DNA from: Paramecium tetraurelia
Taxonomy: Eukaryota > Ciliophora > Oligohymenophorea > Peniculida > Parameciidae
Direction: 5' to 3'
NCBI RefSeq assembly: GCF_000165425.1
Contig: NW_001799628.1
Location: forward strand, 62,001-126,000
Length of the DNA stretch: 64,000 bases
The position numbers and the translations under genes were made by a program. The notes beneath the pieces are model-generated. The model saw nothing but the letters and a program-made list of their open reading frames with translations. It was not told the DNA's origin and made no database searches. This document shows positions 1-64,000 of the stretch, piece after piece (position 1 is the stretch's first letter; each line of letters starts with the position of its first letter).

Positions 1-1
1 A

Positions 2-326
2 TCAGCATAAATGTTAATAATCTTAGATGGAGATTACTCATTTTCCTCTAAGTATTTAAGAGGACTGATTTATTCCACTTGGTTTTGTGGTTATGACTAT
101 TTCTATTTGATTCTTAATGCCGAACCAGTAGAGAATGCAGAACTCTGCACTTTAATCAAAGGAGAGGCTTACATATTAAATTAACTTAATATTTATATAT
201 AATTTGGTTATACTCTAATTGATGACCAAAACCGAAGGGTAACAAAAATTTATAGGTAAATATGTACATTATCATAGTTCTGTAAATAGACTTTATTTCT
301 CCTATTATCTGCCGGGATAGTAATGA
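2..326 (+). CDS. 3' end of an unrecognised gene (partial)
   Basis: The frame that starts at base 2 stays open with ciliate Gln codons and reads as ordinary protein, including FGYTLIDDQNRRV. A 22-nt intron fits at 256-277 (GTAAAT...CATAG); splicing it gives the ending YFSYYLPGQQ and a TGA at 324-326. The 5' part lies outside the window and no family is recognised. Its last 55 bases overlap the 3' end of the sortilin gene on the other strand, so either the two genes overlap tail to tail or one end is misplaced. Confidence 0.45.
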
Positions 327-2586
327 GCAGGAGTTCTCTTTTTTATTTTACCAGCGTCTAAGTACTTTTTCTTTGCAAAGAATGCCAAAATAAGTAGGAT
401 GACTCCAATTGCCAAGTATGTAAATTTAATGCCACCACCACTTGCTTTCTTTTGTGTAATCTGTACTTTTTTAGAAGGGACTTATGATTATTATGTTTCA
501 TTCTCTTACTAATTTTATGGAGAAACATTTTCTTTTTTTGTAGTGGATGACTCCTCTTATTCACAATTAACTTCAATTGGACCCAAATACACTCTACATT
601 TATATATTATAAATATAATACCCATCTTAGCATTCATCTCCTGAGATCTTTCTATACCCCTAACTTTTCAAATAAGTGCCTTTGCATTGTTTTGGTTTGA
701 TCTCTCTCATTGGGACACAATTAGAATAGACATCTCTTTTGAATCCAACATCACATTCCCAATCAGCCTTTGAGCATGGACAACTTTCAGTCTAGACTGG
801 CAGATTGGGCTCTTTGTTATAACATTATGCTCTCTGCTTTCTTCTAATATACTTTTCTCTTTTTCCAAATAAGCATTTGTCTCCAGCATAATTAGTTGGA
901 TACCAGAATTCATAGTCAGAATCTTATTCTCCTGGATTATCAAATCCTTGACACTCTCTAACCATAATCTAATTGATGTCTAATGAAACAACTATTCCTT
1001 TCAATGCACTCGAAGTAAAATCATCTTCCTTAGCAACTCCAAGAGTTTTGCTGTCAGATATACCATGAAATATGAACTTACCATTTTTATATACAACATT
1101 AGTTATATCCATTGTAATATTCATCTTAATCTTCTTAAATGTTAGACCTTCATCCCAAGTATATAATATTTCACTTGCCTATTCTTCATCACTCACAAAT
1201 ACAATAAGTCCTGTATTTTCAGCAATATCATAAATGTGCATGCCATCCAATATTTCAAACCATGTGTGTCCTCCATCCCTACTTAAATAGGTCTTGTACT
1301 CATTCCCTAAATAAATTCCAGTGTTTCCAGTTCCAATTGTAATGTAAGAATGACTAACAATTCTATTCCTGGGTGCTTCACTCCTTCCTAATAGATGTAA
1401 TGAACAATCTCCATTGCATTGAATAGGCTATCCTTTATAATCGTATTTTGGAGCTTTGATAGCATGCCACTCTCCTCCTTACTCAAAAAGTAATTCTACT
1501 TTATTTATAATTTTCCAATCTTTTAATACCATCTGTATTTTTTGTAGATCTTCTCAACTTAAATTTCTCAAATTCAGTGTTATCATAAATATTAGCAATT
1601 GTATACGCTTAGGATGCGTGAGTTCTCAATAACAATTTCCAGTATCCAAACTCCTGACATTATTTAATAATGACAATGTATATTTGGTTCCACTTGTGTC
1701 ACTTTAATATATATTCATAATTTTTGGCATGTCCTCCAAATGAGATATCGATATAAAAATAGATCCATTGACAGTATCCAAAACAGTAAATGTGTATTTC
1801 TGATGATCTTCAATTGGCAACACCAATTCTACTGGAGTCAGACTTCCTTATTTAATTACTTCCAAATCATAGCCTTTGCTAAAAGGATCAGCGTCAATCA
1901 AAATAAATAGGTATTCTTTGGTCTAATAAAACCCATAAGAATTATTCCTCAATAATTAGGTAGTTTTGAAATAATCATCACTATAACTAACCTATACGTG
2001 GCCTTAATCACTCAAATAAGATGCAACAATTCTTGAATCTGGGATTTCTGGTAATTCAATCAATTTATCCCATATAGCATCCTTGGTTCTGTTCAACACT
2101 AGTCTCCAATTAGTGCCATAATCATTGCTTACATACAATCTAGAATTCAATAAAGATCTCATACTATTTTTTATATTTCTCTTTACACAAATTGTCAGTG
2201 GTAGCATTGCATCTGAACTCCTTAAATGCCATGAGACTATGGGCTTCTAATGGATTCAATCTGAAATCATGCAAAGTCTTTTCATGCTTGAATTTTTAAT
2301 AGGTTTTCCCACAATTCTGAGTTACATAAGAAGTATCAACATCACCTAATATATAAAGTACTTAAGGATCTGCTTCTGATTGTAATATTTCTCTTATGGT
2401 AAACTAGAATGAATAATCATAATTTACATTTGATATTAACTTGGGCATTTCAGATGTATTGTTTTTGTATAGCATACCCTTAGCACTGAGAATGAATGTT
2501 TCAGATTTGCACCATACAACTTGTTCAAGTGGTGAATCTAAAATTTTTTGTGAAAACACCACTTGTAGCAATAATAATGTTAACAT
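272..2586 (-). CDS. Sortilin/VPS10-domain sorting receptor
   Basis: Type I membrane receptor of the VPS10/sortilin family, which carries lumenal cargo from the Golgi to endosomes or lysosome-like vacuoles. The start MLTLLLLQVVFSQ is a signal peptide. Beta-propeller blades are visible as YVSNDYGTNW and SRDGGHTWFEI. Near the C-terminus is the diagnostic cysteine-rich 10CC module (CLFGKREKYIRRK, then CPCSKADWECDVGFKRD). One membrane span (YLAIGVILLILAFFA) and a short basic tail follow. Introns fit at 594-621 (28 nt) and 2164-2188 (25 nt), with two more near 1500-1640 that restore the propeller frame; the spliced length is about 733 residues. It is divergent from PGK, with only 60 bp between the starts. 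Confidence 0.93.
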
Positions 2587-2646
2587 AATTAATTTATAAA
2601 CAGAAGAGTCAAATATCTTTTAAGATAAATATATTTATTGAAATAA
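2587..2646. promoter_or_regulatory. Short bidirectional intergenic region
   Basis: Only 60 bp separate the start codons of the sortilin gene (minus) and phosphoglycerate kinase (plus). Both promoters and 5' leaders must lie here or inside the genes. The stretch is AT-rich with no motif that I recognise. The promoter role is inferred from gene orientation. Confidence 0.5.
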
Positions 2647-3957
2647 ATGTTAAGTTCTAAGGCAGGAATAGATCATGTGTTACGTTAGTTCACCAACAAG
2701 AGAGTTTTAATCAGAGTAGATTTCAATGTGCCCATCAAGGAAGGCAAAGTGAAGAATGCCACAAGAATCCAAGGAGCTATCCCTACTTTGAAAAAGATTC
2801 TAGAATAGAATCCCAAGAATGTGACTTTGATGTCTCATATGGGTAGACCAGACGGAAAAAGGTAAAAAAAGAGATTAATTTTGTAGAGTTGAAAAGGATT
2901 CACTTAAGATAGTTGTTCCTAAACTAGAGGAATTGTTGGGCACTAAGATTAACTTTGTCAATGATTGTGTTGGTTCAGAGGCAGTTGAAGCTTCAAATGC
3001 TGGAAATGGATAAATTAATTTATTAGAAAATCTTAGATTCCACATTCAAGAAGAAGGAAAAGGTCTTGATGCCAATGGAGCCAAGATCAAGGCTGACAAA
3101 GAGAGTGTTAAGAAATTTAGAAAGGAATTATCATCTTTGGGAGACATTTATGTTAATGATGCATTTGGTACAGCACATAGAGCTCACTCATCCATGGTTG
3201 GAATTGATCACAAAGTGAGAGTTGCTGGTTATTTGATGAAGAAGGAACTTGATTATTTTGCTAGAGCCTTAGAAACACCATAAAGACCATTCCTTGTTAT
3301 CTTAGGAGGGGCTAAAGTAGCTGACAAAATTTAATTGATTAAATCTATGCTTGATAAAGTAGACGAAATGATCATTGGTGGAGGTATGGCCTTTACATTC
3401 CTTAAAAAAATACACAATGTTCCCATTGGAAAAATCACTCTTTGATGAAGAAGGATATAAAATTGTTGATGAAATTCTTGCTAAAGCTAAAGAGAGAAAT
3501 GTTAAGATTCATCTTCCAACTGATTTTGTATGTGGTACTGGATTGGATGCCTCAAGTCCAGTTGCTTTACATGATCTTAAATCAGGAATTCCAGATGGAT
3601 GGTTGGGCTTAGATGCTGGACAATTGACATAAAGAGAAAATGCTGAAGCTATTGGCAGAGCAAAAACAAGTATAAATATTATACATTTTAATAGTTGTTT
3701 GGAATGGACCTTAAGGTGCTTTTGAAATTGAATAATTCAAGAATGGATCAGTTAGTATGTTGAATGCTCTTGTGAAATAAACATAGAGTGGAGCTACAAC
3801 CATTGTTGGTGGTGGAGACACTGTCAATCTTGTTGGTGCTAATAAGGCAAACGATAAACTTAGTCATGTTTCTACAGGAGGTGGTGCTTCTTTGGAATTA
3901 TTGGAAGGTAAGATTTTACCAGGTGTAGAATATCTTACAAATATTAAAGATTTATGA
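2647..3957 (+). CDS. PGK: Phosphoglycerate kinase, with an apparent +1 frameshift
   Basis: Glycolytic enzyme that transfers phosphate from 1,3-bisphosphoglycerate to ADP. Family landmarks run in order: [121 protein letters not shown] and [14 protein letters not shown]. Two 25-nt introns fit at 2862-2886 and 3670-3694. With both removed the frame still breaks at about 3427-3434, where GGAAAAATCACTC has one A more than the PGK alignment allows (GKSLFDEEG needs GGA AAA TCA). Without that base the protein would be about 419 residues, the normal family length. This could be a sequencing or assembly error, or a real lesion. Confidence 0.95.
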
Positions 3958-4755
3958 TCATAAAATTATATACATCCAAAGTTATTATTAACAATTTAAA
4001 TCATAATATTGTAGTCTCTTAATTCCAAGAAATTATTAACTATAAATGCAGTCTAAATATATTATATTTGATTTTGAATTATTATAATTAAAAGCTGAAT
4101 TTATAAATATAATATAAATATTTATAAATTCTCTTAGAATATTAATTACGTCAGATTAATCATATTAAATGCATATCATTGGAACCTACCATTTAAAATT
4201 AAGTAGAGTGTTATAATTTACAAATTTTCTTCATCTGCAAACATAACAACAATATTCCTCATGTATCCTCTTGATATTATATATATACTGGCTTCCATTT
4301 TACACTATGGGATTTTATAATCAATATAGAGAGATCTGGTACAATTGTTAGAAATACTGTATGAATTCAATTTAAATTATTAGATAATTATTTTTGATAA
4401 TCAAGTATTAAATACCTCAATATAGATAAAAATAGAGAAAACTCAAAAAGAAAAATAACTATAATTTGTATCATAATCAAACTCACGGGCTTTTAGCAAC
4501 CATTAGGGAGAATATAAACATATTTATCCACTGTCAATCATAAAATCCATAGGATTAAGTTCATCAGTTGATTGTTAATTCTATATTAATTAGAAATCTA
4601 TGAATATTTATTGAATTTTGATAGAATATTAAACAAAATTTCTATTAAATAATAATATATGGTATGATTCAAAATGCACGGTAGTTCATTTCTATTCCTA
4701 CAATCTTTTCGTTATTGGTCTAGGTATTCTCATACTTTGATCTTATTTATAATTG
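3958..4755. other. Intergenic stretch with coding-like remnants on the minus strand
   Basis: No complete gene was found between PGK and the large receptor gene. On the minus strand two open stretches read like protein: about 4443-4740 (contains MDFMIDSGQICLYSPQWLLK, ends at TGA 4443-4445) and about 4165-4400 (contains IDYKIPQCKMEASIY). I could not join them with standard introns or give them a start: the first is preceded by an in-frame TGA. They may be a decayed gene or chance open frames, since with one stop codon chance ORFs are common. Confidence 0.3.
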
Positions 4756-7700
4756 TCATTAATACATCATTTTTTTTCTCTTCATTGTGAAAAATGCAAC
4801 TAATCCAATAATCAAAATGATGATCACAGCAATAACAAACCCTACCCATTAATAATTTTCTGAACTATAATTGAGAATCACTTATTTTTAAGAATTCCAT
4901 TTAATCTGTGATGTTTCATAATAATAGTCTAATTATACACTTTAATCATCTCGATACAATTAAATACTTACTAAAATAAGAATTACAATAATTACCAGTA
5001 GCTAAAATAGTAAAAACGAAATTCCTCTATTGTTACTTATTAAAATTAGGAAGTGTTGCATTAATATTTAATTAAGTATCCCTATCAATTTGATTTTAAT
5101 AAATTCTATATTCATTGGATGGTTCAGAACAATAATCAAAATCCTTATTATCTTCGCCTTATCTTTCATTCAATATAATAAAATATTCTATTTATTCAAC
5201 CAAAAATGTTTCTCGTCCACTCTATTTTACTAATTGCAAAGGAGCGAATTCAACATGAAGAGTGATATTTTCCTCAGGTTCCTCGGTAATCTTGGAAGAT
5301 AAGACACCTGAAAGTCCTGGATAGAATTAATCATAAGGGATATCACTTTTATCTTCCACCTAATAGGCCCTAATTGTATATTGGGCATTAACTATTTTCT
5401 TATCAAATGATTTAATAAAATCAAACTTTAAATAAATAACATTGACCAGATCAATTTTATCAAAGAAACCAAATATTTATTTATTTTATTTAATGTCTAT
5501 CTTGTAATCATATTGCCCATTCTTTAGCAAATCTAAGTCCTTTCCAACTAGGACTGAGAAGATCCCATTGCAAAATTGCATCTCATAGAATAAATATGCA
5601 TCATTTTGTTGCATAGCCCAATATGAACTTTAGTGCAATTTATTAGTTCCAAGTTGCTTAATCCTTGGTATCAAAGGTCTAAGTTCTGAGTTTCCTACTT
5701 AAATTTAATAAAACTGAGGGAATTGCGCTAAATTATGGAGAACAATCTAATATTATTTCTCACTGTGAATGTATTCATGATATACTAAATTAGATACTAT
5801 TCTGTGTTATACAGGTTGCAATTAGGCTTTTGTATTATTACTATAGACATTAATAATTGGTAAAGATCTATGTTTTTAATTGGAGAGTACAGAATTCAAA
5901 TCTTCCTAAATTTAAACTGTAATTGAAAATGTCTTATTTTAAGTTGAATGTTAAAAGTAATCATAATTAGTATAATAAAAAAGCTTTTCGCTCTATCCTT
6001 TGAGGTAAGCAAATGCAGAGTAAATTGAACTAGAATATGTAAATAAATTTACTCGATATAAGTAGCATCTTCTTTTTCATTAAAATATTAAATGCTAAAG
6101 TGGCAGTTGAATATTGCCTCAAAGTATATTACCACTTAGGAAGTGTAAAAGTTTTTAATCACAAAATTATTTTCTTAATTATCTGATCGAACCTCTAAGA
6201 GAGTTAAAGTGTGGAAATTATTGTCCTGATTCAAATTGTCTATAGAGTAAGAACAAGCAATTTAACCAGTGAATACATAAATCTATAGTGTTATTGAATT
6301 AGCCTGTGGACTTAGAATAAATGTTATATGTTTATTTTTCTTCAGATAATATTAGAGCAACATTTGAGAATCCAAGAACATTTCCTCCTGTTCATTGCTG
6401 ACCTAGACTGTTACTATTTCTGAAGTATAAGTTTTAAGTGCAATCAATAAAATAGTATTAAATTATAAAGGTTCAGTAACTAATTTTTTTGAGTATCCGT
6501 TTTAGTTATTGTTATATTTAAACTAGGTCACATCTTTGACATAACCTAGATTTAAAGTTTATTAATCTACTTCGTCTACATAAAACAATGCTGTTTCAGA
6601 GTGTGATTACAAAAAGATCATCATCGGCTTAAGTGAAAAATAGTTGTATATTCTAAGAAATACTGTGTATTCTTCTCCAACGTAACTATCGAATAATATT
6701 TAATAGATACAATTTATATGGTTAGTTAGGAAATATCTCATACGCCTCCACCTTTCCTAGATGATACTACAGAGAAAATTAGCAAATACTTTAGCAAAGG
6801 ACTCCGACACTAAAACATTATAAATAAGATTATACTAATAATCTCCAGACAAATCAGGATGAATTATATTCCCAGGTTCAAGGATTAAGACATCGCTGAA
6901 TAGCTCGAAGGATCCCCAATCATATTGTTCTTGATTAGGAAATTTAGATTTGGAAACTAAAAGGTCAGCTTCATTATTTGGTTCTGGTTTAAGCAAGATC
7001 ATTAAATTTTAGTTGTTGTTTGGAACATGTATCTTATAGAATTTTAATCCATTTTATGTAAGGTATCCCTCTTAGATTTCTGATTCTCTTAGTAAAATCA
7101 GATTGGAATTATACTGAATGGTATAATCATAATTGGAATATTTAATATCAGAATGTATTTTAGCTAAAGAGACTGTTAATTATATGATGCACCTCTAAAC
7201 ACAATTCTACTCCTTAATTTCAGATTCAGAAAAGTAGAGTGAAGTTTAATAACCTGCCTTTCCTTTCTTTGACATTTTGACATAAGATTTTGCATTTGGG
7301 TAAGATGATTTCAAATCTTTAGTGATTGAAGCATAAATCTTCAACTCACTAAAATAACTAAATACTAATATATTAACCTCCTAATTTGAACAGAAGAGAT
7401 AAAAGTAATCTTCTCCTAATGGCAAAACTTTCGAGATTGGCTAATCTTCAGCAAGCTAAATTTAAGAATTGTCCATTTTAGAGACTAATATAGAGTAGAA
7501 CTAATCTAGTTTACTATTGAGAGAGAACAAAAGGTATCCTGAACAATAATAATTCTCCTCTCCACAATTACTATTTGTTTTCTTTTTAATTTATAGAATG
7601 TTAGAATTTTCAAATTCTATTATATCTACAGCTTATTCCTTTTAGAGTCCAAATTATAAAGAAGACTAATCATTATCAAAGGATCTTTTGGAGATCATTA

Positions 7701-10000
7701 ATGGTTCTTCATCACTAATTTCTAATCGAAAAGACTATTGGTTATTAGCAGGCAGGAAATTAAAAAAAGGCTCACCTATTAATAAATTAACTTGTTCATT
7801 ATAAAAGTTATAGGCAATTCTAAAACTACCATATACGCCTCCTGCTTTATTTAACTTGATTTTTAAATATAATATTTGTGGATAATTAGGATCATTGGTT
7901 AAAATTTTGATAATTTATCCACCCTACCATATTGCTTAAGATTCATTTGTTTCAGGATGGTCGAAACCAAATATTAAAAACTGTCCATAATGCTTTTTCA
8001 ATATGACATTGAATGGATCTTTATCAGATTGTTCAAATCCTTACAGATCAATTTTAAAAAGAACAAATTCATCATTGGATAGTAAATGATCATGCCAATC
8101 TCCTTAATACAAATGAATATAATGCCAAGGATATTGACCAAGTTATTGAGAGTCTTCAGAGTTTTTGACAACCCAAACAGTTATGATATATTTTGCGGAG
8201 GATTTGCCCCAAATAGTTATTGAGTAATACCCAGGTAAAAGTTAATTAGAGAATTCACCACCAAAATTAATTGAGCTATTTTCTGATTCATATTAAGCAG
8301 TATCCTTATCAGGTTGACTAGGGTAAATAAATAAATTAATGCTCACTTCTCCTTGTATTGGTGAGACTATAAAACTTAATCTTTAAATTTGATCATCTTC
8401 TGATACAAAAAAGTCGTAAAACTAAAGTGAGTTTTTATAAATTGTTGACTTATGGGGTGTGTTTTAGATTAATTTCTTAAAACCTCCTAGAAGTTAATAT
8501 TCGATATCAAATTTACAGCTTTAGCTCCACTTGTTAGGAGGAACAGTAACCAAAACGTAGTAATTACAAATCTAATTACAAGTTATATCGATCTCAAGAA
8601 ATGGAATGAACGAATAGAATCTTATGTAATATTCTTCCATGTTTTTAAATTTTTCTGGATTGTTTATTAGTTCATCTTAAGGACACACAGATTGATCAGT
8701 ACAATTAGTGACTACAATACTTAAATCACCTTTTAGAACTTGAAATATGAGAAAAATCCGATGCCAATCATTTACATTATCAAATAGCTCTAACTTCAGA
8801 ACTTCACCTAATACTACGTATCTTTGATATCGAATTTCTGGATATAATTTTCCTTCTGTTTCATAAGTATATTATAATTGATATGTGCATAATTCCTAAC
8901 CTAAAACTGCAATATAAATAGTATTCATTGTTATATTTTTCTCCAACAACTCATTTTTGGAAATAGATATACACTTGACCGTTGAAAGGTGATCTTACCA
9001 TTCATAGTTATCAAGCAAAGGCGGTTAAAAATTGTAATGAACATACAATTTCGCATTACCCTTAAAAGGAATCAATCGGATTACCTAAGAAAACTATGAA
9101 TCCAATAATATACAATACTGCCATCATCAGGGATATTAAACTCTGAAACATAGAAATCATACTCCCCTTTTTTGACTAATTGGGTGATGCTTTCATAGAC
9201 ATGGATGGTTTTAAGAATTTTAATTCTAGTTGCACTCACTCTAAGCACACTACCCTACTCCCCTTGAATAAGGATTTTATACATCTCAATAGGAGTATAT
9301 TAAGTGAATTCAATGACTTTTTTGTTTTCCCATGTATCAATGCCTACATAATCAAATTTATCATTGTTTGGAACTCCATTCTCATATTTATTCATGAAAA
9401 CTTAGAACGGTTCTTTTGACGATTCTTCATTCAACCTTTGAACATGTATTTCTATTTCTGTTGCCTCATCCCAAATATCATACATTTCAAAATCTATAAT
9501 ATACGATTATTTTTCTGAAGTCATTTTAAAAGTTAGAAATTTTTCAATCGTTAGTGTTTATTCCTAATCTAATTCTATTCGCAATGTGTAGCTGCTCGGA
9601 AATCGAGAGACCACTGAGATATATAAAAGATCATTCTCCTTAACCTTCTCATTATTTATTATGCAGATATCTTAATTATTCATTATTTTTACCCATTCCT
9701 TTTGCTTCACACGCTTGGACATCAGCGTCTTAGACTGAAATTGGTTCTTTAACACTCTTGGATATGTATAAGTTTGGATCGGATTCAGGATCCGAAGTCT
9801 TAAGTAAAACTACTAAATTTGTTTGATTTATTATTTCAGGAACCACAAAGTGATACACATGATGACTTGATGTCAGTGGGGAAACAAAACTACAATATGG
9901 ATTAATAAAACCCTTCTACTGATTCTCCTAGATTCAAATACAGCGGTTGATTGATTGTCTTTTAATTGCATACCAGGTAGAATAGACAAAAAATAATCAT
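4756..10000 (-). CDS. Large type I membrane protein with repeated pre-peptidase-C-like domains
   Basis: A very long minus-strand gene of roughly 1,700 residues. The start MIIFCLFYLVC is a signal peptide, followed by a long lumenal or extracellular part, one C-terminal membrane span (VGFVIAVIIILIIGLVAFF) and a short tail KRKKMMYQ. The ectodomain repeats a beta-sandwich signature of the form D-P-x-L-Y/L-V/I-S-K, for example DPESDPNLYISK near the start and EPNNEADLLVSK near 6960-7000. This resembles bacterial pre-peptidase C-terminal (PPC) domains. A 22-nt intron with an unusual GTTTTA start fits near 9903-9924 and restores the frame; other introns are likely. The function is unknown; a surface receptor or adhesin is only an inference. 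Confidence 0.75.
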
Positions 10001-10090
10001 TATAATTATTATGAATTATTAATTTTCACATTGAGACATGGACCAATGATTTTTATACTAATTTCAACAAAATATAAATCAATTTTCTAG

Positions 10091-11413
10091 TCAATTCAGT
10101 CGATCAACTTTTGCAGTTTCCTTAATTTGCTCAGCTATCTCCAATAATTGTTTCCTGATAACTGCCTTATTTTTGAAATCATTCTCTCTTTAGGCCTAGC
10201 GAATTAAGTTTTCATATTTTTCATTTAAGGTCTTTAATTTAGCTTCGATTTCTTTATGTTAAAGAGGTGACAAAGGAGATATTAATCTTTTTCTGGATTC
10301 AATCTTTTTATCAGGACTATATGTAGAATTCTTCATATCCTCTAGACAGTCTCGAATGGCTTGTTTTAATTGGCTCTATCTTAAACTTTGATCTGCTCTG
10401 GGACTGGGGAGTGTGGGTGAAATTTGATCTAAATTTAATTTACTAAGAGTTCTCTATTCCCTGTATCCCTAATTGAATTCAGCCTCTTCTTGTCTCGATA
10501 TTCTTCTTTTTAAATATTTATGACTTTTCTCCTCCTAATCCAATTTAAGTTTGATAGTATGATATTTAACACTCAGATCCTTCTAATCCATAGTCAATTA
10601 TTAAATAATATCTTGGTATTCGGAACTCTTCAGAATCAACTCTTAGATCCTTTTGGCCATTTATTCTTCTCTACAGAGTCTGTTAGATTGAGCTTCGTCA
10701 ATGTTCTTTAGGTATAGTCTATCCTTTTCATCTAGTTGATATTTGAGATTGGATATTTGTTTTTCAAATTCATGCAATTTAAATGCAGGATGTTTTTATT
10801 TGTAATTTTCAAATTCCTACTCCAACTTTAACTTTTCAGATTCTAAAAATTCTACTCTTTTTTCTAGCTTTTTAATGACACTATCTTTGATATCGATCTT
10901 TGATTTGTATTCTTAGACAGTGTTCAATAGTACTGAATTTTCTTCGTATTTCTTCATTTCTACCTTATGCAACAAGCCTTTCTCATTATTCTTATACGCT
11001 TGCAACTATCTATAAAGACTTTCGTATGACAATTGGATCTCATGCTTATCGTGTTTGAGCTCTTCATTCTTCCTTATCAATTCAGACACTCTATCCTAGT
11101 AATCCTTTAAATGCTATAATCTTTCCACTTGTAATAACTCGATTTATTGAGAGGCTCTATTGTTCATTTCCAACTCCTAAGAAACCTTCATCAATTGTAT
11201 TTGGAGTCGATCGTTCTCACAAGAGAGTTCATTCACTTATTGTTTAAGTTACTCAATCAAGATGTCTTGGGGGGACAAATCAATTGATTTTCTGCATGTG
11301 TCATTTCTTAATTTATCCTACATACTCTTCATAGCTGAAGCATAGGCACTGCTCATTGTTGGAGAATTGGATGAAAATGCCCTTTAAGATAATCTTGATT
11401 CTCTTTATTACAT
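10091..11413 (-). CDS. Coiled-coil protein, function unknown
   Basis: Uninterrupted frame of 440 codons with no intron. The N-terminal ~45 residues are Ser/Arg-rich; from about residue 50 to 300 the sequence is a long heptad-like coiled coil (for example ENDRLQIQLMKVSQELEMN and RVSELIRKNEELKH). A Ser/Pro-rich linker and a second charged helix close the protein, which ends TAKVDRLN. This is typical of ciliate cytoskeletal or basal-body proteins but no specific family is recognised. Only 90 bp separate it from the upstream start of the receptor gene, and 30 bp from the next minus-strand gene. Confidence 0.75.
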
Positions 11414-11443
11414 AAAAATATAATATAATGTGCATGAATGTGT

Positions 11444-12281
11444 TCACGGCAATTTTTCAAAATATTCTCTATCAAATTCTTTCCTCCTCTCCTAAATTAT
11501 CCTTTTCTCCACATCCTATTCCTTCTCCTTTATTTGTTTGAATTGCATGGCGAGATTGGGTGTTGCAATCTTCCTGTTCTTGTAAAGATTAAACTATTTC
11601 TAGGTTATCCTCCTCTTATATTGACAAGTCTGCTGAGTGTTATCGAAAACCACTTCAAATTATTATGTTTAATTTTAAAAGGGTTAAAAGGTCGATCCCA
11701 TATGTAACTTACTTGATTTACTTCTATCAGTAAATACTTTTGCTGGTTAGATCTCTTTGATCTTTGTACAAGAGAGTTATTTGTTGAATTCTTCTAGAAT
11801 AGGTTGACTAGTATCTCTATGGGTGTCTCTACTCATCTTCTAAGTTTTAATTGTGTTTCGACATTCCTCCAAAGTCATTGGTCTTTACATCTCCTACTCA
11901 TTTGTGATTCTGCCGATTGACAAACCTTGCATCGAAGGGTCTATAAATTTAAGTGCGTGGTTTACTTGGTTTGTAATGCAAATGCAAGGGCATTAATGGA
12001 AATCTATTTTTCTGCATCTGAACAATCTCCTTCAAAACAGAATGATAATCTTCATCTTCTATTTGGAACTTGAATTAGATTTTGGCTAAATTCTAATATT
12101 TTTTCCTTGGCTTCGGTTCCTCTATTTCAGGCACCTTATAATGTTTGGAAGCAGTCGTAACTAAAAAGTTCTTGGCCTTCAACTGACTCAAGGATATCAT
12201 TTCATTGTTGACTGGTTGAATACACAATGTTTGACCGAAAGAGTTGATCTTATCAATAATATTTTAATTCATGAAACTCAT
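11444..12281 (-). CDS. Conserved-looking basic protein, function unknown
   Basis: With a 25-nt intron at 11941-11965 (GTAAAC...TATAG on the minus strand) the gene gives an exact 270-codon frame. It starts MSFMNQNIIDKINSF and ends REYFEKLP. It is rich in Lys, Arg and Gln with no membrane span or recognised domain. The middle has a repeated Pro-containing basic stretch (MPLHLHYKPNPSMQGLS). The C-terminal third is predicted helical (KQIKEKEQDVEKRIIQERRKE). The start is the first in-frame ATG; the frame is open further upstream but has no other ATG. Confidence 0.6.
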
Positions 12282-12457
12282 TAATAACTCTTCATTATAG
12301 AACCTATATAGGAATCGGTAGAATTCAAATGAAGCTTTGTGATTTACCGTCCAAAAGAGGGGTTTTAATATAATTTCACAGAAACTTATATATAAAGTTA
12401 GATCCCAATTACTGCTCTATTTATTACTACTAATTTTAAATTATTGAATATATAATT
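12282..12457. promoter_or_regulatory. Bidirectional intergenic region
   Basis: The 176 bp lie between the start of a minus-strand gene and the plus-strand WD40 gene, so they probably hold both promoters. No specific motif was recognised. The assignment rests on orientation only. Confidence 0.35.
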
Positions 12458-15400
12458 ATGCTTGATAATTATATTGAAATCCTCTAACAATACAAGAATC
12501 CCAAATTGCAATACTTGTTCAGTTCCCTACCCCTACCAAATTAGTGGCAGCTGTTCTAAACTGCAAATAAGATCGATGTCCTCAACAGCCAAACTGACTA
12601 TTTGATTGATTTGTATCACTATAGAGAAATCCCAAAGTTGTTACTCAAGGATCAAATCGAACGTCTTCCTGAAGAATTTCAACATGATCTGAATCAAGAA
12701 GAGTTTATTTTGATGTTGGCCAGAGTTCTAGAATTTCCGCCATCCCATTTGCCATTTTTAATTAATGGAACTAGAATATTATATGACCAAATTTGTTGGC
12801 TGAACTAGATTCACAAGGTGATCTTATCACTTATATTAGGTCAACTTTTCAACTTTCCTAAGCTTTTACATCATCTGTGAATCGGAAGCCAAAGACATGC
12901 CAGAATCATTCTTACCATACACTAATGATCAACGAGCATTCTTGAAACACTTCTAAGAATTCGAAAAGGATGATTTTGGATTTAGATTCTCTAAGAATTA
13001 GGACATCACTCACCATTAAAATCCCATAAAGAAAGTTTTCTATTGTCAAGATTCAATTTTTAGTTTAGATTAGATGAGTGATAATATTTAGATCTTTGAC
13101 TCAGAAACAATCGAATTAAAAAAGACTATATCATGCACATCAACTAAACACAAGACCAACTTCTTGGGATCCCTTTCCAAGACCATCTCCTAAAAGACCA
13201 TCAATATCTTGGATATCTTCTTCGCGGATTCCCCAAAGATACTTGGCGCATGTTGTTAAGATAAAACGATCTCCTTCTGGACATTGACTAACAAATTCTA
13301 ATAGGAATACTCATTTTCCACTGAAAAGTATGGACTCTAAGTTTAAATCGCGTAAGAACAAGTATCCTATTTGTAGTTATCTGGAATCGATCAAGGCATG
13401 GATAACTATCAATCGAGAAAATTAAATATATTAATGGTCATTCACATAATTAATAGAATCAAATGACAGTAAAGCTATTTCCTTTGCCAACTCTTCAGTC
13501 GGCACTGCAGTCTTGCTACCTTACAAGGGAGCACAAATAAATTACATCAAGGAGATCTCCTTATTGAATCAGCTGTTTATCTGTACAACCGAGGAGATCC
13601 AAAAGAAGAGTGACAATACTGATAAGATCTTCAAGACCATCGAGAAACGCATTCATGTTTGGAATCCCATAAAATGGCATGCCTTCTCAGACATCAAATT
13701 ACCCAATAAGGGTTCTTCAGTTCATACCATAACCTATTCTCCAAAATTGGATGTACTATTTACTGTGGGATTCAATGATGATGTGTTGCTGTGGAAATTC
13801 GATGAGGGAAATGAGAATTATAATCAGTTTCATAAGTTAACCATTCGGGAACAGATTGAAAATCAAAGAATCGAGAATAACACTGTTTCAGCCATTGAAG
13901 CTTTTGATGAATACGGCATGTTGATAAGTTTGGACAACAAGGGAATTATGAGATGCTGGGATATTGAATCATGGGAAATCATTTACAGATTCAACCTTGA
14001 ATGTGAAATTATCAACACGATAAGCTAGATCTTGAAACTAAATTAAGGGAAGTTTATTGTCACCACTCAAAGACTCAAGGTGTTGTAATTTCCACGTAGT
14101 CAACCAAGAAAAGTCAAAGTGAGATTCAAACCAAGATTAATGCAATGCTTCAGTCAGAGAGTGTATGTCAGTTCCAACAATTAACTGATAGGATTCAATT
14201 GGAACAATGCTTACATCGAGGAGAAAGTTGAGATGGCCAACGAATAAGAGAAGGTCGATTCTGGAATTGAAATTCTGTTCTTCTTCACTCATTGGGATGT
14301 GACCATTATCATCACTAATGATGCCATCTTGCACATCATCAAGGACAGATTCAGGAATAATCAGAAGGGAAAGAAAGATTTCCTTGAATATCCCTTATTT
14401 GAAAACAAATAAATCGAAGGCTGTCAATTCCATTACTTATATTCCCAACTCACTTGTTGGAACAAAAGCATATTAAGGATATTCCAAAGTCAATACATTT
14501 CTAAATAATTGCATTTTACTAAGATTCGAGAAATGGATGCTCGAGGTCACATCTAAAAAGTGGTCAATTGTTGTGAAAGAGACATCATTGGAGTTCTCAT
14601 GAAAAATAACATTCTCAATTTCATACAGTATAGCACCATGAAGACAACATCATCAGTTACAACAGAGGATGAAATTGCTGACTTCTTTTTGTTTAATGAT
14701 TATAGATGTTTAGCCATTATACATCAAAAAAGAATTGTCTTCTATTCCCATCAAGATTACGCCCTTTTTTAACCCAAATATTTCGTTAGGACAGATTCTA
14801 TCTCTCACATATTGAATCTCAACTACGAGTCCTTAGATAAAATATTGGATATTTATGTCCCCAACCATTTCAAGTACAAGAACATTCAGTTTTTTAAATA
14901 ACAAGAAGCCAATAACCAATTTAAATATAATGAAGATGTCAAGAAGGATTTCTCAGTCCTCTAACAAATTAAGGAATTGAAACAAAAGAATGAAGAGTGC
15001 AATTTCCTAGAAGTCAAGGGCACTGGACTTGTTAAGTTCAAAAGAACTGTTAAAAAGATTCTAGATATGATCAGAAAGAATTCACTAGATGAACTACATC
15101 GAATATCTATCTTGGAAAGATAAAGCATAATCGATTCAAGTAATTAACCAAGCCAAATTTTGGATCTTGACTCCACCTTAATACGAAGAAATGGACAATA
15201 CATATCCAACATTAAAATAGATTATGAACTCCAACCAGTCGATCTTAACCAGTACACCTATAGCAAAGTATACATCTACGAAGATTTCCATTATTAATAC
15301 TTTCTGTGTCAAAACTCCAATCCAATTGTGTTATCTAATATCCAATCCAAAATTGTTGAAAAGTTTCAATAAATCAAGGATCCCTATTTAAATAAAGATG

Positions 15401-17179
15401 ATAATACAAAGATTATTGTTTCATTCAATTCCTCAGATGAAATATTCCTAGATTACAAAGAAGCTGAAGAAGTAATCCTAACCAAAGTAGAAATTGATCA
15501 TAACTCCATCAATCCTTAGATAATTAATTTTTATGATCATTTACTATTAATTACCTTTGGCAAAGAAGATAATGCCTTGAAATTTTGGGATGTCACATGT
15601 CTTAAATCTTTGAAATAGTTGATAGTAGACAAAGAGTATCTCAATCTTAAACCATCCTAAGTCAGTTCCATCTTAAAATTGAAAGAACTTTAAGAATACA
15701 ACTAAACTCATGAGATCAAATCTTAAGAATAGATGGTGTCATAAAAAACTAAGGACTTGCAATCCCTAATTAAGTATAAGACTAAACATTTAGGATCCAC
15801 AAATTTAGGAGATTCTCCTTATCTACAGGCAGAATACATATTACCTTTGGAATTGCGATTAAAATGGAATCTCAAAGATTTTAATTCCTTGTATAGGATA
15901 AATTAAATGAAAGAAACCTTTAATTATATGTTGAAAATGTTGTATAACTATTAAGAAGCTAATAAATACTAAATTTATCAATAACAATTGCAAATTAACA
16001 ATAAAATGATGCTTTAATAGAAAATTAAATCTGGTAGTCAATTAGATTTATATTTTTCTGATGACTTACATGATCATCCCCAATTACCCAAATTATATTT
16101 AACTTAACTACAAATTAAACCAGATCCTCCTCCAAATACACCATTTCCTAAAGTTTCAAAAGTGGACAAGAAGGCTGATATCAATTTCTAAGTTATATCT
16201 TCGATTTTAAGAAAAAGTGATTCTGACTAATAAGATTAAAATAACACTGAAAAAAAATTGAGGATGTCTGTTCATCTATCACCGAAAGGAAAAATCAAAA
16301 AGTTGAATAAAAAAAAAGAGAAAGACAAAGATTCAGGTCGAGAGAATCAAAAGGAGAAAGAAAGAGATTAAAATAAGGAGAAAGAATATTATGATGAAGG
16401 TTTAAAGTAAAAGACAGATGATCAGGTTCAATATGAAAGATTTGATTAATTTATTAAAGGAGCACCCAAAAAAATAGTTTAATTGAATAAGCAATTAAAT
16501 GAATTATATTATCCACCTTTTGAGAAGGAACAAAAACTACTAGAAATAGAAAAGAGAAAGTAAAGACAGAAACCAGATCTGTAAGTTACTACCAATAAAA
16601 AGACAGGAATCTAATTAATTAAATTTAGTCACAGAGCCACTGATGAAGAAAAGAGAAGTATTAGTTTATAATTAATTAGAATTTTTAATGAATTACAGTT
16701 TTGAAGAAGTAGCCATAAAGCAGAGTCAAAGTTTGAGAGAAATATCAGCAAAACATGTTGACAAATCACTAACTCCCTTTAAAGATTATTTAAAAGAAAC
16801 CAGAAGCATTAAATTAAATAACCCAATCAAAGCTAAAGTAAAATTATGTAATTCATATCTATTACCTTCTAGCTCTGCTGAAGTAAAACGATAACGTATC
16901 TGATATCTTAGATACTAATTAAACCATGGAGGATTAAGTAAAGGAGGAAATGGTAGGTCTCAAATTGATAAAGAGAAATCATCGAGCAAAGATCAAGGAT
17001 GAATTAAGTAGATTTTTAACTTAATATTTTTAGAATATATATTGGATGCTGACTTAAAGAAGTTTTCATCTTAAGATAGTTTTGCAGAAGCCATAAATGA
17101 CTCCCAGAGGAATCGATCCTTAACACCCTTAAAAGAATATTTAATTTCCAAATCAAAATCAAAAAAGCAACTCTATTGA
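12458..17179 (+). CDS. Large WD40-repeat protein (about 1,533 residues)
   Basis: Five small introns fit at 12818-12839 (starts GTGATC), 13352-13376, 16658-16679, 16848-16872 and 17008-17033; removing them leaves exactly 1,534 codons. The N-terminal ~170 residues (MLDNYIEILQQYK...) form a helical lead-in. WD40 blades follow, for example ILGACCQDKTISFWT, AWITINRENQIYQW, TVGFNDDVLLWKF, LDNKGIMRCWD and FGKEDNALKFWD. From about residue 1,100 on there is a Lys/Glu-rich region. The two C-terminal exons carry related segments, SLTPFKDYLKE and SLTPLKEYLIS. Two-propeller WD40 proteins of this size in ciliates are often axonemal or ciliary, but nothing here proves that. Confidence 0.85.
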
Positions 17180-17282
17180 TTACTTTATTAATTTATTAGT
17201 TTGATTTAATTTTATAATTTTAGAAAAGATATCGACTCATAAATGAATTTTTGTTAAAATTTAAATAGTTTCAAAATAAATA

Positions 17283-17948
17283 TCAGCAACATGAAGACTT
17301 CTTTAATTAATCCTACTTAATCTCCAAAACAGGTTGCTCTTAATTCAATTTTTCATTTATTTTTTGTAAGCAAATTTTGCCCAAACATTCAGCTGCTTCT
17401 AAACAATTAGTATTCCTTTTTGCTGAAGTTTCTATATAATGCATGCCTAAGCTTTGTGCAAAGGAAAAGGCTACATCATATGAGATTTGCCTTTGTTATT
17501 CTAAGTCACATTTACACCCAATCAAAAGAAATTAAATATCTTGATTCATATTTTTAATCTCTTCCTAGGTTTCTTGAAATTAGAAAAATAAATACTTTAA
17601 TACCACAATTACATTTCAGTAAATGATTATTCATTAGAAATGTCAAAAACTAAAAAGATGCCATTGGCACCCCTATAATATGACTTAGAAATAGCTGTTC
17701 TAAAGCGTTCTTATCCTGCAGTGTCCCAAATTTATAATTTAACTGGTTAATTATTAATAAACAGTCTCTTGATTGCGAAATCACATCCTATGGTAGCAAT
17801 GTAATTTTCACTAAATTAATCACGAGTCATTCGAGTTAAAAGGGATGTCTAATATATTATTTTGAAATACTTTTCCTGCTCCTGATGCCCCAAGAGTAAT
17901 CACTTTAATTAGTTGGTCTTTTTTTTCATCATTATTATTGTAAGACAT
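17283..17948 (-). CDS. Rab-family small GTPase with an altered G4 motif
   Basis: A 206-residue Rab GTPase, which would regulate vesicle traffic on membranes. G1 is GASGAGKT, switch II DTAGQERF, G5 ETSAK, and the tail ends KKSSCC, a double-cysteine geranylgeranylation site. Introns fit at 17849-17870 (22 nt, after the P-loop Lys) and 17573-17595 (23 nt, ending AAG instead of TAG). The G4 motif reads IGCKCDL, so the usual Asn of NKxD, which contacts the guanine base, is Cys. Nucleotide affinity or specificity may therefore differ. A TBC-domain Rab-GAP lies elsewhere in this window, but no link is implied. Confidence 0.93.
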
Positions 17949-18198
17949 TGAAGAATTATGTATATTTTTAATATATCTAATTTATTTTTGATTATATCCC
18001 TTTGAAACAAGCAGAATAGGTTTTCATCAGAATTGAGTGATTTAAATAGCATGAACATAATTATTAATTTAATTATGTAATCCCTCATAATGTCAGAAAA
18101 TACTCAATATTTAATTCTGATGAAATACCATCAATTTCAAGATTAAATGTATTTTAAAAATGATAATTATAAATTAATATTATTATTTTTACAATTCT

Positions 18199-21100
18199 TC
18201 ACAAATCCTCCAGAATTTCAAATGGAGCTCCTACTTTAGAGACTCTGCCATTTTCAATTTTCACTATTTTATCATAATCCTTAATGGTTTGAGTTTTGTG
18301 TGCAATAGTGATTACAGTTTTATTCCTTAACTTTTCTAATAGGATTTCCTTGATCAACAAATCAGTTTCAGAATCTAGATTCGATGTGGCTTCATCCATA
18401 ATGATTATTGGCCTATCTTGAAGTAACACTCTACTTAAGGAAACCAATTGTTTTTGACCCTAGGATAATTCTCCAAATTGAGAATTCAATCCGTTTGGTA
18501 AACTTTAAACATAATCATACAGTCTAACATCTCTTAATATATTCAATATATCCTGCTCACTGTGTTGGTTAAATATGTCAACATTAAATCGAAAAGTATC
18601 ATTAAATATAATTGGTTGTTATGGTATTATGCTTATATTCCTCCTTAAAACTGAAGGACATAAGTCTCTGATTTCATAACCATCGATTTCAAATTTCTCT
18701 GCTTTCTCTATATCATATAATCTAAAGATTATCGAAATTATCGAGGATTTGCCTGCTCCAGTACGACCTATGATTCCTACTTTCTCACCTTATTTAATAT
18801 TTAATGTCAGTCCACTCAAAGCATAATCCTAGTTATATTTTAAATAAACATTTGAAAAATTCAAATTTCCATTCAAATTCACAACTTACTTCTCACTTAT
18901 TTTACTATCTTCTTAATCTATACCTATTAAATCTTGCATTCTATCTACACAGTTAATTTAAGTTACAAATGATAAAGATTGTCTTAAGAACCATTATTAG
19001 TTTTCATTAAAAATCATAAGCAATAATAGTGCTTGTGTAAATGTCTCATTTTTATTAAAAAGGAAAATCATTACTATTCCACATTATTAAACCATCAAAC
19101 CCAAAAAGTCTATGCTAATTCCAAATAATCGTTATGAGTAATAATAAGTTGTATTAGAAAGAATAGCATTATTTGTGGCATTATTGAATTACTTCAAAAA
19201 GTATCCTTATTACTCAAAAACACTTATTGTTCTTAAACCTGCAATTGTTTTTTTAAAAAGATCTAATAAGGGACCTTTGGTTTACTAATCTAATTCCTAA
19301 GATTTTATAATTAAATTCCTATAATTCCCAAGTATGTATTAATTTAGAAGGATTGTTACAATCATGATGTAAATGAAGTGAATTTACAAGATCACTAAAC
19401 TGAATAAGGAAACTAAGAAATATGATCCAAGTTCCCAAAAATCATATAATGTTACTGGAATCATGTTGTCAGCCAAACTTAAATCTGTACTGAATTTCGT
19501 TAATACTGTACTACCAGCTGTTTAATCGAAATATGCCATTTTTCCTTATGATATCGATCTGATCATGTTGTTATGGATATGAGAATTAGCTGATAAGCAT
19601 CCATAAGAGTTTAATATGTACTTTACATAATTATTTACAAAAGCCAATATGCAAATCATTATGATATACTTTATCTATTGATCCTAATTTTCAGCTTTCA
19701 ATAATGAAATTCCATTATAGTAACAATTATACAAGGTTTCTGATAAAAAGTTCATTAATACAACTAAAACTAATAATATCATGCTCAATATCTTATTTTT
19801 GGTCCAATTCGCAAAATAATAATAAAATTTATTGTTCTTTTTAATCTACACCTAATTTTTAACTACTTAATTTTTATCTACGGTTTACTATTGCTCAACA
19901 GATTCATTTTTTCTCTATAAATTAATTAATTTAAAATCGTTAAAGTTGTCATTCAATTATTCTACAAGTAAACCGTCTTATAGAAGATAAAACTTTTAAA
20001 ACTAATTAATTATGGCTTGTGAATGCGATGTCAAAACTACAGCAGGATATTTATTAGTCTAAGCAAAATGATAACTTTATAAAAACTCTATTAAATTTTT
20101 ATATATCTATATTTAAATTGGTGCATCTAATGAACTAAATGGATCATCCAATATCAATATATCTGATAAAGAATATAATGCTCTAGCTAATGCTATCCTT
20201 GTTTTTTAACCACCAGATATAGTAGTGACTCTGTCATTAATAATAGTTTGGTCTTTCTACTACATTTTTTATATGTCTTCTTTCAAGCAAGTGACCTCAA
20301 TCACTTTTTAGTATAATTCTTCGATGTATAATTTCCCAAAAGTGATATTATTTTAAATGGTATCCTCAAACAAAATGGGATCTTATTCCACATATGATTT
20401 AGTTAAGTGTTCTTTCTATGACATATATCCACCCAAAGTCAAGGGACCGTCATCTATCAAAGACAACAAAAAGGAGGTCTTTCCACTGCCAATTTTACCT
20501 GTTATCAAGATAATGTCTTTAGGATTTATCTGAATTGATATTGATTTCAAAAGTCTTTCCTCTTATTTCCAACCAATGCTAAACTCGTTGACTTTTATAA
20601 GTTCAGGACTTTGATGCACTTGAATTTATTTACTTTTTATCTTTAGATTATTAAAAATATCAATGTATCTTTGGAATATCATTTTTATATTTAAATAACT
20701 CTAAATTCCATAAGATACTTGTTAAACACAACTAACCTTAAAATATTACAATTATTGAATTGTAGCTATCAAAGAAGCACTATCTAGTTCATAATTGAAT
20801 ACATAGAGAATTACTATAAAAAACATTGATGCCCATATTTGAGCAAAAAAATTCAAACTTCGATCAATAAGTTGTATCATTTAAGATTTTAATAAATATT
20901 TCTACTCTCTTTTTCTCACTTCTTGAATTTTTTAATTTAATCTATCTTCTACATTATACATTTTAATGACTTTTATGTTGTCAATAAATTCAGATTATAA
21001 CTTAATTCTTTTATCCTGTTCTTACTTGTATAGTTTGGTATACTAAATTGATTGCTTCTAAACAAATATCTATAATGGATAGATGAGCATAATGATAAAT

Positions 21101-21729
21101 AATGGAATTAGACCTATCAATCCATCAAATCTAATGTAAAGTATTATAGATCCAAAGATAAGTGAAATAGGCATAACAAAGATTTAAAATATCAGCATAA
21201 AATAGTATTCAAGCATGCTAATATCAGCTGTAGCAAGTCCAATCAATTTTCCTGTATCAATAGCTTGAGTTTGTACTTTCAGTAGCTTTTAATATAGCAT
21301 ATTCAACAACGTAAATCTGGATTTTGCTGAAAATTCCATACTTTTAGTTATTGCTTGATGTCGACTTACATTAGCAATACAACTTACTAATATCAACAAG
21401 GCTCCAATATATATGGAATTTGGTGATTAATTTAAAATATTAGATATAAGCAAACTCATAATTATTGAAACAGCATTTTTACTAATGCTTTCCAATATAT
21501 AAAAAATAAAAACAATCATCGTTTAATATTTGAATTACTAGAAGAAAATGAATTTTGTTATGGATAACAAAGTATTAAATTCTATTTTTGTTAAATCTAG
21601 GTTTTAATCCGTAATTTTTAAATGCTCCTAAATTGGAGGAAGCCTTTAAATTTTCAGACTTTTATCTTAATTTAATATCTCCTTGATCTATTTAAATCGT
21701 TTGAATAGCGAAACAAAGAGTAAATCCAT
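18199..21729 (-). CDS. ABC transporter, full-size ABCC/MRP-like
   Basis: One polypeptide of roughly 1,150 residues with two membrane domains and two ATPase domains, in the order TMD1-NBD1-TMD2-NBD2. The N-terminus (MDLLFVSLFKRFK, then LPPIQEHLKITDQNLD) matches the short MRP class that lacks the extra N-terminal membrane domain. NBD1 has Walker A GKIGSGKTSFL (about 20466-20510), signature ISGGQKTRIA and Walker B ILILDDPFSSLD. NBD2 has GIIGRTGAGKSS (about 18741-18780), signature ELSQGQKQL, Walker B IIIMDEATSNLD and the H-loop TIAHK. NBD1 keeps DD where most ABCC proteins have a degenerate Glu, as in the family. It would export organic anions or conjugates at a cell or vacuole membrane; the substrate is unknown. 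Several introns are likely. Confidence 0.92.
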
Positions 21730-22232
21730 TTTATTGTAAAATTTTATAAAAGAAATAATTTAAAAAAATTATGATTGTGTTGTGATTAATTCAAAGATCG
21801 TATTATTTATGTATTTCTATACTTTTTCTTAAATCTTGTAATAATAATAATTATTGATCATTCAATTTCATACCCTATTTACAGTTTATTGATAAAATCA
21901 GAAGTTGTAAGGGAAATTTTGTAAAGTTTAATAGCATAATTGTGATTATGATAATCTCTTAATTTGAATTAGGTGTATCTGAATATTAAAATAACTTATT
22001 ATTTATTTATCTTTTGTTTAAGATGTTATTTTAATTGAATAGCTTCTAATTATAACATTCTTATACTAGATAATATCGCCCCATATAAAACAATTCTAGA
22101 ATATAATCAAGAATAAAGGTTTTTCATTTTATTTATTTAAAAACAATCATATGAATTTAATTAATAATGAGTATATTATAAATAAATTTAATGATAAAAT
22201 TTAATAATAGTGACATTCTAATTAGTAATTAA
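21730..22232. other. AT-rich intergenic region, no gene seen
   Basis: About 500 bp between the ABC transporter start and the 3' end of the Aurora-like kinase, both on the minus strand. It should contain the ABC transporter promoter. I see only AT-rich sequence with short direct repeats of TTTATTTA type and no convincing ORF or RNA gene. Confidence 0.4.
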
Positions 22233-23382
<1,150 letters not shown>

Positions 23383-24243
23383 TATTATATTAACGATTAG
23401 AACACACAACTAAAAAAATATTAGAATTCAACTCTGTATTAGATATCTATGCTTCTTTTTGTTATCATTCACATGCTGAATTCAAAAGAACACCATCAAC
23501 CAATTAATATTAGCATAAATTAAGTTTTGAGGTAGGAGAGCTTAGATATTGAATAATTGAAATTGAGAAATATAACGAGAAAATTAAGAGAGCCTATTTA
23601 ATAATAGCGAAAAAGTAAACAATTAATTTAGTTTAGCAATTAAATAATAGATCTTTCAGACAAGGTAAATAGTTGATTTAGTAACAATCTATATAATTCA
23701 AATTCGTTATCATCGCTTCTGTTGGAGAACTGACGAATAATTTTGGAGTTATGAAAGTGAGATGTCTAACAAGCTCTTTAATTAAAGACAAAAACATGAT
23801 TTCAAGATTATCAACCTATCTTCAGATATTTAATATGATGATGAATATTATATAGACAACAATCGCATTGGAGATCAATTACAGAATAATTCAACATGAT
23901 TCTTAATCATATCCTAAATGCACATTCAAATAAGAAAATAAATTTTCACTTTTCAAATAAGTAGAATTTAGTTGCTACTAAATTTTTACTTTGGTTTATG
24001 TTGACCTGATCCTATTATATTTATAGTTAACTTATCATATTTTTATCTCAATTATAATTTCTTTAGATAACGGGATTCCTTTTGTATTATTTTGTTTTTG
24101 GAACATTATTGTAATTCACTTGATAATTTCAATTTCTATATAATTATTCAACGTTATTATACTAAAGGGATTATACAATAAATCTTATTTTAGTCGTAAC
24201 ACTTACTAAGTATTAAAATGTATTATACTAAAATTAATATATA
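23383..24243. other. Intergenic region of 860 bp, no firm gene
   Basis: It separates two divergent kinase genes and must hold both promoters. Both strands have open stretches of 50-70 codons, for example a minus-strand frame starting MFLSLIKELVRHL near 23800. Three overlapping frames look equally protein-like and none closes with good introns, so I do not call a gene. Confidence 0.35.
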
Positions 24244-26028
24244 ATGATAAAAGTGGTCTAATCTGCAAGACTTCCTTCATCTCCAGTTCTCCATAGAAAG
24301 AAGCCTACCGAACTTTAAAACCCCTTGGAGAATCTGGTTAGAGTGTAATCACCTTGCGGAAGTACAACAAATAATGCATTTGGAAGATTTCCTACAGTGA
24401 AGACCTTGAATAGTGATAGAGATCCAATTGAGCTTACTATAACGTTGATGTTGGAGAGTTAGAAGTAAAAGAAGTGAATGAAAATAGATTGATTGTACCA
24501 ATTGGAATACATCAAAGCACCACAGACCTTTATAAGAAATTAATAGGGAAAGTTAATTAAGTAAATCCCTCAATTGTGCATTAAATTAAACACTTTCAAA
24601 CACATAGTAGCGTTAAGAATTATAATATTGATTACTATTTATCTATTGAACATCAACCATTAGAAGTATTTATTGAATAGAGACATTTGAAATTGGAACC
24701 TTTTATTTCAAGAAGTGTTAATCGCTAATTGAGTATTAATGATTTCGAGATTCTAAAATGCATAGGAGTTGGGTATTGATTCATATTTATATAAATTAGA
24801 GGTTTTTCAAGAGTATATTTAGTTAGAAAGAAAGATAGCGGATATTTTTATGCTATGAAACTGATAGATAAGAATTTCATTCTGAAATCAAATAAAGAGA
24901 TAATTATTAACAATGAGAGATAGGTGATGGAATAATTGAATTCCCCATATTTGGCAAAATTATTCTACTCTTTTGAAACCAAATATTATTTAGTTTTTGT
25001 CATGGAGTATATTGCTTAAGCTATAATATAGACACTGCGCAGGAGGTGAATTATTTTATCATTTGAGAAAACTAAGAAGACTAAATGAGGAATAAGCAAA
25101 AAAATATTTTGTATAGGTTTGTTTAGCAATAGAAGAATTACATAAATATGGAGTGGTTTATAGAGACATTAAACCCGAAAATATCCTCTTAGATTTAGAT
25201 GGATATATTCGTTTATCTGATTTCGGATTATCTAAACCAAATATGGACAGAGAAGAGACAGCATACTCTTTTTGTGGTTCTCCAGAATACATGTCCCCTG
25301 AGATGCTAATGAGAAATGGCCATAGCTTTATGGTAGACATTTACTGTTTAGGAGCTTTGCTATATGAATTTATTTATGGATCTCCTCCTTTTTACAGCAG
25401 GAACATTGAATAAATTTATAATAGCATATTAAATGATAAAATATCATTTCCTCCTTTTGTTAAAATTGATTCAAATCTTAAAGATTTGATTTCAAAGTTA
25501 TTAATAAAAGATCCATAGATGCGCCTAGGGTCTAAAAATGGCATCAAGGAAATCCTACAACATAAGTGGTTCAAAGGATTTGATATTGAAGCCTTGGTTA
25601 AAAGAAAACTAAATATTAGTTATCGTCCAAAGCCATTAAGTTATAATTTTGATGAAGTTGAATTCGGTAAGGGTGACATTGAATTCTAAAAAAGATTATA
25701 TGAAAATTTGAAGAAGGAAAAAGATGTAAATATAAATTAAACTTAGTCTAAATATTCTCATTATTTTCCAAATTTTGAATACATAAATCAGAAAATGCAA
25801 GATACTAGACAAGCGATATTAAACCTTATGTTGTCATAGAAGCAAGTATAAGGTTAGTAGGGATTGGCAAAACCATAACAAAACACTTAAGTTTCCTTAT
25901 CTCCAGTTTAAATGGTCAAAGGATTATCAAATATTAAAGCATTGACTTTAAGTTCTTTTAAGTAGTTATCATAATAAAAACGATTTAATACTGAAGTTGA
26001 TATGAGTAAGCTAATTAAGAAAATGTGA
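24244..26028 (+). CDS. AGC-family Ser/Thr protein kinase
   Basis: Kinase domain with glycine loop [51 protein letters not shown] (Tyr for His in HRD, usual for AGC kinases), LSDFGLSKP, CGSPEYMSPEM and MRLGSKNGIKEILQHKWF. A Gln/Ser-rich tail of ~120 residues follows and ends MSKLIKKM. Introns fit at 24773-24799 (27 nt, inside the glycine loop) and 25007-25031 (25 nt). A third of 20, 23 or 26 nt is needed in the first 200 bases to close the frame; the best candidate, near 24410-24430, has a weak 3' end, so the N-terminus is uncertain. The ~160-residue region before the kinase (VGELEVKEVNENRLIVPIG) is not recognised. Confidence 0.92.
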
Positions 26029-26167
26029 AAACAGTTTTTATTTATTGTTTTGGAAGCATATATTTTAAGATTATCATTCGAATATTTATGTAGAATATTT
26101 TATATTTATTGTTCAATAAATTCGATAAATACTCTTTTATAAATTAATATTTTAATTATTTAATTGA

Positions 26168-27784
26168 ATGGAATAAATTGAATAATTTTTAGCAAGCTAG
26201 AAATGCCAGAGACATCAAAAACAATTGAGCAAAATATTTTGTGAAAATTCAGAAGAAATAAAATTATAATAGTGCATTCTATGTGTTGATTGTGAAAAAG
26301 AAGTTCCTAATTCGTTAACAATTGGTTTACCTGAGTTTATAAGAGTGTGTAACAAAAATAACTAAAATTTCGTACCTATTGAAGTTTGTTTCAGAAGATT
26401 TGAAAATATTTTTAAATTATTGAGAGATATCTAATAAAAGGTTAGAAGTTAGATAGATGATGTTGAAAAATGTATAGAATAAGAAAAAAATGCCCTATCT
26501 TAAAAGACTATTGAAAATCAAATTAAACAAATCGTAAGGGATGAAAACCCTTAGAGCTAAATCATTAGAAATGAAATTAATAAAATAAATATAAATTTTA
26601 CAACGAAAATTATTTAGAAATTAGACAGTTTAAAGAATTTTGAAGAATAAAAAAAATGCAGAGAAGAAATTGAAGAATTGAAAAGAGAATTTAATTTATA
26701 ATAACAAATTCCACAATAATAATAATAATAATAATCAAAATTGTAATAATAATTGTAATAATAATAACAATAATAACAATAATAACAATTGCAATAATAA
26801 CAAATTCCATAATAAAGATAAGGTTTCATACACTTAGATAATAGTAATTAGTAATCAGAAACATGCTATTCAATTTCATTTAATCATAGTAATTCACTTA
26901 TGATTTCTGGATGTAATAATTTTATTAAATTGTGGGAATTTAAAGCAGGATAATTAAATCTGATCAAACATTTAGAAGGACATCAAGAAATTGTCACTAA
27001 TTTGTTATTCAGTAGCATTTCGAATAATTTTGTTTCTGGTTCAATAGATGGTCATTTGATATGTTGGTCTTATCTTTAGCAAAGCTAAATTAAAAAGTCA
27101 TAAACATACGAATTCCACGAAAAAGGAATAAGCTGCATGATTTTGAATAAGAAAGAAAATTTATTATTTACAAGTGATATGGATAAATAAATCATCATTT
27201 GGGATGCAGATTTGAGTAGCAATTTATTATCTATTCATCAAGTATTAGATAATCATACTAAGTAAGTGAATGGACTCAGTCTAAATGAAACTGAAAATAT
27301 TTTGGTTTCTTGTGGTTTAGATAAATAAATTATAGTATGGTAAAAAGTATCAGATCAATGGATATTTAAAAAAAATGTTAATTAATAAAGTTATGATTTT
27401 GGAACCAGAATTAAATTTATCAATAATGATCGATTTTTATGGGTTTCAGGATCTATGAATGGATAAGATTATTTATTCGATTATTAATTTAATATTTAGA
27501 ATGATTATATCCAGAAAAGGAATAAGTCATTCTTATCAGAAAAAGATTCAAAGGATAGCCTTTTCTTCCCTATTTTCTTTAATAAAGAAAAAAATATTGT
27601 TATAGTAAAACACAAACTTTACATTTATCTTTATAAAAAAGATGATCAAGGGTTATTGAATTCACTGCATTTAAAGAAACTAATTACTAATGACACATAT
27701 GGGGCAATAACAAGTGATGGCTAATTTTTAGTTTCTTGGGATTAATCAAACTAAAGATATGAAGTTTGTAAAATCATAATTTGA
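26168..27784 (+). CDS. Zinc-finger/polyQ/WD40-repeat protein, copy A
   Basis: Intronless frame of 538 residues. The N-terminus has a Cys/His cluster like a B-box or RING remnant (KCQRHQKQLSKIFC, then QQCILCVDCEKEV), then coiled-coil helices, then a glutamine tract at about residues 178-215 encoded mostly by TAA. Five to six WD40 repeats follow, for example SGCNNFIKLWEF, SGSIDGHLICWS, TSDMDKQIIIWDAD and SCGLDKQIIVWQK. This finger-coil-WD40 layout is common in ciliate multigene families and suggests a scaffold role. It is convergent with the coiled-coil gene (stops 170 bp apart). Copy B lies inverted about 10 kb away. Confidence 0.9.
26698..26820 (+). repeat. CAA/TAA microsatellite encoding polyglutamine
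   Basis: A run of TAA, CAA and TAG triplets inside WD40 copy A, all glutamine in this code. The matching tract in copy B is much shorter (near 39385-39430), so the tract has changed length since the duplication. Confidence 0.85.
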
Positions 27785-27953
27785 ATTATTAATATGTTAT
27801 CGAATAAAATTAATTATAATTCTTTCTAAATATTTAGTTGTCATTTATAGATCTTTATTCTTACAAACAACTGCAATTAATTATTGAAAATAAATAAGTT
27901 GAATTTATTCTTGCTCATGATTTAAAGAAATTTGAAATTTACATACATATAAA

Positions 27954-29690
27954 TCAATCCTTATTAAAGTGATGTTTCAATATTATTTATTTTCTTAGTA
28001 ATTCTTCTTCCACATTTATTAAAAAATGATCAAATTATTCCTTTAATTTTTGTTTTTCCATAAAACTGTCTATCTTATTCTTAATCAAACCATTAAAGAA
28101 CTGAAAGGTTTTTTCTAGGTTTTCTTAAAAATATCAAATAAATATTTACAATTGTGGATTTCATCTAGAGTTGATTGTAATTTATTAATCTAAGTTTTAC
28201 TCCAATTTGATATTTCATCTAGTTATTTTTTATATAATGCAGCCTCCTTTTTATAATTCACTTATTAATTTAACTTTTAATTTGAATCTAAAATTCCATT
28301 ATTCATTTGACCACAATTTTAAATGATATTATTTAGTTAGACATTACTATTCTTTATTTCATTAATCTAATTTTAGAGAGATTAATTTATATTAAGTAAA
28401 TTCTCTTTCTCTTTTTCTTTTACTTATAATTCTGTTTACAAATTTTCAATTAAATTATCTTGTTTTTTTTTATAAATCTAAGACTCATCCATTTAAGTCT
28501 AAAACTCTCCTAAAGTTTATATAAATGTCTACTTTTCCTTACAATAGGTCATTTATTTTTTGTCAAGTTCGAAAATTTTTTTTTTCAAATTCTAAATCTC
28601 TTATAGTTATTTAATATCCTTTTATTCTAGTTAAGTTGCGTAATTTTTTTAATTAATGTTAGCTTGTTCATATCGTTATAATTTTTGTTATAATTCATAA
28701 TTTTCTTCTACAATCTACATTAATTATAATCTTTAATCTTGAAATTCTCTTAGTTTATTTTATAATTATTGATTTTCTATTTTTAAATCATAAAATTCGT
28801 GATTCTTGATATTTATTTCGTTATTGATTTCTTCTAGTTTTTGTTATTACACAATCAGTTTATTTTATTGCTATTGATGCAGTTCCTCGATAAATTTTTT
28901 TGTTTTATTTTATGTCTCTTAATATTCTGATTCAGTTAAACCTATTTATATTGATAAATTTTGTATTTCTAACTACATTTATTCTAATTATTATTAAAGA
29001 TTTTCTTTTTCCTTTCTATATATTCCATTTTCATTAGTTAGATTCTTTATATAAGTATAATAATACCAGAATTTTCTCATTTTTTAATTTATTTTCATTC
29101 TCCAATTATGTTAGCTATTCTTTTATTTATATTGATATGGATTGTTCTTATCCTATTCGTTATTTTGCCTCTTCTAGTTAGATTTTCAGCTATTCCTGAT
29201 TTTCCTTATGCATTTCCTCTTTTTCTAGAATCTATTGAGACAATAAATGAGTATATTATTTAAGTTCCTAAATTAACTTTTCTTTTTCCTTAGTATTTTT
29301 CTAATCCTATAATTATTGTTCAAGCTATAGGATATGGGCCCTTTGTTTATCAGCTTTCTTTTGGACTTCTTTTAGGGTAATTTCGTATTGCATATTTAAC
29401 ATTTCTGAACGTTTAAAATTAGTTTCTAATTGAGCCTCTAAGACTAGAATAAAGAATTACTCCAATTTTTGAGCTCCACCTATTTAATCACCTTATCGGA
29501 TTCAAGATTCTTAAACTTTATATTTAGTTGCTCTATTTCCTTTTAGAGTTACTTCTCAACTAAATTAAGTCTCTATTTAATATTACTGAATTATTGTTAC
29601 TTTGTTTTCGATTTGCAGGCTTCCTATTAATTTATTTTGTCTTTGAAATTCTTCCTCTGATCGAATTATTTCTATTTCATCATCGCTCAT
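27954..29690 (-). CDS. Long coiled-coil protein, function unknown
   Basis: Begins MSDDEIEIIRSEEEFQRQNK and is a nearly continuous Gln/Glu/Lys/Asn-rich coiled coil of about 540 residues, for example EITLKEVQKKADKQRAH and KLKEQFDHFLINVEEE. Introns fit near 29595 (28 nt), 29440 (23 nt), 29050 (22 nt, ending AAG) and 28150 (26 nt, ending AAG); each is needed to avoid a TGA. It ends LLRKQIILKHHFNKD. No family is recognised. The last ~20 codons lie within the left arm of the inverted repeat and a decayed copy sits at 38165-38252. Confidence 0.75.
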
Positions 29691-29867
29691 TTCTGTAATA
29701 AATATTTATAAAAGAATTATAAAGGTTAATAAAGAATCAATACTGATGTAAATTTATAATAAAGTATATTTAAGCAACATTTAAAAGATTATTCTATTAA
29801 ACTTAATTCTGAATCAATTAATATAAAATTATTTATACATTTCAAATAAATCATGACCACATCACTG

Positions 29868-32800
29868 TCAGTTGTATTCATCTTACGGAACTAGATTTTC
29901 ATTGTGCCATACTTTAATTTTTAATTTTTGAGATCTATCAAGCCTCCATACCTATATTGCCTCTTATACAGCTTCACTGACTTATTTCCAGAGCACTGCA
30001 GATCTAGCATTAGCTTTATCAGTATTTTTTAACATTAGTATTATCAAATTATATCTAGAAAAATAATTCCAACAACAACAATTGAAAATATTTCTGCTCT
30101 CAATAAGCCAAGGAAACCTCTAATTAATAGAATTTCTACAAGGATTTATAATGCGAGAGTTTTCTTCGATAATCATGAAAATAAAGACTATGAAAAATAG
30201 AATCATAAAAGCATTAATAATAAACTATCCAGAAAACGTTAATTAAACGGCTTCACTTTCAGGATTTGACTTCACAGCAGTTGTAATTACATAAGAGATT
30301 GTGAGCATTATAAAAGAGCCCTAATCAAATTTATTAAGTTTTCTATTATAATATGGTTAAAAGTAATAGGACAATGAGACATAAAACAAAACCAAAAGCA
30401 ACGACGAAAGACCCTAAATAAGATAGATAATATTATACCATATATAAGACCTCTTGAGCCAATAAGCAATAAAGTAAACATATTCCAGCTCTGATATAAA
30501 TTTTAATGAACTCCCAATAAAATTTTATCTCTTTGTTAATCTAAATGTATTCAATATAGATGTATCCCCATAATAGTTGGTATTTATTTTTAGGAAGTTT
30601 ACCAAGATAAAAGTCCTTTGATAATTTTCCTAACAATAAGAGAGGTAAGAATAATAATAAGAAAAATCCTGGATAAATAAACCATTTCAACATAATTGAG
30701 TGATTATTTGAGTAATACTTAAAGGATACATTAGCTTAAATATAAGAATCATCAGAGATGTCTCTTCTAATAATAAGGTTTAAGAATTCTATCAAATATA
30801 CAGGCTAAAAATATAGAAACATATAAATAAGCATTGTTTTAATGTATTTCTACTTCTTTTTTAAAAACTTCTTGAAAATCAATATTTCGATAATAATAAT
30901 CATTGCGACATAACAAATAAGTGTTAGAGTCAAGGACCAAATTAATCTCAGATAAATAATATCTGGTACAATTTCTTCAACTAGCAAGCAATCCAAAGCA
31001 TTATCAAAAGTAAAAGCTGGCATAGCGATTGTATTGATTATATCTTTGCTACTTTGAGATATTACTTATCTCTATCCTTCTATGAGAGATATCAATTAGA
31101 AGAAATTCATAAATATTTTAATTAAAATAGCCGATTTGTTAGAGTGGCCTCTAAAATAGTTGATTGAGAATGAATTCAAAATTTATAAGCGAAAATGGTT
31201 TTTTATTCTGTCTTCATGACCATATATCGTAAGAAAAGTGGTTAATATTATGATGATGCAGGTAATCACTATAACAGATTTGTTATTTGTTCTTTCTGAG
31301 CATCTTTTGCATTCAAACTTAGCAGAATTGTAATAAGATTCTTCCCAATGAATAGCATAGATATCACACTCTTCACAAAGTGCTCCTATCTGTCCAATTT
31401 GACACATGTCATTTCCAACATAAAATCCTCCTTTGCAATTCTCAACCTAATTTATACATTTTTCAATATTGTCAGTTTCATAATTTGGTCTCCAGAATTA
31501 TTCTTAAACCTTAATTCTATTCATATATGTGTAATTCATAGAATAATAATCAATTACTTTGCATACTGGATCCTTATAAATTAAAGAGTATGTTCCAACA
31601 TTGCAAGGAGTACATGTTCCACTTATATTATCATATTTTTCACCTATTTAACATTCAACTGATCTTATTCTAACTTGTAAAGCATATTGAGTATCGAAAC
31701 CAATGCACTAATATGGGTATTAATTATGATATATAGGAATATTCACATGATTACTACTAAAAACCGCATCTAAAGTAATATTATTATAAGGGTCATAATT
31801 AATAATCTGGTCGGAATAGTCAAATCCCTAAGTGCTATTTTAAATGAAACTTCTATTAGTATTTCCTGACAAAGGTTGGAGTATTTCTCCTTAGGTTTTA
31901 TCGTAAAGAGCTGATAAACTGCAATATTAATTGTACTAATATCCCATAAAGTGATTATTTCTATCAAGAAATACAACTACAATAGTTTAATTTTCAAATT
32001 CAGACATTTTTTATCCACTCCTTATAATAATTGGATAAAATATCCAGCTTGTGCGAGAATCTAGATTAGCTTATTTTTGTATCTAATTATTTACTCTAAT
32101 TCCCATTTAAGTAGGATATTGAGCAACATCATTGCCAAATAATTTGGCATAACATTATAGAAAAGACACACTCATCAATTCATAATTATTGATTCCGCTC
32201 TCTACCATGGCAATTGCACCTCCAATACTAGCATTATTCTTATAATAGAAACTGTCCTCAATATTCAATTGTTGTTTAATTTGACTTCCGTTTTTTGGAT
32301 AGGATTCAAAATAGAAGCATCCTCCTCTGCCAGTAACAACTGCTAAAGTACAATAAGTCTCAGATGCATTAACAGTTAACCCATAAAAAGAAATACCACC
32401 TCCATGAACAGCCTTGACATCATAGATATTTAGTAATTTTACAATTACATTTGATAAATATGGTGGATTAGGAATAACATAGGTAAAGCTATAATTATTC
32501 TGAGTTTGATTAATTGTTTCTTCCTTCAAAATTCTTTTTGAAGACTAATTGAAATTAGCATATTCAGCAATTTTATAGGCTGTCAAATTTGAGTTTAAAG
32601 TTACGTTAATCAATGAGTCCATTTAAACCTATTATCTGAAGTACTATTCACTAGAAATCGAGAAGCATCCGTAATAAGATGATTCTGAGTTAGAACATCT
32701 ACAGGAGATCAGTTCAACCAAAGGAATTAGTTTTGAATTTGAGACCCTCATTATTTGTACAAAACCGCCATGACATTCCTTGCAGATTACATTGATGATA

Positions 32801-35800
32801 GCAACATTTTATAATTTTAAAGGTGTAGTCTCCTGAATCAAATCAAATAACATCAAAGCTGGATTGATTCTAAATTCTGAGAATTCTAATCTGATTTAAA
32901 GCAGTATACACAATCCATTATTAGTAATATTAGAACAATTTAAATTAGCTATTGAAATTGATGATATATTTCTGAATTATACAGTATCAGCCTATATTGG
33001 ATTTATTTATGGTTCTAATATTTCAATGTAGGGTCTGAATGATAGTACACCATGTTAAGATTAGATATTATTCAAAATTATAAAATTTGCTTGCCAGATT
33101 GAAATAAATCCATAATAATATAGACCTTCTGATTCACACCTATAGATTTCAATTGAACCATAATCTTATTCAACAGCAGCAATTCTCTTAATAAACAAAA
33201 ACATTTCAATTTATTAGAGAGACCCTAATTACTAAAAGTAAGCCAACGAAGATGTCTAATTCCCCGAGATCTTAACTTATTGAAGTATCATTCTTTACTC
33301 TGTTTAGGTTCTTGAATAAAATACTGTTTTAACGGCCAGACCACTTAAAGCATAGCAATTATTAAGTTCCGAATCTTCAATCATAAATTACTAACGTTTA
33401 TCATAACTCATCAAATAAATTCCACCACCTTCTCCTCTTGTAAAACAATGACTAAATTCTGAACTCTAAATCTTCATATCTAATTAAGATGCCATTGAAT
33501 CAATATATAAACAGCCTCCACTTGATGATACTGCTCCATTCAAGGGAGTATAGGCATATCTAATTGAAACATTTTTTAAAATAACCGTTCCTTCCTTCAA
33601 AGTTCTTAAGAACATTGCACCACCCAATTTAGAAGTCGAATTAGAGAAAATGCAATTACTCATGTTAAGATTGAAAGCAGATATATAAATATGTCCTCCT
33701 TCCGTTATTTCATTAATAGAAGGAACTGAAGATTGTGATAATTAATCAAAGTTACTATTATTCATTTAAATATTTGAAATGATTTAGGTTCCTACTTCTA
33801 AATAGAGGACTGCTCCAAAACCTTAAACAGAGTTTGATTTCCAAGTACTATTTGACAAAAGCAAAGTTCCAACTAAACTTCTCATCAAGAAGGTAGGATT
33901 GCTTGGTCTCAGTGATCCATCTATTTCCATTAAATGATGATTGTTGAAGAAATTCATGAAACTTATCTGCACAACTTACATTTGAGTGGAATCTATCAAT
34001 ATTGCAGATGAAGGAACTGCTAGAGCAGTTGTAACAATCGTACATTAAGTCACTTCTGCCCCATTGATAATGATGGTCTCTTAATAATCAGGCGTCGAAG
34101 TATTATAAACTAGATTACTCCAAGAGGATATTCCTACAAAAGAATTGTCTCTTCCAATCAGATTTATTAATTATATGTTGAATAACTTTACTTCTTTATA
34201 AGGATTGTTAATAAATAGACAATAATTATTTCGAATTTTTAGTCCTTCTTTTTAATTACAATTAATATTGATGAACTTAGTAGTCCAAACTTGCTCTACG
34301 TAAAAGATTGTTAAGTCTGCATTTTGGACACTGTTAAAATCTGAGACCATTAATGTGTTACTCTTCTCAACTCTTATTGATGCACTTGTTGCTGCTTCCA
34401 AGATTGTTTCATCAAACCCTTTAGTGCTAATCTATTTAATAATCAATCCTTTCATTGTAATATTTATGGGTATATCATAATCGTTTTAAATTTCAGTGAT
34501 TAGAATCAAACATGCAGGAGTTAGACAAATTACTTAATCAATTTCTAGATTGGTAAATTGCATCTTTAAACCTGAAAAATTTGGATCATTCAACTTAATG
34601 GTTTTAAGTTAATATTAAGTTTATATCAATCTACCTGAATTATTAAATAAAGTATTATGCAAATATACCGCACTTAATTCAATAGTTGTTATATGGAATA
34701 ATGCAGTAGAATTAACTTTAGAATCTTACATTTAAAAATTATTCACTTTGATCTATTGCATCGTCGAGAAATCAACAATTCCTCTTGAATTATTGTATTC
34801 AGTATTTCTCAGAGTTAAGTTATGAATATTGATGATACCCATAGGTTAATTAAAGGTATTTGTACTAAGAAAAGCACCATTGTTGACGAAGTAACATTTT
34901 ACAAATTGAACTTGTTCTAGCACAATTTTGTTATTCCATAAGGGTTGACTTGAAAAATTAGCTGGTTATATCTCGAAAAGTGCTTGGCTTTCAACAGCAA
35001 TATCAGAAAAAGTTACGTTTTTTAAATTAATTATTAAGTATGGCAATATTACGTTAGAATCGTAAACTAAGCCAAATGGCTTTGCCTGGAATGTAATCTC
35101 TTCACTGAGTAAATAGTTTTGAGATTGAATAACAACATCTTTGAAATTAATTTCATACGTATTCAAGAGCGAGGTAAAGAAAGGCTTTTACTTCTTTAAA
35201 GTAATTGACTTCTCACTATAAGGTGTAGTGTAATCCTTGGATACATAATGATCTTCAGCAAGTGTATTTCCGATTTTTACATTCTCTAGGTAGAACTTCG
35301 ATCCTGTGTTGTTTAGGAATTAAAGTCCAAAAGGTTCTTCAGGCCTGTATTGATCGCTTGAGGTCTTGGGTAGATCAGATGCTTGATATAAATCTATTCC
35401 ATTTAAAGAGACCGATGTAAAATATACAAAATATATTGACTTTTGGATGTACCATTTCAATCTTTCGTTCTTGTATGGAGAAGTGGTTTTGATTTTAAGT
35501 TCTACCTCTTTAGCAGAGAAGATATTTTTTCTAAAATTGGTAGTAAAATAAGTGTCTTTCTTGAACTCGCAATCATAATTAGAGTTATCCTTGTTATATT
35601 AAAATTCCAGTATAATTGTTATTTTTCTAATGGCATTCGTATTCCAATCAATAATATCTAGTTTATTTCCATCAATTAAATAATAATCTTCCAAAACAAT
35701 CTCGGCAGTCTTGGATGTAATATTATTGAATTTGGAGTTAATATTCAATACATTTACAGTTTATAATTATTTACAATCAGCTTTAATTACGATTTCAACA

Positions 35801-38013
35801 GAATCGTTTATACACTATGGACAAGCAGTATCTTGTTTGATGCATCTGCCAGTTATAGTATCCAAAAAAAACTTATCGGCACATTTGAATGATTAAGTTG
35901 AATACTTATCGTAAATCGGTAGAATAGGATCATAATAAGGATTTTCTCGATCCTTTTCTTCTTTAGTTCTTTCTCTACAACCAATAGTATCTTCTGGACA
36001 CATAATGCAATCATAACCATCGCTAGAAGCACTACGTGATTTTTAAGTATCATCAAAATTACACTCATCACAATAGCCCTTTAATCCTACTGCTGAAAAG
36101 ATTTTACAATTATCTCCTCCCATCTCGCATTATCCAAGATCGTCATTTTTAATAGGTCCCCTATTTAAGTCTGGTGGGAAACATTCTTCGCAAATAGGAC
36201 CTATGATTTCATCGTCTTCATCAAATTCGTAATCCCAGTATTAAGGGTAGTGAATAGATTTCAAGGAAATGGTGTAGCAAGTCTTACACTTTCCATTCTA
36301 AGAACATGGTTTACAATTTCCTTCTTCCATATCAACATAGTAGCCATCAATGCATCTTTAACAACGAATAACTGGTTCCTTTCCATCTTTTTGAGTTTTG
36401 ACAAATGACTAGCATAAATAATTATCTTTGCTTGAGAAATCCAAGGTGCATTGCCAAGTATTTTAATTATAATAAAGCATGTATCCAATATTACATTACA
36501 AACACTTTTTACCATCAGGTGGAACTTTTTGATAGGTCAAACAATCCACATTAGAATTATTCGATGAATCAATTTAAGTACATTAAGTCTTATCCTCAGA
36601 CAAGTAAAATTTGTCTTCGCATAATGCACACTTCATCTAAGAGTCACCTATTATAACACTGGTTATAAATACTCATCTTTGCTGGGAATTTCATATTATT
36701 ACTGATAGTTGCCATATCGGTTTGATCAAAATAAGTGCACAATTTACAATTTGCAATTGAACAATCAGCGCATCCAACTCCATCAGGTTAAAATATTTAG
36801 CTATATTTTTAACATTATCGACACTTCAACAAATATAGAAGTTCAAGTGCCTCAATATCTGATGCTGTTGCTTCTGTATTTTCAGGCTCAACAACTTTCT
36901 CTTTATCTCTTGTTGGGCTATAAAATCAAAAATATAGAATACAATTCCAAGTTATTCGTATACTCACATCGTTTGCAATTTGTGCCGCATCTAACACAAG
37001 TTTTTCTATTCAAAGATGGAATAGAAGTACTCTAAGCAGTACTTGTACAGTCCTCGCATCTTTATGCTATCCTAGTCAACTTAAACAAGTCTTCAAAAAA
37101 TAAATTTTCATTTGCTTCAAATCTTTTCGTTAACAACTCAGGTTTATTATTAAAGCTATCCCAAGGTTTTGTATTAAGATTCATTTAATTAAAACCAAAA
37201 TAACAGGTTTCACAACCCGAAAAGCATGCTACACATGTACTAGTGGTTTCTTTTTAATCAATCGCATTTCGAGTGGTTAGCATACTGAATCCTTTATTAC
37301 AAATCAAACATTCTTTTTTAGTTTCTATAACTGTCTTTCCTGAATCAGTTTTGATATTTGTAACTATCAAACAAGACTTACAATTATCTGGACAAGAATC
37401 GCATCCTCCAATTGCATCACTATATTAGTACTCCTCTGCACAACTGATGTACAATTTATTCAAATCATATGAATACTTTTTCTAAACTGGAAAGCATGTT
37501 GAATTTTGAGATTTACAAAAGTGATCACATCCATCACAAGCCTCTGTAATAAACTAAATCATTAACTCATTCAATGTACATTTTAAGATCCACTCTTTAT
37601 TACATAAAATAATTGTTTAAGAGGTCTTTCAATTTTGTGAAATGCAGAATTAACGCTTGTTGATTTCGTTTTATAGTCATAACTGCAAATTCGAGATTTA
37701 TCCCTAACTTACATATCATAAATACCATGTTTGACTATTGTCCAAACAATCTCCACAATAATAATTGTTGTCTTCATTGAATTTTTTATACGGACTATTC
37801 TATTTTCAATCAAAATTACCATTCTACGCAAAAATTTGCTCCTGCCTTAAGATTTAAATCAATATGATCTTCTGGCAATTAAAACAAAAAATATTCCTTT
37901 TCACATCTTTAGCAATTTCCTTTATCTTATGTAATACAATTTGGAACTTTTGGAGCTTCATCACATGTAATTTCATAAAACAAAGTTAATAGAGTTAAAA
38001 AAGTAATATACAT
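29868..38013 (-). CDS. Giant cysteine-rich, beta-helix-like, multi-pass surface protein
   Basis: An 8.1 kb gene, roughly 2,600 residues. The start MYITFLTLLTLFYEITC is a signal peptide. The first ~700 residues are full of C-x2-C motifs of the growth-factor-receptor/furin type (for example CDECNFD and CIMCPEDTIGC). The middle ~1,300 residues are Asn/Ser/Ile-rich repeats of the kind seen in pectin-lyase-like beta-helices (FKDVVIQSQNYLL, NVTFSDIAVES). Near the C-terminus comes C-x-I-G-x-I-G-A-L-C-E-E-C and then several membrane spans at about 29990-31300, including SVIVITCIIIILTTFLTIYG. It ends VPQDEYN. Small introns are present but not all mapped. It is probably a cell-surface protein; the ligand is unknown. 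Confidence 0.8.
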
Positions 38014-38420
38014 TATTTATTTATTAAATATCTATTCGAAATGTCTTATTCTCTTCTTTACAAAATAAGTTTATTGAATAAGTATTACGGAATCAATCAA
38101 ACTATAACTAATCATAAATCACACAATTAATTAGCAAATATATCTAAGCCAAGAGTCTTGCAATAATAAAAATCAAAGAATATTTTGATATTGTGAAACA
38201 AGAATTATTAATAAAATAAATAATATTTATAAATCACTTTAATAAGGATTGATTTATATGTATGTAAATTTCAAATTTCTTTAAATCATGAGCAAGAATA
38301 AATTAAACTTATTATTTTCAATAATTAATTGCAGTTGTTTGTAAGAATAAAGATCTATAAATGACAACTAAATATTTAGAAGGAATTATAATTAATTTTA
38401 TTCGATAACATATTAATAAT
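38014..38420. other. Gap between the giant gene and WD40 copy B
   Basis: About 400 bp. Positions 38190-38420 belong to the right inverted arm and hold the duplicated 3' flank with a remnant of the coiled-coil gene. Positions 38014-38160 should include the promoter of the giant surface-protein gene. No other ORF was found. Confidence 0.55.
38165..38252 (+). pseudogene. Remnant of the coiled-coil gene 3' end
   Basis: The plus strand reads KIKEYFDIVKQELLIKQ... and ends NHFNKD with TGA at 38250-38252. It aligns in frame with the last residues of the coiled-coil gene at 27954-29690 (KLKEQFDHF...VEEELLRKQ, ending HHFNKD). Only the last ~30 codons are present, without the rest of the gene. It is therefore a truncated copy carried over when the WD40 gene was duplicated in inverted orientation. 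Confidence 0.7.
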
Positions 38421-40065
38421 TCAAATTATGATTTTACAAACTTCGTATCTTTAGTTTGATTAATCCCAAGAAACTAAAAATTAGCCATCACTTGTTATTG
38501 CCCCAAATGTGTCATTAGTAATTAGTTTCTTTAAATGCAGTGAATTCAATAACCCTTGATCATCTTTTTTATAAAGATAAATATAAAGTTTGTGTTTTAC
38601 TATAACAATATTTTTTTCTTTATTAAAGAAAATAGGGAAGAAAAGGCTATCCTTTGAATCTTTTTCTTATAAGAGTGACTTATTCCTTTTCTGGATATAA
38701 TCATTCTAAATATTAAATTAATAATCGAATAAATAATCTTATCCATTCATAGATCCTGAAACCCATAAAAATCGATCATTATTGATAAATTTAATTCTGG
38801 TTCCTAAATCATAACTTTATTAATTAACATTTTTTTTAAATATCCATTAATCTGATACTTTTTACCATACTATAATTTATTTATCTAAACCACAAGAAAC
38901 CAAAATATTTTCAGATTCATTTAGACTGAGTCCATTCACTTACTTAGTATGATTATCTAATACTTGATGAATAGATAATAAATTGCTACTCAAATCTGCA
39001 TCCCAAATGATGATATATTTATCCATATCACTTGTAAATAATAAATTTTCTTTCTTATTCAAAATCATGCAGCTTATTCCTTTTTTGTGGGATTTATAAG
39101 TTTATGACTTTTTTATTTAGCTTTGCTAAAGATAAGACCAACATATCAAATGACCATCTATTGAACCAGAAACAAAATTATTTGAAATGCTACTGAATAA
39201 CAAATTAGTGACAACTTCTTGATGTTCTTCTAAATTTTTGATCAGATTTAATTATCCTGCTTTAAATTCCCACAATTTAATAGAATTATCACATCCAGAA
39301 ATCATAAGTGAATTACTATGATTAAATGAAATTGAATAGCATGTTTCTGATTACTAATTACTATTATATAAGTGTATAAAACCTTAACTTTATTATTGCA
39401 ATTCTTATTATTATTATTATGGATTTTGTTATTATAAATCAAAATCTCTTCTCAATTTTTCAATTTCTTATATGCATTTTTTTTATTCTTCCAAATTCTA
39501 TAAACTGTCTAATTTCTAAATAATTTTCGTTGTAAAATTTATATTTATTTTATTAATTTCATTACTAATGATTTAGCTTTAAGGGTTTTCATCCCTTATG
39601 ATTTGTTTAATTTGATTTTCTAAAGTCATTTAATATAAGGCAATTTTTTCTTATTCTATACATTTTTTAACTCCTTATATCTAATTTATAAACTTATATT
39701 AGAGTTCATTCAATAATTACAAAATATTATCAAATCTTCTGAAACAAACTTCAATAGGTACGAAATTTTAGTTATTTCTGTTACACACTCTTATAAACTC
39801 AGGTAAACCAATTGTTAACGAATTAGGAACTTCTTTTTCACAATCAACACATAGAATGCATGATTATAATGTTATTTTTTCTGAATTTTCACAAATTATT
39901 TTGCTCAATTGTTTTTGATGTCTCTGACATTTCTAGCTTGCTAAAAATTATTGAATTTATTCCATTCAATTAAATAATTAAAATATTAATAAATTAAAAG
40001 GAATAAAAGAGTATTTATAAAATTTATTGAATAATAAAACATAAAAATATTCTACATATATAGAA
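38190..40065 (-). repeat. Inverted repeat, right arm
   Basis: Reverse complement of the left arm at 26083-28010. It contains WD40 copy B and its flanks. The two arms enclose about 10.2 kb with the coiled-coil gene and the giant surface-protein gene. Confidence 0.9.
38421..39965 (-). CDS. Zinc-finger/polyQ/WD40-repeat protein, copy B
   Basis: Intronless frame of 514 residues, 24 shorter than copy A mainly because the glutamine tract is reduced. The start MEQIQQFLASQKCQRHQKQL and the stop align codon for codon with copy A, and no internal TGA is present, so the gene appears intact. Differences cluster in the N-terminal half (for example CENSEKITLQSCILC versus CENSEEIKLQQCILC), whereas the WD40 half and 3' flank are almost unchanged. 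Selection or recent gene conversion of the 3' half would explain this. Confidence 0.88.
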
Positions 40066-40458
40066 CTTCTACTTTCACAAAAATTTAGGTGAATTCTTTT
40101 ATATTTTTGTTCCTTCGATTAAGAAGAACTAATTTATCAAAGCATTTTGAATTTCAAAGTGTGAATCGGATGATTATACTAATCTCTATTAATTCCCTTC
40201 TTCACATAGCTTCTTATTAAATAAAAAAAGAATGGGAAAAACAAAATTTTTGAGTTGAACCAGAAATTATAATGACATTGTTCTAAAAGTATTAGTAGGG
40301 ATTGCAAATAGAATCACCTTTTAGGAATAACAATACATCAAACAAACACGTCATTATTAATCAAATATTCTTACTTATTTAAGATTCTATAAATTTTTCA
40401 AGAGGATAAGAAACTAAACTTAAGGATCTTTTTTTTGGCAATTATTATTTGAATATAA
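40066..40458. other. AT-rich intergenic region, no gene seen
   Basis: Nearly 400 bp between the right inverted arm and the 3' end of the TBC-domain gene. It probably holds the promoter of WD40 copy B. I see no credible ORF or RNA gene. Confidence 0.4.
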
Positions 40459-41502
40459 TCATTTCTTTTGCGTAGCAGCAAATAGATCATAGTATTTGCG
40501 AAGATCTTTTTTTGAAAAGATAAAATCTTTCATGGCAATTTTAATGAATTTTTCTGGATCAAAATTATTAAAAAATTTCTAGTCTTTCAGAATGGCGATT
40601 ACTTATTCCATGGATTTTGCCTATAATTATTATTAATTATGTGTTTTACTGTCAAAATTTCTTCCTTTCTTATTTTGAGTATGGCTAAGGATGCTCTGAA
40701 TGTAGTTTTGTGATGTTCATACCAAAATATATCAGTGACTCTTAGAAAGATTTACATCGGGAGAATTGAGCTAAAGAGAGTGATAAACCTAAGAATTGTA
40801 TTGTTATAATTACCATTCGGCTGCATAATAAAAGGGGACAATATTAAACTTGGCAAATTTTGCATGTACATCAGGTAAGAATTGCTTGATTAAAATATCC
40901 AATGCATAAAAATATTTTAATGTATTAGTTGGATTTATATAGGTATCAAGACAACCGTATTTTGTAAGCAAACTATACAAATGCCAATAGACTAATTCAT
41001 CATTCATCAATAATAAAAATGAGCCAGCCAAATAATTCAATCCTTGACAATATCCCATGTCTTAGAAGGTCAAGCTGATTGCTCTTAAAACTGTGAAGAG
41101 AGATTGACTTGTGATAGTGTCCATTTTGATAAGATCATTCGATTAGAATGTCCGCATAACATCCAAGGTGATTTGACTGTCGTGAGGTGAGATTTCTTGA
41201 GATTCAATGAGCTCCTTATAGGTTCTCTTCGAGAATACTATTCAAAGTTTTACCTTTGCTTGTATTTTCATTTGATCTATTTCAGCCAAACAAGGCCAGA
41301 TGAGCATTCTGATACCCTCTGGTATTCCTTTTCTTAAACGAGATTTGAGTTTAGAATCATTATTGGCCATTAATTGAGGAATCTTAGGTATCATTTTTCT
41401 CCACTTTTCAATCCTTGCATTAATCTTGAGCATTTCTTCTTTGCTTGGCTGTTGCGTGTTTTGCTTCGGAAACCCATAATGATCTCTATTCTCTGCAATC
41501 AT
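40459..41502 (-). CDS. TBC-domain Rab GTPase-activating protein
   Basis: A 320-residue protein after removal of three introns (27 nt near 41230, ending AAG; 25 nt near 40790; 29 nt near 40625), which closes the frame exactly. TBC landmarks: RLRKGIPEGIRMLIWPCL, TLDVMRTF (the arginine finger of the IxxDxxR motif), MGYCQGLNYLAG (the glutamine finger), FYYAAEWFITLF and VTDIFWYEH. Both catalytic fingers are present, so it should stimulate GTP hydrolysis by a Rab. The protein is short, essentially the TBC domain with a ~60-residue N-terminal extension and a helical tail. Confidence 0.93.
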
Positions 41503-41671
41503 TAATAATAATAAATAATTACTTTTATTCTAATGACAAAAAATTAAATAACTTGGAAGAAGAATGACTAAAATATCCAAGAAATACAAATATATATATA
41601 TTATTGTATCTTATCAAACGTCACAAATTTTCGGTGATGGGAAATAGTTTTGAGAAGTTTTTTAAGGAATT

Positions 41672-44600
41672 TCAGGATACCACTTATTTAAACTAGCTGT
41701 CCACCTATTTATATTAATGTATTGTATTACCATACACCATTTTAAGAAAATAAGGATTCAGGGATTTCAGATTCATTTGCATCTATGCATCCTACTAACC
41801 ATGCTAACCATTCAGTTTTAAGGGCCTCTGTAGTTCCTACAATTTCAGATTGTTTATCGTTTGGTACTACAAAAGTGACAGCTGGGTCATCTTTATCAGC
41901 CACATAATATTTGATATGAGCATTTGATGATATCAATTTTTCTTAATAATTTTCTTTATCACCAAAATTTTGAACAAAAATTAAATATTTACTAAGCACT
42001 AGAGCATTAATTTCAATGGCCTCAAAACTATATTCTTCATCAGAGGATTTACCAAACTTAGCTCCAGTACATTCGTTATCTAAATATCCAACCAAACAGT
42101 TTGAAGTATCTGTTGGATTAAAGGACAATTGAAGATCCAAATTAATATCTGGATTATACCATTCTAATACTATCCTAACTTATCCAGATTTTAATTTCTT
42201 AGACATTGGTACAATAGTAACTTCCTTATCTGAGAACTCATAGCAATTTTAAGAATAATCTGGGTGAGTTACGATTAAATTGTATTGAGATCCCTTAACT
42301 AGTCGAGTAAATGTAACCTTTCCATTAGAATCAGTCTTAGCAGTTCCATATACTTAAAATGATCCACAACTACCAACTCTCAAATCAACCTTGGCTGCTT
42401 CTAGATTATTCCAATCCATAACATTAACAACATAAACATCAGTTTAATAATAATTAATCTAAAAAATCTAAGAGAAATCTCCTAATTTGCATTCTCCATT
42501 CACAACTTTATAACCCTATTCACATACAGCACATTTATTTTCTTTAGTACAAATAGCACAATTCTAGATTTTAGTAGTGCATATTTTGTATGCTTATTTG
42601 CATAAACCATTATCAAAAGTGGAGAAAGCATCACAATAATTTTAATCGCACTTTTCCTTTTCTTTTGAGCATTTCAAACATTGACTTTAAGAATAAGGCT
42701 TAGAACATCCATTTTCTGGCAAACAGGATTTATCAGCTTACAATTAATATTCTGCTTAGCAACTAATACATTTATTATTCTTATCACAGAACTTACAAAA
42801 TGGAACATTAGTGCATCCAGTTGGTTAGCACTTCTTTCTGGCATCCAAATATTCACCACTTTTACATCCACCTTCAGTCTTTGCAGCTTCTTTGGGTTAT
42901 TCTTTTGCTGGTTCTTTTGGTTACTCTTTCGCTGGTTCTTTGGGTTACTCTTTAGCTGGCTCTTTGGGTTATTCTTTAGCTGGTTCTTTGGAGGTTGTAC
43001 CACTAGTTGTAGTAGTTGTAGTTGATGTAGGCTTGGCTGGTTCTGTAGTTGTGGTGGTTGTTGTAGGTTTTGTAGTAGTAGTTGCGGTTTCAGCTTGATG
43101 TAAATATGACTTTGGTGGGGGTGCTGTTGTTTAAACTTTAGGTATTGTCACATTTGATCTCAATAAAATAGTACCAAAATTAATTTCTTCTTAGAATTAA
43201 ACCACCTAAGATTGAACATAGTCATCATAACCAATGGCAGCCACAGTTATCAATCCAGTTGTTGGTTAAAAGATTTGAGTGCTATAATCAGCCACATCAA
43301 AAGTTGATATCTATAATTTATATTCTCCCTTTGGAGTGGCTACATCACAAATTGGTTTATCTAATCCCTCTTGACTCCAACAAATCTTGGCCTCCTATAT
43401 TGGATATTGAGTGTATATTATATCTTCTTCCTTTTTTATTTCACCTACCACAAACCCACTCACCTTTGATTTCATTTCCTTGAATAATTAAACCTATATT
43501 GATTCACTGAGTCCTAATTTCCCAGTAAATTTACACCCTCTTTCATCATCCTTATCAAATCCTGTCTTACATGTTGTACACTGTTAATCTTTGCATTCCT
43601 AACAATTAGGAATTTCACATTTTGGTTGAGCTGAAGTTGCCTATGATTTTGGATCAGTACTACCCTTATCAGAAGTAGTAGTAGGACTTCCCTTACTTGG
43701 CTCTGTTGGTTTAGCTGCAGTATCTGCAAAATGAGAAAACATTGAATAATGCCATAAACCTTGCTATTCTTTTCTTCAATTGGAATATCGACAACATTTT
43801 GATATAAATTAATTGAAAGGTCTTTTAAGCCCACTTGATAGCAAACTTAAACATCATCCAAATACTACTATACATACTCCAACTTGCCAATTATAACAAA
43901 GAAATCTAACTCATTACCATCATAATTAGGCCATAAGAATTTAGCAGCAGCCAAAGTTTAATATGTCGTTGCTTCCTTCCTCTTAAATTGTTATACTCCT
44001 TTAACCCACAATCCAAATAAGATATCTAAATAATTACATGAGAATTATACTTGTCTCTTTCTTGCCTGTTTCTACTTTATTCAACGGACAATTAGTTGTC
44101 GATTTACATTCACTACTCAATTCAACCCTGTTACCAACCAATTAGGTAATTGATTAGCACATTCTTGTTTGGATCTTTGCGAATTCCTTTGCTTTCACAG
44201 CTTTGGCAGGCTGATCAAAATTAATCTCCTTTTTCAATGGAATAGGTGTATAATTATTGACTAACAGAAGTACTCCAAAAACTATTGTGCCAATGAATAA
44301 TAATAGGAATAATGTTTCTATGTTTCTACCTAATGTTTTATCCGAATCTTGTTCTTCTTGAAAGGTGGAATTCCAAATAAAATCAAAGCAAATAAAAATA
44401 ATGGAGTTGCCAAAGATAGCATTATTAGAATTATCAAATCTTTTGTGTAAATATTACTGACTGTTTTGCAACAATTCAAATTCAAACATCCTAATGGATG
44501 ATCTGCAGGATCCGTTGTTTATTCCTCCCATCTCTAGACTTGAGCATCACGATCACATGTAGTAGAATAAATTGAGCATTCTTTTTATCCATCTGGACAA

Positions 44601-45539
44601 TTTTAAGTTTAAATGTCTTTAATGCTATTTTGAAGCGCAGAGAGTGTTCGGATAGATAAGATTCTGATAAATTATTCATTTGTTATTAGCAATTTGCAAT
44701 GTTACTGTCTTGCTATTCTTAAAAGTCTCTTATGTATTCAGCTTGGAATCCCAAAAGCACTGGAATTATAAGGATTTGAAGAGCTGCTAATATCATAAGC
44801 AAACCTTTGATTTTCCAAGTGTTTGAAATTACTGCTAGTAATATTAATCCCAATATGATTAAGTTTAAAATAGCACTGATAGGATAGATGTTCATTCCTT
44901 TCAATAAGAATACAGATCCCCAACAAGTCAAGGATACAGCTATACAGAGGAGGTATATATTGAATCGGCTTGTAATTGAGGATATTGTCATCTGATAAAA
45001 GTTGTGTATTGTGTATGTTAATCCAACTACAATTAAGATTGAAAATATCAATATTATGGGTTTCATGACAGATACAACTTTATCGAATTTCTGATAATCG
45101 TTTCCAATTTTCTCTGATTAGTACAACCCTTGGATATAATCACTCGACAATATTATCAGGATGAAGAAAACGAACTCTGCAATTGCCATGAGAATAGTCA
45201 AAAAGAATAACAACCTACATAATTAATTGTATTTACCTCCCGTTAAAGTTATCTGTCAATTCTCCCCATTCATCTTCAGTTGAGGCATAGATAGTTTTTT
45301 TGTTAGTTATTCCAAACTAGAGTTGCGATGCAGATCAACACTATTAGCACATTTATGATAGCATAGCTTAAAGTGATGTAATTTAACACGAATCCATTGA
45401 TAACAAATAACATGATTGCATCTCCCAGGGCCAACAATAATACAATTATAGAAACATATTATTGTATTGTAGTTAATGTCAACTTTTCACTGCGATTGAA
45501 TTCACTTTAAGAAATGAATTACCGACTTTCAAATTCCAT
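41672..45539 (-). CDS. Tetraspanin-like membrane protein fused to a mucin-like, cysteine-rich ectodomain
   Basis: The N-terminal third has four membrane segments (YVSIIVLLLALGDAIMLFV, LFFLTILMAIAEFVFFILII and others) with a cysteine-bearing loop containing LNLNCCKTVSN, a layout like tetraspanins. Another span follows (ETLFLLLFIGTIVFGVLLLV). The rest is extracellular in character: C-x2-C clusters (CEIPNCQECKDQQCTTC), Thr-rich mucin-like stretches, an EQPKEPAK repeat, more cysteine clusters, a beta-sandwich segment (GTAKTDSNGKVTFTRL) and a final domain IVLEWYNPDINLDLQLSF resembling YfaP-type beta domains. Introns fit near 45340, 45230, 44030 and 41710. One splice near 43740 would have to be only 17 nt, so two adjacent genes cannot be ruled out. 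Confidence 0.65.
42888..42992 (-). repeat. 24-nt tandem repeat encoding EPAKEQPK
   Basis: About four units of 24 nt on the minus strand encode PAKEQPKE-type octapeptides next to a Thr-rich stretch (about 42995-43095) in the membrane protein gene. Such Pro/Lys/Glu repeats are typical of extended stalk regions. Confidence 0.85.
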
Positions 45540-45593
45540 TTTTTATTTTTTTTATTTTTATTAATAACTGTATAGTATTTAAATCAAATTTTA

Positions 45594-47299
45594 GGTAACT
45601 TCAATTATGAATTAGACATCTGAGGACGACTCGAACTGCTTCGAATCTCCGATGATTTATTAAAATTTTCAGAAGACAGGTTCATTCTCTGCTAAGCACC
45701 TCGATTTCTATTTTGAGGTTGATTAAAACCTAAGGATTAATAAAACTCTTTTGATTTCATGTTTTGTTTCAATTAACTAATCTCAGAAAGAATAGATTGC
45801 TTCTTTTATGGTTTAGGTAATGATCTTATTAATAGTTTCTATTTTACAATTGTCTCCTTGTTCCCTTGGTTTATTTCAACAACTGCCTACTCGTTTGAAT
45901 CCTCAACAATCTATTACTTTAGTTAGGAATCTTAGAGGAACTGCTCCTCCTAATTACCTCTTTGAGTAGAACACTCTGATTATTAAGTTTTCAAAAGCCT
46001 TCTCAAATACTAAGCTCTTATATTGTCCATCTATTCATTTTATTCTGTGACAAATTTGATGAATTCAGTTTCAGCCATAATATTTTCATCCCTCTAGTCC
46101 TCATCACTTATTTTGTTAACAATTTCATCTTCATCATCCTAGAATCCCTGAACCCTAAGTATGGCTTTTAGCCTCTCCTCAGTTACAATGCCCTCTTCAT
46201 TATCCAAATCAGACATATGATAATTATTTACATCTATATCCAATTCCTACAATTTCTCCTTCAAAGCTATCACTTCCTATTTTATGTATTGACCAGGTTT
46301 GCCTACTTCTCTACCATTAATCAATTCCAACCAAGGACAATCAACTATGAATTTGTCTTCGTATTCCCGACTAGAAAATGGATTTCCTTGAAACTGGATA
46401 TCGATTAAATTTGACATCAATTTTAAAAAGTCAACACAGTTTTCTGCATAGATCTAATTTGATTACACATATAGATTAGTCAAATATGGGAACTTAAATT
46501 CTAACACTCTTAAGTCATCTATCTGATTATAACTAAGATCCAGAATATTAAGATTTTCATTCTAGTTTTCAATTTTCAACACACTAATCTAATTGTAAGA
46601 TAGATTCAGTTCTTCCAATTCAGTTATTGTATCAATAAATTGAGTATCACTAATTCGATTATTACTAGCATCAAGAATCTTCAATTTTTTTGTATTACTG
46701 AATGATCCCTTTAAAGTACATATTTTATTTCTTCTAATATTCAATTCCTCCAACTAAGATAGTAATTACGAAAATCTTACTTAAACGTTGAAAACCAAAA
46801 AATCTATTTTCTCTATTAGATTTCCTCCTAGATTCAAATATCTCAGGTCTTTAAGGTTATTGAGGAAATCAATCTAATATAATAAAATATTTACTACTTT
46901 AAGCAATTTATTGTTTTCTAAATTCAAATGCTAAATTAATTTGCTTCCCAATATTAGCCCTGTTATCCTATTAAACGATAGATCCAATTTTAATAATTTT
47001 TGTAATTGAATTTTATGCACTCCTTCTAATTCATTATTGGAAACCCCCAAATTCTCCAGTATAGCAGAATCTATATTATCAATCAAAGAATTATAATATC
47101 AATATACTCTTTTTAGTAGGTTATGATGCAATTCCAAAGTCTGCACCAATTTCATATGGTCTTTAATGCATTAATTGATGTCCGTCATACCTAAATTAGC
47201 CACCCCTTAATTACCTAATATGTTTAATCTGAGAGTCTTCCCTCCATCATCCAATTTTGCCATTACTAGTTCTATGGTTATCGGTTGCTCCTCTGACAT
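45594..47299 (-). CDS. Leucine-rich-repeat protein (SDS22-like)
   Basis: Starts MSEEQPITIELVMAKLDDGG. At least ten leucine-rich repeats of the 22-residue SDS22 type are visible, for example LLKLDLSFNRITGL, LRYLNLGGNLIEKI, LEELNIRRNKICTL, LKILDASNNRISD and LNILDLSYNQIDDL. An LRR-cap (FSSREYEDKFIVDCPWLELING) follows. The C-terminal ~190 residues are acidic then Gln/Ser/Arg-rich and probably disordered. A 20-30 nt intron near 46890 or 47095 is needed. Proteins of this build in ciliates often act in dynein assembly or at basal bodies, but that is inference. The gap to the next minus-strand gene is 54 bp. Confidence 0.85.
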
Positions 47300-47542
47300 A
47301 CGAGTATTTAAATTAAATAATATAAATATATAACTTAATGAATAAATTGAAAGTAGCTGTTCACTGTGATATTTATGTATAATTCTACTAATCTCTTGTG
47401 TCCCATTCATTCCCTCCTCTCGGACAACCCTAAAATATTTCTTAATTTTTGGATTTGCTTTGCCAATCCCTTATTATTTTTGTCTAGAGTAGATTATTAT
47501 TAATTAGTTTATTAAATAGTTTTCTTAGAATTTATTAAATAG
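47300..47542. promoter_or_regulatory. Bidirectional intergenic region
   Basis: The 243 bp lie between two divergently oriented leucine-rich-repeat genes. An in-frame ATG at 47410 could extend the minus-strand gene by 37 residues into this region; the added residues look hydrophobic and atypical, so I prefer the downstream start. Confidence 0.35.
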
Positions 47543-49144
47543 ATGAGACAGCGTTAGAAGACTCACACTTACTTATACAAACAAATTTGTAAACATTTGA
47601 ATGTGCCTTGTTCATCTGGATTACTGAATGGCATTTAAGAGACAGAAATAGTTTTAATTTTAGAACAAATTGGGTTGTAGGGTACGAAAATGAAAAATTA
47701 ATAGATATCGAACCACTTCAATTATTGTTGGCATAATGTAAATTTAAATCAATCATACTGAAAAGTATGTAGAAGAACTTAAAACTAAACAAATCAATGG
47801 CTCATGACAATTATAAAAATGAATTGCTAGAGATTTTGAGAGTGATTACCAAGTTATTCACCAAGAGTTTGGATGTGATAACATTTGTAATTCGAGACAT
47901 AAGGATGAGCAGTGAGCATATGCAAATAATTTCTTAGGGCATAGCAGTAGTATAGTCATTAAAGGAGCTACGGATTATATAGTGTCTGATGACCTCAAAT
48001 CATTTCAGTATACTGTAACCATCTCTAATTTAGAATTCATCTCTTCAAGTTATAGATTTTTCTCATAATTATCTTACACATCAAATTGGAGTAATGTTGG
48101 GCTAATTGCTACAAGAACATAGTAAGAGGAGAGACAGTGTCGATTACTTGTATAGAACGAAGGGTGAGTGTCCTGAAGAAGACATATCTAAGATTGGAAT
48201 AGGAGAATTGGATTTATCATACAATAAATTGAATGATCAATTTGTTAAGGATGTGGTGCCTTATTTGGAAAGAGACAGATGGATTAAATCAATAAATTTG
48301 AAATACAATGCTATTTAAAAAGAGGGATTCGAACTCCTAATACAATTACTAGACAAAAATACTACTATCATTGGTTTAGATACTCGAAGAAATCTAGGAA
48401 CTACCCAGATAATTCCAGAAGGAGATTCTCAGAAAACTAATTAGAAACAAAAACACTAAGAATGATTTGCATGAACAAAGAATAGAAGAGGAGAATGAGA
48501 ATATTTTAGTGAATGTTTCTGCCATTCCTTAGAATCTTTTATCTGTCATATCTGATCAAGAAAGTCCAGTTATGTCATTTGGAGTGTTCGAGCCCAACAA
48601 TCTAACTAAACAGATGTCTATATCTGGACGTCAAGATCAATTAAAGTTTAAGTCTGGCTATAAGAATAATGACTCAGGATGTATGGATTGCATTCGATTG
48701 CAAATAAAAGTGAAGAAACAATAATAAATTATTTAATTACTTAAACAAGAAGTGTAATATCTTAGATTTCAACTGTAAACAAAGCAACAACCTTAATAGT
48801 AATAATAATAATAACAATAGTAATAATAATAGACAATGAACTTCTTAAATTTATCAGATAATAACAATCAGCATCCACCACCACATGAAGTGGAATAAGA
48901 GGATATGTTGAATAGAATAGAATACATGATGAATGAATTAACTAGAATGATGGATGGTTTAGATGCTCAAGGAAGTGTAACCAATAATTTGAATGCTCAT
49001 CTGTCAAGTACACTTATTGGATAAGATTACACTAGAGTAATCTGCGAGAGAGATGACAGGGCTAATGATTTCATGAATATCTTGGGAGAGAATAGCCAAA
49101 ACAATTAATCAGAATCCTCAGAAGATGAAGCTAAATCATAATGA
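47543..49144 (+). CDS. CEP78: CEP78-like centrosomal leucine-rich-repeat protein
   Basis: The LRR region reads MQIISQGIAVVQSLKELRII, VIDFSHNYLTHQIGVMLG, then QLLQEHSKRRDSVDYLYRTKG, GELDLSYNKLNDQFV, WIKSINLKYNAIQKEGFELL and NTTIIGLDTRRN. The order, including the basic insert between repeats and the closing T-x-I-x-G-L-D-x-R-x-N, follows vertebrate CEP78, a centriolar protein of ciliated cells. Downstream come a Ser-rich stretch, a CIRLQIKVKKQQ coiled coil, a polyQ run (about 48790-48835) and an acidic end. Introns in the first 250 bases and near 48470 are needed but not mapped, so the N-terminus is uncertain. Confidence 0.75.
48787..48838 (+). repeat. TAA/CAA/TAG microsatellite encoding polyglutamine
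   Basis: A run of about 17 Gln codons, mostly TAA, in the C-terminal part of the CEP78-like gene. Confidence 0.8.
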
Positions 49145-49175
49145 TAATAATTTTGATTTTTGATAAATTAATATA

Positions 49176-49527
49176 TCATTAGAAATCTTCTGATTATTAT
49201 TCTGTAGGTTGTTGTTTTGGAAGGTTTTGCAACTCCATTTCTGCTTCTCTGATTTCCTGTGAATTAATCCATTCATCAACATTCTGTTATCTTTGAACTT
49301 GGGAGTATTCACTATTATAACTGATAGCAAAGAATATCGCATAGAGCTTTTTGTTATGGATGATTAGGTACCACTGCTGTTATAAACAATGCAAAAGCTC
49401 CCTCGATTCTGCTGTGAGGGACAACATAAACAGTTTCAGATCCTATTGCAATCATGAATCCCAAATAGGTCATAAACACACAACCAGGAGCTGAAATAAA
49501 CATGCAATATTATGCACAGGATACCAT
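49176..49527 (-). CDS. Small two-span membrane protein, function unknown
   Basis: With a 25-nt intron near 49355-49380 (GTACCT...AAAAG) the frame is exactly 108 residues. It starts MVSCAQYCMFISAPGCVFM. Two hydrophobic segments, about residues 8-31 and 46-63 (FALFITAVLYAIFFAI), are joined by a short polar loop (VPHSRIEG), and a Gln/Glu-rich soluble tail follows. The intron ends AAG, which is less usual. No family is recognised. It lies tail to tail with the CEP78-like gene, 31 bp apart. Confidence 0.6.
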
Positions 49528-49588
49528 GTATAAATAATTTTGAAATTATTTTACTTTTTTAATAATAAAATAAAAGAGTATATTATAA

Positions 49589-50377
49589 TCAAAGTCTTTT
49601 GAGCAATAATCTATTTATCCTTATTTTATTTTGCTGTCTCTAATGTTCGTATCTATGTATATCCAATTGAACTCGAACATTTTGAAATTTCTTTTGATCT
49701 TGATAAAATCTCATATCACTGTGGATTTATTGATTTTACCATTCATTGGACAACTTAATTGCCTTCATATTCTAATGCGGAATGTCATTTTTAGCTCTCT
49801 AATACAAAATCTCACTAATTCTTGGTGTCTAAAAAGAACTCTGCTTTTCTCTGTCTGATTCCAAAGTGCACTTTGAACCGAAATCTAATTTAGTCGCAAA
49901 TAAATCCTTGGTTTCAAACATGTCAAAGTTGAATGTCTCCTTTTGCTTGTATTCTTTATTAAAAGTATTTCTGCTTTCTTCTTTTTCTTCGAAGGATTAT
50001 GATTGTCTTTGGAGGAAAGATTATTGCTTCTTGGATTTTTGATGTACTTTTTAGATTTTTTGATTTTCATGGTAGGCCTTCAGACTGCTGTGATTGCTTC
50101 GTACATTCACAGACTTCGAAATTGGGTTGAGTTATTTAGGAATGAAATCTTTATTCCTTTTGTACAAGATATAAGATGAAGGAATCTCACACCTTTTAAT
50201 AATCTCATCAACAACACTGCCCTATATCTGTGGTTCCAATCTAACAGATTGATGTATGATTCTCGATTGTCTATTCTATGTTCTATCAATAAAACCACAA
50301 GGTTTCTTATTGGATGGTGACCCAGGTTAGATCTATAGAAAAGGCAATATATATGTATTTATAAAATTTTGATCCAT
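49589..50377 (-). CDS. Basic hydrophilic protein, function unknown
   Basis: Single open frame of 262 residues without introns, starting MDQNFINTYILPFLQIQPG and ending INRLLLKRL. It is rich in Lys, Gln, Ser and Arg, with no membrane span or recognised domain; the central part (KKQQSFLQRQSQSFEEKEE) is probably disordered or helical. It is placed 61 bp downstream of the small membrane protein gene and 25 bp downstream of the kinase gene, all on the minus strand. Confidence 0.6.
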
Positions 50378-50402
50378 AATATTTATAAGGCAAAAATGAT
50401 TA

Positions 50403-51787
<1,385 letters not shown>

Positions 51788-52676
51788 TTTAAGTAAATAT
51801 AAATATTAAATAATTATTATAATTTCATTCTCTATACTTCTCTCTTAGGAACATTTTTCCTTCCGAAAAATAAAGATTTAGTATTAGAAGCTAATCAATT
51901 ACAAACATCGAGTATAATATCAAAAGGACTATAATTAATATATCAATGCGTTTCATAAGAAGATATTTATGTAAGAAACCCATGAGGATATTACATATAT
52001 GTTAATAATCTTTCAAAATAATCAAAATAAAACTATATCTATTTAAAATGATAAATTTATAAACAAATTTACATTAAAATTCTTCCAATTAAATTATCAC
52101 ACCTTATTCTAATTTATGTTTTGTGTAAAAATAGGAAGAATTTCACAAAATAAAATATCTAATCTTCAACATATATATTTGAAATATTATTAAAATTACT
52201 TAAACAAAAAGTAGATTAATAAAATGTAAGAATTCATATAGAAATACTGCAATTATAGGTTTTATTTAAGTCTCATAAGGTTGTATAAAATTTTATTGTT
52301 TTTATGATCCTTTTTTACATTTTAATATCCATAAAACGTAATTTTAAATTTGAGCCGATCAAATGAATGTGTTACACATTTTATGAGTTATAATTATTGT
52401 TATTATGTCATGATAATCTGTAAAACGATTTTGAGCTAATTTTCATCTAAAAAGTATTTTAGAATTAAATTAAATAATTTAATTTTGATTAAGAGTTTAT
52501 GTCTGAATCAATTATAACGTGTTTTTAATGACACTTAATTTAGTAAGATTTGAATTCTTCTTAAAGAATGTTGATGTTTTCTGACACTTAATTTATAAAA
52601 TCAATTTATTGAATTAATTGGGGGGTTATGATTGATGATTAATTGATATGCTACATAATTGTTCGTTTTGGATTTA
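51788..52676. other. Intergenic region of 889 bp, no gene seen
   Basis: It lies between two divergent kinase genes and must contain both promoters. The stretch is extremely AT-rich, with runs such as GAGTTTATGTCTGAATC and a GGGGGTTATG block at 52621 close to the plus-strand start. I found no convincing ORF, tRNA or other RNA gene. Confidence 0.45.
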
Positions 52677-53812
52677 ATGATAAAAATACAAAACAAGTAT
52701 AGCTACTCAGAAGATGATCTAATCGGAGTTGGAGCCTATTCTAGGGTTTATAAGGGTTTAATCGACAAGACCTAAGAGTTCGTTGCTATAAAAGGTTTAA
52801 ATTCAACATCATTTCTAGTTATTGATTGGAGTAAGGTTTAAGATAAATACTATGTTTCTGGGTTTTAGAGGGAGGTTCGAATACTGAGAGATTTAGATCA
52901 TTAAAACATAGTTAAAATCATTGAGATGTTCCACGACGCCAGTTAGAATAGAGAATATCTCATAATGGAATATTGCGATAGTCAAAATCTCAAGTCCTTC
53001 CTTTATCAATCTGGAGGAGTTCTGAGCGAAAACGTAGCAAAAATAGTCTTGTAGCAATTGTTGACTGCTCTCAATGAACTAATAAAGAAAGAGTACTTGC
53101 ATAGAGACATCAAACCAGAGAACATCTTGATTCACTAAAGGACTTTGAAATTAGCAGATTTTGGATTCTCTGTAAAGGCAGATTATTCTGGCAATCAACT
53201 TTTTAGAGAAAATGTAGGCACACCATTGTATATGGCTCCATAAATACTTGAAAATAAACACTATTCGACGAAATGTGACATCTGGTCCATAGGAATTATG
53301 ACTTATCAAATGATAACTGGGGATTATCCTTGGATGGGTGATGATCCTACTCAACTTTTGAAATCCATAAAATCGTAAAAATTATCTTTTCCTTCACAAA
53401 TCTAAATATCGAATGAATTCAAAGAATTTATAATAAATTGTTTACAATTTGAAGAAAAAAATCGATACAATTGGGATGATTTATTAGATCATAAAATATT
53501 TAAAACTAAATATGTAATACAAAAGAATTAAATAAAACTCGAACAACTCTAAGTATTATCATATGTAAATTTAAGTTAGCAATCGATGAATTAAGATAGG
53601 CTCAGAAAAAAAGAGGAACTCCTTTGGAACAATTATTCACAAATTTAGATATGGATGGCGATAAGAAGCTGACTTTCGAAGAATTTTAGGTGTTGTTACT
53701 GTATGTTGACAAACAAATGGAGATAAATATTTAAAAAGGAATCTTTTATAAGTACAATGTTAGCAAGAATAACTTACTTAATTTTAATGAATTTAGCAGG
53801 ATATTTCATTGA
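52677..53812 (+). CDS. Ser/Thr protein kinase with C-terminal EF-hand
   Basis: A 23-nt intron at 53553-53575 (ends AAG) gives exactly 370 residues. Motifs: [87 protein letters not shown] and RYNWDDLLDHKIF. After the kinase domain is an EF-hand loop DMDGDKKLTFEEF and possibly a degenerate second one (YNVSKNNLLNFNEF). The kinase part is ULK/CDPK-like, and a CDPK-type calcium response is likely but not shown. A stretch of Gln and Ala residues links the two parts. Confidence 0.9.
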
Positions 53813-53965
53813 TCTTCATCATTTTATTTGTAACATTTACTAAATAATTAATTTTATTTAATTATGCTTAAGGTATTTAGATGTCTCTAGAAGACAGGAA
53901 TTTAATATTGAATTTCACTCAAAAATATTAGCCATTTTATAGTTGACTTAATAATTATTAAATTT

Positions 53966-56753
53966 ATGTAATTAATGTAATAATTTTTTATTAATGAGCT
54001 TCAAAAGAAACCACTTCCAGATATTCTGATGATATAATTTATTTAAGCTCTTTAGTTTCCTGAACAGATTGAATAATTGAATTTCAGTCAAATTGAGCAA
54101 TATTTACAATAATTGTCCATTTTGATCTCTGAAAAAAATGATTAAAAATGTTGGATTTATTTTGGATTGCTATTAAGATAGATGCTAAATTAGAGAAATT
54201 AAATGAGCATCGAATAATATAATAGATGTGCTATAAACACCTTTGTTTTAATTATTCAAATATTGAACATTCATATTACTTCTGAATATATTGAAAACAT
54301 CTTAACAGCGTATTATGAATTCATAGATAGAGTAGATGATTAATTTTGGATATTTCTAGCATGGTAATTCAGAAATGCTTCCAATAATATCAATCAATTA
54401 GAGCTATTAAAACACTTAGTAATTTCTTAATCGTAAAGAAATGAATTTTTGGACATATTAATTCTAAAGATCAAAATTGAAATTGAAAAACCAATTACTA
54501 ACATTAAAATTCATAAAGTTATCATATCCTCATTGCAGGTTGTCTTAGAAAGAAATCCATATCAAATAATATCATAGAATTTATTAAATTATATGACTAC
54601 AATTTTAGCAAGTGATATAATAAATAAAGAATCAATCAAATCGATTTATTATGTGATCGGATTAATAGATTCTTTTTTTGAGCATTAGCATTTAGTATAA
54701 TGTGATTCTAAGCAATATGATTAATTTACACAATATTTATTCTAATATTTGCTAAATTAGATTGAACAAATAAATTGGTAAATTTATAATCATTAAAGTA
54801 TAAATAAGGAGAATTAAAAAGAAAACTTTAAATTGCTAACTAAATTGTGTTAAAATCATTATTCTCTCAGATTATTTAAAAATAATAAAGAAAAACTCTT
54901 GCACTTAATTTACACTTAATTATCAAATTACATAGAATTATATAATCAAGTGTAAAATGAGGACACGCCTAATGAACTGATAGATCTCATTAGTAAACAA
55001 GAAAGTGACACATATTTGTGTTCGATAGTCAGATTATTTGTGGCTATGTGTTCCTATGTTCGTTAATTTACATATATCGGATATCTACTTTGCGCTCAAG
55101 TGTTAAATACAATTTTTTAAGTCGAAATGCAACAGATCAACATTGTAAAAAATTAAGTTGCATTTTATTATGATCCTCAGGAAATCAACAACATAAATTA
55201 GATCATCAAAGTAAATCAAACTTTACCTATCACATAATTATAAGCATCTTTGATTTTGCTTACTTCTATGAAAATATTTATAGTCGATCAAGAGTTTACT
55301 CTAAAAAAACTAGAAAACTTACTAAGAATACATTTAAATAATTTAACTTCGTAGATGGGTAACTCCAGTTTCAAAATTATATTTATGCTCTTTTTACAAA
55401 AATACTAAAAAAAGATATTTAAATAAGAACAAGATGAAGATTTCAACATTTAATATTTAAAATATATTTTATAGTAGATTACAACTGAGAATGTTGAAAC
55501 AGCAACCGCTATTTCAGTTTTTTAGATGATGACAAAATCTTCATCCAATTACACTCTTTTGGAGAATACGATACAACACCTGAATCCATATATACAGAAC
55601 ATCATTTCTAAAACTACAGATATTGATTTTTTTGAATCACTAATAAATTTAGCAAAAGTGCATAAAACATTTTTCCATAATTATTCTGAGAGTTACTTGA
55701 TTGTTTTGTAATAGAGAATAATTATTGAAATAAACAATTTAAATAATCATGCTGTGATAAAGATGTTATAAACCTTTAGAGCAATTTATAAAATATGGCC
55801 CTAAGAGGAAACCTATAATTCTCAATTAGATGTTTGGAAGTTAATGGCATATTTACCTCAATCGAAAAGAAATTCTTTTGATGAAGAACTTGTTGAAATT
55901 TCAAAGATCTTTCTTAAATATTATTGTAAGCTTATTGTTCTATTATAATTTTAGAAGATAAATGTCAATACGAATTTGTCATACAATTTGTCATCTATTA
56001 ATTAAAAATGTACCTGTAACAGGCTCCATATATAAAATTCTTAGCCGCTTTCAATAAGGAACAATACTAATTTATAGCTGATGAAATGCCGCAATTATTG
56101 TATGAAGTAATAGTTTTGATATTTTATAATAGATTTTCATCATATGTTTGAAGTGTATAGAGATGAATTATTTGATCAAAAAGGTAAGAAAAATCTGCAG
56201 AAGCATATCTTTGTATACTGATTTATTCTTCAAGTAAGAATTTTAAGTTCTTATTTAAAATCATATTGCTTAAACCTAAAATTAAAGTTAGACTGTCTTT
56301 TTAATTTGCTATTTGTGTATGAGTAATTAACAAGAGACAGAGAAATACCATGATGAATTAGTGAATCGTATTTTAGAAATCTAAGAGCATAATGTAACTT
56401 TATAAAATTAAGCTGATATTTTCGATTGTTGTTATGCTTTGATAAAGTTATATGAGTACACTTTAGAGAATTTTGATAAATCTCAATATCAATACATTCA
56501 AAATATATTTTTTAAGTTAATAGATCTATTGCATTCTTGTTTATTGCTTGATGATAAAGAGAGTGAATAGAAAAATATCACTTTAAATGAAACTTATGAT
56601 TTATTTCAAAAAATGATATACAAAATTTAATCAAAACTACTACCCAAATACTTGGATGGATAATATGAATACGAATTTAAATTGCAATAATTAATGTAAG
56701 CTAAGGCATAATTTGGCTTAATAAATACCATATACAAACAATTTAAAAAATGA
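53966..56753 (+). CDS. Large helical, HEAT-repeat-like protein
   Basis: From the start at 53966 (MQLMQQFFINELQKKPLPDI) the frame is open for more than 2 kb with hydrophobic helical repeats (SQIEQYLQQLSILI, VISSLQVVLERNPYQII, LCSIVRLFVAMCSYVRQF). Introns are needed near 56000-56170, and the end is TGA at 56751. An alternative first exon begins MSLEDRNLILNFTQ at 53881 but I cannot splice it cleanly. The overall look (about 900 residues of alpha-solenoid, no other domain) resembles importin-beta or exportin family proteins, but no diagnostic motif is present, so this is a weak inference. Confidence 0.5.
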
Positions 56754-57018
56754 ATATTTATTATTATAGTGTATAAACGTGTTATTAAATTATTTAATTG
56801 AATCTAATAATTAATCAGATTGAATTTCTTTCCTGTATTAAGATAATTTATATATTTTGGGTTTTTAAAGTTAATGAACTTGAAGAAGCAGAAGAAACTA
56901 TGAATAAGAGATCTGGATACGGAGATTTATAATTTGATGAACTTAGATCATTTATTGAGATTCAGATTATAATAGATTTATGAGTTGATTAGGAAATATA
57001 TATAAAAATATATATTCT
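56754..57018. other. Short intergenic region between convergent genes
   Basis: 265 bp between two convergent stops. It contains a stretch reading LEEAEETMNKRSGYGDLQF on the plus strand, too short and without context to call a gene. Confidence 0.3.
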
Positions 57019-57592
57019 TCATTTTGTTGATCGCTTAAATTATGCATAAAGTAACATTTTTTAAGCCTTTTGTATCAATTACTTATGATATTAAATCAAA
57101 TCATTAGTGGATAGTTTAGATATAGTTGTTTACTTTTTTTATGAATATGTTGATTCAATGTGAAGAGTAACTTGCTTTTTAAATGGAAGTGAATTATTAG
57201 GGGAAATAGGGGTTGTGTCTATACGTTTTTCTTTGCTGTTCGGTCTGCTGGCTGCTTTCTATTTAATAATTCTTTTATAGGGGGAGCATTCACCAGCTTG
57301 GATCTAAGGTTATGAAAAAACTCTAGCTCTGCTTTCTTCTTGTTTTCGAGATAAAAATTCATTCAAAAGTGTCTATGTTAAATAATTTATTCTACTTTAC
57401 ATTTATGTTCTTTGGATTTTAAATGCTCTGCTTAATAAGCTATTCTAATTGATCCCTTTGAGTTTAATGAAAACTGCGAACAGGAGACACATTAGTCAAC
57501 TTTAAGGATAGTCTTTCTGTTTTTGGGGCTTAGCGTTTTTGTTTTATTAGCACATGATTATGATTATGTAGTAATTAATTATCAATCAACAT
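57019..57592 (-). CDS. Small basic protein, function unknown, with one intron
   Basis: A 28-nt intron at 57373-57400 (GTAAAG...CATAG) joins two exons into exactly 181 residues. It starts MLIDNQLLHNHNHVLIKQ and ends KMLLYAQFKRSTK. The middle is Lys/Arg/Ser-rich (SRKQEESRARVFSQPQ), with no membrane span or recognised domain; the C-terminal part (DLIQYHKQLIQKAQKMLL) is a probable amphipathic helix. Each exon ends at a TGA in the unspliced sequence, so only splicing shows the gene. It is divergent from the SF1 gene. Confidence 0.65.
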
Positions 57593-57880
57593 AAAATAAT
57601 TATTCTTTGCATTAAAAATGGATCAATATGCATGAATATAATATGTATAAGTTAAGTTATTATGTTCATAATTATTGAAAAAGGAAATAAGTACATCCAA
57701 ATAGAAGTAAGGCATCATCCAAATATTAAGAATAAATATTAAATATGATACTCATTGATTTTTAATTAATATCATTGAATTAATATCTGATGTACTAGAG
57801 TTAATATGTGTTAAATATGCAATAGAACTTTAATAATAACTTTTATTCTTAGGTTTATCCTAATTAATTAATTAATTAAA
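57593..57880. promoter_or_regulatory. Bidirectional intergenic region before SF1
   Basis: 288 bp between a minus-strand small gene and SF1. Just before the SF1 start codon is a perfect run of TTAA/ATTA units (TAATTAATTAATTAATTAAA). It should hold both promoters; no known factor site was recognised. Confidence 0.4.
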
Positions 57881-59456
57881 ATGGCTGGAATAGAATAGGA
57901 AGAAGGGATAATAATTGAAGAAAAAAAATAAGGTATAAACTCAGTATTTAATGTAGATTCAAGGATGAATTTTGCTGATGAAATTATCATTGATGAGCAA
58001 CATATTCTCACCATATCAGCTGAAAAGATGTTTGAAGAGCCCCAAAAACGAACGCGTAAATCAAGATGGGGAGGAAGGCCTGATAGGAAGTGTGCTAGAC
58101 CTGAGTAAAAACACTTGCAATTCAATCCTTTAGAGGCGATGATGAATAGAAAATGCATCTTACCTGTAGGAGCCCAAAGCTTAGCCCCTCCTGTACCTAT
58201 TGGTATGGCATTACCATGGGGAATGTAACAAATGCCTGTGATGCCTGTAATGTCTCAGTCATATGGCTACAATTTTGTGCGAACAGATACTTCTGTATTG
58301 GGATATTTTTAATAATTTAGCATACTCGATGGGGTCCTGATTATGAAAAAACCTTTCAGCCTCCCTCTTTAAATTGTATTCCTCCTGATCTCAGCATAGA
58401 CGACTTAGAATATATCATCAGATTGTATTGTCTTGATGATATCAATTAAAAATTACAATAACCAATAGATAGTAAAATGGATGATCCTGATTTAAGGTCT
58501 CCCTCTCCTGAACCAGTCTACGATCAACATGGAAAGAGAGTTAACACAAGGGAAGTTAGAAGAAAAGAGAATTTTCAAAGAATTAAATGTTCTTTGACCG
58601 AAGAATGCATTAAGATTAACAAAAACTTTGTTCCTCCTCATGATTTTAAACCTTTGAAGAAATCTCAAAAAATATATTTAACTGATACTTTAAACGCTCC
58701 TGATACAAATTATATTGGTCTTATCTTGGGACCAGGAGGTAACACTTAAAAATTCTTGGAGGGAAAAACTGGTTGCAAAATATCAGTCAGAGGCAAAGGA
58801 AGTTCAAACACAAAGAAGGTGGATTGGGATATGGATGACAAGTTGCATGTCTTAATTTAAGCGGATAATGATGAACAACTTCAATAAGGTGTTATCGAAA
58901 TAGAGAAAATATTATCAGGAAATTAAGAAGATGAATAAGCAAGAAATGCTAGATTATAAGGCTAAGTTATAGCTACAGTCTTAAGAGATGACTTTTGCGA
59001 ATATTGTCATGAAAAGGGTCATAGAACTTATGCTTGTCCTACTAAAATTCCATTTGAAAAAGCAAGAGTGAAATGTGAAATCTGTCATGAATTTTCTCAT
59101 CCAACCTCAGATTGTCCCTAAAAATTTGAACACAAAGAGAGTTTCATTCAATAATAATATGATAAATATAGAAAAGATTTAGGTTTGGAAAAGAACACTG
59201 AAATATTGCAATAAGATAGTTAAAATGAAAAAAGAACTACAGAATAAAGAGTACAATTATTAATAAATTATATTAGGTTGCTTTTATCACGAATGCTTAG
59301 ATTGTAAAACCAATCTAAAATTTATAAATAGAGGATGATAAATTTGTTATGGAGAGGTTAAGAAGAGAGCAACAAGAAAGAGAAAATTATGAAAAGGCAC
59401 AGAAAAAAGCTTTAGAATAATATACATTATAATCATAAGAAAACTAAAATAAATGA
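57881..59456 (+). CDS. SF1: Splicing factor 1 / branchpoint-binding protein
   Basis: Two 26-nt introns at 58295-58320 and 59251-59276 give exactly 507 residues. The N-terminus has a U2AF-ligand-like motif RKSRWGG with a KRTRK basic patch. The SF1 helix-hairpin region is YIIRLYCLDDINQKL, followed by RSPSPEPVYDQHGKRVNTRE, a highly conserved SF1 segment. The KH-QUA2 domain has NYIGLILGPGGNT and GCKISVRGKGS. A CCHC zinc knuckle (CEYCHEKGHRTYAC) and a second Cys/His knuckle (CEICHEFSHPTSDC) follow, then a charged helical tail. SF1 binds the intron branch site in early spliceosome assembly. Given introns of only ~25 nt here, how its branchpoint recognition works is of interest. Confidence 0.95.
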
Positions 59457-59627
59457 TGAATCATAGTCATTATTCAAATATATAAATTATAAGTAATAAT
59501 AATTTGCTGAATTGACTAAGAAATTATTAGCAATTAAAAGTGCATACATAAGCTTTATTTTTATTTTTCATCAAATATTTCATTAAATTCTATCTTTCAT
59601 CTAATTTTTTCGAGTTTTATTTGGTTA

Positions 59628-60170
59628 ATGTATTTCAAATCTAAGCTACTATGGATTAGGCTATTTCATAAAGTATTACAAAAAGGACGAGGTTAGGCTG
59701 AGGAATTATTAATTTTACAATTCTGATAAATCTTTTAATAAACTAGTTTTATTTTGGCTTAAGTTACATAATAAATTTAGGAAATATCAAGATCTGATAG
59801 AGGGCTTTTTGAAGGCTGAATCTCAAATATTAGCTCTTTCATATTGGAATTATTATTACAAATTATAAAGATAAATATAAGTAAGGATATCATCCTTTAG
59901 GATTGTAAGCTTCCTTCAAATATTTAGTTCTTTATATTAAATAGTCCCAAACTTCCTTAAATATACAATACAATCATTAAAATTGAAAAATCAATGACTT
60001 AAGGTTTAAAGGAATAGATTTTATAACTTCATTTCATTTACTCGAAAGGTAACAGGCAAATTCAATTGGTTAGATAGCCAAGATATAATATTGTTCAATT
60101 CCAATTTATGTTATACTTGGGTTCATTACCAAACTTTACACTATTGAATCTGAAATTTAGTTCTAATTGA
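59628..60170 (+). CDS. Small unrecognised gene
   Basis: A 20-nt intron (GTAAGG...CTTTAG, at about 59883-59902) joins an upstream exon (NKLVLFWLKLHNKFRKYQ...SYWNYYYKLQRQIQ) to a downstream exon (DCKLPSNIQFFILNSP...LYLGSLPNFTLLNLKFSSN) ending at TGA 60168-60170. Splicing removes in-frame stops and keeps a protein-like reading, so I consider the gene likely. The 5' end is unclear: MYFKSKLLWIRLFHK at 59628 would need a 19-nt intron ending GAG to connect. No domain is recognised. Confidence 0.45.
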
Positions 60171-60360
60171 ATCTGTCAGGTAGAATTAACTGATAAAATA
60201 AACTTAACATTTATTTCTTTTAGCAATAAGGTATCTCAGCTCATTCTTGTTTTCTTTATTTATTTAAATAGTCATATATTTAAAATGTAATGCTTTTAAT
60301 CTCATTTATTCTTTATAACAATTAATTGATTTTAAAGTCTTTCAATTTTCATTTTAACAT

Positions 60361-63300
60361 AATGAAAGTGAACATATTTGAAAACCAATTTCAGAAACAA
60401 CTGCCAAACATTTCAAAGACACCACAAGCAAAAAGCTAGTAGACTTTAGAACATATATTTAATACTTCCTTAAAATAACCGAGACACTTAAATGATCATT
60501 CAGTGAAATCCCTTCATAACTTAAATAACGTCTCGTTTATTCGAAATGAAAAGCATGATGTCAAATAAGATGTATCAATAGATTATTTAACATAGCAATA
60601 TTATACATCTCCATTACTTAACAAGACATAATTGCTTGAAATTGAGAGGTAAAGCAAATAAAGAAGGAATGAAATGTATTCCTAAATGCTGAGCGAGAAT
60701 CCTTTTAAATTTAATGACTCCTAAGAGGAAATCACATTAGAACATCCTAGAAGTAATTATTGAAAAGTGATTATTTCTCTAGAAGTATCTTCTATTCATG
60801 TTAATCTATTTGATTTGAAGGACAAAGAGAAATTAACTCAACTCCTCTAAGAAACTAGTGAATTTTCAGATAAGCTCTCTCAGCATAATCCGCAATAAAA
60901 ACCGGCTAATGTAATAGTACAAAGACAGGACGTGATCAAATTGGCTCAATGGATAGACTATCAAATGAAAACTATTGTCGAAGACACAAAACTAAAAGAA
61001 GATTAGATGCTTCATCAAGTTGAGCAAGTCTTTAACTAAAGTCTCAAAGAGTTAGTAAGGGAAATCTCAATCGATTGTATAGAAAAAGGGTAAAATTTGA
61101 TAATCAATTAGAGTACTATTGGAGAAGATTTGGAATCAATACGTTAATTTTAATAGTATCGTAATTTAGGCGATTCAGCAGGAGAAGATCAATTCAGAGA
61201 ATGAATATTTAAATGATTTGAAACAAGTAATATTGATCATACTAATTAGATTCATTAAACCTATCAAATGTCCGTTAAGGTTCAAGAAGATAAAATTAAG
61301 TTGCTAGAAACATAATTACAATAACTACAATATAAACACAATGAGACAGTGGTTGACTATGATAATTTGTTGCAAAAATATGATTACTTGGTCAACTAGT
61401 ACAAAGAACTCAAATCAGAGGACTAAGAATTAAGAAATGATTACTAGATTGCTATGAATGACATCGACTAATTGACCTAATAAATCAATGCTTTATAAAT
61501 AGAAAATCAAAAGACTTTAAAATAATTAAATGATAGAATCAATTACAACTTTTAGAAATCTAAAAGATAATCTTATATATTCTCAGATACTGATGCATTA
61601 TATCCCGATCACAAATCCACAAGTTGCTATGATCTATACACTACGATGGAGATACATGTGAGTTAGGCTTGTCAAACTATTCAATTAACTGAATTACGCA
61701 CTTCTGAAGCTCAAACAGATTTTAAATATTTCAAATAAGTTGGCGTTTAATGTTCAGAATTGATCGTTGAAGAACAACGTCCCTAATCCAACCATTAAAA
61801 TGAAAAGTAAATTTTTGTATATCTAGAAATAATCATGCCTAAATGGAAGAGGTTAGAAAATTAAAAGAGCTGAATTTTACATTAGAAGAAAAAATAAGAA
61901 TGGAAATTTAAGCTTAAAATGAGTTTAGAAAGTAAAGATAATAAGTTCAAAGGGAAAGTGACTAATAAAAAATAAAAATAACGAATTTGGAAAATACAAT
62001 CACATAATTATAAATAGATTTAGATAATTTATAGACTCAAATTGATAATAAGTAGGATTCAAAATAAAAAGAAATTACTGTTGTTAGTATTGATTAAAAG
62101 AATACGGATTAATAGATGACACTTGCTCCTTAATTTACATCTTCTACAATGAAAACTCAATAAAAACAGGAGACCTAACATAAGACTTAAGAGAATCTTC
62201 CAGAAATAAAATAAAACAATTCATAATAAAAAAAGTAAATCAATTAAGATTAAATAAAGCAAACTTAGAAATAATAATAGTAGTAATAATAGTAATAATA
62301 ATAATAATAGCAAACGATGAAATAAACCAATAATGGTTTTAATAAAGTTAAATCTGTTGATGTTAAAGATTAAAAAAAATAGGTTAAGATAATTAAAAAC
62401 TCTTAACTCATTCCTCGAAAATCTTCTTAAGATTCTGTCCAAAATATTAATAATAGTTAAGATAATGATACTAATGCAAACTCCAATGAAGACTTCTTAA
62501 GTAGAGCTTTAGAAGAATTAACTAAAGATGGACGCTAACTTAAAATAACGCAAAACTCAAATCAAAGGCTTAGTATCGTATAATAACGAAGACAAACTCA
62601 ATAATAAAATTATATTCTCATTTAATAAGAGAAATAATGTAAATATTTTGATAAAATTGATAGAGCAAATATTATAGAGATTGTTAAAAGATAAAAAAGA
62701 AAACATTTATGTAGACGTTGCTTTAGCTTTCATCAATCAATTACATTAAGACTTCTAAATGAATCCGAATTAAGTAGAAAATACCCTAACTATTTAAAAT
62801 TCTTTAAAATAAATATCATTATTTTATAAAGAGAAATTGGATTCTAAATATCCTCTCTATGCCATCTGCTATGAGTATTACATGAATTAGTATGGACTAA
62901 AAAATGTAGCTGAATAAAAAATGACTTAATTTTGTTAAAGTCTAATTGTGTATCAATAGAATTACAGAATCAAATTATTTGCTCGATTTTTACACTTATT
63001 TGATAATATTTCTAATGAAGATTTTGAATTTTACATATAATCTTTGAGTTAATTGGATGAATATTAGAATGCTCAGAATTTGATATAGTGTACTCCTTCG
63101 CATGATTGTGTTATGGTACTATTTCAAAAGGTTAAATAATAACTATAGAGTTTTAACAACACTGGCAAAGAGTTAATAGACAAATTTGCCATTTATTGCA
63201 AAAACATAAAAGGAGAAAGTTATTTAGATTTAGATTAATACTATTTGGAATCATTAGAACAATTTCAATTCGTAAGGAAAGTCTAAAATGATAATTTTCA

Positions 63301-63838
63301 TCAATTATTTTTAGCTATAGACGTTGACGATAATCAAAAAATAAGTGAAGATGAATTTAAGATTCTCTATACTTTAATAGAGGATAATAAAAACATGCTC
63401 AAATACATAAAATTATTTTAAATATAGTGTTAAAATGATAATGGACTTAACTTTTATTAGTTTGGATTGTTTTGTATGCATAACAATTTATTTACTAAAT
63501 AAAAGTAAGATAAATTCTTCCTCTCTCACTAAGCAGAACAATAATTCCTGTAATTAAAGATAACTTGGGGACATTAAAGAAAAATAATAAGTTAACGATT
63601 GAGAGATTCCAATAATTTCACCTAATACTATCAAGATTTGATTAGAAAATTAGATGAAGTATAAAAACATAACATATAATAGGGACTTAAAAGTAACTAA
63701 AATTATGCTTGGAATCTATGGAGAATTTTAGAAGAACAATCAAAAAAACTTTTATTAAATAATTAATTAATTATTTTAATCGGATCAGACTTATGCTATA
63801 TTTGTGATAAATATGAATAATTATTCTCAAATAATTGA
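60361..63838 (+). CDS. Large coiled-coil protein with C-terminal EF-hand
   Basis: About 1,130 residues. Starts MKVNIFENQFQKQLPNISK. The middle is a long coiled coil (QLQQLQYKHNETVVDYDNLL, DQELRNDYQIAMNDIDQLT, then KLKELNFTLEEKIRMEIQ) with a polyQ run. The C-terminal ~390 residues are helical (NIYVDVALAFINQLHQDFQ) and hold an EF-hand DVDDNQKISEDEF at about 63325-63362. Introns of 23-30 nt are needed near 60745, 61145, 61228, 61830 and 62600-62650. The function is not recognised; calcium-binding coiled-coil proteins of this type are common in the ciliate cortex or cilia. The last 12 bases overlap a minus-strand gene. Confidence 0.75.
62264..62315 (+). repeat. TAA/TAG/CAA microsatellite encoding polyglutamine
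   Basis: A run of roughly 17 triplets (TAATAATAGTAGTAAT type) inside the coiled-coil gene, all Gln. On the opposite strand the run gives a false leucine-rich ORF, which I discarded. Confidence 0.8.
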
Positions 63839-64000
63839 TATAACTTAAATTATATCATCTACTATTGATATTACATAATTATTTAGAGTATTTAGATAAT
63901 TAAAATTAAGCTACTACTTAGAATCTTTAATTTCTAAGGGATGAATAATCTAGTCTTCTCCATTAAAATTCTAAAATATGATCTGCTTTGGTTATGGAAT
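63827..64000 (-). CDS. 3' end of a minus-strand gene (partial)
   Basis: The minus strand reads IPQPKQIIFQNFNGEDQIIH...FNYLNTLNNYVISIVDDIIQ and ends at TGA 63827-63829 if no further intron intervenes. Its 5' part lies outside the window. It overlaps the stop codon of the EF-hand gene by 12 bases. Family unknown. Confidence 0.4.

Follow-up and report, generated by a model that had tools for sequence, protein, structure and literature searches.

Two copies of a WD40-repeat gene, A and B, stand in opposite orientations on one contig of Paramecium tetraurelia, and B is a recent copy of A that was made at the DNA level and set, reversed, into another intergenic site. The case is built on the ~1.9 kb inverted arms that carry the genes, a relic of a neighbouring gene present in both arms, the syntenic home of that relic at A, the conserved orientation of the long gene in the spacer, and the low divergence of the two copies. 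Both lie in the window, by which we mean the whole 64,000-nucleotide stretch analysed (C209:62001-126000; positions given without a contig are those of the window), and the assembly searched comprised 69.07 Mb in 231 contigs. The arms, delimited by repeat search, identity plot and flank comparison, the inverted pairs within them and the genes that they carry are as follows.

26083-28014, plus strand: arm A, the source copy together with its flanking sequence at both ends
38192-40061, minus strand: arm B, the derived inverted copy with flanks of the A site
26770-27893 and 38312-39435: inverted pair 1, 1124 nt, 97%
26135-26732 and 39401-39998: inverted pair 2, 598 nt, 92%
27888-28014 and 38192-38318: inverted pair 3, 127 nt, 92%
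26082-26140 and 40003-40061: inverted pair 4, outer and weaker, 76%, ungapped
26168-27784, plus strand: gene A, 538 aa, with a Cys/His-containing N-terminus, coiled coil, long polyQ tract and WD40 repeats (ORF translation, Pfam)
38421-39965, minus strand: gene B, 514 aa, with coiled coil, polyQ tract and WD40 repeats (ORF translation, Pfam)
26396-26701, plus strand: coiled-coil part of A, codons 77-178, judged by eye
26698-26815, plus strand: polyQ tract of A, exceeding that of B by 24 codons, in frame

The earlier note had described inverted arms of this size carrying two WD40 genes that both remain open and differ in the length of their polyQ tract, and each of these points stands: the repeat search returned four colinear inverted pieces, both reading frames are open under translation table 6, and the arms are 92-100% identical over most of their length when plotted in 50-column steps. 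Identity falls to 88% in two single steps (26641 and 27091) and to 127/150 at 26391-26540. The unequal polyQ tracts show up at ~26691-26840. No further repeat pair of at least 80 nt (seed 14) was found in the window. The word "tandem", which had also been applied to the duplication, does not describe it; two other genes and ~10 kb of sequence separate the copies, and the arrangement is that of a dispersed copy. At the DNA level A and B are the only close copies of the whole gene in the assembly, and the remaining matches listed are confined to the polyQ tract and its vicinity (query 492-655). One might suspect that the assembly has written a single locus twice in opposite orientations, yet this is extremely improbable because the longest exact run common to both arms is 129 bp; moreover, the copies differ by 72 substitutions over 514 codons and by the 24-codon indel, and the sequence outside the arms is syntenic on both sides with another contig, C201.

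The open frames of A and B require that TAA and TAG be read as glutamine, as they are at 57 codons in A and 46 in B, and no intron is visible in either gene. Both proteins score far above the cut-off of 27 bits for the WD40 repeat (PF00400; 83.2 bits for A and 86.3 for B), as WD40-repeat proteins do, with three stretches in A and four in B passing an E-value of 0.01; no other Pfam family passes its own cut-off among all 25 rows for A and 25 of the 27 for B. Sequence comparison with the PDB (best 60 of 258 matches) likewise leads to WD40-repeat proteins, among them a dynein assembly factor with WDR repeats, WDR5 and CFAP52. The N-terminus of A contains a C-x2-H ... C-x2-C-x2-C pattern, recognised by eye, which we take to resemble a B-box. 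The layout is in this respect reminiscent of TRIM proteins (B-box, coiled coil, propeller), but the B-box itself is unmatched in A and B (Pfam at 0.01; 25 of 27 families for B). Unlike the repeats, which have many WD40 relatives, the first 177 residues gave just two matches in the genome at 1e-3, A and B themselves.

The WD40 part of A and B has at least 126 matching rows in the genome, and the closest relative beyond the pair, among the matches listed, is 37% identical. We read the longest ORF of each of 13 relatives (L011-L023) by eye, and a Cys/His pattern with an extended stretch upstream of the repeats was clear in three of them (L012, L020 and L023). The family layout, for which 105 of the 126 rows were used and the 21 weakest dropped, shows no excess of inverted pairs across these 105 places: 12 or 13 neighbouring pairs are on the same strand, depending on whether one pair on C99 that is probably a single split gene is counted, versus 9 on opposite strands. 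In six of the 16 other WD40 clusters (L049-L054), three with members on opposite strands and three with members on the same strand, we found no internal DNA match at 1e-5, and the A/B pair stands out among these clusters for its DNA likeness. As a separate observation, the family occupies at least 100 places in the genome, and 31 of the 105 considered lie less than 30 kb from a contig start where ~10% would be expected; the binomial p of 2e-8 is overstated, as clustered members are not independent, and covers contig starts alone, and the distribution suggests enrichment near chromosome ends.

The genes around and between the arms provide a frame of reference for the duplication. The outer anchors and the two spacer genes are listed here.

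24211-26029, plus strand: left anchor, a protein kinase gene, its extent being that of the C201 match; matches on C201, C23 and C226
28085-29402, minus strand: coiled-coil-like spacer gene in two overlapping ORF pieces, outside the duplication (ORF list)
30325-38115, minus strand: long cysteine-rich, surface-like spacer gene; main ORF 30325-36636, 2103 aa
40735-41241, minus strand: right anchor, part of a RabGAP-TBC gene, syntenic on C201

The best matches of the kinase and TBC genes outside the window are on C201, at 86% and 94% protein identity respectively; the long spacer gene aligns to C201 at 71-72% DNA identity, and other longer neighbouring stretches do so at 81-87%. C201 carries the kinase, surface-like and TBC genes in the same order and orientation as the window and, judging from this synteny, is probably the window's sister block from the most recent whole-genome duplication (WGD), with C23 and C226 presumably older paralogons. 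No WD40 row falls on C201, C23, C226 or C26 (0 of the 126 listed matches, and 0 in the fetched stretches). Between its kinase and surface-like genes C201 instead has a tubulin-ligase-like (TTLL), a RING-finger and a CoA-transferase gene. The TTLL gene is kept beside the kinase on C23 and C226, and the RING-finger gene on C23; the C201 arrangement is therefore the older one, and the window block has lost the TTLL, RING-finger and CoA-transferase genes. The CoA-transferase gene is absent from the fetched C23 and C226 stretches, and the grounds for dating it before the WGD are C201 and the relic described below. The region of gene loss corresponds to 25800-30700 in the window versus C201:76270-82200.

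The enclosed genes that had been noted earlier, one coiled-coil and one encoding a surface protein, are both present, and the second is better described as a long cysteine-rich gene: the "surface protein" label remains a reading of its sequence, and the main ORFs of both spacer genes were without a Pfam match at 1e-3. ORF pieces upstream of 30325-36636 were taken as 5' exons of the long gene, joined by putative splicing. This gene evolves fast, with a dN of 0.276 against its C201 counterpart, from a rough, unspliced ORF alignment (30325-36636), compared with 0.019-0.065 for its TBC and kinase neighbours. The coiled-coil-like gene is unmatched on C201; part of it (28088-29098) matches itself alone in the genome at 1e-10, and a neighbouring piece has a weak match on C226 near 203 kb (46% over 69 aa). 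Beyond the right anchor, at 42888-42991, a 24-nt unit is tandemly repeated in 4.3 copies (90% match) within a minus-strand ORF, where it encodes a PAKEQPKE-like repeat.

A relic of the CoA-transferase C-terminal end, ~90-115 bp long and lying toward the 3' end of both arms, reveals the direction of copying.

27871-27984, plus strand: relic at its native site (C201 match, frame reading, synteny)
38239-38307, minus strand: second relic copy, carried with the arm to site B (C201 match, frame reading)

A search of the whole assembly with the 306-bp 3' flank of A gave three matches at E<=1, namely A, B and the syntenic C201 site, the last at E 1.7e-12 and 80% identity, and positions 27899-27984 align to C201:82154-82242, also at 80%. 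The relic frame reads FILAHDLKKFEI in both A and B, with the C201 stop lost, and the end of the C201 gene in that frame reads FELTVADDLKKFDI*. The body of the C201 gene is a CoA_trans domain (PF01144, Pfam) and falls just under the cut-off of TIGR02428 (237.2 versus 243.55 bits). On its own, the 65-aa end has only weak matches (FadX, E 0.005; 3-oxoacid CoA-transferase subunit B, E 0.075), and we identify the relic as a CoA-transferase C-terminus because of its position and because of a counterpart in a second CoA-transferase on C55, whose end reads FELTVADDLKSF (75% over 52 aa, E 1e-23) and directly adjoins its own gene body. At A the relic occupies the syntenic place of the CoA-transferase end in the right orientation; at B it sits in the wrong gap and in the wrong orientation. 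The relic is thus native at A and foreign at B, and B is therefore derived from A.

The mode of copying follows from what travelled. The copied unit comprised ~85 bp upstream of the gene, the gene itself and ~230 bp downstream including the relic, and the copying of flanking DNA on both sides points to a DNA-level copy rather than a retrogene. Were B a reverse-transcribed copy of an A transcript, the usual sign of intron loss would be uninformative, the gene having no visible intron, but the upstream sequence and the neighbour-gene relic in B, together with arm ends that show no poly(A) tail, make such an origin highly improbable. On C201 the position matching the copy B site is taken up by a 975-codon ORF (C201:91173-94097, L040), which begins with 25 codons that align to the end of the TBC region (40455-40529); a 309-aa part of it that was tested had no other match in the genome at 1e-3, and the ORF has no Pfam match. 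The flanks of B have short, weak matches to C201 apart from the TBC end, and a clean empty site for B was not found on that contig. At the 5' edge of arm A there is no clear C201 match beyond the kinase stop.

The earlier note had further proposed that the arms may lead to rearrangement or altered copy number. In principle, inverted repeats this long and this similar are able to recombine, and a functional cassette could be imagined in which they flip the 10 kb spacer or change its copy number during development. The order and orientation of the two outer genes and of the long gene between them are, however, those of C201, so that the spacer shows no net inversion, and a Pfam scan of four neighbouring window proteins returned no recombinase domain. 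The proposal thus finds no support, and an invertible cassette is very unlikely here; the effect of the arms may rather be gene conversion of each other.

The duplication is young in comparison with its surroundings. Across 514 aligned codons there are 15 synonymous and 57 nonsynonymous differences between the copies (dS 0.053, dN 0.047), and with a simple counting method the dS values against C201 are 0.80 for the TBC gene, 1.20 for the surface-like gene and 1.48 for the kinase gene, so that the A/B value is 15- to 28-fold below those of three neighbouring WGD pairs. Divergence is not even along the arms, however. In the 3' flank there are 2 differences in 188 sites at 27785-27972 versus 7 in 42 at 27973-28014, a step reached in 3 of 5000 permutations by a test that covers one cut, chosen by looking, in the 3' flank alone. 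Pooled arm edges (11/98) also exceed interior non-coding and synonymous sites (17/506, p 0.002). The 5' edge by itself, with 4/56 differences and 15 gap columns in a gapped alignment, is not clearly raised, and synonymous differences are flat along the gene (N-terminus 2/44, coil 3/54, WD40 8/181); the neutral divergence accordingly has a step in the 3' flank and no clear one at the 5' edge or within the gene. The 3' step and the raised pooled edges suggest that the duplication is older and that gene conversion has since evened out the interior of the arms, an argument that draws mainly on 42 sites at the 3' edge and against which the 5' edge and the flat synonymous differences count.

A second peculiarity is the coiled coil, which has 30 nonsynonymous and 3 synonymous differences between the copies. 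Its nonsynonymous rate (30/252) is far above that of the WD40 part (15/776, p 1e-9), with synonymous rates that are similar in the two regions (3/54 and 8/181, p 0.72), and it matches that of the arm edges (p 1.0). Compared with the edges, the synonymous rate is lower outside the coil (10/225, p 0.03) and not different within it (3/54, p 0.38). The coil nonsynonymous rate also exceeds both the gene-wide synonymous rate (15/291, p 0.005) and that of the flanks taken together (13/312, p 0.0007); for the coil's first half the nonsynonymous and synonymous counts are 21/127 and 2/29 (p 0.25). The excess of amino-acid change could be due either to an unconverted, weakly constrained tract or to diversifying selection, and the genome holds no outgroup copy by which the changes could be assigned to A or B. 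Purifying selection on the WD40 part (15/776 versus 8/181, p 0.06) is suggestive only.

One may accordingly postulate a scenario that dispenses with conversion, in which a single young duplication from A to B was followed by fast change of the coil through positive selection or lost constraint, and in which the edges differ by chance or through nearness to error-prone junctions. The uniform synonymous difference along the gene, the 5' edge that is not clearly raised and the coil rate in excess of gene-wide synonymous sites and flanks would all be expected in this scenario. It does not readily accommodate the sharp non-coding step in the 3' flank, nor the agreement of the coil rate with the edge rate while synonymous sites outside the coil are lower, which fits older edges and coil left unconverted. 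We give this scenario somewhat less than an even chance, and it bears on the conversion step alone. Considerably more doubtful is an extension of the conversion reading to a two-gene concerted evolution, with germline conversion homogenising the propeller and flanks and with the coil escaping or being selected apart; if true, the same propeller would be carried on two dimerisation domains that diverge from each other.

Taking these results together, we consider one overall account, with gene loss after the WGD, a WD40 gene at A, a later inverted DNA copy to B and conversion between the two, to be very likely. After the recent WGD the window block would have lost several genes, and a WD40-family gene would have ended up between the kinase and the last ~100 bp of the dying CoA-transferase gene, giving copy A. 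Much later a ~1.9 kb segment would have been copied in reverse into the gap between the surface-like and TBC genes, giving copy B, possibly by DNA repair or by replication template switching. Gene conversion between the arms may have followed, and the more divergent 3' edge would then be a remnant of the older state. Expression of B would rely on the ~85 bp that it carries from upstream of A, and both proteins may act as scaffold-like WD40 propellers in which the coiled coil diverges fastest.

Viewed against known systems, A/B is a well-documented and unusually well-polarised but ordinary recent gene duplication of a known kind. According to a study of P. aurelia, recent single-gene duplications are very rare, with a median of 28 per genome (PMC10195154). 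Like the duplicates described there, A and B are a non-WGD pair inside a WGD paralogon and much younger than the WGD, and their gene has no partner on the sister block: both copies are on C209, none is on C201, and the dS of 0.053 compares with 0.80-1.48 for the WGD pairs. The placement in a paralogon follows from C209/C201 synteny, and its assignment to the WGD is probable. Unlike those duplicates as there presented, the pair is inverted and dispersed over ~10 kb, and its direction and mode are readable from a neighbour relic. Gene conversion is reported to be common between WGD pairs in Paramecium (PMC10195154, PMC11334263) and occurs in inverted arms such as Y-chromosome palindromes (PMC3403216). 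A and B resemble these converted duplicates in an interior that looks younger; unlike WGD pairs or large palindromes as treated there, they form a 1.9 kb pair for which the evidence of conversion is modest. Title and abstract searches for inverted duplication, WD40 expansion, conversion and subtelomeric families, mostly in non-subscription literature, returned no published account of the locus.

The source, direction and mode of this duplication can be read since a piece of a dying neighbouring gene travelled along with it. According to a review, almost nothing is known of recombination within Paramecium chromosomes (PMC11334263), and inverted arms of this size are a small test bed for gene conversion in Paramecium.
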